A stretch of 47,800 nucleotides of DNA. Origin: Caldisericaceae bacterium (GTDB lineage Bacteria; Caldisericota; Caldisericia; Caldisericales; Caldisericaceae). The stretch lies in contig JALVXB010000011.1 in assembly GCA_027023025.1 (NCBI GenBank), positions 1-47,800 on the forward strand. The letters are read 5' to 3'. A model generated the notes under the pieces. That model worked only from the letters and a program-made list of their open reading frames with translations. It was not told the origin of the DNA and did no database searches. The number at the start of each line of letters is the position of its first letter. Within the stretch, counting starts at the first letter, position 1. A program made the translations under genes and the position numbers. Shown here in pieces: positions 1 through 47,800 of the stretch.

Positions 1-1428
1 GGAGGTAAACAATACTGCAGCACACAAACTGAGTATTATCACGAGGGCAAAACGGGAATTGTGTTTGTACATCTCTTCACTGCCTTTTATCAAAATAGAA
101 GGAGGGTTTTTAAGCATTCTTGAGACAGCTATAAATATTGCAAATGCGATAGAAACAAAAATTATTGCAAATGCGACAACAATTGTAAAAGCCGAAAGTT
201 TAAGAGGTAATGTCCAGGAAAGCGTAGTCTCTGTAAGATTAATGACGATATATCCAAGTTTAGTATACTTTTCTATGTATGGAATAGAAATTTTAACAAT
301 TACTGTAGCAGCTACAAAAGCAATGATGTAATACTTAGTTGCATTTACTGTTTTACTTAAAGCAATACCTTTGACGGTTTCTCCGAGTGCCCTTTTAATA
401 CCTATCTCCCTTCTCCTCAGCATAAGTTCTAATAATAGAAATTCGATCATAGTAAACAAGGCAACAATAATTGTAAGTATAGACACAAAAGCAAGTGTTT
501 TTATCCTACTGTATCGTATTTGTGCACCAAAGCTATACTTCATGTAATCAGAAAGAGAAGATAGAAGGTATGGATAGTCTTTGCCAAGGATTTCCTTGAT
601 TTTTCTCATTAAATAGTTATACTTGCCTTTCTGCGGAATAATGAATAAGTTGTTAAATTTATCCAGGTTAAAATTATTATTAGCGTATTTCGACTTTACA
701 TAAGGGTCGTACGGTATAAAAAATCCACCAGATAAATCGCCCATAAACGGCAGTGAAAGATTGTACTTTGGATTATTTAGTTTATCACTTAAAACACCTA
801 CTATTTTGTATTGCACCTGCTTACCTGACTCGTTAACAATAATCGACTTTCCTATGGAATTTATCGTGCCAAACAACGCCCTGCTCATCTCACTTGAAAG
901 AATGCAAACATTTTGCCCGTCTGATTTGTTAAAGTACCTCCCGTATGCAAGCAAAGGATGCAGGGCGTTAAGGAAGTCCGCAGGAATGGGCGAAGCCTTT
1001 ATCTCTTTGCTGCATACTTTTGTATACCAGAAAAACTGCTCATCTTTTACAACATTAAAAAGGTAAGCGGCTTTTATGCCTTTCAATTTTTCAATTTCTT
1101 TTATTTCATTGTTTGTAAGTGATAGTTCCAATTCCTTTTTGCTTTTCTTATAGTCAGGAGGCGGGTTATACATCTCTTCTGCCACTGCTAAAATAGTATG
1201 GTCAATTCTGTTAATATCTCTGGCAAGTTTATCTAAATCAGAAGATAGAGGGGAACTATTTCCTTCCGTAAACAAACCAATTGTTATAAAATTCGACATC
1301 GGAGCTTTATATGTATAAGATTGTAATTCACTTTTAAGACTAAGGTATTGAACTAAAGTGAAAAGTATTGTAACAGAGGATAATACAAGAACCAAGAAAA
1401 TGATAATGCCTTTATATTTATTTTTCAC
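1..1428 (-). CDS. MacB/FtsX-type ABC transporter permease (partial, 3' end outside window)
   Basis: The frame reads from a GTG at 1428 without a stop to base 1, so the C-terminus lies outside the window. The start is set by an AGGAGG six bases upstream. The product has an N-terminal membrane segment, then a roughly 270-residue periplasm/outside domain of the MacB_PCD kind, then a second membrane segment followed by the motif RRREIGIKRALGET (about 400-360 on the DNA). That motif is the hallmark of FtsX/MacB permeases, and two more membrane segments follow. Such permeases work with an ATPase in mechanotransmission or in export of peptides and lipoproteins; no ATPase gene is visible, but it may lie beyond the edge. 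The gene sits 38 bases behind a secreted cysteine-rich peptide gene on the same strand, so the two are probably one operon. Family is clear; substrate is inference. Confidence 0.8.
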   Translation of the reverse strand, partial: MKNKYKGIIIFLVLVLSSVTILFTLVQYLSLKSELQSYTYKAPMSNFITIGLFTEGNSSPLSSDLDKLARDINRIDHTILAVAEEMYNPPPDYKKSKKELELSLTNNEIKEIEKLKGIKAAYLFNVVKDEQFFWYTKVCSKEIKASPIPADFLNALHPLLAYGRYFNKSDGQNVCILSSEMSRALFGTINSIGKSIIVNESGKQVQYKIVGVLSDKLNNPKYNLSLPFMGDLSGGFFIPYDPYVKSKYANNNFNLDKFNNLFIIPQKGKYNYLMRKIKEILGKDYPYLLSSLSDYMKYSFGAQIRYSRIKTLAFVSILTIIVALFTMIEFLLLELMLRRREIGIKRALGETVKGIALSKTVNATKYYIIAFVAATVIVKISIPYIEKYTKLGYIVINLTETTLSWTLPLKLSAFTIVVAFAIIFVSIAFAIFIAVSRMLKNPPSILIKGSEEMYKHNSRFALVIILSLCAAVLFTS

Positions 1429-1466
1429 GCTCCGCCTCCTAACTCATCGTACTCAAATTAGTTAGA

Positions 1467-1724
1467 TTAGCAGCCTGCAATACAGGGGCCTACTTGATAA
1501 CCGTCACAGCTTCCCGCACCTGAGAGTCCAGGAGCCCCTATGCACATACCTGCATACGGTTCAGCACCAGGCACTCCCGGAGAAATTACGCAGGGGACGC
1601 AATACGAACACACACTTCCCGCAGGATAACAGGTTCTGGTGTATGCCGACGCTGGATTCAGCAAAGCGAGGATTATTAATCTAAAAATCACAATAACAAC
1701 ATTTGGTAATAATTTTTCACGCAT
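1467..1724 (-). CDS. Small secreted cysteine-rich peptide (85 aa), unknown function
   Basis: The open frame is longer, but the start is best placed at the ATG at 1724, because AAGGAAAGG lies just upstream. The peptide then begins MREKLLPNVVIVIF, a basic start and hydrophobic core ending in an Ala-Ser-Ala signal-peptidase-like site. The predicted mature part is about 55 residues, rich in Gly and Pro, and carries eight cysteines, with spacing C-x6-C-x2-C-x2-C-x15-C-x11-C-x7-C-x3-C. It ends on the last cysteine. Eight cysteines suit four disulfides or modified thioether/metal sites. I do not recognise the family. The ABC permease gene begins 38 bases downstream on the same strand, which suggests export of, signalling by, or immunity to this peptide. 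That role is inference only. Confidence 0.6.
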   Translation of the reverse strand: MREKLLPNVVIVIFRLIILALLNPASAYTRTCYPAGSVCSYCVPCVISPGVPGAEPYAGMCIGAPGLSGAGSCDGYQVGPCIAGC

Positions 1725-2272
1725 TGCACCTTTCCTTTTGTCTGATATATAGCATAAAATCACTTTCACAATTTTATGATAAGAACCTCTGTAAAAAATG
1801 TCAAGTATTTTTGCAAAAAAAACATAAGAATTATGAAACAGAAAGATCCAATCCTCGTAAAGCAGTGGCTGCACACTTTGCTGCACATAACGAGAAAAGC
1901 CAATTCTTTACGGATACAAACGCTCAACGCCCGATAAACAGATATGATAAATTTCGCAAAATAATGTAATTTATGAATTTTGTCTGTCGAGATAAATTAC
2001 ACTAATATTTGTGTTTTATGGAAACTTTATATTTACTCAGATAATCTCACATAAAAGTAGCTTCAGCAAGCAATTTAAAAGAATACCTGAAATTTAAGAT
2101 AGAAAAAACTTCGCCGAGTTTTTATTAAAGTGTAGATTTTGCCAAAGTGCAAAGATATTCGCAAACTTTCTGCAAGCCAATCGTCGAGCTAACCTTAAAT
2201 ATGTTTCTCGCAAAAACCTTTCAGAGTAAACAGTAAATAAGTACAAAGCACTAACTTTTCCGATACAGCCCG
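1725..2272. other. Intergenic region without a supported gene
   Basis: About 550 AT-rich bases separate the cysteine-rich peptide gene from the end of the methyltransferase gene. Short frames here have no Shine-Dalgarno site or recognisable product. One AT-rich hairpin (AAAAACT, six-base loop, AGTTTTT, 2104-2123) is visible but weak. The promoter of the peptide operon should lie at the left end of this stretch; I see no convincing -35/-10 pair. Confidence 0.5.
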
Positions 2273-3109
2273 TTAAGTTTTCTCTCCTACATAAACGATC
2301 ATGCGGACGAACATTTCCCTGACGGGCGTGCGCAGCAAAAACTTTAAACTGTTTTTTAAAGGTATAAGTTTATAAAGGCGAGTTTCAAACGGATTTCTAT
2401 TTTTCATAATGTCCTCAAAACGCTTTACGGTCATTCGGTTTATGTAAGTAATGTGCTCTTCTCCATTTACCATGCCAAAGCGCAGGTTCACCCGTTTTTC
2501 GTACGAAGGCGTACTTTTAGCAAGCGTTTTATACGCTGCAATGAGAGTTTTCTCCGGAAAAAGTATGTGTACATAAGGAATGCCGATTAAGTCGGAAAGG
2601 TGTGCGCCGTAAGGGTGGTAATACGGCGGGGAATTTATAAACACTTTACCGCCTTTTCTCAATACTCTGTAAACTTCTTTAAGCACTGCTTCGGGACGGG
2701 CAAGATGCTCAAACACATCGTTCATTACGCACACATCGAAAGAATTATCAGGGAAGTCAGTTTTCTCCGCATTTTGCACAATAAATTGGACATTCTGAGC
2801 GCCTTTTTCCTTTGCAAACTCGTTTGCCTGCTCAATAAATCCTTCTTCTATGTCTATTCCGACGACGGTCTTTGCACCGTTCAGCGCATAAAAAACGCTT
2901 TTCCCGCCGCCGCCCGCGCCGACATCAAGGACTTTTTTGCCGCTAATTTCTTTAAGCAGGTTAAACTCAGGGGCATAGTACCAGGGAATTTTTGCAGATT
3001 GTTCGAATTCCCACTGAGCAAATGTTTTTATACCTTTATCTTCAAGATTAAACGGATGTATGGGCGTTTTGAAAAATTTATTTAAGAATATCAGTGTTTT
3101 CTCAAGCAT
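2273..3109 (-). CDS. Class I SAM-dependent methyltransferase (Methyltransf_11 type)
   Basis: The 278-residue cytosolic protein has the Rossmann-type methyltransferase core. Motif I is LDVGAGGGG at residues 61-69, the acidic residue that holds the SAM ribose is in VVGIDIEEG (about 82-90), motif II is FDVCVMNDVFEHL, and motif III is VLRKGGKVFINSPP. The C-terminal 100 residues vary in this family and probably hold the substrate site; they do not show me what is methylated. The ATG start is supported by GGGAGA seven bases upstream. The gene lies downstream of the giant surface-protein gene but beyond its terminator, so it is probably transcribed alone. A role in modifying an envelope sugar or lipid would fit the context but is not shown by the sequence. 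Confidence 0.85.
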   Translation of the reverse strand: MLEKTLIFLNKFFKTPIHPFNLEDKGIKTFAQWEFEQSAKIPWYYAPEFNLLKEISGKKVLDVGAGGGGKSVFYALNGAKTVVGIDIEEGFIEQANEFAKEKGAQNVQFIVQNAEKTDFPDNSFDVCVMNDVFEHLARPEAVLKEVYRVLRKGGKVFINSPPYYHPYGAHLSDLIGIPYVHILFPEKTLIAAYKTLAKSTPSYEKRVNLRFGMVNGEEHITYINRMTVKRFEDIMKNRNPFETRLYKLIPLKNSLKFLLRTPVREMFVRMIVYVGEKT

Positions 3110-3282
3110 CTATTGTCTCCCTTTTAAAATTATGCCCCAGCCCTTCCTCGTGCCTCGTCTGTCTTACTCCTGACGGAGATAAAGACTCAAAGGCCTGTAT
3201 AGAGGACAGGGCCAGGGTATATGGATTATATGAATGCCGAAAATTTTGTCAAGTAGAGGGCCTTAATGCAAAAATACCCTGC

Positions 3283-3321
3283 AAAAATAAAAAGAGGCAC
3301 CCCTTTTGAGAGTACCTCTTG
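3283..3321 (-). terminator. Intrinsic terminator of the giant surface-protein gene
   Basis: Read on the minus strand, AAGAGGTACTC pairs with GGGTGCCTCTT (11 bp with G-U wobbles) across a short A-rich loop and runs directly into TTTTTATTTTT. It begins 22 bases after the stop codon at 3344. Confidence 0.85.
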
Positions 3322-3343
3322 AGAAACCAACCAAGCGTTTGGG

Positions 3344-6300
3344 CTACGGAGTACCCTTATTTATGATTCTTACATTGAGTTTACGCTTGGACGGGTCTTT
3401 GCCGTTTATCATTCCGTCAACAGGGACGATTGCCGCGACTGTGCTGCTAACAGTCGGGAATATAATCTTCGACTTCGTAGACGCAAGATAAACAGGAATT
3501 GCCTTGCTCGTCGTCGTGATGTTGATTGGCGCTCTGATTGCATTTGTTACGATGTGGGGGACTGCCGCCTCGATAATGTATCTGTATGCCCAATAATCTT
3601 TTTTTACATCCGGGAAAGGAGACCTTACAAGCGATAGTGCACCAACCTGAGGCACATCTTCTCGGTAGAGTGCCCTGTCCAGCATCGTGACAAACTCGGC
3701 TCTGCTTACCTTGTTGTTCGGGCGGAATGTGTGGTCTTTATATCCCTGCAATAGCCCTGCCTTTACTGCCGTGTAAACGAAACCGTTGAACCAGTCAGAA
3801 GGTTTTACATCCGTAAAGAGTTCTTCCTGGGGTGTTTCCGGTTTTAGCCCGCGCATTCTCACAAGAATGGTTGCTATCTCGGCACGGGTTGCAGGTTTGT
3901 TCGGGTTAAACTGTTTGCCGCTTCCAAACATAAGCTTTTCTTCGTACGCCTTTTCGATAAAGTTAAAATACCAACTGGACTTTGAAACATCCTTGAACGG
4001 CAGCAGACTGCCAGATACTTTTGCAGCATCAAAGCCAAGTGCCCTGATCAGCATCGTTGCAACCTCTGCGCGCGTTACAGTTCTCCCGGGATTAAACATA
4101 CCGTCCGGGTAGCCTATTATGAAGTTCTGGTGGTACACATCCAGCACGACTTTACAGTTCATCGCTTTGACCTGCCGCGAAAGGTTTGAAGTAGTGCCTT
4201 TTTTGTCTTTCACCGAAATCTCAACGGTATAAACACCTTCTTTTGTATATGTGTGCATAAGCGTGGTGAACTTACCGCTTTCTTTGCCCGCTACTACATT
4301 CGTCCCGTCACCAAAGTTCACGGTATAGTTATACGGAGGAACGCCGCCTGTAAATGTAAATACGAATTTAGACTGTGAGCCAATGCAGATCTTTTCAGGC
4401 GGGTTAATCGTGATATTAATTGGATTTGGTTTTTCTGGCTTTGGTTTGGGTTGGGGCGGCGGGCACGGTGCAAATATCGTGTTATAAACTGTATTTGTCG
4501 CAACTGGTTCAGGTGTCTGGTCTGAACTTATGTAAGTGGTATTTGCAATAGGAGTTGAGCCTCCAACTGTCGTCCTTACTCTCACCTTAAACGATACATG
4601 CCCTGTTTCTCCTGGATGGACTACCGGGATAATCCAGGTAATTGTTCTGCTTGCAGGGTCGTAAGTCCCGCCGTTATAGATAATTAAGGAGTTTTCGTCA
4701 AGGTTCGTATCCAGAGTATCTGTTATCTTCACATTCGTTGCGTCGAGGTTGCCTGCATTGCCGTAGTAGTTTACATAGGTAAGCCAGGTGCCCGGAGCAA
4801 CTGTGCCTTCAGGAGAAACGACCTTTCTCTGGTATACATGCTCTGGATCCCAGAATTTAGGCGCTTTTACTTCAAACTCTGCACTTGCAGAAACAGGATC
4901 CGTTTCAATTGAGTTAATCGTTACCGTATTGTGGACAATTGTTCCAAGCGGCGTGTCGTCGTTTATCTTTACAATCACCGTAATACTACCGCTCTCGCCT
5001 GCATTAAGCACAGGGATTGTCCAGGTGTTGTTGCCTGATGAAGGCTGCGGGTTTGCAAAGTAGAAAGAAACATCACTCTGGTAGGACTCAGTAATTGCCA
5101 CATTTGTTGCAGGTGCATTGCCGACATTTCTGTAATTAATTGCATATATCATCAGTTTTCCAGGCGCACCGTACTGTGGATAAACTGCTTTGTCTATCTG
5201 GAGTATCGGTTTTCCACCGACAGTTGTTTCCTGAATTGCCGGAACGCGCTGCACCTCTGCAGAATCCGCATACGCCGTATTGGTAATTACCGTTCCGTCA
5301 GGAAGCGAGCCAGCAGTCTTCACTACGAGCTGTACCACGACTGTATGGCCTTCTTCAAGAACATCCGGATTTGGCGTGTATGTCACCGTGCCGCTTCCTC
5401 CAACTGGCGGAGCATTGATCGTGCCCGTTGCACCGCTCACGAAGCTCGCAGAAACAAATGTCGTGTTTGCAGGAACTGTGTCGGTTATAACAAACTCCGT
5501 TGCGTTCATATTACCTGTATTTGTTACGGTAATAGTATATGTGATGTTGTCTCCTGCCTGCACAGGGTCAGGACTGTCCGTTTTCGTAATTTCAAGTTTC
5601 GGGCCTGAGCCTACAGTCGTTGTTTCAGAGTCAGAAACAGGAGAAACTTCGTCAGAGCGGACACTCGCTGTATTGTCAATTGTAGTTCCATTCGGAAGAG
5701 GAGAATTCGTTTTTACCACAAGCTGCACGACAGCACTGTTTCCTACATCAAGCGTTCCACTTAGCGTCCACTGGACATCGCCCGTGTTTCCTGCACCCGG
5801 GTCCGTAATCATGCCCGTTGCACCGCTCACAAAGCTCGCAGAAACAAATGTCGTGTTCGCAGGAACTGTGTCGGTTATAACGACATTATGTGCATTCATA
5901 TTGCCCGTGTTTGAAACTGTAATCTGATATGTAATATTGTCTCCTGCCTGCACAGGGTCGGTCAAATCTTTTTTGTCTATCGTAAGCACCGGTGCGGAAT
6001 GGACGGTGACATCTTTTGTTGCAGTTACGCCCTGCTGGTCTTCAGCACAAACGACTTTTGCTTCGTTGTGCACCACAGTGTTGTTGTCAGTCGGAACATC
6101 TACTTTTACGATAAGTTCCACTGCAAACTCTTCACTGGGTGCAAGCGCACCGCTCAATGTCCACTTCACTGTGCCTGTTCCACCCTGGCTGGACGCATCT
6201 ATCGTACCGCTCTTTGATATGAAGCGTGCTGAAACAAATGTCGTATGAGCAGGCACCACATCGGTAATTACGACTGTCGTTGCATCTGCATTGCCAATGT

Positions 6301-9300
6301 TTCCTGCGGTAATTGTGTACACAATATTATCGCCCGCATCTACAGTGGACTGCGAGGATGCTTTTGTAAGTGTAAGCGTTGGGGCAGAGCCTACTGTCGT
6401 TTGTGCTGTTGCCTGCTGGGTATTCGTCTGGTCAGAGTCTATCGTTACTGCATTTGTAATTACCGTGCCATTTGGAGTAGGCGACTTGATTTGAACTGTA
6501 ATCGTAATTGTATGGCGTTGCCCGTCATTTGCTACTGTGCCTATGCTCCACACATTGTTTGTGCCTGAGTCAGGTGCAGGGGTTGCAGAAACAAATGTCG
6601 TATTCTCGTCGTAACTCTCTGTTATCACGACACCTGTTGCATTCATATTTCCGTCGTTCCAGTATTCTATTGTATAGGTAATATTGTTTCCTGCTTGCGC
6701 AGAGGAAGGTGCAGTCTTTGTAATGTGGAGAGACGGTGCAGAGCCTATTGTAACATCCTTTTCTGCATCGTTAGATACGCCTTCCGCACAGGTAATGTGT
6801 GCCGTGTTTCTAATGACCGTACCGTTATCCAGAGGATTTGCAATCTTTACTTCAAAGGAAGCTGCGTGGTTAGTCCCGCCAGTCTGGAGCGTTCCGATAT
6901 CAAAGCGTATGTCGGTAACATTTGGATCGGTACCGTTACTATCTGCAACAGGCGTATAGTTCCAGGTGCTTCCGTTATCGTTTGAATAGGAAATACTTAC
7001 GCCTGATTCTGCACTTACACTGCCAACGACGAATGCTGTATTTTGAGGAATCTTGTCTGTAAGAACAGTGCTCGTTGCATTTTCGTTGCCCGTATTTGAG
7101 TAGTTGAGCGTGTATGTAATTGAGCCACCTGCCTCTGCAGGATCCGGATTTGCAGAAGCATCTTTGGTGAGGTTAAGAACCGGAGCAGAATGGACGGTTG
7201 TATTCTCGCTGTCCGTTGCAGGATTTGTCTGGTCAGAAGCAATCGTTGCAATGTCGTGCAAAACAGTACCGTTTACGACATTATTCGGAACATGTACTTT
7301 TACAGTAATAGTGCCGCTTGAATTCCCCGGAAGTCCGCTTGCAGTCCATACCCACTTATGGTTTGTAGTATCGTTTGTGAATGCAAACGAAACTGGCCCA
7401 CTTTCGCTGTGGCTGACAAGGGTTGCATCGGCTGTTCCAGAAGGGTTCAAAGGCAGGTTCAGCAAATTCGTGTAATCATCAGTTATTACGACATTTGTAG
7501 CATCTTCAGAGCCCGTATTTGCAAACTTAATTGTGTATATAACATCTGTTCCTGCTTCAACAGGGTCCGTATTATCAGACTTAGAAATGGTTAGTGCAGG
7601 AAGCGTTCCAACAGTCGTATCTTCGCTTGCACTTGCCTGAGGCGTTTCGTTGCTCGTCCCAATAACAGTATTGTGCAGAATAGTACCTGCTGCAGTATTA
7701 TCGTTTACTTTTACCGTAATTGTAATGTTCCCTGAACTTCCTGCTGGCAAATTGCCTATACTCCACACATTGTTTGTGCCTGAGTCTGGCGCAGGGGTTG
7801 CAGAAACAAATGTAACATCAGAAGGATATGTTTCCGTAATGATTACATTAGTAATGTCCATGGTGGAGTTGTTTGCGTACCTTATCGTATAGGTAAATTC
7901 GTTGCCCGCTTTAACAGGATCCTGGGAATCCGTTTTGCAAATATTTAGCTGAGGAACAGAACTTACGACATTCTGAACGACATCAGAATTTACAGACCCC
8001 ATCTGGTCTGAGTCAACAGTCGCACTATTCTGGATAATCGTATTGTCGTTAATAGGCGAATCCACCTTCACTGTAAAGTGAACGGTTACAGAACTACCTG
8101 CAGATACCGTGCCCACATTCCAGCTTACCGTGTTACTATTAACCGTCCCACCGTTATCCGCTGAAACGAAGATTGTGTACTGAGGGATGTCGTCCGTAAT
8201 TACGACATTTGTTGCATCCTGCTCTCCGCTGTTTGTCACTGTAATTGTGTATGTGATGTTTTCACCTGCACGCACCGGGTTCGGAGTGGAAGACTTCACT
8301 ATTGTAAGTATCGGTGCATGAACAGTCGTCTGTGCAGTTGCAAGCCCTGCATTGAAGGTATTGCCGCTTAAGTCTTCTCCGCTCACCTTCGCGCTGTTTT
8401 CAAGAACAGCCCCATTGCTTACATTCTTGTTTATCTTTACGGTGACTGTTTCCTGGATATTTCCGTTTGCAGGAACGGTAATGTTTGCAAATGTTACCGT
8501 GTTAGGCGCACTGAACAAGCCGCCTGACTGCCAGATAACGCCGTCGGGTAATGTATCCGTAATCGTTCCACTTACAAGGTCTTCGTTACCTGAATTTGTT
8601 ACGGTAATCGTGTATGTCAGCGTATCGCCCACATTTGCAGTTTGCAAATCAACCGTTTTTGTAATATAGATAACTGGCTTGTTAACTGTAACAAATGCTT
8701 TGCCTTCATTTGTTCCAATGTAGTTATTTGCCGCATCTCTGCCTTCTGCAATTGCCCTGTTTACATTAATCCCGTAAAGTGCGTCAGGTCCTCCCTTCGC
8801 TTTGAAGCGGACCCACAGTGTATCATTTGCACTGCCTGTTGCCCCGCCGTTATCGTCCGTTCCCTGGACCGTTGCATTCAGCGTATCCCATAGAAGCGTC
8901 GTGTCTTCTACAACAGGTTCTTTTGAAGTCCAGCTCGTTGGCGTAGAACCGTTTGTTAATGCATATTCTCCGCTTCCTGCAATATATATCCATCCCTGAG
9001 GCATAAAGTCGTGGACATTTACGCTGTGTGCATCAACGGGATTTTTATTGTCTACTTTCAGTGTAAAGGTGACCTCTTCGTTTGTTTCGACCTGAGTTTT
9101 ATCTGCGCTCTTCGTCATCTCTAACTTCGGGGAGCACACGCAAACATTTGCGCTCTCAGAAACATCGTCGAGGGCTGTTCCATTTTTGTCCGTATATGAA
9201 ACTGTTGCAGTGTCCTTATTTGCACACCCCAGGGCAGAGTCAGACGGCGTTGCCTGGAACTTCAGCCATAGCGTATCGTTTGCGCTGCCTGATGCAGTTG

Positions 9301-12300
9301 CCTGGTCGTCTGTTGGAAGCAGTGTTTCTGAAAGGTTCCAGTTAAGTGTAGTGGTACCGCTCGGGTCTGAAATCGCGCTGCCCCAATTGGAAGGCATTGC
9401 ACCGTTGTTTTTAACGAGGAATGAACTCCCTGAAACATAGTTCCAGCCGGATGGAAGCGCATCTGTAATATTGATGTTGTGCGCTTCAGCATAAGAATCG
9501 TGGTTTTCAACCTTTATCGTAAATGTTACGGCAGTCCCAACAGGAACAGTATCCACATCGGAAATTTTCTCTATGCTTAAAACAGGTTTATACACATCAA
9601 CTGACGCCTGAGCAGAACCTGAGCCGTCAGGGCCTGTTGCAGATACAGAACCGCTGTCTCTGTCAGTACCGCTTGCGGATGCCGTGTTCGTATTCTTGCC
9701 AAGTGCACCACTTGAAGAAACTTTTGCGGTGAATTCTATAACGAGCATATCCCCTGCGTCTATTTCTGCATCGTAGTTAAACGAGAGGTTCTGCCCGCTC
9801 ACAGACGGATCCGCAGTAGAGCTTCCGCCGCTCCAGTTTGCACTGGTGCTTCCTGAAACATATGTAAACCCGCTGGGCAATGTATCAGCTACATTTACGC
9901 TCAACGCATCAGCAACTTCGGATGTATTCTTAACAGTAATTTTGTAGCGCACCGTGTCACCAGGCTGAACCTGAGTAGTATTGCTCGTATTACCATTTAT
10001 AGAAACAACACTCTTGTTAATTATAAGCTCTGGTTTGTACACAAGTGCATCTGCTTCTGCATCGCTTGTGTCGATTGCGTCGCTTTCCACAAGATCGTTA
10101 CCTGCGGAATCTGTCGTTGCACTAATTTCCGCTTTGTTTGGAGCAAGTACGCCAGATGCAGAGCCTGGCGCGCTCGTCGTAACCTTTGCGTTAAACTGCA
10201 CAAATAGCGTGTCCTGATTTGCTCCGCTTGCTCCACCGTCATCGTCAGTTGCCTGGATTGTGGCATTTAAATCCCACTTTACGCCAGAACTACCAGAGGG
10301 CGTGGAGGATGCAGACGGGTCAGATGTGCTCGTCCATTGGGAAGGCACAGAGCCATTTGTAAGTGCATATTCAGAAGTATTGTTTACAATTTCAAAACCT
10401 GCTGGCAGCGTGTCAAACACATCTGTATTGTATATGTCGAGGCTGCCTTTATTTTCAACCTTTATTCTATAAGTAACAATGTCACCTGGCTGCAGTTTAA
10501 CAGGGTTTACTGCAGAATTTCCGTTTACTTCGACAATTTCTTTTGTAACCTTTATCGGAGTTGCCGTAATTTTTGTTGAAACAGTATTTGACTCCGTACC
10601 GGGAGCATTACAGCAGTTATCCGTAAATGTCGCGTGGTTTTCTATTGGGCTCGTTGCACCGCTTCCTACAAAAACTCTGAAGGAAACTGTTGTTTCTGCA
10701 CCTGCAGGGAATGCATTATCGTTTGAGCTGTCCGTACTCTGCCAGGTAATCGTATTGGTATTTGAATCAAAATTATGGCTCATCCAGGGATAAGCCGTCC
10801 CCCATCCTGGTGGCGGGCCATCGGTTATAGAAGAACTATCCACGATAAGGCCTGAGGGAAGCACATCAGTAATTGTAAAGTGCTTTGCCGCTCCATCGCC
10901 AGTATTTTTAACATGAATCATATAAAGAATGCTATCGCCAGGAGAAACATTTTGTTTGTCTGCCGTAATGTTTATTGAAACATTTGATTTTCTTACATGT
11001 GTCTGTGCAACCCAGCTGTTAGAAACAGTACCCGGCCAATGGGAATTTGAAGGATACGCGTGCTGGGAGTTTCCAGAACAGTCATAGCCAAGTAATCTTT
11101 GCCTGTTTACGGCGTTTGCATCCACCTCACTGCAATTTCCAAAATCCAACTTGAAGTCCACTTTTACAGTATCTCCGGGTGCAAGATTTACGCTGCTATT
11201 AAGAGTCCAGGTAAGTTTTGTATAATCAGTCCCGTTTACCGTTTCCGTTCCACTGGTAGGTTCTATTTGCTGAGTACTGTTATCAGGTAGCGTCACAACA
11301 GCAGAGTTTGCAACATAAGTCGTTCCAACAGGAATAAGGTCGTATATCTCAAGCGGACCGTATATCGTAGCAGCACCTTTTTTAAGCTCTCCATTGGAAA
11401 ACACAATTTCATACTGCACACTTGTATCACAGGTATCTACATTGGCTGGTACAGTTTGGGAGTAGTGCATATCCCAGGAACTGTAATGTGACCTGTTGCG
11501 AGCGTATAATGCCTGGCAAATTGGGCAATCCGCATTAAGCGTGCCGTTCCAGTAAGAAACAGTCGTCGCACTGCCCTTAAGATTGCTGCCATTAGATGCA
11601 ATGTCAGGAAGTGCGTCGCATCCAGTCCATACTTCAGAATAGTTGTATGCTTTATAATCTGTGCAGGTAGAATCTACGGTTGCAGTAATCTGTATTTTCA
11701 GAGTTTTACCCGGCGCTATTCCACTTCCAAGGTCTGCTTCTACATCGTTCCATACAAATATACCATTTGTGCTATCCGCACTATCCCAGGGGACGCTTGT
11801 CCAGCTTCCTCCATCGTAAGAATACTGAGCAGACACATAGTCAAGTGGATGCTGGTTTGCTCCCTTTAATACATCCGCAACATCTGTTTTTACAGTATCT
11901 AAGTCTCCGTTGTTCGTTATGTCAACTTCAAAAGTAACATTTGCACCAAGTTCTTTTGGGAAGTAATGCCAGTTAGAGTTATAAGAGCTACTGCCATTTA
12001 TAGAAACGACTTTCTTTACGACTAAGAGATTTGCATGTTTTAAGTCGATATTTGTTTCGTTTTCAACAGAATTTTCATTTACATCATCCACATCGCACGG
12101 TTTTGCAAATTCAAGGTGAGACTTTATCTTTTGATAGCCGTTTTTGAAAAATTCGCAGGAAGGATTTGTCTGAGAGTCGTCAGGCAATATGTTAAATGTA
12201 AGCACTATTTCATCACCAGGTGCTAAATCACTTAATTCGCTAATTTTATTATAATCCCACTTTAGCTCGTAACCGCCGCTGTAATTACCACTCGTTATAC

Positions 12301-15300
12301 TGGTAATATCAGGATCTCCTGCACTCTGTGCACTTCCGTTGTTAAATGTGTACTGCGCCGAATTTGATTCGTATTTTATGTACTTAGGTAAATCTACAAT
12401 AACAGCTGCATTGTAAAGGTCAGTCTGGCCCGGATCAGAAATAGTTATTTGCGCACTTCCGCCGCTGCACATAGAAAAAGAGGCGCTGCCAATTGTAACA
12501 AGCGCATAAGGCGTAGGTAATAAAACCTGCCCATTGTCATGATTTGATTCGCCGCATCCGCCGCAGGTATTTTCGTCTATGCAGCTTACACACCAGCGAG
12601 CGTAAGTTTCAACTGTAAGATTATTCTCGTCACAATCATTTACATCAGTTTTAAAGTAAAGCAGGATTTTCTGGGAAGGCGCAATGGTCAAATTGTTAAG
12701 TTTCCATTCCAGATCGCCATTTGCCCCGTCGCTCGGCCAGGTAATCGCAGCATCACCGTAATTATAAGTATTGCTTCCTATCTGTATATAAGCACCGTCT
12801 TTGTTAAACGCAAGTCCGCTCCCTATTTTTGTATGCAGGACGACTTCATTTGCTTCGCTGTCACCGCCGTTTGTAAAATATGCTTTCCAGTCAACCGTAT
12901 GAGTGCCGCCCCAATTGAGCTGAGGTGTAATCTTTGCGTAGAGCTTTGCACTTTGAACCAAAATAGCAGAAGAAGTGGCAGAAGCTGAATGCGTTTTTCC
13001 ACAGTTATCCTTGTAGTTTGAAGAGGCCTGAATCGCTGCATATCCAGAATCGCATCTCTTTTTAACCTGGATTGTTATATAGCCATTACCTGTTATTTCG
13101 TTCAATTGATCTGAACTCCATGTAAGCGTGTTTCCGTTTACCGTTGGCTCGCCCTTTGTACCGCTGCACCAATTGCCGTTGTTGCTGTAGGTAGTACTGT
13201 TTGGAATATACTCAAAGCCCTCGAGATTTACTGTCAGATCTGCTGCATCCACATTAAGGTTGCCGTTTTCCTTAGAAAGGCTTATTGTAACAGGATAAGT
13301 GTGGCATTTCTTCACAATATTCAAAGGATTCAACGATAAACCAAGCTCTGCCCGTTCATCAGTAACACGAATGCCCTGGTCGTAATCAGGATCACTGCTG
13401 CAACCACGAGGGAACCCGGGCACTTCCAATCTCGACCAATCTACATAACCGTGGCTTACAGCATCGTTATTGCTATTATCTGTCTGTGTAGCCCTTACCG
13501 TGTAAGAAATTTTTAATCGCGCACCGCTACTTGGAGGGCACACATGATTTTGCAACCCACCGAGATCTATCTTTAATGGATCACCAGAATTTTGAGGATA
13601 GGTAATTGCAGCATACTGCGTTGCATTAATCCATGAACCATTGCAATTTACTTCTACATCAACATTTGCTATGTCAGGATTTGTGTATTGGTTGTTTTGC
13701 AGTTCGTCGTAAAAAACGATGTGCCCACCATTCCCGTCTGTGTTATTCCAGGAAGTTGGGGCGTATACATCGCTTGTAACAAAGTCGTACTCCGTTGTAT
13801 AGCGCCTGTTGTTGTGGCTATCAGGATTGCCAGACGGATTTGTATAACTGTTCGTGTCAGTAGAACAGTCAACTTCTACGGTAGGATTATCAACATCTTT
13901 GGAAGAGTTTCTTATCGTGCTTGCAGGATCGTTTATGTAAGTACTAAACGAAGCAGAAGCACCCGGTATGTCGCATCCACAGCAATCAGTCGCACCTCCA
14001 GAAAGATTTACGGTATTTGTGTATTCATCGTGCGCATAACAGGAATCCGTCGTAACATCAAATGTAATGTGGAATGTTTGAGTTTGTCCGTCCTGAAGAG
14101 TGACATTATCCCACTCAACTGTCTGCCCGTTAATCGTTCCTCCGTTATCCGCAGATTTGGGTATAAACGGGTCAGGCAAAGTATCAGCTATATTTACCGT
14201 TTTAGAATCATCACTACAGTCTCCCTTGTGGTATGTGACAGAAATCGTGTAGGTGAGTCCTGTTTCTCCAACATCAACCGAGTCAGGGCCGGTTTTGCTT
14301 ACTTCAAAATGAGGGCCGCTGCCAGAAACAGAAATGTAGTTTATCGTAGACGGATCATAAAACGGATTTCCGCAGGGATCTGTGTATGTAGTAGTGTATT
14401 TTAAAGTGGCACTCCCGTTTCCGCTGCATGCGCCATTCGGCATCGAAACGGTAAATGTAAGATGGACCGTACTATTAGCATCGATAGTACCTGAAGGAGT
14501 CCCACCTGTGTAAGTAAACTCTCCTGTATTTGAATCATAACTCCAATCGCTCCCTATGTTTGAAATTGTGTAAAAGTCGGGGATTTTATCTATCTTTAAC
14601 TTGAAGTCTTTTGCGACGCCATCACCGCTGTTCGTAATTGGTATATCTACATCTGTAGAACCACAATAAGGAACTGATATATCAGAAACATTAAAACTAA
14701 TATGAGGGGTGGCAATAATAATCTTTACAGGTGCAACAACCTGTAGATCCTGGCACTCGCTTCCACTAATACCCCATTTAGCATGGAGCGTATTGTCTGC
14801 ATTTGCACACCATATAATCTTAGACGAAAAAGTAATTTCATAATCCGCACCCGCAGGAAGGTGCGTATATGTCCAGTTGGGATAGCCACCCGAAGAAGGA
14901 TTATTGCCGTGAAAGTCAATGTCGTTATTATACGAGCAACCTGCACCGAGGTCGTCCTGAATAACGACATTCCCAAGTGGATCGTTTCCTGTATTCTTAA
15001 TATGTATTGTCCAGGTAACAGCCTCACCCACCTTCACCTCTGTGGGAGAAACTGTTTTAGTGATCTCAAGAATTCCTGTATTTATTGCTGTCGTAGTAAC
15101 ATCCTGTGTTGCCGCATTGCAATTACCAGATGCAGGAGTTGCCGTTATAGTGATTGTATCCTGTACATTGTTGCAAAGCACATCACCCGGCGTAACACGC
15201 AGGTGGAATGTGTAACTTTCGCCTGGACTTAACAAACCTGTATCTGGCTTTCCGTCATTATTGTGATCTGAAAGAGGCGTAGAATCATCAGATTCAAAAA

Positions 15301-15571
15301 GTTCCGCACTCCACCCCGTATCTACACCACTCAGTTCAATATTTATATAATCTGAGTTGTCACAGTTGTTTTTCACCGTAACAGTATAGTCAGCTTCATG
15401 TTCCACATGGACAGATTGGCTGCTATTTGAAACAGTAATCGTAGGTGGAGATCCTATCACAACACCGTTTTTTGCAAAAGTGATGTTTGCAATGAGAGGC
15501 ATTGCGATACTCATCTGAATGATAAGCACACTTATAAGGATTGCAAAAATCCTCCTTTTTGTGTTTTTCAC
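3344..15571 (-). CDS. Giant SLH-anchored surface protein with about 25 DUF11-like repeats and a PKD domain
   Basis: The longest frame begins at a TTG at 15586, but that TTG lies inside the sequence GGAGGAG, which is the ribosome site for a GTG at 15571. I therefore start there, giving 4075 residues. A signal peptide covers about residues 1-29 (basic start, hydrophobic core, cut near NITFA). About 25 beta-sandwich repeats of 100-160 residues follow, each with the DUF11 pattern of a Lys-rich strand, an aromatic TYTIxVxNxG strand and a VxITDxxP strand. The first half (to about residue 1700) has degenerate repeats and many cysteines; the second half is regular and nearly cysteine-free. A PKD domain lies at about 3725-3800 and three SLH domains at about 3805-3970, with TRAEVATMLIRAL-type cores, then a roughly 100-residue tail holding a partial fourth SLH unit. 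SLH domains bind proteins to cell-wall polymers, so this is probably a long adhesin or outer-sheath protein. It is monocistronic. Confidence 0.92.
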   Translation of the reverse strand: MKNTKRRIFAILISVLIIQMSIAMPLIANITFAKNGVVIGSPPTITVSNSSQSVHVEHEADYTVTVKNNCDNSDYINIELSGVDTGWSAELFESDDSTPLSDHNNDGKPDTGLLSPGESYTFHLRVTPGDVLCNNVQDTITITATPASGNCNAATQDVTTTAINTGILEITKTVSPTEVKVGEAVTWTIHIKNTGNDPLGNVVIQDDLGAGCSYNNDIDFHGNNPSSGGYPNWTYTHLPAGADYEITFSSKIIWCANADNTLHAKWGISGSECQDLQVVAPVKIIIATPHISFNVSDISVPYCGSTDVDIPITNSGDGVAKDFKLKIDKIPDFYTISNIGSDWSYDSNTGEFTYTGGTPSGTIDANSTVHLTFTVSMPNGACSGNGSATLKYTTTYTDPCGNPFYDPSTINYISVSGSGPHFEVSKTGPDSVDVGETGLTYTISVTYHKGDCSDDSKTVNIADTLPDPFIPKSADNGGTINGQTVEWDNVTLQDGQTQTFHITFDVTTDSCYAHDEYTNTVNLSGGATDCCGCDIPGASASFSTYINDPASTIRNSSKDVDNPTVEVDCSTDTNSYTNPSGNPDSHNNRRYTTEYDFVTSDVYAPTSWNNTDGNGGHIVFYDELQNNQYTNPDIANVDVEVNCNGSWINATQYAAITYPQNSGDPLKIDLGGLQNHVCPPSSGARLKISYTVRATQTDNSNNDAVSHGYVDWSRLEVPGFPRGCSSDPDYDQGIRVTDERAELGLSLNPLNIVKKCHTYPVTISLSKENGNLNVDAADLTVNLEGFEYIPNSTTYSNNGNWCSGTKGEPTVNGNTLTWSSDQLNEITGNGYITIQVKKRCDSGYAAIQASSNYKDNCGKTHSASATSSAILVQSAKLYAKITPQLNWGGTHTVDWKAYFTNGGDSEANEVVLHTKIGSGLAFNKDGAYIQIGSNTYNYGDAAITWPSDGANGDLEWKLNNLTIAPSQKILLYFKTDVNDCDENNLTVETYARWCVSCIDENTCGGCGESNHDNGQVLLPTPYALVTIGSASFSMCSGGSAQITISDPGQTDLYNAAVIVDLPKYIKYESNSAQYTFNNGSAQSAGDPDITSITSGNYSGGYELKWDYNKISELSDLAPGDEIVLTFNILPDDSQTNPSCEFFKNGYQKIKSHLEFAKPCDVDDVNENSVENETNIDLKHANLLVVKKVVSINGSSSYNSNWHYFPKELGANVTFEVDITNNGDLDTVKTDVADVLKGANQHPLDYVSAQYSYDGGSWTSVPWDSADSTNGIFVWNDVEADLGSGIAPGKTLKIQITATVDSTCTDYKAYNYSEVWTGCDALPDIASNGSNLKGSATTVSYWNGTLNADCPICQALYARNRSHYSSWDMHYSQTVPANVDTCDTSVQYEIVFSNGELKKGAATIYGPLEIYDLIPVGTTYVANSAVVTLPDNSTQQIEPTSGTETVNGTDYTKLTWTLNSSVNLAPGDTVKVDFKLDFGNCSEVDANAVNRQRLLGYDCSGNSQHAYPSNSHWPGTVSNSWVAQTHVRKSNVSINITADKQNVSPGDSILYMIHVKNTGDGAAKHFTITDVLPSGLIVDSSSITDGPPPGWGTAYPWMSHNFDSNTNTITWQSTDSSNDNAFPAGAETTVSFRVFVGSGATSPIENHATFTDNCCNAPGTESNTVSTKITATPIKVTKEIVEVNGNSAVNPVKLQPGDIVTYRIKVENKGSLDIYNTDVFDTLPAGFEIVNNTSEYALTNGSVPSQWTSTSDPSASSTPSGSSGVKWDLNATIQATDDDGGASGANQDTLFVQFNAKVTTSAPGSASGVLAPNKAEISATTDSAGNDLVESDAIDTSDAEADALVYKPELIINKSVVSINGNTSNTTQVQPGDTVRYKITVKNTSEVADALSVNVADTLPSGFTYVSGSTSANWSGGSSTADPSVSGQNLSFNYDAEIDAGDMLVIEFTAKVSSSGALGKNTNTASASGTDRDSGSVSATGPDGSGSAQASVDVYKPVLSIEKISDVDTVPVGTAVTFTIKVENHDSYAEAHNINITDALPSGWNYVSGSSFLVKNNGAMPSNWGSAISDPSGTTTLNWNLSETLLPTDDQATASGSANDTLWLKFQATPSDSALGCANKDTATVSYTDKNGTALDDVSESANVCVCSPKLEMTKSADKTQVETNEEVTFTLKVDNKNPVDAHSVNVHDFMPQGWIYIAGSGEYALTNGSTPTSWTSKEPVVEDTTLLWDTLNATVQGTDDNGGATGSANDTLWVRFKAKGGPDALYGINVNRAIAEGRDAANNYIGTNEGKAFVTVNKPVIYITKTVDLQTANVGDTLTYTITVTNSGNEDLVSGTITDTLPDGVIWQSGGLFSAPNTVTFANITVPANGNIQETVTVKINKNVSNGAVLENSAKVSGEDLSGNTFNAGLATAQTTVHAPILTIVKSSTPNPVRAGENITYTITVTNSGEQDATNVVITDDIPQYTIFVSADNGGTVNSNTVSWNVGTVSAGSSVTVHFTVKVDSPINDNTIIQNSATVDSDQMGSVNSDVVQNVVSSVPQLNICKTDSQDPVKAGNEFTYTIRYANNSTMDITNVIITETYPSDVTFVSATPAPDSGTNNVWSIGNLPAGSSGNITITVKVNDNTAAGTILHNTVIGTSNETPQASASEDTTVGTLPALTISKSDNTDPVEAGTDVIYTIKFANTGSEDATNVVITDDYTNLLNLPLNPSGTADATLVSHSESGPVSFAFTNDTTNHKWVWTASGLPGNSSGTITVKVHVPNNVVNGTVLHDIATIASDQTNPATDSENTTVHSAPVLNLTKDASANPDPAEAGGSITYTLNYSNTGNENATSTVLTDKIPQNTAFVVGSVSAESGVSISYSNDNGSTWNYTPVADSNGTDPNVTDIRFDIGTLQTGGTNHAASFEVKIANPLDNGTVIRNTAHITCAEGVSNDAEKDVTIGSAPSLHITKTAPSSAQAGNNITYTIEYWNDGNMNATGVVITESYDENTTFVSATPAPDSGTNNVWSIGTVANDGQRHTITITVQIKSPTPNGTVITNAVTIDSDQTNTQQATAQTTVGSAPTLTLTKASSQSTVDAGDNIVYTITAGNIGNADATTVVITDVVPAHTTFVSARFISKSGTIDASSQGGTGTVKWTLSGALAPSEEFAVELIVKVDVPTDNNTVVHNEAKVVCAEDQQGVTATKDVTVHSAPVLTIDKKDLTDPVQAGDNITYQITVSNTGNMNAHNVVITDTVPANTTFVSASFVSGATGMITDPGAGNTGDVQWTLSGTLDVGNSAVVQLVVKTNSPLPNGTTIDNTASVRSDEVSPVSDSETTTVGSGPKLEITKTDSPDPVQAGDNITYTITVTNTGNMNATEFVITDTVPANTTFVSASFVSGATGTINAPPVGGSGTVTYTPNPDVLEEGHTVVVQLVVKTAGSLPDGTVITNTAYADSAEVQRVPAIQETTVGGKPILQIDKAVYPQYGAPGKLMIYAINYRNVGNAPATNVAITESYQSDVSFYFANPQPSSGNNTWTIPVLNAGESGSITVIVKINDDTPLGTIVHNTVTINSIETDPVSASAEFEVKAPKFWDPEHVYQRKVVSPEGTVAPGTWLTYVNYYGNAGNLDATNVKITDTLDTNLDENSLIIYNGGTYDPASRTITWIIPVVHPGETGHVSFKVRVRTTVGGSTPIANTTYISSDQTPEPVATNTVYNTIFAPCPPPQPKPKPEKPNPINITINPPEKICIGSQSKFVFTFTGGVPPYNYTVNFGDGTNVVAGKESGKFTTLMHTYTKEGVYTVEISVKDKKGTTSNLSRQVKAMNCKVVLDVYHQNFIIGYPDGMFNPGRTVTRAEVATMLIRALGFDAAKVSGSLLPFKDVSKSSWYFNFIEKAYEEKLMFGSGKQFNPNKPATRAEIATILVRMRGLKPETPQEELFTDVKPSDWFNGFVYTAVKAGLLQGYKDHTFRPNNKVSRAEFVTMLDRALYREDVPQVGALSLVRSPFPDVKKDYWAYRYIIEAAVPHIVTNAIRAPINITTTSKAIPVYLASTKSKIIFPTVSSTVAAIVPVDGMINGKDPSKRKLNVRIINKGTP
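5422..5959 (-). repeat. Near-identical internal direct repeat, 390-bp period, in the giant gene
   Basis: Bases 5422-5491 and 5812-5881 match at 68 of 70 positions. The same 390-base offset continues to matching ends at 5541-5569 and 5931-5959. The offset is exactly 130 codons, one DUF11 unit, so the copies are in frame. This indicates recent duplication or gene conversion between neighbouring repeats. Confidence 0.85.
6538..7813 (-). repeat. Second pair of near-identical internal repeats in the giant gene
   Basis: Bases 6538-6598 and 7753-7813 match at 58 of 61 positions, 1215 bases (405 codons) apart and in frame. They encode the same strand-and-loop region of two DUF11 units separated by two others, which suggests gene conversion across non-adjacent repeats. 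Confidence 0.8.
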
Positions 15572-15610
15572 TTGTTTCTCCTCCAATCTTTATTAATATA
15601 AGTTTATAGT

Positions 15611-15639
15611 AATATAATATACAAAGGTAAAAATTGCAA
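15611..15639 (-). promoter_or_regulatory. Promoter of the giant surface-protein gene
   Basis: On the minus strand TTGCAA (15639-15634) and TATATT (15616-15611) are separated by 17 bases, about 40 bases upstream of the GTG start at 15571. Confidence 0.6.
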
Positions 15640-15676
15640 ATCCACGATTTGCAAAGACTTAACAAGAGGAGGCTCG

Positions 15677-15682
15677 TATAAT
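15677..15682 (+). promoter_or_regulatory. Consensus -10 box of the hydrolase gene
   Basis: A perfect TATAAT lies 19 bases before the ATG at 15702; no good -35 box is seen at 16-18 bases. Transcription would start near 15689, leaving a leader of only about a dozen bases with no Shine-Dalgarno site. Confidence 0.45.
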
Positions 15683-15701
15683 AAGATAGTGATTGCAAAA
15701 A

Positions 15702-16379
15702 ATGAAAAATAGCAAATTTTTAATTGAGGTATTTAAGCAAAATAAGACTGAAGTTTTTATGCTGCGTTTTGGCCTTTTAGAAACGAATTGCTATATAGTA
15801 AAAAATAGCAGTGTGATTTCCGTAATTGACCCATCTGCATTCTACGAGGAAGAAAAATCGTTTTTAAAAGAATTTATTCGCTCTCTAAACGGCAGCCTGC
15901 AATTTATTGTAAACACACACGGACACTTTGACCACATCAGCGCAAATGCGTTTTTAAAAAGCAACTTCCCGGACGCACAAATCCTTATACACTTTGCAGA
16001 TAGCGAAAAACTTCAATCTCCTATAAAAAATCGCTCTGCGGAATTATCTCTGAATGTTGTTTCTCCAGATGCAGATAAAGAACTAAAAGATAACGACATC
16101 GTAAAAATTGGAAAAGCGTCTTTTAAAGTGATACACACGCCCGGGCACACAAAAGGCAGCATTATGCTGTACGGAGAAGGTATTTTGTTCAGCGGAGACA
16201 CGCTATTTGCAGGAACAGTCGGCACGGCAAAAGAGTACAAAGGCGCTTTTAATGAAATGATTCAATCCATTAAAGAAAAGGTGCTGAGGTTACCTGGTAG
16301 CACTCTTATTCTACCGGGACACATGGAAACGAGCACAATCGAAGAAGAAAAATCCCTTAATCCATTTATACAATCCTGA
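15702..16379 (+). CDS. Metallo-beta-lactamase-fold hydrolase (glyoxalase II-like)
   Basis: The 225-residue protein carries the full zinc set of the family: THGHFDH (H73, H75, D77, H78), HTPGH (H149), the bridging aspartate in SGDTLF (D166) and a last histidine in LPGHMET (H207). The typical opening strand LETNCYIV is at about residues 26-33. Members of this group hydrolyse thioesters such as S-lactoylglutathione or other esters, but glyoxalase II cannot be told from other hydrolases here. The C-terminal glutathione-binding domain of true glyoxalase II is missing, so a general MBL hydrolase is more likely. I choose ATG 15702 over a TTG nine bases earlier. The gene diverges from the giant surface protein and has no partner gene downstream. 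Confidence 0.85.
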   Translation: MKNSKFLIEVFKQNKTEVFMLRFGLLETNCYIVKNSSVISVIDPSAFYEEEKSFLKEFIRSLNGSLQFIVNTHGHFDHISANAFLKSNFPDAQILIHFADSEKLQSPIKNRSAELSLNVVSPDADKELKDNDIVKIGKASFKVIHTPGHTKGSIMLYGEGILFSGDTLFAGTVGTAKEYKGAFNEMIQSIKEKVLRLPGSTLILPGHMETSTIEEEKSLNPFIQS

Positions 16380-17070
16380 GGCCTATGCAACTTTAAAATT
16401 TGGATTTTGAACAATCGCAAAAATAGCTTTTATAGAAAACATTGAAAGAGCGAAAATTCTGGCCACGATACCCAGCCACGATAAAACTTATACGGAATTT
16501 CCTTAAACTTGTAGTTTGCAGTTATTCGGACTGAACGCACAATAATGTAAACCTGCAAACCTTTTTAGAGTATAAAGATTACGCTCCGAAACCCTCACTC
16601 TTATAACTATAAATTAGAAAGAAGTTACAAGTTTTGACGAATCGGGATTACGAACTTTTATAGCCATTCTTACGATTAAAAAAGCACAAATGAAAAGTTT
16701 TTTTAAAGGATTAGGCGGAATAGCATCTTTGTGTTCTGCGCTGACGCAGGTGACAGATGTATCTTCCACAATGTAGTAGAAAATGCTCATCGGGCAGTTA
16801 TATTTCCTGGAGGTTTTCAGCAATAAAACGATAAAAATTTTGGGAACAGTCAAATTAACTTTATAAAATCGTTTTTGTCCTGCCTCGTAGCCGTAAGAAT
16901 CCAGATTTCACTATTAAAGCAAAATTCACGGGAAGATGTAGATTGAGTTTTTCGTAATAAGTTATATGTAAAAATGCCTAACGAAAACATTTTTTAAAAA
17001 AGTCTGCCTTTAAGAAGGATTATATTCAAGTAAGATAACAGCATAGATAAATTTGAAAACAAAATAAAAA
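16380..17070. other. Long intergenic region, no supported gene
   Basis: About 690 bases lie between the hydrolase and the tmRNA gene. A minus-strand frame at 16614-16853 exists but has no ribosome site or recognisable domain. On the plus strand a stop-free stretch of about 55 codons (about 16614-16775) ends in two stops, which might be a gene relic, but I cannot assign it. No repeats, tRNA or clear terminator are seen. Confidence 0.45.
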
Positions 17071-17424
17071 TGGTGGAGGTGGCGGGAGTTGAACCCGCGT
17101 CCGGATAAACACTACATACCGCCAAGCTACAGGCTTAGTCGCTCTTTGTTTTCTCCTTTCCCTCCGGAGCGACACGGAGCAGAAAGGATAGCTCGACTTT
17201 TATACGCTTACAGCTTGGCTCGAGCAAACCTTGCTGCAAGCGACCTGCAACCTTACATTCTGTGTGTCCTGCAGGTTCAGACTACACAGAATGTTAGCTG
17301 ACTTAAGCAGCTAAAGCAAAATTATTGTTGGCGTTTATTTTTTCGGTGGATTTTTAAAGAGGCCAACCACCATCCTCTGCCTGCGCCGGTATGCCTTGTT
17401 TATCCGTCGAACCCCAGCACCCCC
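17071..17424 (-). ncRNA. ssrA: Transfer-messenger RNA (tmRNA)
   Basis: The 5' end GGGGGTGCTGGGGTTCGACG and the 3' end with T-arm GGGTTCAACTCCCGCC and acceptor CACCTCCACCA pair over seven bases as a tRNA-like domain, with the CCA encoded. The gene is one-piece, 354 bases. The tag frame is 17332-17303: GCC AAC AAT AAT TTT GCT TTA GCT GCT TAA, giving A-N-N-N-F-A-L-A-A after the tRNA-borne alanine. The ALAA tail is the usual protease signal. tmRNA with SmpB rescues stalled ribosomes and tags the unfinished protein. A TTTTTATTTTG tract follows the CCA directly and may end transcription. Confidence 0.97.
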
Positions 17425-17436
17425 ATACGCAATAAT

Positions 17437-17464
17437 ATTATACAACAGAAGTAATAAAAATCAA
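17437..17464 (-). promoter_or_regulatory. Promoter of ssrA
   Basis: On the minus strand TTGATT (17464-17459) and a perfect TATAAT (17442-17437) are 16 bases apart. The -10 box ends 12 bases before the mature 5' end at 17424. Confidence 0.7.
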
Positions 17465-17543
17465 TATGTCAGATAACTGCACCGCAAGCGTTTATAGTCT
17501 GCACAAAAGTACCCTATCAGTTGCCCAATAATAGCCGGCTATT

Positions 17544-18488
17544 TTATAAACTTCCGTTAAACAAAACTTCTGCAATTTTTTCTATACTCTCAATACCGTG
17601 CACTTCCTCTTCAAGCAAAGGCACTTTGAAAATCCTTCTTGGTGCAAACTCCTTTTCGATTTGAGCAATGTACTCCTTTTCTTTCAGAGAACGCTTCGAG
17701 TTATCCGTAGATATTTTGTTTATAACGAGCGCCTCTATCTTGATTTTGTTCTGTTCAAGTTCGTTAATTGAGTCACGGGTAATTTCTATTGGCAGGCGTT
17801 CAGGATTTAACACAAACATAAACAACGCTTTCTCGTTGTCCAGAAGAATTTGCCTTGCCCGCTCAAACTGTGCCTTTCTTTTATTTAAGATTTTTAGCAC
17901 CGGGTCTTCTTCTATTTTCTCTTTAAGTTTTTTGTCCGGATTCATCGTTGCATAGTATTCTACCTTCATTGCGTTGATACGCGTCTTAATCAGTCTGTTT
18001 ATCCAGTTGTTCAGCGCTTTTGGAAGGGAAAGAAGCCTTAGCGTATAACCAGACGGCGCGGTATCAAACACGAAGTTGTCGTAGCGCTCTTCCATTGTAA
18101 AGAACCTGCTGATCACATCAAACAGGGCAAGCTCCTCTGCCCCTGGCGAATGGTACGCAAGCTCTATCTGGTCCCTGACTTCGTCCAAAATAACGGGGCT
18201 TAGTATCTGTTTTGCCTGTTCAAGTATGCCGTCAATGTACCGTTTGGACTCTGCACGAACATCTATCTCTATCCCGTAGAGGTTTTCGCGAATTGGTTTC
18301 TCCTTATAGCCAATTGGCTGCTCAAATATGTGGCCAATAGAGTGCGAAGGGTCAGTCGAAATGAGCAGTGTTTTGTGTCCTAACTTGCTCAGTCCAAGAG
18401 CAATTGACGAACTCGTCGTGGTTTTTCCCACACCACCTTTGCCGGAAAGAAATATAAACTTCCTGTCAAAAAATGTTTTGTTGTCCAT
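17544..18488 (-). CDS. arsA: ArsA/Get3-type anion-transporting ATPase
   Basis: The 314-residue cytosolic protein has the deviant Walker A GKGGVGKT (residues 16-23), the switch region STDPSHS (45-51) and the family signature DTAPSGYTLRLL starting at residue 142. It is single-domain, like Get3 and many bacterial ArsA homologues. No arsenite channel, arsenite regulator or tail-anchored-protein machinery lies nearby, so arsenite export is not supported; membrane-protein targeting or a metal-related role is possible. Its ATG overlaps the stop of the preceding 89-residue gene in TAATG, and GATAGGAGAG lies upstream, so translation of the two is coupled. The symbol refers to the family only. Confidence 0.82.
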   Translation of the reverse strand: MDNKTFFDRKFIFLSGKGGVGKTTTSSSIALGLSKLGHKTLLISTDPSHSIGHIFEQPIGYKEKPIRENLYGIEIDVRAESKRYIDGILEQAKQILSPVILDEVRDQIELAYHSPGAEELALFDVISRFFTMEERYDNFVFDTAPSGYTLRLLSLPKALNNWINRLIKTRINAMKVEYYATMNPDKKLKEKIEEDPVLKILNKRKAQFERARQILLDNEKALFMFVLNPERLPIEITRDSINELEQNKIKIEALVINKISTDNSKRSLKEKEYIAQIEKEFAPRRIFKVPLLEEEVHGIESIEKIAEVLFNGSL

Positions 18489-18757
18489 TACGGCTCTCCT
18501 ATCTCTCCCATTGCCTTTGCGAGCACACTCCTCCGGTCACTCATACGCATCTCCCACCCTGGCAATTTGTCTGCAAAGTACGGCAATAGTTCAATTGTGT
18601 AGTAAGAAAGCGGATTTGGAATACCAAGAAAGTCGCTAAATATAACGATCATAAAGTTGTCCTGCATCATATTTGCAGCGGCCTCAATTACCTCGTGCGA
18701 AGTGTCAATAAACGCGCCTTTGAAAAATAATTTTAAGTTTTCAAAAAATTTATTCAT
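18488..18757 (-). CDS. Small unknown protein (89 aa) coupled to the ArsA-type ATPase
   Basis: An in-frame start 45 bases upstream exists, but ATG 18757 follows AAGGGTGGTG and gives a more natural N-terminus, MNKFFENLKLFFKG. The protein is short, with mixed helix-forming stretches and a central hydrophobic segment (FMIVIFSDFLGIP) that looks too short and interrupted for a clear membrane span. I do not recognise it. One-base overlap with the ATPase gene (TAATG) means it is made in step with it, so it may be a partner or regulator of that ATPase. The unit stands behind a hairpin that follows cstA. Confidence 0.65.
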   Translation of the reverse strand: MNKFFENLKLFFKGAFIDTSHEVIEAAANMMQDNFMIVIFSDFLGIPNPLSYYTIELLPYFADKLPGWEMRMSDRRSVLAKAMGEIGEP

Positions 18758-18779
18758 CTCTATGCACCACCCTTTAACA

Positions 18780-18791
18780 GTGTTATAACAC
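18780..18791. promoter_or_regulatory. 12-bp perfect palindrome, possible operator
   Basis: GTGTTATAACAC is a perfect palindrome lying between the hairpin after cstA and the start of the 89-residue gene at 18757. Its position suits an operator of the downstream pair, but no regulator is known. Confidence 0.3.
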
Positions 18792-18814
18792 AAAGGGGGC
18801 ATAAAGCCCCCTTT
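18792..18814 (-). terminator. Hairpin after cstA
   Basis: AAAGGGGGC and GCCCCCTTT form a perfect 9-bp stem with a five-base loop, 27 bases after the cstA stop. On the minus strand the stem is followed by GTGTTATAAC rather than a U run, so termination may be partial and the downstream pair could be reached by read-through. Confidence 0.6.
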
Positions 18815-18840
18815 TTAAAGGTCAAATTTATAAACCCAAA

Positions 18841-20490
18841 TTATGCTTTATTGGTTGCGCCTTCAGATTTGTAAATATTTACTACTGAGATAATACCTTC
18901 GATGAAGATCCAGATTGCAAGGATAACTTCAACGAGTGCTGCCCAACCGATAATTGAGCCAAGCCCCCACTTTGCAATAAGTGAGAAGAGTGCCCAGATC
19001 GTAATGATCGCCATAAAGATTGCAGGAACGCCAGGAACTGCCCAGTACTTCTTACGGTTTGTCTTCATAAGCCATACCATAACCACGAACAAAACGAGTG
19101 CTGCAATAAGCTGGTTGGTTGCACCAAATACAGGCCACATTGCTTTCCACACTGGAAGTGTCTTTCCTGTTTTTGGATCTGTATACTTAATGAAAACGAG
19201 AATTGCAGGAAGAATCAATGTAATGAATGTTGCAAGATACCTGTTCTTAATTCCTGTGAACTCGGTAAGGACATATCTCGAAAGTCTCGTTGCAGTATCC
19301 GTTGAAGTAAGGACGAACGAAGAAAGTGCAAGCATACCAAATGCGCTGCCAAGTCCTAACGGAATGCCAAACAGGTGCACGAATGTGCCAATTCCGTGTC
19401 CGTAAATTGCTGCTGCATTGTTTGAGAGCGCTGCTCTACCTGCTTTTGTAAGCACGGCAACGGTACCCATAGCAATAACTGCAACCATACCTTCAAGAAG
19501 CATTGCTGCATAACCGACTTTCTGTGCGTCGGTTTCTTTATTAAGTTGTTTGGATGTAGTACCAGAACCCACGAGCGAGTGGAACCCGGAAATGGAACCG
19601 CACGCAATAACGACGAATAACAGAGGAATCATTGGCCCAAGCGAAGAATGATAACCAAGGAATCCGGGCGTCTGCATAGGAAGTTTCCCTGCGATACCGC
19701 CAATTAAAATACCAAGGCCGCCACCGATCACGGCACCGTAAAGAAGGAAACTGGAAAGATAATCTCTCGGCTGGAGTAAAATCCACACTGGTGTAACGGA
19801 TGCGATAAATACATACGCAAGAAGCACCCAATCCCAGGCAACAGGGGAAAGGTTAAGCGGGATTTTTTGTCCAAGCCAGACAGATAAGTAAACGAGAATG
19901 ACGAATATCGTCGTAATTACGCCAAGACTCTGCTTCATCCTGTAAAGCAGCACGCCAAAAATCAGTGCAAGGATAATGTAAATAAGAGCAGATGTTGCAA
20001 CTCCACCGCCTACGCCTTTTGCGTTGAATGTCATTTGAGCAACATTAATAAAGACTGCAACGACATAAACGAGCGCAATCCATATAAAGACTCTGAAAAT
20101 AAAGCCTGCTCTGCTCGTAATGTATTCAGTGCCAAGCTCCGCAATGGAACGCGCCTGGTGCCTGATAGATGCAACGAGTGCACTCATATCGTGCACGCCA
20201 CCAATAAAGATACTTCCTACGACGATCCAGAGATACGCAGGAAGCCAGCCCCACGCCATCGTTGCTGCGATAGGTCCTACGATTGGGCCTGCGCCTGCAA
20301 TAGACGAGAAGTGGTGTCCAAGAAGCACCGGTGCTGGTGCTGGGACATAGTCAACACCGTCCTGCATCGTGTGCGCAGGAGTTGGGTTTTTATCGTCCAA
20401 CCCGTAAACCCTGCTGGAAAGGAAATTACCATAAGTAAAGTAAGCAACTGTGAAGATTACTGCTGCGATAATAAATAGCCACGCTAACAT
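18841..20490 (-). CDS. cstA: CstA-family carbon-starvation transporter (peptide/pyruvate type)
   Basis: The 549-residue membrane protein has roughly 14-16 hydrophobic segments. It carries the CstA N-terminal signature, including NPTPAHTMQDGVDYVP (about 35-50), LLGHHFSSIAGAGPIVGP (56-73) and GGVHDMSALVASIRHQ. The family imports peptides (CstA) or pyruvate (BtsT) using ion gradients. At about 550 residues it matches the shorter CstA/BtsT relatives. AGGAGGTGAAGT sits just before the ATG. A gene for an unknown 183-residue protein precedes it and shares the promoter at 21142-21170; a LytSR sensor system is encoded just upstream. In E. coli, LytSR-type systems (BtsSR, YpdAB) control CstA-family importers, so regulation of this gene by the local pair is a fair inference. 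Confidence 0.93.
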   Translation of the reverse strand: MLAWLFIIAAVIFTVAYFTYGNFLSSRVYGLDDKNPTPAHTMQDGVDYVPAPAPVLLGHHFSSIAGAGPIVGPIAATMAWGWLPAYLWIVVGSIFIGGVHDMSALVASIRHQARSIAELGTEYITSRAGFIFRVFIWIALVYVVAVFINVAQMTFNAKGVGGGVATSALIYIILALIFGVLLYRMKQSLGVITTIFVILVYLSVWLGQKIPLNLSPVAWDWVLLAYVFIASVTPVWILLQPRDYLSSFLLYGAVIGGGLGILIGGIAGKLPMQTPGFLGYHSSLGPMIPLLFVVIACGSISGFHSLVGSGTTSKQLNKETDAQKVGYAAMLLEGMVAVIAMGTVAVLTKAGRAALSNNAAAIYGHGIGTFVHLFGIPLGLGSAFGMLALSSFVLTSTDTATRLSRYVLTEFTGIKNRYLATFITLILPAILVFIKYTDPKTGKTLPVWKAMWPVFGATNQLIAALVLFVVMVWLMKTNRKKYWAVPGVPAIFMAIITIWALFSLIAKWGLGSIIGWAALVEVILAIWIFIEGIISVVNIYKSEGATNKA

Positions 20491-20557
20491 ACTTCACCTC
20501 CTTTAAAATTTTTGAAAAGTGTATTACTGCCTTTTCTAACGGTTTGTAAAGTAAACA

Positions 20558-21109
20558 TCACCTCCCACTCCTTTTGTTTTGCGATTTAAAGTGTTCTGGA
20601 AATATAGAACGAACGATTTCTTCAGACTCTTTTGCGTAGTAAAGTTTATTTTCGTTCCAGTCAAGGCCGATCAAAGCAACATCGTAAGAGCCTTTCAAGC
20701 GGAACATTATAGACTTCGTAAGGTACGCCTTTTTGAACGCTTCCGCCGTCTCCTCGTCTATGTTCGGTGCAACGATAACGAGTGCCATAACGGTGAGGTA
20801 GTGGTCCTGGGGAATGCGGAGCAGGTGCTTTTTCCCCGTTGTTTTCATCCACTCAAACCACTTATTTACCTCTGCGGAAGAAATCGTATCTAACTTTTTG
20901 AAAAGAACATGGGCAAATACATGGTACATGTAAATCTTTAGCATCGACATAATAAAGTAGTCCTCTACGGATTCTTTGTATTCTGCATAAAGGTCAAATG
21001 TTTCGTCGTCTATTGGGTAATCACGCGCCAGATCGTAATAGGCACGGAGTTTCTCCTCCGTTTCGTTTAAGAAAATTACAAAGTCACTCCTTTTTATCTC
21101 GTTGCCCAT
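20558..21109 (-). CDS. Unknown cytosolic protein (183 aa) in operon with cstA
   Basis: The ATG at 21109 has GGGAGA upstream, though at a long spacing because a palindrome lies between. The product is mostly helical and charged, with no signal peptide or clear membrane span. A hydrophobic stretch (FIMSMLKIYMYHVFAHVLF, about residues 52-70) could be a buried helix. I do not recognise any domain. It precedes cstA by 67 bases on the same strand and has a good promoter of its own, so the two are probably co-transcribed and the protein may help or regulate the transporter. That role is inference. Confidence 0.7.
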   Translation of the reverse strand: MGNEIKRSDFVIFLNETEEKLRAYYDLARDYPIDDETFDLYAEYKESVEDYFIMSMLKIYMYHVFAHVLFKKLDTISSAEVNKWFEWMKTTGKKHLLRIPQDHYLTVMALVIVAPNIDEETAEAFKKAYLTKSIMFRLKGSYDVALIGLDWNENKLYYAKESEEIVRSIFPEHFKSQNKRSGR

Positions 21110-21110
21110 T

Positions 21111-21120
21111 GTGTATACAC
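21111..21120. promoter_or_regulatory. 10-bp palindrome between ribosome site and start codon
   Basis: GTGTATACAC lies one base upstream of the ATG at 21109 and adjoins the GGGAGA. It shares the GTGT...ACAC form of the palindrome at 18780-18791. It could be a protein-binding site or an RNA hairpin that affects initiation. Confidence 0.3.
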
Positions 21121-21141
21121 TCTCCCACCATTTTTGTAAAA

Positions 21142-21170
21142 ATTTTACGAGATTACGCAGGAAAAATCAA
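21142..21170 (-). promoter_or_regulatory. Promoter of the 183-aa gene/cstA operon
   Basis: On the minus strand TTGATT (21170-21165) and TAAAAT (21147-21142) are exactly 17 bases apart, about 33 bases upstream of the start at 21109. Confidence 0.6.
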
Positions 21171-21222
21171 TAATTTTTAGACGAGCGTGGAAAATTTGAC
21201 GGTAAGTGTTAAAAAATACGGG

Positions 21223-21939
21223 TTAATTGTTCAAAAATTTTTCTCTGAACTCTTTTTGCCTGTGCGGAGAAAGCGGCAACTTATCTCCAGAAGATACTTC
21301 TATAACATACTTTCCCTTGAACCATGGGATAACGCGTTTTATTTCGTTTACATTAACGAGATAACTCTTGTGGATACGGAAGAAGTTATACCGTTTTAAT
21401 CTTTTTTCTGCAGACTGGAGCGTAAGCCCTTTGCAGTACAAGTTACCGTCTTTCGTCTTTGCAAATGTTTTTTCGTTTTTTGAATAAAGGTAAATAATTT
21501 CCCCGGGCTTTAGTAAAAACAAACTGCTTGCTTTTTCTCCGATAATGAAGTTTGGCGTACCGCCTTTTCTGTCCGAAAGTTTGCTCTTTATGCGAGCGAT
21601 CGTTTCGGAGAATCGCTTTGGGTCAACGGGCTTTACGAGGTAGTCCGTAGCGTTCAGCTCAAATGCCTTTACTGCATACTCGGAGTACGCAGTTACGAAT
21701 ACGATTACCGGTGCATTCTCTGTATTTTTTAGAGTTTCCGCAAGTTTTATCCCGGAGAAGCCTGGCATGTCAACATCAAAAAATACGACATCTACCTGCG
21801 TGCTGAGCAGTGCGTTCAGCGCATCAAATGCATTGGAAAATTCCCCTGCAAGTTCAAACTCCTTAAAGTGTGAGAGCAAAAACTTTATTTCTTCTCTTGC
21901 TGGTTCTTCGTCGTCAACGACAATTGCCCTAACAGCCAC
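21223..21939 (-). CDS. lytR: LytTR-family response regulator
   Basis: The 238-residue protein has a receiver domain (residues 1-120) with the acidic pair D9-D10, phospho-acceptor D55 in VVFFDVDMPGFSG, and the conserved lysine in DYLVKPVD. A LytTR DNA-binding domain follows (about 140-238; FFRIHKSYLVNVNEIKRV). It is the natural partner of the LytS-type kinase at 23320-25056. The GTG start at 21939 has GAGAGG about 11 bases upstream. Its 5' region adjoins the right end of the TnpB element, so its original leader has been replaced or displaced; transcription may now depend on read-through from the element or an internal promoter that I cannot see. Likely targets are the adjacent cstA operon, as for BtsR and YpdB in E. 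coli. Confidence 0.92.
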   Translation of the reverse strand: MAVRAIVVDDEEPAREEIKFLLSHFKEFELAGEFSNAFDALNALLSTQVDVVFFDVDMPGFSGIKLAETLKNTENAPVIVFVTAYSEYAVKAFELNATDYLVKPVDPKRFSETIARIKSKLSDRKGGTPNFIIGEKASSLFLLKPGEIIYLYSKNEKTFAKTKDGNLYCKGLTLQSAEKRLKRYNFFRIHKSYLVNVNEIKRVIPWFKGKYVIEVSSGDKLPLSPHRQKEFREKFLNN

Positions 21940-21959
21940 TCCTTCACCGTCCTCTCAGA

Positions 21960-23232
21960 CTTACACAAACCTAACTAAGTGTAGGTCTACCTGCTGAGTT
22001 CCTGCTTCAACGAGAGGATGCTTCTTAGGCAGCAAGCTGCGTTCGTCCACATTGCCTCTCTCAACAGGCGTATGGGTTCGGGTGGAACTCACCCTACCGT
22101 AGTTCATTAAGTTTATTGCAGCATTGAGGTCTCTGTCTATCTCTAAATCACACTGAGGACACCTGTATACTCTATTGCTTAGCTTTAAGTCAGGATTGAT
22201 ATATCCACAGTTTGAGCAGATCTTTGAACTGGGATACCACCTATCAGCAACGATGAGGCTGTTATTTCTTAGTTTACTCTTGTACTCTAACTGCCTTCTA
22301 AATTCGTACATACCAGTGCTGACCATTGCTTTCGCTATATGGTGGTTTCTCATCATACCTTTTACGTTCAAGTCTTCTATAACAATACTCTTGTAGTGCT
22401 TCGTTATGTAGGTTGTTACTTTGTGTACGTAATCTATCCTTGTGTTTGCTATCTTTTTGTGAAGTTTTTCAATTTTCTTCTTTTGCTTTATGAAGTTATT
22501 GGATATTAGCGTTTTGTCACCTTTGTGCTTTGGGTGCTGCTTCCTTGAAAGAGCTCTCTGAAGTTTCTTTAACCTCTTTTCATACTTTTCCATTACTTTA
22601 ATATTCTCAAAGTACATTCCGTCAGATAGAGTAGCAAACTTCTCAATGCCTAAGTCTACACCTATCATTGCTTGGCTCTCACAACTTTGGTACGGACTTT
22701 TATCCACTTCAATGACGAATGAAATATACCACTTATTTGCTCTTTTCGATATAGTTGCATTGAGTATCTTACCCTTGAACCTCACCTCCTCTCTCGTATT
22801 TACGTATCCAAGCTTTGGTATCCATACCTTCTTTCCTTTTACTTTAACCTTGTCTCCGCCTATGTAGAAGCTGCTTACAGAATGCTTTCTGCTTTTAAAC
22901 TGAGGATGTTTGCTTATACCTTTAAAGGAACTGTTAAATGCTTTCTTTAGTTGTATGAACGGTTGCTGAGAGGCGTACTTCGTTACATCTAAGACAAAGG
23001 GATACTTTTCTCTCTTTACCGCATTAAACTTCTTTTTGAGTATAAGGGCATTAGGTCTTTTGCCCTGGTTGTATTCCTTTTCCCACTCTTCCAACGCCCA
23101 GTTCCATACAAAGCGTGAGATGTGGCAGGTTTTCTCAAAGTATGACTTCTGTTTATTGTTTGGTTTTAACTCAATCTTGTGAGCAAGTTGCACCTTCTAC
23201 TGCTCTCTCCTTTATCTTTTAGTGTTAAGATA
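21960..23232 (-). mobile_element. IS200/IS605-type element carrying only tnpB
   Basis: The element is defined by a TnpB gene with no TnpA nearby and by hairpins at both sides. On the left (upstream of tnpB) TATCTT-AACACTAA-AAGATA lies at 23232-23213. At the right end CCTACAC and GTGTAAG pair across 21985-21960, next to the tnpB stop. There are no terminal inverted repeats and no target duplication, as expected for this family. It sits between lytS and lytR. True ends cannot be fixed without a related copy or an empty site; the given limits are the outer hairpin bases and may be short by tens of bases. Confidence 0.75.
21961..23193 (-). CDS. tnpB: TnpB RNA-guided endonuclease (IS200/IS605 OrfB)
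   Basis: The 410-residue protein has the TnpB order: an N-terminal helix-turn-helix/wedge region (LKPNNKQKSYFEKTCHISRF), a beta-barrel part, and a split RuvC domain. RuvC I is IGVDLGIEKFATL (D180), RuvC II is SIVIEDLNVKGM (E273), and RuvC III is DRDLNAAINL (Asp 353/355). The zinc ribbon CSNCG...CPQCD lies at about 326-349. All catalytic residues and four zinc cysteines are intact, so the nuclease is probably active. TnpB uses an omega RNA made from the element's right end to cut DNA at the empty donor site, which helps retain the element. No TnpA transposase is present, so movement would need one supplied in trans. The GTG start at 23193 has AGAAG next to it and GGAGAG further up. Confidence 0.93.
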   Translation of the reverse strand: MQLAHKIELKPNNKQKSYFEKTCHISRFVWNWALEEWEKEYNQGKRPNALILKKKFNAVKREKYPFVLDVTKYASQQPFIQLKKAFNSSFKGISKHPQFKSRKHSVSSFYIGGDKVKVKGKKVWIPKLGYVNTREEVRFKGKILNATISKRANKWYISFVIEVDKSPYQSCESQAMIGVDLGIEKFATLSDGMYFENIKVMEKYEKRLKKLQRALSRKQHPKHKGDKTLISNNFIKQKKKIEKLHKKIANTRIDYVHKVTTYITKHYKSIVIEDLNVKGMMRNHHIAKAMVSTGMYEFRRQLEYKSKLRNNSLIVADRWYPSSKICSNCGYINPDLKLSNRVYRCPQCDLEIDRDLNAAINLMNYGRVSSTRTHTPVERGNVDERSLLPKKHPLVEAGTQQVDLHLVRFV

Positions 23233-23319
23233 TAAACCTCCACAGATATACCCAACAGTTCTCTCATAAAAAAACTATAGCACGGAATTATACAAAATCA
23301 ATATATTAAGCACTTCCAG

Positions 23320-25056
23320 TTAATTAGGAAAACGAAGATTTAAAAAAGCAGATAATAACCCCTCAGTGGGAATACCAATTACTACCTTTGTGCCTTTATG
23401 TATTTTGCTCGTTATTTTTAAATAAAACTTATCACCATAAAGGTTCTTCAGCCTGTCGTGTACATTTCTTAAGCCAATTGAATGGTTATCCTCAAACGAG
23501 AGAATTTCTTTAAGTTTGTCTGCAGAAATTCCCCTTCCGTCGTCTGACACGACCATGTAAAGCATATTGAGGCGCTTATACACCTTTACATTAATTGAAA
23601 GCTTTCTTTTGTCTGGAGAAAAACCGTGCTTTATTGCATTTTCCACAATCGGCTGAAGAATCAGCGTGGGGATATTTTCGTTTTGCACGGTATCGTCCAC
23701 CTCAAAGCGCGTTTCCAGCCGATCGCCAAAGCGCACCTTTTCAATTGAAAGGTATGCCTTCACGAGGTCAACTTCTTCTCGGACGGTAACGAAGTTCGTC
23801 TTCCGCTCAAGCGTTTCCCTCAGTATAAAACTCAGTTTCAAAAGAAGGTCGTATCCTTCGTTTGGGTCTTTGCGCACCATGTATCGAATCGTGTTCAACG
23901 CATTAAACAAGAAGTGCGGGTTGATGCGCGCCTGAAGTGCTCTAATTTGAGAAACCATCCTGAGCCTTTTTTCCTTCTCTATGCGATTCAGCTGAATCTG
24001 TGTGGAAAGAATGTCAGCAAGTCCTTTTGCTATACGCATGTCGAGCAGGCTCACTGCATAGGGGCGCACTCTGTAAAGTTTCAGCACGCCAAAAACATCT
24101 CCGTCAGCAGAGCGCATCGGAACGACGATTCCCGAGGAAAGAGGGCATTCCTTTACATTGCACCCAATGTCGTCAGGCGTGTACATAACGATCGTTCTTC
24201 CACTTTTTATCGCTTCTTTCGTCGCCTTCGTGTGGAATTCGTCTCCTACTTTGTGGTGTTCCTCCCCGGCACCAGAGAATGCAAGAATTTTTTCTCTATC
24301 CGTTATGCCCACAGCATCGAGGTTCGTGTTTTTCAGGATGATTTCCACCGTATTCTTTGCAGTTTCTGCATTCAGGCCTTTACTCAGAATGGGCAGGGTT
24401 TCTTCTGCAATTTTCAATACTTTTTCCGCAGTAAGTGCAGTGATAAATTCCCTTTCCCTGTATGTCGCTTTCACCACGAAGAGAAACATCCACACGCCAA
24501 TTGCATTTGAAATAATCATCGGACCGCTGATCACATTTACCAGCGTTACGGCACGCGCGTAAGGCTTTGCAAGGACGAGGACGAGGAACATGTGAAAAGA
24601 TTCCGCAGCAATTGCAAAAACCATTGCTCTAAACGGATTAAAAATGTCTTCTTCCCTTCTTTTGTACAAAAGACCTGCAAGAAAACCGTTTGTAATTGTT
24701 GCAAGCGTGCAGGGAAGTGCAGTAAACCCTCCAAGCGTATATCTGTGAAGCCCTCCGATCAGGCCAGCAATGAGCCCTACGACGGGGCCGCCGAACAATC
24801 CGCCCGTAATTGCGCCAATGTCTCTTATGTTTGCAATCGCACCGCCCACAGGTTCCCCTAAGTATGTCCCAGCAATTGAAACGAGACCAAAGAACACGCC
24901 AAGCAGAACCTGTTTTTTAAAAGAGCGCTCGAAGTTAAAGAGAAAGCGCGCAATAGGCGTTTGGGCAAGAATAAATGCAATTGCAATAATAACGGATAGG
25001 CCTTCAATAAGTGAAAGGTAAAGTTTTAAGTGAAGAAACCCAAACCCGTTAGTCAT
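23320..25056 (-). CDS. lytS: LytS-type sensor histidine kinase (5TMR-LYT, GAF, HisKA_7TM-type kinase)
   Basis: The 578-residue protein opens with six or so membrane spans (about 10-200) of the 5TM-5TMR_LYT type, including the family pattern NIRDIGAITGGLFGGPVVG. A GAF domain (about 230-365) and the His_kinase block with ARINPHFLFNALNTI, whose histidine is phosphorylated, come next. The ATPase domain has the N box PIVENAIKHG, the G1 box DDGRGI and the G2 box GLRNVHDRL. Close relatives sense pyruvate (BtsS, YpdA) or membrane potential (LytS). The ATG at 25056 lies 18 bases after the preceding stop and lacks a visible ribosome site, so coupling to the upstream gene is likely. Its partner lytR is now separated by the TnpB element. 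Confidence 0.92.
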   Translation of the reverse strand: MTNGFGFLHLKLYLSLIEGLSVIIAIAFILAQTPIARFLFNFERSFKKQVLLGVFFGLVSIAGTYLGEPVGGAIANIRDIGAITGGLFGGPVVGLIAGLIGGLHRYTLGGFTALPCTLATITNGFLAGLLYKRREEDIFNPFRAMVFAIAAESFHMFLVLVLAKPYARAVTLVNVISGPMIISNAIGVWMFLFVVKATYREREFITALTAEKVLKIAEETLPILSKGLNAETAKNTVEIILKNTNLDAVGITDREKILAFSGAGEEHHKVGDEFHTKATKEAIKSGRTIVMYTPDDIGCNVKECPLSSGIVVPMRSADGDVFGVLKLYRVRPYAVSLLDMRIAKGLADILSTQIQLNRIEKEKRLRMVSQIRALQARINPHFLFNALNTIRYMVRKDPNEGYDLLLKLSFILRETLERKTNFVTVREEVDLVKAYLSIEKVRFGDRLETRFEVDDTVQNENIPTLILQPIVENAIKHGFSPDKRKLSINVKVYKRLNMLYMVVSDDGRGISADKLKEILSFEDNHSIGLRNVHDRLKNLYGDKFYLKITSKIHKGTKVVIGIPTEGLLSAFLNLRFPN

Positions 25057-25074
25057 TTCGGCAGATTACAAGCG

Positions 25075-25380
25075 TTAATCCGCGTCAAAGGAAAGTGCCC
25101 TGTTTCCAAAGTCGTTGAGGTTCACTGCCCAGATGTTATCGCAGCACTTATCGCGCTTTCTTACCTCTTCTTCTATGTCGTCCGTGATAATTACTTCAAC
25201 GGGAGATGTAGGTTTTAAGTATTTATCAATGTAATTTTGAACGGGTTCGGTAAGTGGACGAGCAGCAATAAGGATAATTTTTTCAAATGGACCGTGTTCT
25301 TTCACATAGTCTGCAATACCGCGGATGTCCACAATGCCTATTGCCTTCCTGTAGCCCAGAAAAATCGTTTTCTTATCCAT
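25075..25380 (-). CDS. Small conserved-looking unknown protein (101 aa)
   Basis: The ATG has a strong AAAGGAGGGAAGT upstream. The product looks like a compact alpha/beta fold: a first strand (KTIFLGYRK), an acidic helix, a strand KIILIAARP and a strand VEVIITDDI, then an end with a Cys-Cys pair and an acidic tail. There is no signal peptide or membrane span. I do not recognise the family. It lies 21 bases after dtd and 18 before lytS on the same strand, so it belongs to that operon and might link the two-component system to its neighbours; this is conjecture. Confidence 0.7.
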   Translation of the reverse strand: MDKKTIFLGYRKAIGIVDIRGIADYVKEHGPFEKIILIAARPLTEPVQNYIDKYLKPTSPVEVIITDDIEEEVRKRDKCCDNIWAVNLNDFGNRALSFDAD

Positions 25381-25401
25381 AACTTCCCTCCTTTCGATCA
25401 G

Positions 25402-25839
25402 TTACTTTTCCAGTATAAATGTAACGGGCCCGTCGTTAACGAGTTCTACCTGCATGTCTGCACCAAACACACCCGTTTTCACGGCACCGATGTGCGATTC
25501 TATAAGGTTGCAGAAGTATTCGTATATAGGCACTGCTTCCTCTTCAGGCGCAGCGTTAGAAAAGGACGGTCTGTTGCCCTTTTTAATGTGTGAGGCAAGC
25601 GTGAACTGTGACACGACGAGCACTTCTCCCCCCACATCCTTAACGGACAAATTCATTTTACCTTCTGCATCAGAGAAAATCCTCAAATTGCAAATTTTTT
25701 TGGCAAGGTACTCTGCTTTTTCTTTTGTGTCGCCCTTTTCAACTCCAAACAAAACGAGAAGCCCTTTACTTATCTGTGAGTGTACTTTGTCCTTGATCGT
25801 TACCCGTGCTCTCGTTACCCTCTGAATCACTATCCTCAT
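25402..25839 (-). CDS. dtd: D-aminoacyl-tRNA deacylase
   Basis: The 145-residue length is exactly that of DTD. The two active-site motifs are present: VSQFTLAS (about 78-85; usual -SQFTL-) and NDGPVTF near the C-terminus (usual N-x-GPVT). The enzyme removes D-amino acids, and glycine from mischarged tRNA-Ala, and works as a homodimer in the cytosol. AGAGGTGGATTC lies before the ATG at 25839. Its first 74 bases lie within the 3' end of relA in another frame, so the two are translationally linked. relA-dtd order is common in bacteria. Confidence 0.96.
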   Translation of the reverse strand: MRIVIQRVTRARVTIKDKVHSQISKGLLVLFGVEKGDTKEKAEYLAKKICNLRIFSDAEGKMNLSVKDVGGEVLVVSQFTLASHIKKGNRPSFSNAAPEEEAVPIYEYFCNLIESHIGAVKTGVFGADMQVELVNDGPVTFILEK

Positions 25840-27865
25840 GAATCCACCTCTTTCCGTAACGCACTCTTATTACCTCAGGGATAAGATAAAATTCTTTCAC
25901 TATTTCTCTTAACATTTTAGGGCCGTTTACGACGACGGAAAAACGAATGTACGCCTGAGAATATCCGTGCTTTTTCTTCCCTTTTCGCTCAGAAGAATGG
26001 AAGTTATTTATGTTTACCTCTTTTTCTGCAGTAATTCCGGAAAGCCTATAGAGAATGCCTGGCACATCCCATGCGATGATCCTGAAGTTTACGAGCAGTT
26101 TTCCCTTTCTCTTTTTACGCCACTCGGCAGGCATAATTTTCCCCCCGCGCTCTGCAATTACCTTCACATTTGGACAATCTGCACGGTGTATCTTTATACC
26201 ACGCCCCCGTGTTATATACCCCACGATGCGATCAGGATATTCGGGCATACAACACTTTGCAATAGAGATTTTTACACCGTGAAGATTTGGCACGACGGGA
26301 ATAAAACTCCCCTCTTCAGATGTTTTCTTAGGAAGCACTTTTTGCTGAGGCACCTGGGGCTTTTCTTCTTCCTTTTTCTCCTCTTTTTTGCTTGCTTCGA
26401 GGAGTTTTTCCTTTTTTCTGAAGTACGCCTTTATCTTTGAGCGAGCAGAGCCGGACTTTACGAACTTAAGCCAGTCAGGGCTTGGTGCCTTTGGCCCTTT
26501 CGTCGTAATGATCTCCACGCGGTCGCCCGTTTTTAACTTCGTGTCAAGTGGTACGATACGGCCGTTAACCTTTGCCCCTATACACCTGTGACCCACTTCA
26601 GTGTGAATTCTGTAAGCAAAGTCGACAGGCGTTGCGCCCACAGGCAAGTCTATTACCTCACCTTTCGGTGTGAAGACGAGCACCTCTTCGCTAAAGAGGT
26701 CCCGTTTTACCCGCTCGACGAATTCGCTGGTAGAGCGCATCTCTTTTTGCCACTCAATTAGTTCCCTGAGCCATGCAAACTGTTTCTCGTACTTATCGTC
26801 TAACTTTACGCCCTCTTTGTACTTCCAGTGGGCAGCAATACCTATTTCGTCGCGCTGGTGCATTTCGTAGGTGCGGATCTGTATTTCCATCGGCTCTCCG
26901 CTCTTCGTGATAACCGTCGTGTGGAGGGACTGGTAGAGGTTCGGCTTTGGCATCGCAATGTAGTCTTTTATGCGCCCGGGGATAGGCGTGTAGTAGTTGT
27001 TCACTATGCCAAGCACCTGATAGCAGGTAGGTATGTCTGAAACGATAATACGCATTGCAGTAAGGTCGTAGATCTCCTCAAAATCTTTTTTGTCACGAAG
27101 CATTTTTCTGTATATGCTGTAAAGGTTCTTTGGCCTGCCGGAGATTTCTGCACTGATCCCATTTTTCTTCATCAGTTCTTTTAACTCTTCCATAACCTGC
27201 TTTATCAGCGCTTCCCTTTCTCTGCGCTTTTTGGACACTTTCCTTGCAAGTTCGTAGTAGCGGTCTGGTTCAAGATACCTGAAACTCAAATCTTCCAATT
27301 CCCACTTCATCGTATACATCCCCAGACGGTGGGCAAGCGGAACATATATGTCCATTGTTTCCTTTGCAATTCTCTGTTGCTTGTCAGGGGGAAATACGCC
27401 GAGCGTCCGCATATTGTGCAGCCTGTCAGCAAGCTTGATCACGACGACGCGGATGTCTGACGCCATTGCAAGGAGCATCTTGCGTAGATTCTCCAACTTT
27501 GCTTCTTCTGACGAAACATTTTTTATGTACTTTAACTTTGTGACGCCTTTTACGAGGAATAAGACGCTTTCGCCAAACCGCTCCTTTATCTCTTCTTCAC
27601 TCGTGTCCGTATCTTCAAGGACATCGTGGAGTAGTGCAGCAATGTAGGTTTCGTAATCGACACTTATGTCAGAGAGAATCAAGGCAACATTGAGGGGATG
27701 TATAATGTAAGGCTCGCCGCTCTCCCGTTTCTGGTCTTTGTGCTTTTCTTTCGCAAATTCGTATGCTTCCTTAATTAACGAAATCTCCCCTTGCGTGAGC
27801 TTCGAGGAGATTCGCGTCATTAACTCTTCGTAGAGTCTTTTTTCTTCCAAATTAGTCGAAGTCAA
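25766..27865 (-). CDS. relA: Bifunctional (p)ppGpp synthetase/hydrolase (RSH)
   Basis: The 699-residue protein has the full long-RSH order: HD hydrolase (HPLNVALILSD, LLHDVLEDT, residues about 55-90), synthetase (RIIVSDIPTCYQVLG, PGRIKDYIAMPKPNLYQSLH, EIQIRTYEMH, about 240-360), TGS (VLVFTPKGEVIDLPVGATP), a zinc-finger/helical part with the CCMPEYPDRIVGYITRGRGI motif, and a C-terminal ACT domain. The HD motif is intact, so it probably both makes and breaks the alarmone. The frame starts with TTG 27865, overlapping the apt stop by 14 bases; TTG 27850, just after that stop, is equally possible, and neither has a good ribosome site. The last 25 residues are a Ser/Glu/Asp/Gly-rich tail encoded where dtd overlaps. 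Confidence 0.95.
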   Translation of the reverse strand: MTSTNLEEKRLYEELMTRISSKLTQGEISLIKEAYEFAKEKHKDQKRESGEPYIIHPLNVALILSDISVDYETYIAALLHDVLEDTDTSEEEIKERFGESVLFLVKGVTKLKYIKNVSSEEAKLENLRKMLLAMASDIRVVVIKLADRLHNMRTLGVFPPDKQQRIAKETMDIYVPLAHRLGMYTMKWELEDLSFRYLEPDRYYELARKVSKKRREREALIKQVMEELKELMKKNGISAEISGRPKNLYSIYRKMLRDKKDFEEIYDLTAMRIIVSDIPTCYQVLGIVNNYYTPIPGRIKDYIAMPKPNLYQSLHTTVITKSGEPMEIQIRTYEMHQRDEIGIAAHWKYKEGVKLDDKYEKQFAWLRELIEWQKEMRSTSEFVERVKRDLFSEEVLVFTPKGEVIDLPVGATPVDFAYRIHTEVGHRCIGAKVNGRIVPLDTKLKTGDRVEIITTKGPKAPSPDWLKFVKSGSARSKIKAYFRKKEKLLEASKKEEKKEEEKPQVPQQKVLPKKTSEEGSFIPVVPNLHGVKISIAKCCMPEYPDRIVGYITRGRGIKIHRADCPNVKVIAERGGKIMPAEWRKKRKGKLLVNFRIIAWDVPGILYRLSGITAEKEVNINNFHSSERKGKKKHGYSQAYIRFSVVVNGPKMLREIVKEFYLIPEVIRVRYGKRWIHEDSDSEGNESTGNDQGQSTLTDK

Positions 27866-28367
27866 TCAACGAGAAGATGTCGTATTTTTTTAACTTCTCC
27901 GCTCCTTTCAAACCTTTCAGTACGATGACGAAGCCCCATCCTACGATGTCACCGCCGAGTTGCTCTATAAGTTCTGATGCAGCGTGTGCAGTTCCGCCAG
28001 TTGCAAGAAGGTCGTCAATCATAAGCACTTTTTCACCTTTTTTAACGGCGTCTTTGTGTACTTCAAGAATCGACATCCCGTATTCAAGCTGATATTCTTT
28101 TCTTACCACTTCAAAGGGAAGTTTGCCCGGTTTTCTTATCGGGACAAAACCCACGCCTAATTCCGCTGCAACAGGCGCACCTATAATGAAACCGCGTGCC
28201 TCAATGCCTGCAACTTTTTCTATACCTTTATCTTTGAAGTGCTCGGCAATTGCCTTTACGGCATACTTAAAGGCATCCTTATCCGCAAGTAGAGGAGTAA
28301 TGTCCCTGAACAAAATTCCTTTTTGAGGAAAGTCAGGTATGTCCCTAATGTACTTTTTCAAATCCAT
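27852..28367 (-). CDS. apt: Adenine phosphoribosyltransferase
   Basis: An upstream in-frame start exists at 28391, but ATG 28367 follows AAGGAGGCGAGAT and gives the normal APT start MDLKKYIRDIPDFPQKGI, 171 residues. The PRPP-binding motif VLMIDDLLATGGT is at residues 114-126, and ARGFIIGAPVAAELGVGFV precedes it. The enzyme salvages adenine to AMP. It heads the operon apt-relA-dtd, a common bacterial arrangement. Confidence 0.96.
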   Translation of the reverse strand: MDLKKYIRDIPDFPQKGILFRDITPLLADKDAFKYAVKAIAEHFKDKGIEKVAGIEARGFIIGAPVAAELGVGFVPIRKPGKLPFEVVRKEYQLEYGMSILEVHKDAVKKGEKVLMIDDLLATGGTAHAASELIEQLGGDIVGWGFVIVLKGLKGAEKLKKYDIFSLIDFD

Positions 28368-28396
28368 ATCTCGCCTCCTTAATTTATTCACATTAA

Positions 28397-28402
28397 ATTA
28401 TA
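28397..28402 (-). promoter_or_regulatory. -10 box of the apt operon
   Basis: On the minus strand a perfect TATAAT lies 30 bases before the apt ATG. The -35 position at 17 bases is only T-rich (TTTTTC), so the promoter may need help or be weak. Confidence 0.4.
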
Positions 28403-28487
28403 TCAAAAATCGCACAATAGAAAAATTGTAGTGTGCGCAAAACGAAACAAAATTGCGTATAATATTTTGGGAAATTTGAAAAAAATG

Positions 28488-28493
28488 TATAAT
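28488..28493 (+). promoter_or_regulatory. -10 box of treT
   Basis: TATAAT lies 20 bases before the chosen treT start and overlaps a spurious upstream ATG at 28492. A second TATAAT is at 28458-28463. Neither has a convincing -35 box. Confidence 0.4.
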
Positions 28494-28512
28494 GGAAGCG
28501 GAGGTGATAGAT

Positions 28513-29721
28513 ATGTTTCACGATCCCGAAAATTACAGAAAAATAGTGGGAGACAGCGTAATAGCAGAAATATACAAGAAAGCAAGAAAATTATACGGAA
28601 AGTACATACTTAATATAAATTCCACCTATCAGGGAGGCGGCGTCGCTGAGATTCTCTCTTCCCTCGTGCCTCTAATGAACAACACGGGCATAGACGCAGA
28701 GTGGAGGATCCTGCACGGAAATCCAGACTTTTTTACGGTGACGAAAAAGTTTCACAACGCACTTCAGGGTGCAAAAATTAACCTCACAGACCTGAAGAAA
28801 AAGTTATACACAGAAACAAACGGTGACTTTGCAATATACACGCACATAAAACACGACGCAGTGATGATCCACGACCCGCAGCCCCTGCCGCTGATCACAT
28901 TTTACAGGAAAAGGCAGCCGTGGATTTGGAGGTGCCACATTGACCTGACGGACCCTAACAAAGAAGTGTGGGATTACCTTAAGTCGTTCATTTTGCGCTA
29001 CGATGCAGTGATCGTTTCGATGGAGGAATACAAGAGAAATGACTTACCCGTTCAGCAGTTCGTCATACCGCCTGCAATTGACCCGCTCACACCGAAAAAT
29101 ATGCCGCTTCCGAAAGATACAATTGATAGGTTTTTAAAGAAATTCAACATCCCAAAAGACAAGCCACTAATCACGCAAATATCGAGATTCGACCCGTGGA
29201 AGGACCCGCTGGGCGTAATAGAAGTGTTCAAAAAAGTAAAAGAGGAAGTGGACGCGCGGCTCGTGCTTTGCGGCAGCATGGCATCTGACGACCCGGAAGG
29301 ATACGAAATTTACGACGAAGTGCAGAAAGCAGCAAAACCGCTCGTTGAAAAAGGCGACATTATACTGCTAACCACCGAAAACAACATTCTGGTAAATGTT
29401 TTGCAGCGTGTTTCCGATGTAATTCTGCAAAAGTCCACGCGCGAAGGGTTTGGGCTCACAGTGACAGAGGCACTCTGGAAAGGAACGCCCGTCGTTGCAT
29501 CCAATGTCGGAGGAATAAAACTGCAGATAAAAAACGGGTGGAACGGTTTCTTGCTTGACCCTAAAGACTACGACGGATTTGCAAAAAAGATTATAGAAAT
29601 TCTAAAAGACGAGGAACTTGCACGCACACTGGGAAAGAACGGAACAGAATATGTAAGAAAGAACTTCCTTATTACGCGGCTGCTTATCCAGCACCTCGAC
29701 CTTCTCAACGAAATTCTGTAA
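28513..29721 (+). CDS. treT: Trehalose glycosyltransferring synthase (GT4)
   Basis: The longest frame opens at ATG 28492, but that codon overlaps the -10 box and GGAGGTGAT lies seven bases before ATG 28513, so I use the latter (402 residues). The GT-B fold is clear: N-terminal STYQGGGVAEILSSLVPLMN, acceptor/donor loops HGNPDFF and IHDPQPLPLI, and the C-terminal glycogen-synthase-like block KSTREGFGLTVTEALWKGTPV, whose glutamates bind the sugar nucleotide. This arrangement matches TreT, which reversibly makes trehalose from glucose and a nucleotide-glucose. The nearby sugar importer (33030-36164) suggests that imported trehalose could be split by TreT to feed metabolism. It is divergent from apt and ends in a strong terminator. 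Trehalose phosphorylase or another GT4 enzyme is the main alternative. Confidence 0.85.
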   Translation: MFHDPENYRKIVGDSVIAEIYKKARKLYGKYILNINSTYQGGGVAEILSSLVPLMNNTGIDAEWRILHGNPDFFTVTKKFHNALQGAKINLTDLKKKLYTETNGDFAIYTHIKHDAVMIHDPQPLPLITFYRKRQPWIWRCHIDLTDPNKEVWDYLKSFILRYDAVIVSMEEYKRNDLPVQQFVIPPAIDPLTPKNMPLPKDTIDRFLKKFNIPKDKPLITQISRFDPWKDPLGVIEVFKKVKEEVDARLVLCGSMASDDPEGYEIYDEVQKAAKPLVEKGDIILLTTENNILVNVLQRVSDVILQKSTREGFGLTVTEALWKGTPVVASNVGGIKLQIKNGWNGFLLDPKDYDGFAKKIIEILKDEELARTLGKNGTEYVRKNFLITRLLIQHLDLLNEIL

Positions 29722-29739
29722 AGGCAATATAACCTTCGT

Positions 29740-29776
29740 AAAGCGGCAGTATACAAACACACTGCCGCTTTTTTAT
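29740..29776 (+). terminator. Intrinsic terminator after treT
   Basis: AAAGCGGCAGT and ACTGCCGCTTT form an 11-bp perfect stem with a ten-base loop, followed by TTTTATTTT. Confidence 0.9.
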
Positions 29777-29797
29777 TTTCACGGCTTCGCAATTAAA

Positions 29798-29826
29798 TTT
29801 TTACTCTTAAATAAAATCAGTATAAT
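29798..29826 (+). promoter_or_regulatory. Promoter of the ATPase-pcp pair
   Basis: A perfect TATAAT at 29821-29826 lies 22 bases before the ATG. The -35 position at 17 bases is TTTTTA, a weak match. Confidence 0.45.
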
Positions 29827-29848
29827 GTAATCAAAAAAGGAGAAGTGT

Positions 29849-32161
29849 ATGGATACGAAAAGAGACCTTTACATAGGAAAAACCGTTGACCCCAAAACTT
29901 TTGAGGTAAAGGACAAATTTTTCTACAAAACGAAAGACCTATCCACGCACGAGGTAATCGTCGGAATGACGGGCTCAGGAAAAACGGGAATGGCAATCGT
30001 CACGCTGGAAGAAGCGATTCTCGACGGCATCCCTGTGCTCGCGATTGACCCTAAAGGCGACCTTACGAATTTGCTTCTCACATTCCCCTCACTCAGCGCA
30101 GAGGAATTTAAGCCCTGGATAGACAAAGACGAAGCGGAGCGCAAAGGAATGAGCGTGGATATGTACGCCGAAAATGTTGCAAACAAGTGGAGGAAAGGGC
30201 TTGCAAGTTACGACATCGGGCCAGAGCGTCTGCAAAAACTGAAAGATGCAGCAGACTACAGAATTTTTACTCCTGGCTCGACATCCGGGCTTCCCGTAAG
30301 CGTACTGCAGGGTTTCAAAAAACCGAACGCCGCGCTTGACGAAGAAGAAGTTGCAGAAAAAGTTAAGGGTATAACGAGCGCCGTATTGGGGCTTATAGGT
30401 ATCCAGGCAGACCCCGTAAAAAGCAGAGAGCACATTTTGATTTCAACGATCATAAACAACGCCTGGAATAAAGGCAAGGACATTTCAATAGAAGACCTTA
30501 TTATGCAAATCCAGAAACCGCCTTTCAAAAAGTTGGGCGTATTTTCCGTGGACTCCTTCTTTCCCAAAAAAGACAGGCTGGAACTTGCAATGCAGATAAA
30601 CGCACTTATTGCATCTCCGTCTTTCCAGACCTGGTTAAACGGCGCACCAATGGACATTGACTACTTCATAAAGAGCGGCGATAAAAGTGGGGTTTCCATT
30701 TTTTACATCGCGCACCTATCAGAGAGCGAAAGAATGTTCTTCGTCACACTATTTTTGCAGGAACTCCTCTCGTGGATGAGGATGCAACCAGGAACGGATA
30801 CGCCAAGACTGATACTTTACTTTGACGAAATTTTCGGGTACTTCCCCCCATATCCAAAAGACCCGCCCTCAAAACATGCGTTACTCACTCTAATGAAACA
30901 GGCGAGGGCATTCGGCATATCCGTCATACTTGCAACGCAAAACCCTGTGGACATCGACTACAAAGGGCTTACGAACGCAGGCACATGGCTTATTGGAAAA
31001 CTTCAGCAGGAAAACGATAAAGAACGTGTGCTCTCAGGGTTAGAAGGTACGATGCAGGAAAACGGCGAAGTACTGGATAAAAGGTTTTTCAGCGACATAC
31101 TGGGAAAACTACAGCCCCGTACATTCTTGCTTCACAATGTCCACGCAGACGCACCCGTTTTAATCACTTCAAGGTGGGCAATGAACTACCTGCGTGGCCC
31201 ACTCACAAAAATGCAGATAGAAACGCTAATGAAAGATAAAAAGCAGAATTTAGGCGCAGCAGAAACGGTCACCACTACAAAAGCAAACGAGGGACAGTAC
31301 TTGCCTGACTTTCCAGAAGATGTGCCGGTCCTGTTTGAGCGCAATCACGGAGAAGGGCCGTACATGCCGTACATTTACGGTGAAGTGGAATCGCTTTACC
31401 AGAACGACAAAGCGAACCTGTACCTTGAGAAAACATTCAGACTCGTTGCAAAGGCAGACAGCAACATTATAAACATAGAAAATCTCATAGAAGAAGTGGA
31501 CAAGCCTCCTATTACAGATTCCCGCCCAAAACCCAACGCGACATTTGGTGATGTACCGGGTTACTTACTTAAAAAGCAGTCTTACTCAAAACTGAAAAAT
31601 ACCTTCAAGCGGTTCGTAAAAGGGAATGAAATAAAACTTTACTACAGCCCGTTTTTCAAAGAGTACAGCAAAAACGGAGAAAGCAAAGAAGAGTTCATTG
31701 CACGCCTTTCAAACAGGCTAACCGAAGTGCTGGAAGATGCGCTGGACAAAATAAAGGAAAAGTACGAAACGAAAATCGAACGCGCAGAGGATAAGATTAC
31801 GACGGTAAAAGGAAGGCTTGCAGATGCAGAGGCAGCACTCAGGGCAATTACACAGCAAACGGGCATCGACATTGGGGCAGGCGTACTTTCCGCACTGATG
31901 GGAAGAAGCGTAAGGGGTAGTATAAGCCGCGCAGCCCGCACGACGACGCGTAGGAAAAGAGCGCAGCTTAAAATAGACAAGGCAAAGGAGGACCTTAAAA
32001 AAGCGGAAGAAAAGTTAGAAGCCCTTAAAGCAGAAATGGAGGAAAAACTCAAAGAAAAAGAAGAGGAATTAAAGCAGAAGTCCCTTACAGTTGTAGAAAA
32101 GGCAGTAAGGCCAAAAGCATCGTCCGTCGTCGTAAAGTATGTAGGAATTTTGTTCAGGTAA
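29849..32161 (+). CDS. HerA/DUF87-like ATPase with C-terminal coiled coil
   Basis: The 770-residue protein begins with a strand-rich HAS-barrel-like part and Walker A GMTGSGKT (residues 39-46). Walker B lies in RLILYFDEIFGYF (about 320), and an arginine-finger-like ATQNPVDIDYKGLTNAGTW region comes after it, as in the FtsK/HerA superfamily. From about residue 610 to 750 there is a long charged helical coiled coil broken by a small Gly/Arg patch. No nuclease such as NurA lies beside it, so a HerA-NurA end-resection pair is not supported. Function in DNA handling or as a membrane/complex motor is unknown. The start has GGAGAAG upstream; pcp follows nine bases later, in the same operon. Confidence 0.8.
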   Translation: MDTKRDLYIGKTVDPKTFEVKDKFFYKTKDLSTHEVIVGMTGSGKTGMAIVTLEEAILDGIPVLAIDPKGDLTNLLLTFPSLSAEEFKPWIDKDEAERKGMSVDMYAENVANKWRKGLASYDIGPERLQKLKDAADYRIFTPGSTSGLPVSVLQGFKKPNAALDEEEVAEKVKGITSAVLGLIGIQADPVKSREHILISTIINNAWNKGKDISIEDLIMQIQKPPFKKLGVFSVDSFFPKKDRLELAMQINALIASPSFQTWLNGAPMDIDYFIKSGDKSGVSIFYIAHLSESERMFFVTLFLQELLSWMRMQPGTDTPRLILYFDEIFGYFPPYPKDPPSKHALLTLMKQARAFGISVILATQNPVDIDYKGLTNAGTWLIGKLQQENDKERVLSGLEGTMQENGEVLDKRFFSDILGKLQPRTFLLHNVHADAPVLITSRWAMNYLRGPLTKMQIETLMKDKKQNLGAAETVTTTKANEGQYLPDFPEDVPVLFERNHGEGPYMPYIYGEVESLYQNDKANLYLEKTFRLVAKADSNIINIENLIEEVDKPPITDSRPKPNATFGDVPGYLLKKQSYSKLKNTFKRFVKGNEIKLYYSPFFKEYSKNGESKEEFIARLSNRLTEVLEDALDKIKEKYETKIERAEDKITTVKGRLADAEAALRAITQQTGIDIGAGVLSALMGRSVRGSISRAARTTTRRKRAQLKIDKAKEDLKKAEEKLEALKAEMEEKLKEKEEELKQKSLTVVEKAVRPKASSVVVKYVGILFR

Positions 32162-32170
32162 CTTACAGAA

Positions 32171-32773
32171 GTGAAAGTACTCGTTACTGCATTTGAACCG
32201 TTCAATAAAGAAAAAATAAACGCATCACAGGAAGTGCTGAAAAATTTGCCCGACTTTAACGGCGTGCAAAAAATTGTTCTTCCGGTCGTTTTTAACGAGT
32301 GCTTTCAAGAAGTGCACGAACTAATGGAAAATGCACTCTTCGACTACATCTTGATGCTTGGGGAAAGCGGAGGGAGAACTTCCGTTTCTCTTGAGCGCAT
32401 TGCAGTAAACCTTGCAGACGCAAGCATTCCTGACAACAAAGGAAGTGTACCGCACGGAGAAAAGATTTTCTCTGACGGGGAGAACGCGTACTTTACCACA
32501 TTAAACTTAAAAACTGCAAAAGACGCACTGAACGAAAACGGCATTCCCGTACAGATTTCAAATTATGCAGGGCTATATGTGTGCAACAACTTATTTTACG
32601 GAGTAATGTATTACATTGACAAGCACGATCTAAAAACAAAAGCGGGGTTTATGCACATACCGTTTCTGGAAAAACAAACTGTGCATAAGCCACACATTGC
32701 TTCCATTTCTCTTCAAAGTGCCGTTTCCGCAGTAAGTACGCTGATAGCGCTTATGGAGAAAGGAGTACTATAA
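32171..32773 (+). CDS. pcp: Pyroglutamyl-peptidase I
   Basis: The 200-residue cytosolic cysteine peptidase has the whole triad: E75 in SLERIAVN, C138 in AGLYVCNNLFY and H162 in GFMHIPF. It removes N-terminal pyroglutamate from peptides, in line with a peptide-fermenting life. The start is GTG 32171, nine bases after the ATPase gene. The 3' end overlaps the convergent GH15 relic by six bases. Confidence 0.94.
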   Translation: MKVLVTAFEPFNKEKINASQEVLKNLPDFNGVQKIVLPVVFNECFQEVHELMENALFDYILMLGESGGRTSVSLERIAVNLADASIPDNKGSVPHGEKIFSDGENAYFTTLNLKTAKDALNENGIPVQISNYAGLYVCNNLFYGVMYYIDKHDLKTKAGFMHIPFLEKQTVHKPHIASISLQSAVSAVSTLIALMEKGVL

Positions 32774-32932
32774 AGTAAACGGCCTTTTCCTGAAAAGTGC
32801 ATCTTCTAAAAGCATAAAAACAGCGTGGATACAGGGCAGCGGGGTTATAGATTCCGTCGGTGTGCCATCCTCAAACACCTGCTCGGGCAAGAGATTTGTT
32901 TTACTTGCAAAACACTTTACCGCCGAAAGTTA
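32768..32932 (-). pseudogene. Relic of a GH15-family glycosidase (C-terminal fragment)
   Basis: On the minus strand a stop-to-stop frame encodes 53 residues containing LLPEQVFEDGTP and TPLPCIHAVFMLLEDALF. This is the expected C-terminal block of GH15 glucoamylase/trehalase enzymes (usually LLPEQ-x-x-D...TPL-x-W-S-H-A-x-F). Conserved Trp and Ser positions have become Cys and Ile. There is no start codon, an in-frame TAA lies at 32932-32930, and further degenerate sequence continues up to malG at 33030. The enzyme would have been encoded directly behind the importer genes and probably hydrolysed the imported sugar. Assignment is from motif memory, not from an alignment. Confidence 0.65.
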
Positions 32933-33029
32933 GCAGGTGTTAAAATTCTGTTCCCCATTTTCAAACAAACCGCGCCGTACCGCAAGTGGCAGTTACGCTC
33001 CACCTTGCACACTGTACCAATGCGAAAAC

Positions 33030-33890
33030 TTACCCTTTAACTCCACCGAGAGTAAGACCGGATACGATGTACTTCTGCAAAAGGAACCAGATGATTATGA
33101 TCGGAAGAGAAACTAAAATGGAGAACGCAGCGAAGTTAGACCACGGCGTATTCCACTGGCCCACCATATTGTAAAGCGTCATTGCAAGCGTAAAACTCTT
33201 TGGTTTTGTAAGGAAAGTCCAGGCAAGCATCCACTCCGTCCATCCGTTCATAAATCCAAAAAGCACAGTAACTGCTATTGCAGGAACGGATAACGGCAAA
33301 ATAACCCTGAAGAACGCAGAATTCCGGTCGCACCCGTCAACGAGCGCAGCTTCTTCTAATTCTTTTGGCACTGTGTCAAAGTACCCCTTTAAGTTCCAGA
33401 TTGCAAAGGGAAGAGAGCTTGATGTATAAGCAAAAACGAGCCCCCATAGAGAATCTCTGATGTGTAAAAAAGTCAAAATAACGAACAGAGGTGCAAGTGT
33501 TGCACTTGCAGGCAGCATAAACACGACGAGGAAACTCAGCATGCCCGCTTTTCTACCGGGAAACTTAAAGCGCGAGAAGGCATAAGCAGCCGTTGCACCA
33601 AATAGTACGGATAAGAGCGCCGTGCCACCTGCAACGAGTAAACTATTCCACAATAGGCGCACAAATGAAACATTTGCACCCTGATAGGGATGTTTTAGCA
33701 CTCGAAGATATGCTGCAAGCGATGCACCAGGAGGAATCAGGGTAAGTGTCGTTGGTTTGGAAATGTTTCTTGGGTCAAGAGACATTGAAATGATCCACAG
33801 CACCGGAAATATTGCAACGAAAATCCAGAACCACACATAAGCGTGCAGGTAAAGGTGCTTTAAGCGTACGATAAGTTTTCTCTTGCTCAT
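33030..33890 (-). CDS. malG: Sugar ABC transporter permease (MalG type)
   Basis: The 286-residue inner-membrane protein has six spans and the EAA loop EEAALVDGCDRNSAFFRVILPLSVP (about residues 185-210), which contacts the ATPase. MalG-type features include the long first periplasmic loop and the end typical of CUT1 permeases. The ATG overlaps the malF stop in ATGA. No MalK ATPase gene is present in the window, so a shared ATPase must be encoded elsewhere. The substrate is probably trehalose or maltose, because treT lies 3.3 kb away; that is inference. Confidence 0.9.
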   Translation of the reverse strand: MSKRKLIVRLKHLYLHAYVWFWIFVAIFPVLWIISMSLDPRNISKPTTLTLIPPGASLAAYLRVLKHPYQGANVSFVRLLWNSLLVAGGTALLSVLFGATAAYAFSRFKFPGRKAGMLSFLVVFMLPASATLAPLFVILTFLHIRDSLWGLVFAYTSSSLPFAIWNLKGYFDTVPKELEEAALVDGCDRNSAFFRVILPLSVPAIAVTVLFGFMNGWTEWMLAWTFLTKPKSFTLAMTLYNMVGQWNTPWSNFAAFSILVSLPIIIIWFLLQKYIVSGLTLGGVKG

Positions 33891-34852
33891 AACGCAGACT
33901 CCGTTGCTTTCGTTATTCTATTGGTAAACAGTGTAATTCCAAGCAGAATAAGGAAGACCACGAGCCCAAATGCACTTGCTATGCCAAACAGTCCGCCGGG
34001 GTTTACGAGTTTGTATGCCTGAGTTACGAGAATTTCCGTTTCACCCAACGGGCCACCGCCGCTTACGAGGTAAATAATGTTAAACTGGTTAAATGTCCAT
34101 ATCACGCCAAGCATTATGGCAGGCATCATTGCAAAGCGGATCAGCGGAAGAGTAATGTGGAAAAACTGTCCTGCTTCGCTTGCACCGTCAATGCGCGCTG
34201 CTTCGTAAAGTTCTTTTGGGATACTCTGAAGTGCACCGGTTGCAACGACCATCATAAACGGAAAACCAAGCCACACATTCGTAATGAGGTCTGCGTAAAA
34301 CGCATAAGGAAGAATAGACAAAAACTTGATCGGTGCATTGGGATTTGTAAGCCATGCAATGTTGTGCGGCAGGCCAAGTTTTGCAAGGAGTAAATTTACC
34401 GCACCAAACTGAGTGTCAAACATATTCCTCCAGATCAGCGCACTGATGTAAGAAGGAACGGCCCACGGAATAATAAGCAACGCCCTGTATAGTTTTTTGA
34501 GCGCAAATTTAGGCGTGTTTAGTGCCATTGCAAGGCTGATTCCAATCGTTACATGAAAAAATACATTTACGACCGTCCAGATTACATTAAAGCCAAGCGT
34601 ACGCCAGAAGTTAAAGTTCTCAAGAGGCACCTGATTTTTCAAGATCATAATAAAGTTTCTCAATCCAACGAAAGCAGGATGAGGGTTTTTCAAATTAACT
34701 ATAGAGAAGTTAGTAAATGCCATCCACACTTCGTAAACGATCGGATAAGCAGTAACAATTGCCATTACGAGTGCGGCTGGCAGGATGTACTTATACGCCA
34801 GTTTATTTCTTCTTATCTTCTCCCAGAGACCTATGTCAGAGTAATCTACCAT
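33887..34852 (-). CDS. malF: Sugar ABC transporter permease (MalF type)
   Basis: The product has six membrane spans and the EAA loop YEAARIDGASEAGQFFHITLPL, followed by NQFNIIYLVSGGGP, a MalF/CUT1 hallmark. The frame also offers a GTG at 34864, but ATG 34852 keeps the start clear of the hairpin between malE and malF and has a weak GTGGTTGAT upstream; the choice is uncertain. It forms the transmembrane channel with MalG. Confidence 0.9.
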   Translation of the reverse strand: MVDYSDIGLWEKIRRNKLAYKYILPAALVMAIVTAYPIVYEVWMAFTNFSIVNLKNPHPAFVGLRNFIMILKNQVPLENFNFWRTLGFNVIWTVVNVFFHVTIGISLAMALNTPKFALKKLYRALLIIPWAVPSYISALIWRNMFDTQFGAVNLLLAKLGLPHNIAWLTNPNAPIKFLSILPYAFYADLITNVWLGFPFMMVVATGALQSIPKELYEAARIDGASEAGQFFHITLPLIRFAMMPAIMLGVIWTFNQFNIIYLVSGGGPLGETEILVTQAYKLVNPGGLFGIASAFGLVVFLILLGITLFTNRITKATESAL

Positions 34853-34864
34853 TTTATCAACCAC

Positions 34865-34890
34865 TAAAAGAAGGGGGGCACAAAGCCCCC
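34865..34890 (-). terminator. Attenuating hairpin between malE and malF
   Basis: GGGGGC-TTTGT-GCCCCC on the minus strand, followed by CTTCTTTTAG. Such hairpins commonly allow more binding protein than permease to be made. The stem is nearly the same as the hairpin after cstA. Confidence 0.65.
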
Positions 34891-34910
34891 GTTAATCTAC
34901 GGATAAAAGT

Positions 34911-36164
34911 CTACTTTGCGTTATTCCTCATTGCGCTGATCTTCTTATTAATTGCCTCCTGCGCTGCTTTAATTGCATCCTGCGGTGTTGCTTTGCCAGC
35001 AAGCACAGAATCAATTGCGTTCTGCATAGGATTCCACACGGCACCCATTTCAGGAATGATCGGCATTGGCACGCCAGTCTTCATCTGTTTGATAAATCCG
35101 TCAACAATTGGATCTGAACTCGTGTTCACATCTAAGTTAGACGGAATGTGTTTTGCTTTCTCAAAGAACTCCTGCTCAATTTCTTTACTCGTCATAAACT
35201 TAATAAAGTCCATCGCGGCTTTTTTGTGTGCATCGTCCGAATTTGCATTAAGCATAAAGTCTTTCGTGTTTACAAACGGTGCAAACGGCTTGCCTGTTGG
35301 AGAAAATATCGGCATTGGAGCAACGCCAACTTTATCTGCGCCCAACGCTTTTACATAGTCGCCAACTGCCCAGGGGCCGTTAATAATCATCGCCGCCTTA
35401 CCTTCTTTAAACATAGAGTCTGCTTTCCCGTAATCGTTTGCCGCGATAATATTCTTATCGGAAGCAAGCTTCTTCAGGAATTCAAGAGCAATTACTCCGC
35501 CATTCCCCTGTGCAACGATAGCATTGTGGTTTGCGTCAAAGAGTTTCATACCTGCAGCAAAGAAGTAGCCTGCCGTAAAGTAAAAGCCCGTGTTGTAAAC
35601 GAGGCCGTAAGTATCGCCCTTGTGCAAAGAATCGGCAAGTTTTATCATGTCGTCCGTCGTTTTCGGCACACTCTTCACGAGGCTCTTGTTGTAAATGAGC
35701 GCCACGCACTCCGTTGACTCCGGCATTGCCATAAGTTTTCCGTCGTAAGTTACCTGATTAATTGCACCTTTTACATAATGAGAAAGGAAGTCAGAATCCA
35801 CATAACTATCCATAGGAGCAATAAGATTCGCCTTTGTAAAGTCGCCAATCCAGTCTGCAGGCCCTACGAGAATGTCTGGCCCACCGCCACTTGCCGCTGC
35901 AGTCTGGAATTTGTTCTTCAATTGGTCAAACGGAACCTGTAATTGGTTAATCGTCACATTCGGATGCAACTTCTTATACTTACTGATTGCATCGTTCAGC
36001 GTGTCAAGTTCAGCACCGCTCCACGCGTGCCAGATCGTAATGGTAATTGGCTTTTCTTTGGGTTCTTGCTGTGGTTTGGATGCCTGCTTGGGTGCACAGC
36101 CTGCAAATACCAATGCAACAAGCATTACTGCAAGCAGTACACTGAGAATTTTAATCCTCTTCAT
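34911..36164 (-). CDS. malE: Sugar-binding lipoprotein of the ABC importer (MalE type)
   Basis: A longer GTG start at 36197 lies too near the -10 box; ATG 36164 follows TTAAGGAGGTGGGT and gives 417 residues. The N-terminus MKRIKILSVLLAVMLVALVFAGC is a lipoprotein signal with C23 as the lipidated residue. The rest is a cluster-B/MalE-like binding protein (ITIWHAWSG, PDILVGPADWIGDF, AAMIINGPW). It captures sugar outside the membrane and hands it to MalFG. It is first in the operon, with its own promoter overlapping the end of buk. Confidence 0.9.
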   Translation of the reverse strand: MKRIKILSVLLAVMLVALVFAGCAPKQASKPQQEPKEKPITITIWHAWSGAELDTLNDAISKYKKLHPNVTINQLQVPFDQLKNKFQTAAASGGGPDILVGPADWIGDFTKANLIAPMDSYVDSDFLSHYVKGAINQVTYDGKLMAMPESTECVALIYNKSLVKSVPKTTDDMIKLADSLHKGDTYGLVYNTGFYFTAGYFFAAGMKLFDANHNAIVAQGNGGVIALEFLKKLASDKNIIAANDYGKADSMFKEGKAAMIINGPWAVGDYVKALGADKVGVAPMPIFSPTGKPFAPFVNTKDFMLNANSDDAHKKAAMDFIKFMTSKEIEQEFFEKAKHIPSNLDVNTSSDPIVDGFIKQMKTGVPMPIIPEMGAVWNPMQNAIDSVLAGKATPQDAIKAAQEAINKKISAMRNNAK

Positions 36165-36201
36165 ACCCACCTCCTTAAGTTTGCTTTTTAGTGCCACTTA
36201 C

Positions 36202-36229
36202 ATTATATCCTAAAAGTGTAAAATGCAAA
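36202..36229 (-). promoter_or_regulatory. Promoter of malEFG
   Basis: On the minus strand TTTGCA (36229-36224) and a perfect TATAAT (36207-36202) are 16 bases apart, 38 bases before the malE ATG and next to the buk stop. Confidence 0.55.
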
Positions 36230-37294
36230 TTATGCGTACTCTTTGATTTTTTCCTTTCCCAGTAGTGCAAGGCGTACACCCCGTTCAATTGCTTCCATTT
36301 CGTGCTCCCCTGGCACGACGAAAACAGGTGCAATAAACGAAATGTATTCCTTTACTCCGTCCGTGAGTTCTTTTGACTTTGCAAGCCCACCCGTTAAAAT
36401 AATTGCGTCCACATCACCTTTCAACACTGCTGCGTGCTTCCCTACTTCCTTTGCAATCTGATAGACCATTGCGTCAAAAACGAGTTTTGCGTAAGTGTCG
36501 CCACTTTTTATGCGCTCAAGCACTTCAATAAGGGAATTCGTCCCAAGGTGCGAGACGAGCCCGCCGTTACCTGCAAGCATCTTTTTAATTTCGTCTTTCG
36601 TGTACTCACCGGAAAAGCAGAGGTTAACGAGTGCAATGTTCGGCAGGTCCCCAGCGCGCTCAGGAGAAAACGGCCCGTCACCGTTCAGCGCGTTGTTCAC
36701 ATCTATTATGCGCCCTTTTCTGTGCGACGCGACGGAGATACCGCCTCCAAGGTGTGCAATAATGAAGTTTGCCCGCTCGTAAGCAAGGTCTAACTTCTCT
36801 GCAACGATGCGCGCAGCAGCCTTCTGGTTCAGTGGATGATCCCGCGCCTCGCGTTCTATCCCTTTAAGCCCTGTGATTTTTGCAACTTTTTCCATTTCGT
36901 CCACGATGACGGGATCCACTATAAAAGCAGGGATGTGTGCCTGCTCTGCGATAAAGAATGCAAGCGGCGCACCCAGGTTTGACGCATGTGCCCCGTACTT
37001 TAAACTCAGCAGGTCTTCCACCATTTTCTGGTTTACGCGATACACACCGGACTCAAGTGGGTGCGTATTTCCGCCGCGTGCACCTATCCCGTCAAAGTCT
37101 TCTGGAGAAAGGCCGTGTTTTTTGAGAAAATTGAGGACGATTTGTTTCCTGAAGTCAAACTGGTCGGAAATCTTTTTGAACGGTGCAAGGTCCTCCCTGC
37201 TGTGGGAAATTTTTTCACTCAAAACCTCTTTTCCGTCTTCAAATACGCTGAGTTTTGTCGAAGTAGAGCCAGGGTTTATCACGAGAATTCTCAT
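36230..37294 (-). CDS. buk: Butyrate kinase
   Basis: The 354-residue ASKHA kinase opens with RILVINPGSTSTKLSVF, the nucleotide-binding phosphate-1 loop of the acetate/butyrate kinase family. HLGGGISVASH, RAGDLPN and ILTGGLAKS are also present. Length and sequence fit butyrate kinase rather than acetate kinase (about 400). It makes ATP from butyryl (or branched acyl) phosphate. GGAGGGAAGTAA precedes the ATG, which directly follows the ptb stop, so the pair is co-translated. Confidence 0.94.
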   Translation of the reverse strand: MRILVINPGSTSTKLSVFEDGKEVLSEKISHSREDLAPFKKISDQFDFRKQIVLNFLKKHGLSPEDFDGIGARGGNTHPLESGVYRVNQKMVEDLLSLKYGAHASNLGAPLAFFIAEQAHIPAFIVDPVIVDEMEKVAKITGLKGIEREARDHPLNQKAAARIVAEKLDLAYERANFIIAHLGGGISVASHRKGRIIDVNNALNGDGPFSPERAGDLPNIALVNLCFSGEYTKDEIKKMLAGNGGLVSHLGTNSLIEVLERIKSGDTYAKLVFDAMVYQIAKEVGKHAAVLKGDVDAIILTGGLAKSKELTDGVKEYISFIAPVFVVPGEHEMEAIERGVRLALLGKEKIKEYA

Positions 37295-38203
37295 TTACTT
37301 CCCTCCAGAAACGGCGACTGCAAATATAAGGGAATTAAATTTTGTTTCTACGGAATCTGCACGAGAAGGCAAAACGCACGGCGCAGTGGTTCCAAGTAGT
37401 ATGCCTGCAGTTTTTGCACCCGCAAGTTTCGTCAGCGTTTTGTAAACAGCATTTCCGCTTTCAATGTTCGGGAAAATAATAATGTCTGCATCACCTGCGA
37501 CAGGAGACTTTACACCCTTTATCTCTGCTGCTTCTTTTGAAACTGCAAGATCCATTGCAAGCGGCCCGTCAACGATGCAGTCTTTTATCTGCCCGCGCTT
37601 ATTCATCTTTGAAATAACGGCAGCGTCAATCGTGGATTCCATTTTTGGGTTTACCGTTTCAACCGCAGAGAGCAGTGCAACCTTAGGGTTATCTATGCCT
37701 ATCTTCCTTACGACATCCACACAGTACTTAATCTGCTGAACTTTATTTTCCAGAGTAGGTTTTATCAAAACACCGGGGTCTGAAAGAAAGAGCAGTTTGT
37801 GGTAGCCACCCGTTTCAACGAGTGCCACATTCGAAAGGAGTTTGCCCTGCGGAACGAGTCCCCACTCCTTATTCAGGACACCGCGGAGGTAGTTTGCAGA
37901 ACTACAGATGCCTTTCATTAACACATCGGCACGCCCCTCGCGCACATCTTTTACTGCTTTCTCTATTGCCTCTAATTCCCCTTTTACACTTACAATCTTC
38001 ATTAAAGAAGTGTCTATGTGTTCTTTTGCCGCAATGTCTTCTACGACTGCCTGGCGTGCAAAGTTCGTCACAGTAAACAAGCCTTCCTTTATGCCTATCT
38101 CTGCTGCTTTAAGTGTGTGTGCATCTTCTCCAAATGCAATTGCAACGCGTTTTACATTGCGGCTTTTTATCAAGTTTTTCAAATCGTTAATTTTCTTAAC
38201 CAT
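37295..38203 (-). CDS. ptb: Phosphate butyryltransferase
   Basis: The frame begins at 38221, but ATG 38203 has GGGAGG eight bases upstream; the protein is then 302 residues, usual for Ptb. Motifs of the PTA/PTB fold include LMKGICSSANYLRGVL, SNVALVE, VDGPLAMDLAVS and ADIIIFPNIESGN. It turns butyryl-CoA, or other short acyl-CoA such as isobutyryl- and isovaleryl-CoA, into acyl phosphate for Buk. In a peptide fermenter, branched-chain amino acids are a likely source. Confidence 0.94.
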   Translation of the reverse strand: MVKKINDLKNLIKSRNVKRVAIAFGEDAHTLKAAEIGIKEGLFTVTNFARQAVVEDIAAKEHIDTSLMKIVSVKGELEAIEKAVKDVREGRADVLMKGICSSANYLRGVLNKEWGLVPQGKLLSNVALVETGGYHKLLFLSDPGVLIKPTLENKVQQIKYCVDVVRKIGIDNPKVALLSAVETVNPKMESTIDAAVISKMNKRGQIKDCIVDGPLAMDLAVSKEAAEIKGVKSPVAGDADIIIFPNIESGNAVYKTLTKLAGAKTAGILLGTTAPCVLPSRADSVETKFNSLIFAVAVSGGK

Positions 38204-38272
38204 TCGTAGCCTCCCGTTCAAAGTGTAATGCCGTAAAAAGTATAAGATGAGGAAAGAAAATTAAAAAATGGA

Positions 38273-38734
38273 TTATTTTGAAAGTGCATTTTTGCTGCGT
38301 GACCTCAGAATACTTAGAAGCTCGGCCGTTTCTATGTGTCTGAAGTCTTCAGGTTTTAAGAGAGTGTGTTTTGCCGTGTCACCGCTCAATATGTCCTTTC
38401 TTATGGAAAGTATAAAGTCGCCTATTGCCCTTTCCACGGTTTTCTTATCTGCTCCACTCTTTAAAAGTGAGAGGAATTGATATGCCTTTTTGATCACCTC
38501 GTCTGGGCAATACATCCAACAGAGGTTGAGCTGATTTACGAACTCGGTAATTTCCTCTGCGTTAAACGAACCTGAATAGAATCCTTTCAGGCTGCTCACG
38601 AGTTTTGCGTACTTTTCTTCCCTTTGTTTGTAATCTTCGTATGCGCGCTTCTCCTTTTCGTTCAGCAGCCACACGACGATAGCGGCAATAATCGTTGCAA
38701 TCGTACCTATAATAGCAACGAGTACATCTTTCAA
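38273..38734 (-). CDS. Membrane-anchored unknown protein (153 aa)
   Basis: A TTG start at 38734 is supported by GAGGGGTGAT at a normal distance. One N-terminal membrane span (about 4-24) precedes a highly charged, mostly helical cytosolic part. A cysteine-containing loop (LCWMYCPDEVIKKAYQ) lies in the middle. No known domain is recognised. It is the last gene of the accD-accA run, 24 bases after the small membrane gene. Its place suggests an envelope role but does not show one. Confidence 0.65.
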   Translation of the reverse strand: MKDVLVAIIGTIATIIAAIVVWLLNEKEKRAYEDYKQREEKYAKLVSSLKGFYSGSFNAEEITEFVNQLNLCWMYCPDEVIKKAYQFLSLLKSGADKKTVERAIGDFILSIRKDILSGDTAKHTLLKPEDFRHIETAELLSILRSRSKNALSK

Positions 38735-38758
38735 GTCGTATCACCCCTCACACGAGAT

Positions 38759-39058
38759 CTAAGTGAGCCTTGCAATCACGGTAAGAAACCACAACTCCCC
38801 AAACAGAATGCGCATTGACATAAGGCGCGGCCCAAAGAGCCACACGACGAAAAACAAATAAGTAAAGAATACTACGATGCCAAATGCAAGCGGGAAAGAC
38901 ATCATTACGAATGCCTTTTTGAGCCAGCCAAACATCAACGGCAAAAAGTCCGCTATTACTCCAAACAGAGCAATGATAGGAAGATTAAAAATAAGCCCAG
39001 GGATAATAAAAAGCCCTGCAATAAAAATGCAGACGAGTGTTATTTTTCTGTCCATCAT
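38759..39058 (-). CDS. Small membrane protein (99 aa)
   Basis: Three hydrophobic spans (about 7-24, 26-45 and 50-75) fill most of the sequence, and there are few charges. The ATG overlaps the accA stop in ATGATG, so it is translationally coupled to accA. I do not recognise the family. Coupling to fatty-acid synthesis genes hints at a link with membrane building, which is inference. Confidence 0.7.
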   Translation of the reverse strand: MMDRKITLVCIFIAGLFIIPGLIFNLPIIALFGVIADFLPLMFGWLKKAFVMMSFPLAFGIVVFFTYLFFVVWLFGPRLMSMRILFGELWFLTVIARLT

Positions 39059-39984
39059 TCGCTATACACACCTGCCTTTCTAAATTTTTCTCTCCTTTTG
39101 CGCTTTAATATATCGATCTTTTCTTTTGAAACAAATTCAAGTTCTTCCTCAAGAGCCTCTTTTACATTCTTCATAACGATGTGTGGAAAACGATGTGCAG
39201 CACCAGCAGGTTCCTCTATAATTCTGTCTATAATGTTCATACCCAGGAGCTCGTCAGCAGTAATGTGGAGTTCCTTTGCAATCTCTCTCTTTTTGTCGAG
39301 ATTTTTGAAGAGTACGGAAGACGCAGCCTCCGGTGAAAGTACGGCAAAGAATGCATACTTCAGCATAAGCAGTCTGTCAGAGACCGTTAAACTCAGCGCA
39401 GCAAGGCTTTCGCCTTCACCTGTAATAATAGAAATTACGGGTACATTTGCATCAAGCAACGCACTGATAGCAGAGTAAATCGCAGAAACCTGCCCGTTTA
39501 CTTCTGTTTCAGCAGAAACCATCGCCCCGGGCGTATCCACCAGCGTAATGATGGGAATGTGCAGCGTATCAGACGCAAGATGTGCAAGGCGTGCAATCTT
39601 CCTGAAGCCGGACGGTTTTACCATACCCGAGTGGTAACGGAGCGTTTCTTTCACATCGTGTCCTTTCCTCGTGCCTATCACCATAACGGGGTTGCCGTTA
39701 AAAAACGCCGTTCCTCCAATAACACTTGCGTCGTCTTCACCCGCCCTATCACCGTGAAGTTCCGTAAAGTTGGTAAACAACTTCTCTATGTAATCCTGAG
39801 GCTGGGGACGGTCCGGATGCCTTGCAACGAGCACGATGTCGTAAGGAGTAATGTGCTTATACACTTCTTCAATCTGTTTTTCAATGAGTTCGTCAAGTCC
39901 CATTAACGCATAGCCTTTAACCTCTCTTCTCTTCAGTTCTTTGTATAAAATTTCAATTGGCTTTTCAAATGGCAATGTTTTCAT
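39055..39984 (-). CDS. accA: Acetyl-CoA carboxylase carboxyltransferase subunit alpha
   Basis: ATG 39984 overlaps the accD stop (ATGA) and has AGGTGG upstream, so it is preferred to GTG 39993; the product is 309 residues. It has the crotonase-like alpha-subunit core with RHPDRPQPQDYIEKLF, FTELHGDRAGEDD, GRKGHDVKETLRYHSGM-like and PGGAA-like TLVDTPGAM blocks. AccA and AccD form the carboxyltransferase that makes malonyl-CoA. Biotin carboxylase and biotin carrier genes are not in the window. Confidence 0.95.
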   Translation of the reverse strand: MKTLPFEKPIEILYKELKRREVKGYALMGLDELIEKQIEEVYKHITPYDIVLVARHPDRPQPQDYIEKLFTNFTELHGDRAGEDDASVIGGTAFFNGNPVMVIGTRKGHDVKETLRYHSGMVKPSGFRKIARLAHLASDTLHIPIITLVDTPGAMVSAETEVNGQVSAIYSAISALLDANVPVISIITGEGESLAALSLTVSDRLLMLKYAFFAVLSPEAASSVLFKNLDKKREIAKELHITADELLGMNIIDRIIEEPAGAAHRFPHIVMKNVKEALEEELEFVSKEKIDILKRKRREKFRKAGVYSE

Positions 39985-40820
39985 AACGACCACCTACGAT
40001 AAAATTTTAAAATGTTTCCGAGCGTTTCCTTTAGCTGAAAACGCGTAACTACTATGTCCACAAATCCTTTATTCTGCAAAAGTTCGACCTTTTGCGCTTC
40101 TTTTGGAAGTGCACGCTTCATCACCTGTTCGGATACGCGCGGGCCAGAAACGCCCACATACGAACCCGCTTCGGCAACAATTACATCGCCCCCCATCGCT
40201 ATAACGGCAGGTCCGCCCAGCACTGGATTAGTAATAACAGACACAAAAAACCCGCCGTTCTTTTTGTAATCCTCTATTGCCTGAATAACCTTTGCAACCT
40301 GCATCAGGGAATAAATGCCTTCTTGAATGCGCTCTCCTGCAGAAGAAAATACGACGATAGCAGGCAGGTCATTTTTACCTGCAAACTCAAACAGTTCGGT
40401 GAGCTTTTCTCCAGTTGCAGAGCCCAGCGTGCCACTGAGAAATTCATACGCAAAGACACCTATCGAGGTAAGCACTCCATCAATCTTTCCAGTCCCCGTA
40501 AGGACGGCGTTGGGAAGCCCAATCGTGTCACGGAGCTTTTTAAGCCTTTCTGCATAGGAAACGGTGTCACGGAAGTGCAAAGAGTCAACGGACGAAATGG
40601 GAGAGCCAATCTCTTTGAAAGAACCTTTATCCGTAAGCAAAGCAATGCGTTCTGCAGCGGACATTCTGAAGTGGTATCCGCAGTGCGGGCAAACTTTTAA
40701 GTTCTTTTTTAGCGCATCGTAGTCGATCAGCCTGCCACAGGAGGTGCACCGCACTCTAACATCCTGGCTTTCAGCAGGTATCACCGGCACGACTACTTTC
40801 TTCTTGTTAAATAAGCCCAT
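39981..40820 (-). CDS. accD: Acetyl-CoA carboxylase carboxyltransferase subunit beta
   Basis: The 279-residue protein opens with a zinc ribbon CTSCG...CPHCG (C23, C26, C42, C45), the AccD mark, followed by the crotonase fold with FEFAGKNDLPAIVVFSSAG-type and RIQEGIYSLMQVAK blocks. It is the first gene of the operon. A perfect -10 box ends only five bases before the ATG, so the mRNA probably starts at or beside the start codon (leaderless). Confidence 0.95.
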   Translation of the reverse strand: MGLFNKKKVVVPVIPAESQDVRVRCTSCGRLIDYDALKKNLKVCPHCGYHFRMSAAERIALLTDKGSFKEIGSPISSVDSLHFRDTVSYAERLKKLRDTIGLPNAVLTGTGKIDGVLTSIGVFAYEFLSGTLGSATGEKLTELFEFAGKNDLPAIVVFSSAGERIQEGIYSLMQVAKVIQAIEDYKKNGGFFVSVITNPVLGGPAVIAMGGDVIVAEAGSYVGVSGPRVSEQVMKRALPKEAQKVELLQNKGFVDIVVTRFQLKETLGNILKFYRRWSL

Positions 40821-40825
40821 GATTT

Positions 40826-40854
40826 ATTATACCTCACTTTCAAAAATCTTTCAA
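40826..40854 (-). promoter_or_regulatory. Promoter of the accD operon, giving a leaderless mRNA
   Basis: On the minus strand TTGAAA (40854-40849), 17 bases, TATAAT (40831-40826), then AAATC and the accD ATG. The expected start of transcription falls at the ATG. Confidence 0.65.
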
Positions 40855-40857
40855 AAA

Positions 40858-41844
40858 TTAATATCCTTTTTCTATACTTATTAAATTTTTAACGGGTTTC
40901 CCTGAGAAGAATCGCATTACATTATTCACCGCTTCGGTCCAATTTTTTCTGATGCTTCCGTCGGAATATCCCGCAGTGTGTGACGACAAAATTACATCGT
41001 CAAGCAACCAGAACGGATAGTGCGCAGGATAAGAAAACTCGTAAGGCTTTTTGGGATACACCCACCAGGTGTCAACCGCAGCACCTTTTAAAACTCTATT
41101 TTTCAGAGCAACAAACAGGTCTGCTTCGTTTATCACATCGCCTCTGCCCACATTTATAAGGTACTTTCCGTTCATCTTCTCCAGCACTTTTTTGTTTATA
41201 AAACCTCTCGTTTCGTTAGTCGTTGGGACGGCTATCACGACGAAGTCCGCACCCTTTATTGCGTCAAACAGTTCGCCGCTTTGATAAACTTTGTCCACAT
41301 TCTCGACCTGCTCTACGGTCTTCTTCACTCCGATAACTTTCATACCAAACGCTTTCGCAATTCTTGCAACATTTCTTCCGATGCTACCAAGCCCCACGAT
41401 GCAGACAGTTTTTCCCTCAAGTTCAAGATTCGGTTCTCTACTGATCCAACCGTGCCAGTAACCTTTTCTCAGGTCTCTGTCGTTCCTCACGATGCCTTTT
41501 GCAAGCGCAAGTAGCAGTGCAAACGCGTGTTCTGCAACTGAAAGTGCATTGCCGTGAACATTTGCAAGCAAAATACCTCTGTCTGTAATTATGTCGTTCA
41601 GGTCGAATTCGTCCACACCTGCATAAGGCACCTGGATCATCCTAAGGTTTGACGCAGCGTTTACTTCGTCAGGAGAAAGTGGACCTGATATTACGGCCTC
41701 AGACTCTTTTAACGCTTTTAATCTTTCCTCTTTATTTTTTGCGTAAATTACACTTAACTCGTCTATTCCAAACTCTTTTTTTGCCTCTTCAATAACTTCC
41801 GGAAGGTACGGAGGATAAGGCAAAAGTATGCCCAGCGTTTTCAT
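40858..41844 (-). CDS. D-isomer-specific 2-hydroxyacid dehydrogenase
   Basis: The 328-residue protein has the catalytic-domain signature and NAD-binding GLGSIG (residues 151-156), with INVGRGDVI providing the active arginine and SSHTAGYS the active histidine. The basic residue after the NAD loop (VIGVKKTVEQ) may allow NADP. The family reduces 2-oxoacids such as glyoxylate, phosphohydroxypyruvate or hydroxypyruvate; the substrate cannot be told. GGAGGTGGTAA precedes the ATG. It stands alone between the accD promoter and the GNAT-like gene. Confidence 0.9.
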   Translation of the reverse strand: MKTLGILLPYPPYLPEVIEEAKKEFGIDELSVIYAKNKEERLKALKESEAVISGPLSPDEVNAASNLRMIQVPYAGVDEFDLNDIITDRGILLANVHGNALSVAEHAFALLLALAKGIVRNDRDLRKGYWHGWISREPNLELEGKTVCIVGLGSIGRNVARIAKAFGMKVIGVKKTVEQVENVDKVYQSGELFDAIKGADFVVIAVPTTNETRGFINKKVLEKMNGKYLINVGRGDVINEADLFVALKNRVLKGAAVDTWWVYPKKPYEFSYPAHYPFWLLDDVILSSHTAGYSDGSIRKNWTEAVNNVMRFFSGKPVKNLISIEKGY

Positions 41845-41891
41845 TTACCACCTCCTTTCGTTAGTTTAGCATAAAAGCAGCGTTTATAAAA

Positions 41892-43211
41892 TTAAACGGG
41901 GATTTTGTAAACAGCAGCAAGGCTTGCCTTGCCTTTTTCTGAAAGTTCTTCTATAATTTTTACTGCATTCTTCCTGTAGTTTTCACCACTAATTAACTTT
42001 TTGTCCACGCCGTGCGCAACCATAAGAGGCGCAACGACATCTTTGTTTGGTACGGCAAGCTGGGACATCGTTATTTCTTTTATACCGTTTTGCCTGAAGT
42101 TATAAATTGCGTTTGAAATGAGGTGTGAAGATATAGCAGAACGCTTAAGCCCCTTCACCTCGGGCAGAACACCTGCAATAAAAATGCGCCCGCTTCTGTA
42201 ATGCGCAATGCCCAAAAAGTTCTTCAAGAAAAACGCGACTTCTTTTCGCATCCTCTGAGCGCTCGTTTTTGCCTCAATTTTCTCCAGCGCTTCGTTAAAG
42301 TTGGGCAGAGATATACTGATCCCGAGCGTTTTCTCGCTCTTTTTATCCACTGCAATGTAAACATTGTTCCAGAATGGAGGGATAAGCATCTTTAATCCCT
42401 TTACCATGTAGTTAAATTCTCCCTTCGTAAGAGACCTTCCGTGAATGTGCTCTTCGCTGTCCCACGCCTCTCTGTAAACATCGTAAATTCCAGACAGATA
42501 CTTAGAAAGTGTAAACTTATTTATCTGGACGATCTCAATGTCACTTTCGCCAGAGCGAGAGAACATCATTCTGGAGGCGTCGATAAGTCTCTGCCACTGC
42601 GAAAGGTCTCCTTCACTAAAGTAAAAAGCAGTCCAATAATCGTCCACCTCAAGGCCTGAAAATACATCTTTATACCAGAGGGGGTTGTCAGGTTCCATAA
42701 AGTAAACGAACTTTCCACTGATGCGCAGACCTACAATTCCCTGTTCGTTTGGCCTGCCAGGACCTATGAGGTATCCGATCGACGGATCTTTCTTTTTGAA
42801 TTCCTTTGCGGACTCTGCCGTAAGTTCTAAAAGTGTTTTGCCTACTTCTTCGTTTTTAAACTCTGGCCAGCCGAGCCACACGACGGGCGTCCGCTTGTAA
42901 CGCAAATGATATTCGTTGTAAAGGGGGTCGTAAAGAGCAATGCTCCTTCCAACGGGTACGCCGTTTTCGTAAACTACGATGAAGCGCGCATCGGTTTTTT
43001 TATCTTTCGTTTCAGAATTAAAGTAAGGGTTTTTATGCGGATTCAGGTCGTCGATGTCTGCATTCAGTATAAGATACCTCTGCTCGATAGCACCAGCGCG
43101 CGCATTAAAACCTGCGTCAACCACCGCACGCACGACCTTTTTATCTACTTCGTTTTTCGTATACATTACGGCTTCGTACTTATCGTTTTTTCCAAATTTA
43201 ATACTTTTCAT
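41892..43211 (-). CDS. GNAT-like protein with two acetyltransferase-type halves (439 aa)
   Basis: The soluble protein appears to have two GNAT-like halves: an N-terminal one (RFIVVYENGVPVGRSIALYD, with EEVGKTLLELTAESAKEF as the CoA-loop region, residues about 75-150) and a C-terminal one (VYIAVDKKSEKTLGISISLP, about 275-400). Classic CoA-binding R-x-x-G-x-G/A is not clear in either half, so activity is uncertain. I know similar unannotated proteins only as 'acetyltransferase-like'. GGTACTGATG-side ribosome site AAGGAGG supports the ATG start, and a good promoter precedes it. Confidence 0.55.
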   Translation of the reverse strand: MKSIKFGKNDKYEAVMYTKNEVDKKVVRAVVDAGFNARAGAIEQRYLILNADIDDLNPHKNPYFNSETKDKKTDARFIVVYENGVPVGRSIALYDPLYNEYHLRYKRTPVVWLGWPEFKNEEVGKTLLELTAESAKEFKKKDPSIGYLIGPGRPNEQGIVGLRISGKFVYFMEPDNPLWYKDVFSGLEVDDYWTAFYFSEGDLSQWQRLIDASRMMFSRSGESDIEIVQINKFTLSKYLSGIYDVYREAWDSEEHIHGRSLTKGEFNYMVKGLKMLIPPFWNNVYIAVDKKSEKTLGISISLPNFNEALEKIEAKTSAQRMRKEVAFFLKNFLGIAHYRSGRIFIAGVLPEVKGLKRSAISSHLISNAIYNFRQNGIKEITMSQLAVPNKDVVAPLMVAHGVDKKLISGENYRKNAVKIIEELSEKGKASLAAVYKIPV

Positions 43212-43235
43212 CAGTACCTCCTTGCGCCTTAGTGC

Positions 43236-43263
43236 TTTATACCATTTTGAAAAAGTTAGTCAA
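43236..43263 (-). promoter_or_regulatory. Promoter of the GNAT-like gene
   Basis: On the minus strand TTGACT (43263-43258), 16 bases, TATAAA (43241-43236), 25 bases before the ATG at 43211. Confidence 0.6.
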
Positions 43264-43360
43264 GCAAGGCTTAAACGCTACAGTAAGTATAATTTACGAT
43301 TATGTACAAGAAAGATTAGCATTCTTTATCTCGTAAAATGGATCTACCGTAAAAAGCATT

Positions 43361-43585
43361 TTATTTCAGATCACTTAGCTTTATCGTGCTTTTATCTTTG
43401 TATAGTCGTTCTAAAGAAAGCAGACCTTCCTTAATCACCCGAGGCTTCCGCAGTAGCCACTTCAGATAAAGCGTTTCGCGTAGTAACCGTTTAAACAAAT
43501 CTTTCTTCCAGATAGACTTTCCTTTCTTCAGAAACTTTTTTAAAAACTTCTCGAAAATAGCGGAACTTTTTTGTATCTTTTCCGT
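43361..43585 (-). pseudogene. Possible gene relic or small lysine-rich ORF (74 codons, no start)
   Basis: A stop-free minus-strand frame of 74 codons ends at TAA 43363-43361. It encodes a strongly basic, amphipathic sequence including FKRLLRETLYLKWLLRKP, which looks like a real C-terminus. No ATG, GTG or TTG lies in the first 29 codons; an in-frame TTG at about codon 30 follows GGAAGAAAGAT and could start a 45-residue peptide. Either a gene remnant or a chance frame is possible. I do not recognise the family. Confidence 0.3.
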
Positions 43586-43627
43586 CTAATGTATGAGAAA
43601 AAAATTTTTGAAAGAGAGGCGAACGGT

Positions 43628-45040
43628 ATGAAAACGAAAATTCTCGTAATTTTCCTAATTGTTTTTATTGCTTTTGGTTTTTTAATTTACTTCAACAAGT
43701 ACTTATCTAAAGGAACGCTTTTAGTCTCTTCAAACCCTGCAGATGCAAGTATCTACATTCAAGGGCAACTTGCAGGCACGACGCCATACGGGGCAAAACT
43801 TCCTGAAGGGCTATACAAAGTAAGAATCTCAAAGAAAGGTTTTGAGGATTACGAAACCACCATAGACTTAAGGGGAGGTACAAAAAAGAGTGTTTCTGTG
43901 AGTTTAGAAAAATTGCAATATCTTCTTGGGCCTATTGACGACGCAATTTATAAGATAAGTTCCGACGGAAAAATAAGAGAAAAAGTAGGCGGAGACTTCG
44001 ACGCAGGAATCCGGTTTTTCTGCCCGCTTCCCGGTGGAAAGCGCATAGTTTTTAGCGTGTACCACGACGAGAACAAAAAATCTTCTATGTGGATTATGGA
44101 TATTGATGAAAACAACAAAAAGAACCTTACAGGCAATTCGGAAATTTCTCTATTTGGCCTTTTCCCTTTCCCTGACGGAAGAAAGATTTTGTTTGTTTCT
44201 TCGGGCTCTAAGCCTCACTTTCTTTCTCTATGGACGATTGACTTAAACGGGAACAAAAGAAAAATTACTGAAATAAAAAATCCAGCCGCCTCGCTATACT
44301 GCGTTATATCCCCCAACGGCAAAAAGATTCTTGCCTATAGTTACGACTTGATGGAGAGCCACGGGCCTTCGCCGCTGTGGATTGTAGACTCTTCAGGAAA
44401 AAACTTAAAGAACCTTACGATAGGAATGGAAGGAAAGGTTGTCTCTGCATCTTTCTTTCCAGACGGAAACAAAGTGCTCATCGACTTTCTTGGCAGCGTC
44501 TTTCAGCCACAGTCAACTGGCCTGTGGGTGACTGACCTTGACGGAAAGAGTATGAAAAGGATTACGAAGTACAGAGAAAGCCAGGATAGCATAATTATTT
44601 CTCCAGAAATCCTGGAGGGCGGAAAGAAAATTTTCTTTGTTTCGGACCAGTGCTTATGGTCGGTTAATAGCGATGGGACAAACGAAAAACTCATAACGGC
44701 AGGTGTATCAGACTTTTATCCCTTCCCTGATGAAAAAACCTTGCTTCTTTTTGGCACTCAGTTCCACTTCTTAAAGATAAACATTGACGGAACAGGTCTA
44801 AAACAAATTACGGGGGACTCTACTGCAAAGTTGATAAAGCAGCCTTACATACCGAAACCTCTATATTTTGAGCGCTGGTGCGGCAATTTTTCTCCAATTT
44901 CTCCAGACGAAAGAAAAGTGATTTTAGTATCAGACCTTCATGCCGTCTGTTGTATCGTAAGCTTACATACCGGCAAAGTAGTAAACTCATCAGGAAAGAT
45001 AGTTTTACCTTTGCAGGCATTCTGGCTCCCTGAACAGTAG
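43628..45040 (+). CDS. Membrane-anchored PEGA-domain and beta-propeller (TolB-like) protein
   Basis: The open frame extends to 43571, but ATG 43628 follows AGAGGCGAACGGT and gives a normal N-terminus. The 470-residue protein has one membrane span (about 5-23), then a PEGA domain (GTLLVSSNPADASIYIQGQL...GTTPY, about 28-95). Six or so TolB/WD40-like propeller blades follow, each with the FPDG-K-I/L pattern and a W-I-x-D strand. PEGA domains often stand in surface proteins; the propeller probably binds a protein or polysaccharide outside the membrane. It stands alone, divergent from the GNAT-like gene. Confidence 0.8.
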   Translation: MKTKILVIFLIVFIAFGFLIYFNKYLSKGTLLVSSNPADASIYIQGQLAGTTPYGAKLPEGLYKVRISKKGFEDYETTIDLRGGTKKSVSVSLEKLQYLLGPIDDAIYKISSDGKIREKVGGDFDAGIRFFCPLPGGKRIVFSVYHDENKKSSMWIMDIDENNKKNLTGNSEISLFGLFPFPDGRKILFVSSGSKPHFLSLWTIDLNGNKRKITEIKNPAASLYCVISPNGKKILAYSYDLMESHGPSPLWIVDSSGKNLKNLTIGMEGKVVSASFFPDGNKVLIDFLGSVFQPQSTGLWVTDLDGKSMKRITKYRESQDSIIISPEILEGGKKIFFVSDQCLWSVNSDGTNEKLITAGVSDFYPFPDEKTLLLFGTQFHFLKINIDGTGLKQITGDSTAKLIKQPYIPKPLYFERWCGNFSPISPDERKVILVSDLHAVCCIVSLHTGKVVNSSGKIVLPLQAFWLPEQ

Positions 45041-45628
45041 CGTGCTTTACAATGTAGAAGTACACACACTTTTACTCGGGTTTACACTATACATTGGTTG
45101 CACATTCGAAAGTGCGAATTTTCGTTCGTAAAGTGCGAAAATAGGGTATCAAGAAATGTAGGTAAATAAAGGGTTTCTGAAAATTATGACCTATCAAATT
45201 ATATTTAATTTTGCCCAGAATCAAAGAAACACTGATAAATACAGGCTTTATTGCCTTCTAAAATAAGGCGTTTTAAGCGTTTTGCAGGTATATTTACCCG
45301 ATTTTTCTCAAGATTTGCGTCTACGGGCATTTAAATGGCATGTTTTGAATGAACCCTGATAAATACAGGGTTTATTGTAAGTATTTTGGGATAGTCTTTC
45401 GAAAATTTTATATAGTTTTTGAGAGAAACAAAGCGAATGCCGTTAAGGCAGAGACTCTTCGCTTTGCTCAGAGTGACGGGGAAAGTGGTCGTCCTCAAGC
45501 AAGCGCAGGTAAACACTCCACGAAACCGCAGAGTTTCGCTTTAAAAAATTTCCTACTTACCAACTTTTTGCAGTAATCCAGATAGACTACACTTTAAATT
45601 CACTGGCTACAATAGTGCTTCGTAAAGG
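45041..45628. other. Repeat- and hairpin-rich intergenic region
   Basis: About 590 bases without a supported gene. It holds a 22-bp direct repeat (45232-45253 and 45356-45377). The second copy forms a hairpin AACCCTG/CAGGGTT. Inverted copies CAAAGCGAA and TTCGCTTTG bracket 45432-45476, and a small hairpin CGAAAC/GTTTCG lies at 45521-45538. The segment GACTCTTCGCTTTGCTCAG resembles the 'TTCGCTTCGCTCAG' dispersed repeats known in many bacterial genomes (recalled, not checked). Confidence 0.55.
45232..45377 (+). repeat. 22-bp direct repeat pair
   Basis: CTGATAAATACAGGCTTTATTG at 45232 and the same with one change (G for C) at 45356, 124 bases apart, within the intergenic region. Confidence 0.75.
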
Positions 45629-47413
45629 TTAGTGTAAAGGCTGGATGTGAAATTGCTTGATCAGTTTGTACATAGTTGGACGAGAAATGCCTAATTTGCG
45701 CGATGCAACTGATATGTTAAAATTCGATTCCCTCAATGCCCGAATTACTGCTTCCTTTTTTAGGTCGTTGAAGTTTGGCACATCGCTCTTTTCCTCGAAA
45801 ATGTTTTCAGGAAGCAAGTCTCCCGTAAGCACACCTGACGATGCAAGATTTACCGCGCGTTCCACTATGTTTTGAAGTTCTCTCACATTTCCAGGAAAGT
45901 TGTACTCAAGCAGAGGCTCAACGAAAGAGCGATCGATTCTTTTAATTTCTTTCCCAAATTCTTCGGAAAATACACGGACGAAGTGTTCTAAAAGTAAAGG
46001 TATGTCCTCTTTGCGTTCACGCAGCGGGGGTATCGTAATTTGTATCACATTCAATCTGTAGTAAAGGTCTCGCCTGAAACTATTCATACGAATAAGTTCT
46101 TCTAAATTTTTATTTGTTGCTGCAATAATACGCACATTCACCCTTAAAGATTTCGTGCCTCCAACGCGCGTTATAACTTTATTTTCTATTACTCTCAAAA
46201 GCTTCGTCTGGATTGCAGGAGGAAGTTCCTCAATTTCGTCAAGAAAAATCGTGCCACCGTCGGCAAGTTCAAACTTTCCCGGACGGCCGTTCTTTGAGGC
46301 ATCAGTAAACGCACCCGGCTCGTAACCAAACAATTCACTTTCAGCAAGGTCTCTTGGCACAGCGCCACAATTCAGCGCAACGAACGGGCCTTTAGAGAAG
46401 TGGCTTGCAAAGTGTATTGCCTGTGCAAACATTTCCTTACCGGTGCCCGTCTCTCCCTGTATCAGTATAGAGGAACTCGTGCGCGATGCAATCTGCGCAA
46501 TTCTTATTGCTTCCTTCAATTTTGGAGAATTGCCGATAATGTCGTTAAATGTAAAACGCGCTTCAGCACCTATGTACTTCGTAACGAACGCCCTGACGCG
46601 TTTTATCTCCCTGAAAAAGTCCACGACGCCAACAAATTCCCCTTCGCTATTTCTTAAAACGACTGCCGTTTTTATGAAGTGTAAAATACCACGCGATGGA
46701 CTGTTTATAATGAATTCTTTATCCACATATCCTTTGTGCGTTTTGAACACGCGGAGAATCACAGGCGTAAAGTCAACGATCTCAGACACATGTTTACCAA
46801 TTGCTTTGTCTCTTTCTACCATTAAGATGTCGGCTCCGCGTTTATTTATGTACAAAATTCTTGCATCTTTGTCCAACACCAACACGCCATCTTCGTTTCC
46901 TTCGCTTATCACTTCAGAAAACCTCTTCGCAAGTTCTACTTTTTTTAAAGCACTTTTAAGTTTTACTTCGTTTTCTATAGCTTTTGCGAGCGCAGAAACG
47001 ATGCCGAGCGCGTACTTAGGGTAATCTTTATTTGGAGCAGAAAGGTCAAGCACAAAAGCAACTTTGCCAGCCTCATCAAATATTGGTGCCGCAGCACAGG
47101 ACCACAGCGAAAGAGTTTCGTCGGAATGTTCTATACCTATCACTTCAGCAGGTTTTTTATCTTTCAGTGCAGAGTATATTGCAGTTCTTCCAATACCTTC
47201 GTCAATTACAGCACCCTCAGGAAATAGAGGTATTCTATTGTTTGGCCCAATACTTAAAAGGACGATGCCGTCTTTATCCACAAAAGAGATAAAAAAAGGA
47301 TTGTCAACGGTAAAAAAATTCTGCAATAAATTCTTTGCAGTAACAAGGTAAATAAAATTTTCCGCTTTCCTTACCCGCAAATTCTCTTTTCCAATAAAGT
47401 GCCTATTTCTCAC
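45629..47413 (-). CDS. Sigma-54-dependent transcriptional activator (GAF-PAS-AAA-HTH)
   Basis: The 594-residue protein has an AcoR-like order. A GAF sensor covers about 1-145, with SLWSCAAAPIFDEAGKVAFVLDLS. A PAS domain spans about 165-270, and the AAA+ domain (290-525) has Walker A GETGTGKE, the sigma-54 contact loop GAFTDA, and Walker B GGTIFLDEIEELP. A Fis-type helix-turn-helix (FNISVASRKLGISRPTMYKLI) ends the protein. The loop is GAFTDA rather than the usual GAFTGA, a known variant. The start is GTG 47413, with no ribosome site; the promoter puts the mRNA start there. No -24/-12 sigma-54 promoter was found in the window, so targets are unknown. Confidence 0.92.
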   Translation of the reverse strand: MRNRHFIGKENLRVRKAENFIYLVTAKNLLQNFFTVDNPFFISFVDKDGIVLLSIGPNNRIPLFPEGAVIDEGIGRTAIYSALKDKKPAEVIGIEHSDETLSLWSCAAAPIFDEAGKVAFVLDLSAPNKDYPKYALGIVSALAKAIENEVKLKSALKKVELAKRFSEVISEGNEDGVLVLDKDARILYINKRGADILMVERDKAIGKHVSEIVDFTPVILRVFKTHKGYVDKEFIINSPSRGILHFIKTAVVLRNSEGEFVGVVDFFREIKRVRAFVTKYIGAEARFTFNDIIGNSPKLKEAIRIAQIASRTSSSILIQGETGTGKEMFAQAIHFASHFSKGPFVALNCGAVPRDLAESELFGYEPGAFTDASKNGRPGKFELADGGTIFLDEIEELPPAIQTKLLRVIENKVITRVGGTKSLRVNVRIIAATNKNLEELIRMNSFRRDLYYRLNVIQITIPPLRERKEDIPLLLEHFVRVFSEEFGKEIKRIDRSFVEPLLEYNFPGNVRELQNIVERAVNLASSGVLTGDLLPENIFEEKSDVPNFNDLKKEAVIRALRESNFNISVASRKLGISRPTMYKLIKQFHIQPLH

Positions 47414-47419
47414 ACAAAA

Positions 47420-47448
47420 AGTTTATCAAAAAAAAGAACTTTTTGCAA
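47420..47448 (-). promoter_or_regulatory. Promoter of the sigma-54 activator gene, giving a leaderless mRNA
   Basis: On the minus strand TTGCAA (47448-47443), 17 bases, TAAACT (47425-47420), then six bases to the GTG start. Overlaps the T-tract of the upstream terminator. Confidence 0.5.
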
Positions 47449-47502
47449 TTAAAAAGGGAGTGAGAAATATACCCTACACTTAAGTACATTTCTCACTCCC
47501 TT
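47449..47502 (-). terminator. Intrinsic terminator of the V4R-domain gene
   Basis: AAGGGAGTGAGAAAT and its perfect complement (15 bp) enclose a 19-base loop, and on the minus strand the stem runs into TTTTTAATTGC. It lies 30 bases after the stop at 47532. Confidence 0.9.
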
Positions 47503-47531
47503 AAAATAATTTTACGCTCTAAATTACTTTA

Positions 47532-47800
47532 CTACTCCATTGGAGTAATCTTAAGCTCGCAGTACGAGCCACTCATTGCAGCACAGGTCGTTTCTTCTAC
47601 TTTTACGGGCTTACCTTTTAGTTCGCTGAATACTTCTCCAAGTATGCCTCTCGTAAAGTGGCAGACGGGCTGGGTTGCAGGTTTGTCAAAGTTCCGTTTG
47701 TAACTGTCCACTTCAAAACTGTTGTGCAGTCTTACTACGATTTCCTCTTCCGTTTCGCTGACGAGTTCAAACAAGCCGTAACCACTGAAGACGAGGAAAC
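47532..47800 (-). CDS. V4R-domain protein (partial, 5' end outside window)
   Basis: The frame stays open to base 47800, so the N-terminus is outside the window; an internal TTG at 47774 is not the start. The visible 89 residues contain GYGLFELV, VVRLHNSFE, CHFTRGILGEVFSEL and EETTCAAMSGSYCELKI, which match the C-terminal half of the V4R (4-vinyl reductase) domain. Its cysteines and histidine are thought to bind metal or a small ligand. V4R domains occur alone, in the bacteriochlorophyll BchJ family and in sensors of the XylR/DmpR type. Ligand and role are unknown. Confidence 0.75.
   Translation of the reverse strand, partial: FLVFSGYGLFELVSETEEEIVVRLHNSFEVDSYKRNFDKPATQPVCHFTRGILGEVFSELKGKPVKVEETTCAAMSGSYCELKITPME

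Follow-up and report, generated by a model that had tools for sequence, protein, structure and literature searches.

At the edge of a contig from a Caldisericaceae genome, a short gene for a cysteine-rich and apparently secreted peptide stands directly before a gene for a MacB/FtsX-type permease, which raises the question of whether the two form a functional pair and, if so, what this pair does. The window, by which we mean the whole stretch of 47,800 nucleotides analysed here (GenBank assembly GCA_027023025.1, contig JALVXB010000011.1, positions 1 to 47,800 of the forward strand), starts at the first base of contig C11 (G000:C11:1), that is, at a contig end. A first-pass annotation, made from the letters alone, had taken the pair for an exported ribosomal peptide with its transport or immunity system, and had suggested that a MacB ATPase and a radical-SAM or thiol-modifying gene be sought beyond the left edge.

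A peptide gene with its own expression signals

The open reading frame agrees with the earlier description of a secreted precursor of 85 residues that contains eight cysteines and ends in one. The gene lies on the minus strand (1467..1724, stop included), from an ATG at 1724 to a last codon that ends at 1470, with the stop at 1467-1469, and its translation reads MREKLLPNVVIVIFRLIILALLNPASA followed by YTRTCYPAGSVCSYCVPCVISPGVPGAEPYAGMCIGAPGLSGAGSCDGYQVGPCIAGC. Residues 1-27 (1644..1724, minus strand) form a predicted Sec-type signal peptide, with a charged N-terminus, a hydrophobic core and an ASA box, after which cleavage was placed by eye from the translation, with no signal-peptide predictor. 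The predicted mature peptide of 58 residues (1470..1643, minus strand) holds the eight cysteines, and its C-terminus, C-x7-C-x3-C-COOH, is common to five relatives, according to alignments with them, in the form C-x(7-9)-C-x(2-3)-C. The gene call draws on the reading frame, on the cysteine spacing and on the position before homologous permeases in five other genomes.

Upstream of the start codon we found a ribosome-binding region, AGGAAAGG (1729..1736, minus strand), and a sigma-70-type promoter, TTGACA-17-TATCAT (1776..1804, minus strand), which was located by alignment with the locus of a congener (L073), where both hexamers are identical and the 17-base spacer differs. Downstream, 38 bases separate the peptide stop from the GTG start of the permease at 1428, on the same strand, as had been noted before, and this gap includes the Shine-Dalgarno sequence of the permease, AGGAGG (1435..1440, minus strand). 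The peptide, which had been described as belonging to no familiar family, matched nothing in Pfam, NCBIfam, PADLOC or PHROGs, nothing in plasmids and phages by tblastn, and nothing in a scan of 84,980 genomes with its sequence alone. Its AF2 model has a pLDDT of 45, with no confident fold.

Probable continuation of the operon on a second contig

The permease gene (1..1428, minus strand) is cut by the contig end after 475 codons, about 57% of its length counted from the N-terminus, and was classified from its Pfam matches and from full-length homologues, which have 818-872 residues with two MacB units in one chain. Its matches to MacB_PCD (2e-11) and FtsX (4.6e-9) both exceed the Pfam cut-offs, and these, together with an adjacent ATPase, place the system in the MacB superfamily (type VII ABC). 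That ATPase was found on contig C24 of the same genome (G000; 1.66 Mb, 99.9% complete), past the left edge, where the first-pass annotation had suggested looking for one. This contig encodes, in order, the last 43 residues of a permease (3-134), which show 74% identity to the C-terminus of the nearest homologue, a LolD/MacB-type ATPase, 84% identical to that of genome G009 (219-917), and a DUF4352 lipoprotein (942-1421). We infer that C11 and C24 join into one locus, in support of which the congener carries the same flanks on its contigs C6 and C45, which overlap briefly within the end of the permease. The assembly would have broken here because the 3' end of the permease recurs, at 96-97% identity, in three further permeases encoded on contig C1. 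Between C11 and C24, some 310 codons of the permease are missing from the assembly; since C24 holds the permease end, the ATPase and the lipoprotein, the operon of the window is complete save for this gap. By sequence, the operon encodes a peptide that is secreted and able to form disulfides, together with a duplicated permease of the MacB type, the ATPase of this permease and a lipoprotein with DUF4352. Among the operon genes there is no open reading frame resembling a MacA-type adaptor, as judged by position rather than by a dedicated profile search.

The peptide-permease pair recurs, and decays, in other Caldisericota

The proposal that the same gene pair be looked for in related genomes was rewarding: homologues of the locus are present in five further genomes of Caldisericota, namely, G001 (same genus), G002, G006, G018 and G035. 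In all five, the permease is immediately preceded by a secreted open reading frame that has 6-10 cysteines and the C-terminal motif C-x(7-9)-C-x(2-3)-C(-P). Intact copies are therefore present in six of the 49 genomes of the class, each representing a single species, and in all six intact single-locus copies the peptide precedes the permease. The full operon can be read without interruption in G006, G018 and G035 only, as contig ends cut the permease or the downstream genes in G002 and G001. Elsewhere among the 49 genomes no peptide homologue rose above noise. Peptide genes standing without the permease in most relatives would have spoken against the pairing, and no such copy was found; nor was any close intact relative of the window peptide.

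Two further genomes retain remnants. In G009 (L069, 8468-11060), only the final 16 codons of the peptide gene are left, and the permease next to it, 54-59% identical to that of the window, is frame-broken, with a second permease, the ATPase and the lipoprotein intact downstream. The remnant, GGSYDGSAVGSCTAGC-stop, lies upstream of the permease and aligns with the window peptide, which ends in AGSCDGYQVGPCIAGC-stop. Read from the sequence, this locus appears to record peptide and permease decaying jointly. In G010 (L074, 6496-6690), some 40 codons from the start of a permease like that of the window are fused near an ATPase fragment, and this scar is flanked by the same conserved neighbours as the cassette in G006. 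Apart from these copies, G018 encodes another duplicated MacB permease, accompanied by an ATPase of its own (L071, 5135-9534), near response-regulator and kinase-like genes and with no cysteine peptide, which is possibly a sensing-type relative.

Kinship of the window peptide

The cysteines of the window peptide are spaced 6-2-2-15-11-7-3, and those of the peptide from G018 (L071), which belongs to another family of the class, 6-2-3-14-11-7-3; the spacing in G035 is a close variant, and the window spacing was matched to those of the peptides in L071 and L070. When cysteines were placed at random with the span fixed, one of 500,000 placements came as close as the window does to G018 (p about 2e-6, to be discounted somewhat because the comparison was picked after the sequences had been seen). 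A generalised eight-cysteine pattern with a terminal cysteine finds exactly three open reading frames in 681 kb of locus sequence, all directly before this permease. In leave-one-out searches with an HMM built from the other peptides, a weak test with only two to five divergent sequences behind the profile, the window peptide scored within the range of its shuffled versions. Given that the profile match does not exceed these shuffled controls, residue homology rests on cysteine spacing and position. The window peptide thus shares with the others secretion, the C-x(7-9)-C-x(2-3)-C-(P)-COOH end and a place directly before this permease clade, and lacks residue-level profile similarity to them. 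It is probably homologous to the other cassette peptides by scaffold and position, at a level where residue-by-residue homology is not demonstrable, and this reading gains direct support from the alignment of the G009 remnant with the window C-terminus.

We consider it highly improbable that the open reading frame is no gene, or that the peptides before different permeases are unrelated to each other. The missing residue-level match and the lack of a confident AF2 fold would suit such a coincidence; the occurrence of a ribosome-binding site and a signal sequence, the agreement in cysteine spacing and terminal motif, the same position in six genomes and the same C-terminus left behind in G009 argue against it. 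Because the spacing pattern is unique to three permease-linked reading frames, and the -35/-10 pair is kept in the congener, the window reading frame is more than chance.

A tandem thioredoxin in the sister cassettes

In G001, G006, G018 and G035 the peptide gene is preceded by a gene for a membrane-anchored tandem thioredoxin of 355-392 residues (Pfam Redoxin and Thioredoxin_2). Its CGSC motif is invariant in the first domain, and a CxxC motif is present in the second domain in three of the four, having been lost in G018. The AF2 model (pLDDT 83) has a ResA/TlpA/CcmG-like fold, for which the best PDB match is 4nmu, a Bacillus thiol-disulfide oxidoreductase (E 4e-8), followed by Etrx2 and ResA, with CcmG also among the matches. 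The protein shares with these oxidoreductases the fold, the membrane anchor and the CGSC motif, and differs from them by its two tandem thioredoxin domains and by always adjoining the peptide gene. It is encoded in four of the 49 genomes of the class, each time inside this operon, and when 84,980 species genomes were searched with an alignment of the thioredoxins, the same four Caldisericota loci alone were recovered, by means of two short patterns that distant forms may escape. The thiol-modifying gene that had been anticipated does therefore exist in four relatives; it stands upstream of the peptide, however, and the window genome has no such gene, nor any remnant of one in the 550-base upstream spacer.

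Exchange of cassettes between fixed flanks

Comparison with the congener G001 by blastn and alignment places a breakpoint at 1771. From there to 5620 the window is 91.4% identical to G001, and below 1771 the cassette content is unrelated, so that identity stops some 47 bases upstream of the start codon of the peptide, immediately downstream of the promoter. Between the flanks, the window has the peptide and its permease, whereas G001 has the thioredoxin, a peptide unlike that of the window and a permease with about 27% identity to the window permease; on the far side, identity returns to about 91% across the permease end, the ATPase, the lipoprotein and the gene that follows. One slot thus holds two different cassettes in two species of one genus. 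Adjoining the cassette, the window also encodes a surface protein of 4080 residues (3344-15586, minus strand) with repeated DUF11-like domains and, judged from sequence, C-terminal SLH-like repeats, which is found beside the cassette in the congener as well (L073).

The window genome contains, in addition, an array of three tandem duplicated MacB permeases of 849, 853 and 839 residues (L068, G000:C1:18000-37900; 6063-13824, minus strand), with near-identical 3' ends and with neither a peptide gene nor an ATPase gene adjoining them. The middle permease shares 95% identity with the cassette permease of G001. Among these array permeases, nucleotide identity is 30-57% over most of their length, rises to as much as 75% near the joint, and reaches 94-100% over the last 130-150 codons; in G009, the final 350 bases of two permeases show no difference. 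As the 3' ends are homogenised while the remainder is unalike, the locus is a cassette-exchange locus, where whole versions of peptide and permease are swapped and the homogenised permease 3' end forms the downstream joint. Between array permease b and the permease of G001, dN/dS is 0.16-0.17, indicating purifying selection, and dS is 0.16. This is below the dS of the flanking genes (0.20-0.43), which suggests that the permease was exchanged after the species split. Next to the array, a row of genes for a Ser/Thr kinase-like protein, a PP2C-like protein and a trypsin-like protease with a C-terminal FHA domain (L068, 273-5483, minus strand) possibly forms a phospho-regulated protease unit.

As a tentative proposal, which we judge somewhat more likely to fail than to hold, recombination would drive the diversification of peptide and immunity: the peptide and the variable part of the permease would be swapped as a cassette, with the promoter fixed on one side and the 3' end of the permease, the ATPase and the lipoprotein fixed on the other, and the peptide-less permeases would serve as a reservoir of immunity alleles, in a phylum from which no bacteriocins have been described.

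Comparison with known systems

Several described systems resemble this one. The operon of the lactococcin 972 group comprises a Sec-type small bacteriocin, a large FtsX-like membrane protein and an ATPase, and its layout (TIGR01653/TIGR01654/TIGR03608) is like that of the cassette. The cassette ATPases match TIGR03608 at 1e-59 to 1e-64 and stay below its cut-off (199-215 of 255 bits), as does the G035 permease with TIGR01654 (0.002; 16.6 of 189 bits); the peptide has no NCBIfam match (TIGR01653), and lactococcin 972 has no cysteines (PMC8538875), for which reasons we rejected membership of this group. The SDP-YknWXYZ system of Bacillus likewise includes a small Sec-exported disulfide peptide and a MacB-type permease with a separate ATPase that shields the producer from outside the membrane (PMC5985334, PMC4887032), and AS-48EFGH is a further precedent alongside it. 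However, SDP has one disulfide and the window peptide eight cysteines, YknZ is single-domain and works with the adaptor YknX, whereas the cassette permease is duplicated (818-872 residues) and has no adaptor, and the cassette pump shares its operon with the peptide. With ADOP, YbbP and BceB, the cassette permease has in common two MacB_PCD-FtsX units per chain and a separate NBD, and differs in its link to a secreted cysteine peptide. Its best NCBIfam match is ADOP (TIGR03434; 2e-31, 109 of 622 bits), and scores of 39-109 of the 622 bits of the curated cut-off leave it outside that family. Finally, MacAB-TolC acts on enterotoxin STII in the same sequence of Sec, thioredoxin-fold oxidation and MacB; the cassette differs in its separate ATPase and duplicated permease, and it falls outside the tripartite exporters, with no MacA adaptor in the operon and neither a TolC-type duct nor Omp85 in the genome. 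The Caldisericota system would thus work in the manner of SDP-YknXYZ or the lactococcin 972 group, and would follow STII-MacAB in its oxidation logic, but by the tests made it is a member of none of them: it combines peptides of a new family with a duplicated MacB permease, in a cassette that can be exchanged. In the literature searched we found no description of a secreted antagonistic peptide in Caldisericota, and no parallel to NVEALA-type peptides.

Functional interpretation

Our best reading, for which the arguments on either side weigh about equally, is that of a disulfide-rich antagonistic peptide with a MacB transporter for immunity or clearance. The peptide would be exported by Sec, fold outside the cell with three to four disulfides, with help from the tandem thioredoxin in those cassettes that encode it, and act against related cells. 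On the outer face of the membrane of the producer, the permease-ATPase would bind its cognate peptide and remove it by mechanotransmission, which would confer immunity and perhaps also bring about release. The specificities of peptide and permease would have to change in step, which would explain why the two are swapped as a unit, and immunity to other alleles would explain why peptide-less permeases are kept under purifying selection. Toxin-immunity dynamics fit because peptide and permease are co-exchanged and permeases without peptides are retained; cassette swapping also fits other variable surface systems. We infer the antagonistic activity from sequence, and this reading is tempered by the window copy having no thioredoxin gene. 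The operon copies contain no dedicated immunity gene besides the transporter, no maturase and no regulator. Of the initial interpretation, the secreted cysteine peptide paired with a MacB-type transporter stands; neither the radical-SAM gene expected with it nor any other RiPP maturase occurs in any copy, and export is less favoured than immunity or clearance. A RiPP cluster was rejected in view of the Sec-type signal and of the operons read, which have no radical-SAM, lanthionine or cyclodehydratase enzyme.

It is rather improbable, in our view, that the transporter instead drives the Sec-made, thioredoxin-oxidised peptide across an outer envelope, as MacAB-TolC does with STII. The gene logic of Sec peptide, thioredoxin-fold oxidant and MacB is the same (PMC5985334), and an outer-membrane-like layer was observed by microscopy in C. 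exile, in which BamA is reported to be absent, and the envelope type of Caldisericum is disputed (PMC4104836); other work reports no LPS genes and leaves the envelope type open (PMC5007114, PMC7203096). The 99.9%-complete window genome yielded no Omp85 and no match to the OEP/TolC family (PF02321), with positive controls, which weakens TolC-dependent export and agrees with the BamA absence reported for C. exile (PMC4104836). This gene content also fits a Caldisericota envelope that is unresolved in type or has a single membrane. Further against export, no MacA/HlyD-type adaptor gene occurs in the operons read, and the duplicated permease with a separate ATPase is closer to the adaptor-free BceB/YbbP type than to MacB (PMC5985334). 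MacB-type transporters work on the outer face and do not move substrate across the inner membrane, a step for which the peptide, having a Sec-type signal, does not need the ABC system. With such a signal, and with TolC and Omp85 missing from the genome, immunity or clearance is favoured over TolC-type export, which we regard as unlikely; given the disputed envelope type, export may nevertheless proceed through some other outer layer.

We also think it rather improbable that the peptide is no weapon, being instead a small redox, metal-binding or structural partner of a transporter-lipoprotein complex for envelope maintenance, such as LolCDE-like lipoprotein extraction, with the thioredoxin as its redox partner. 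The ATPase does score best against LolD, below the cut-off, a lipoprotein is part of the operon, and CxxC pairs occur in both peptide and thioredoxin; nevertheless, the patchy spread (six intact copies in 49 genomes), the decay in relatives, the allelic exchange and the strong divergence of the peptides are unlike a housekeeping part. Very unlikely, in our view, is a role in signalling, with the peptide as a pheromone or as a ligand sensed by the permease. Pheromone-receptor pairs, too, are known to undergo allele exchange. MacB-family permeases do serve as peptide sensors, as BceAB does for a two-component system (PMC5985334), but no histidine kinase or regulator gene adjoins any cassette copy read, except near the peptide-less second permease of G018.

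With the cassette peptide, MacB-family permeases acquire a likely natural and genetically linked substrate, whereas for most of the family the substrate is unknown. Because peptide and permease are exchanged while the flanks stay constant, it would moreover be possible to map which region of the permease recognises which peptide. As these peptides come from a group known for thermophiles, disulfide-stabilised, heat-stable antimicrobials may be a testable prospect.
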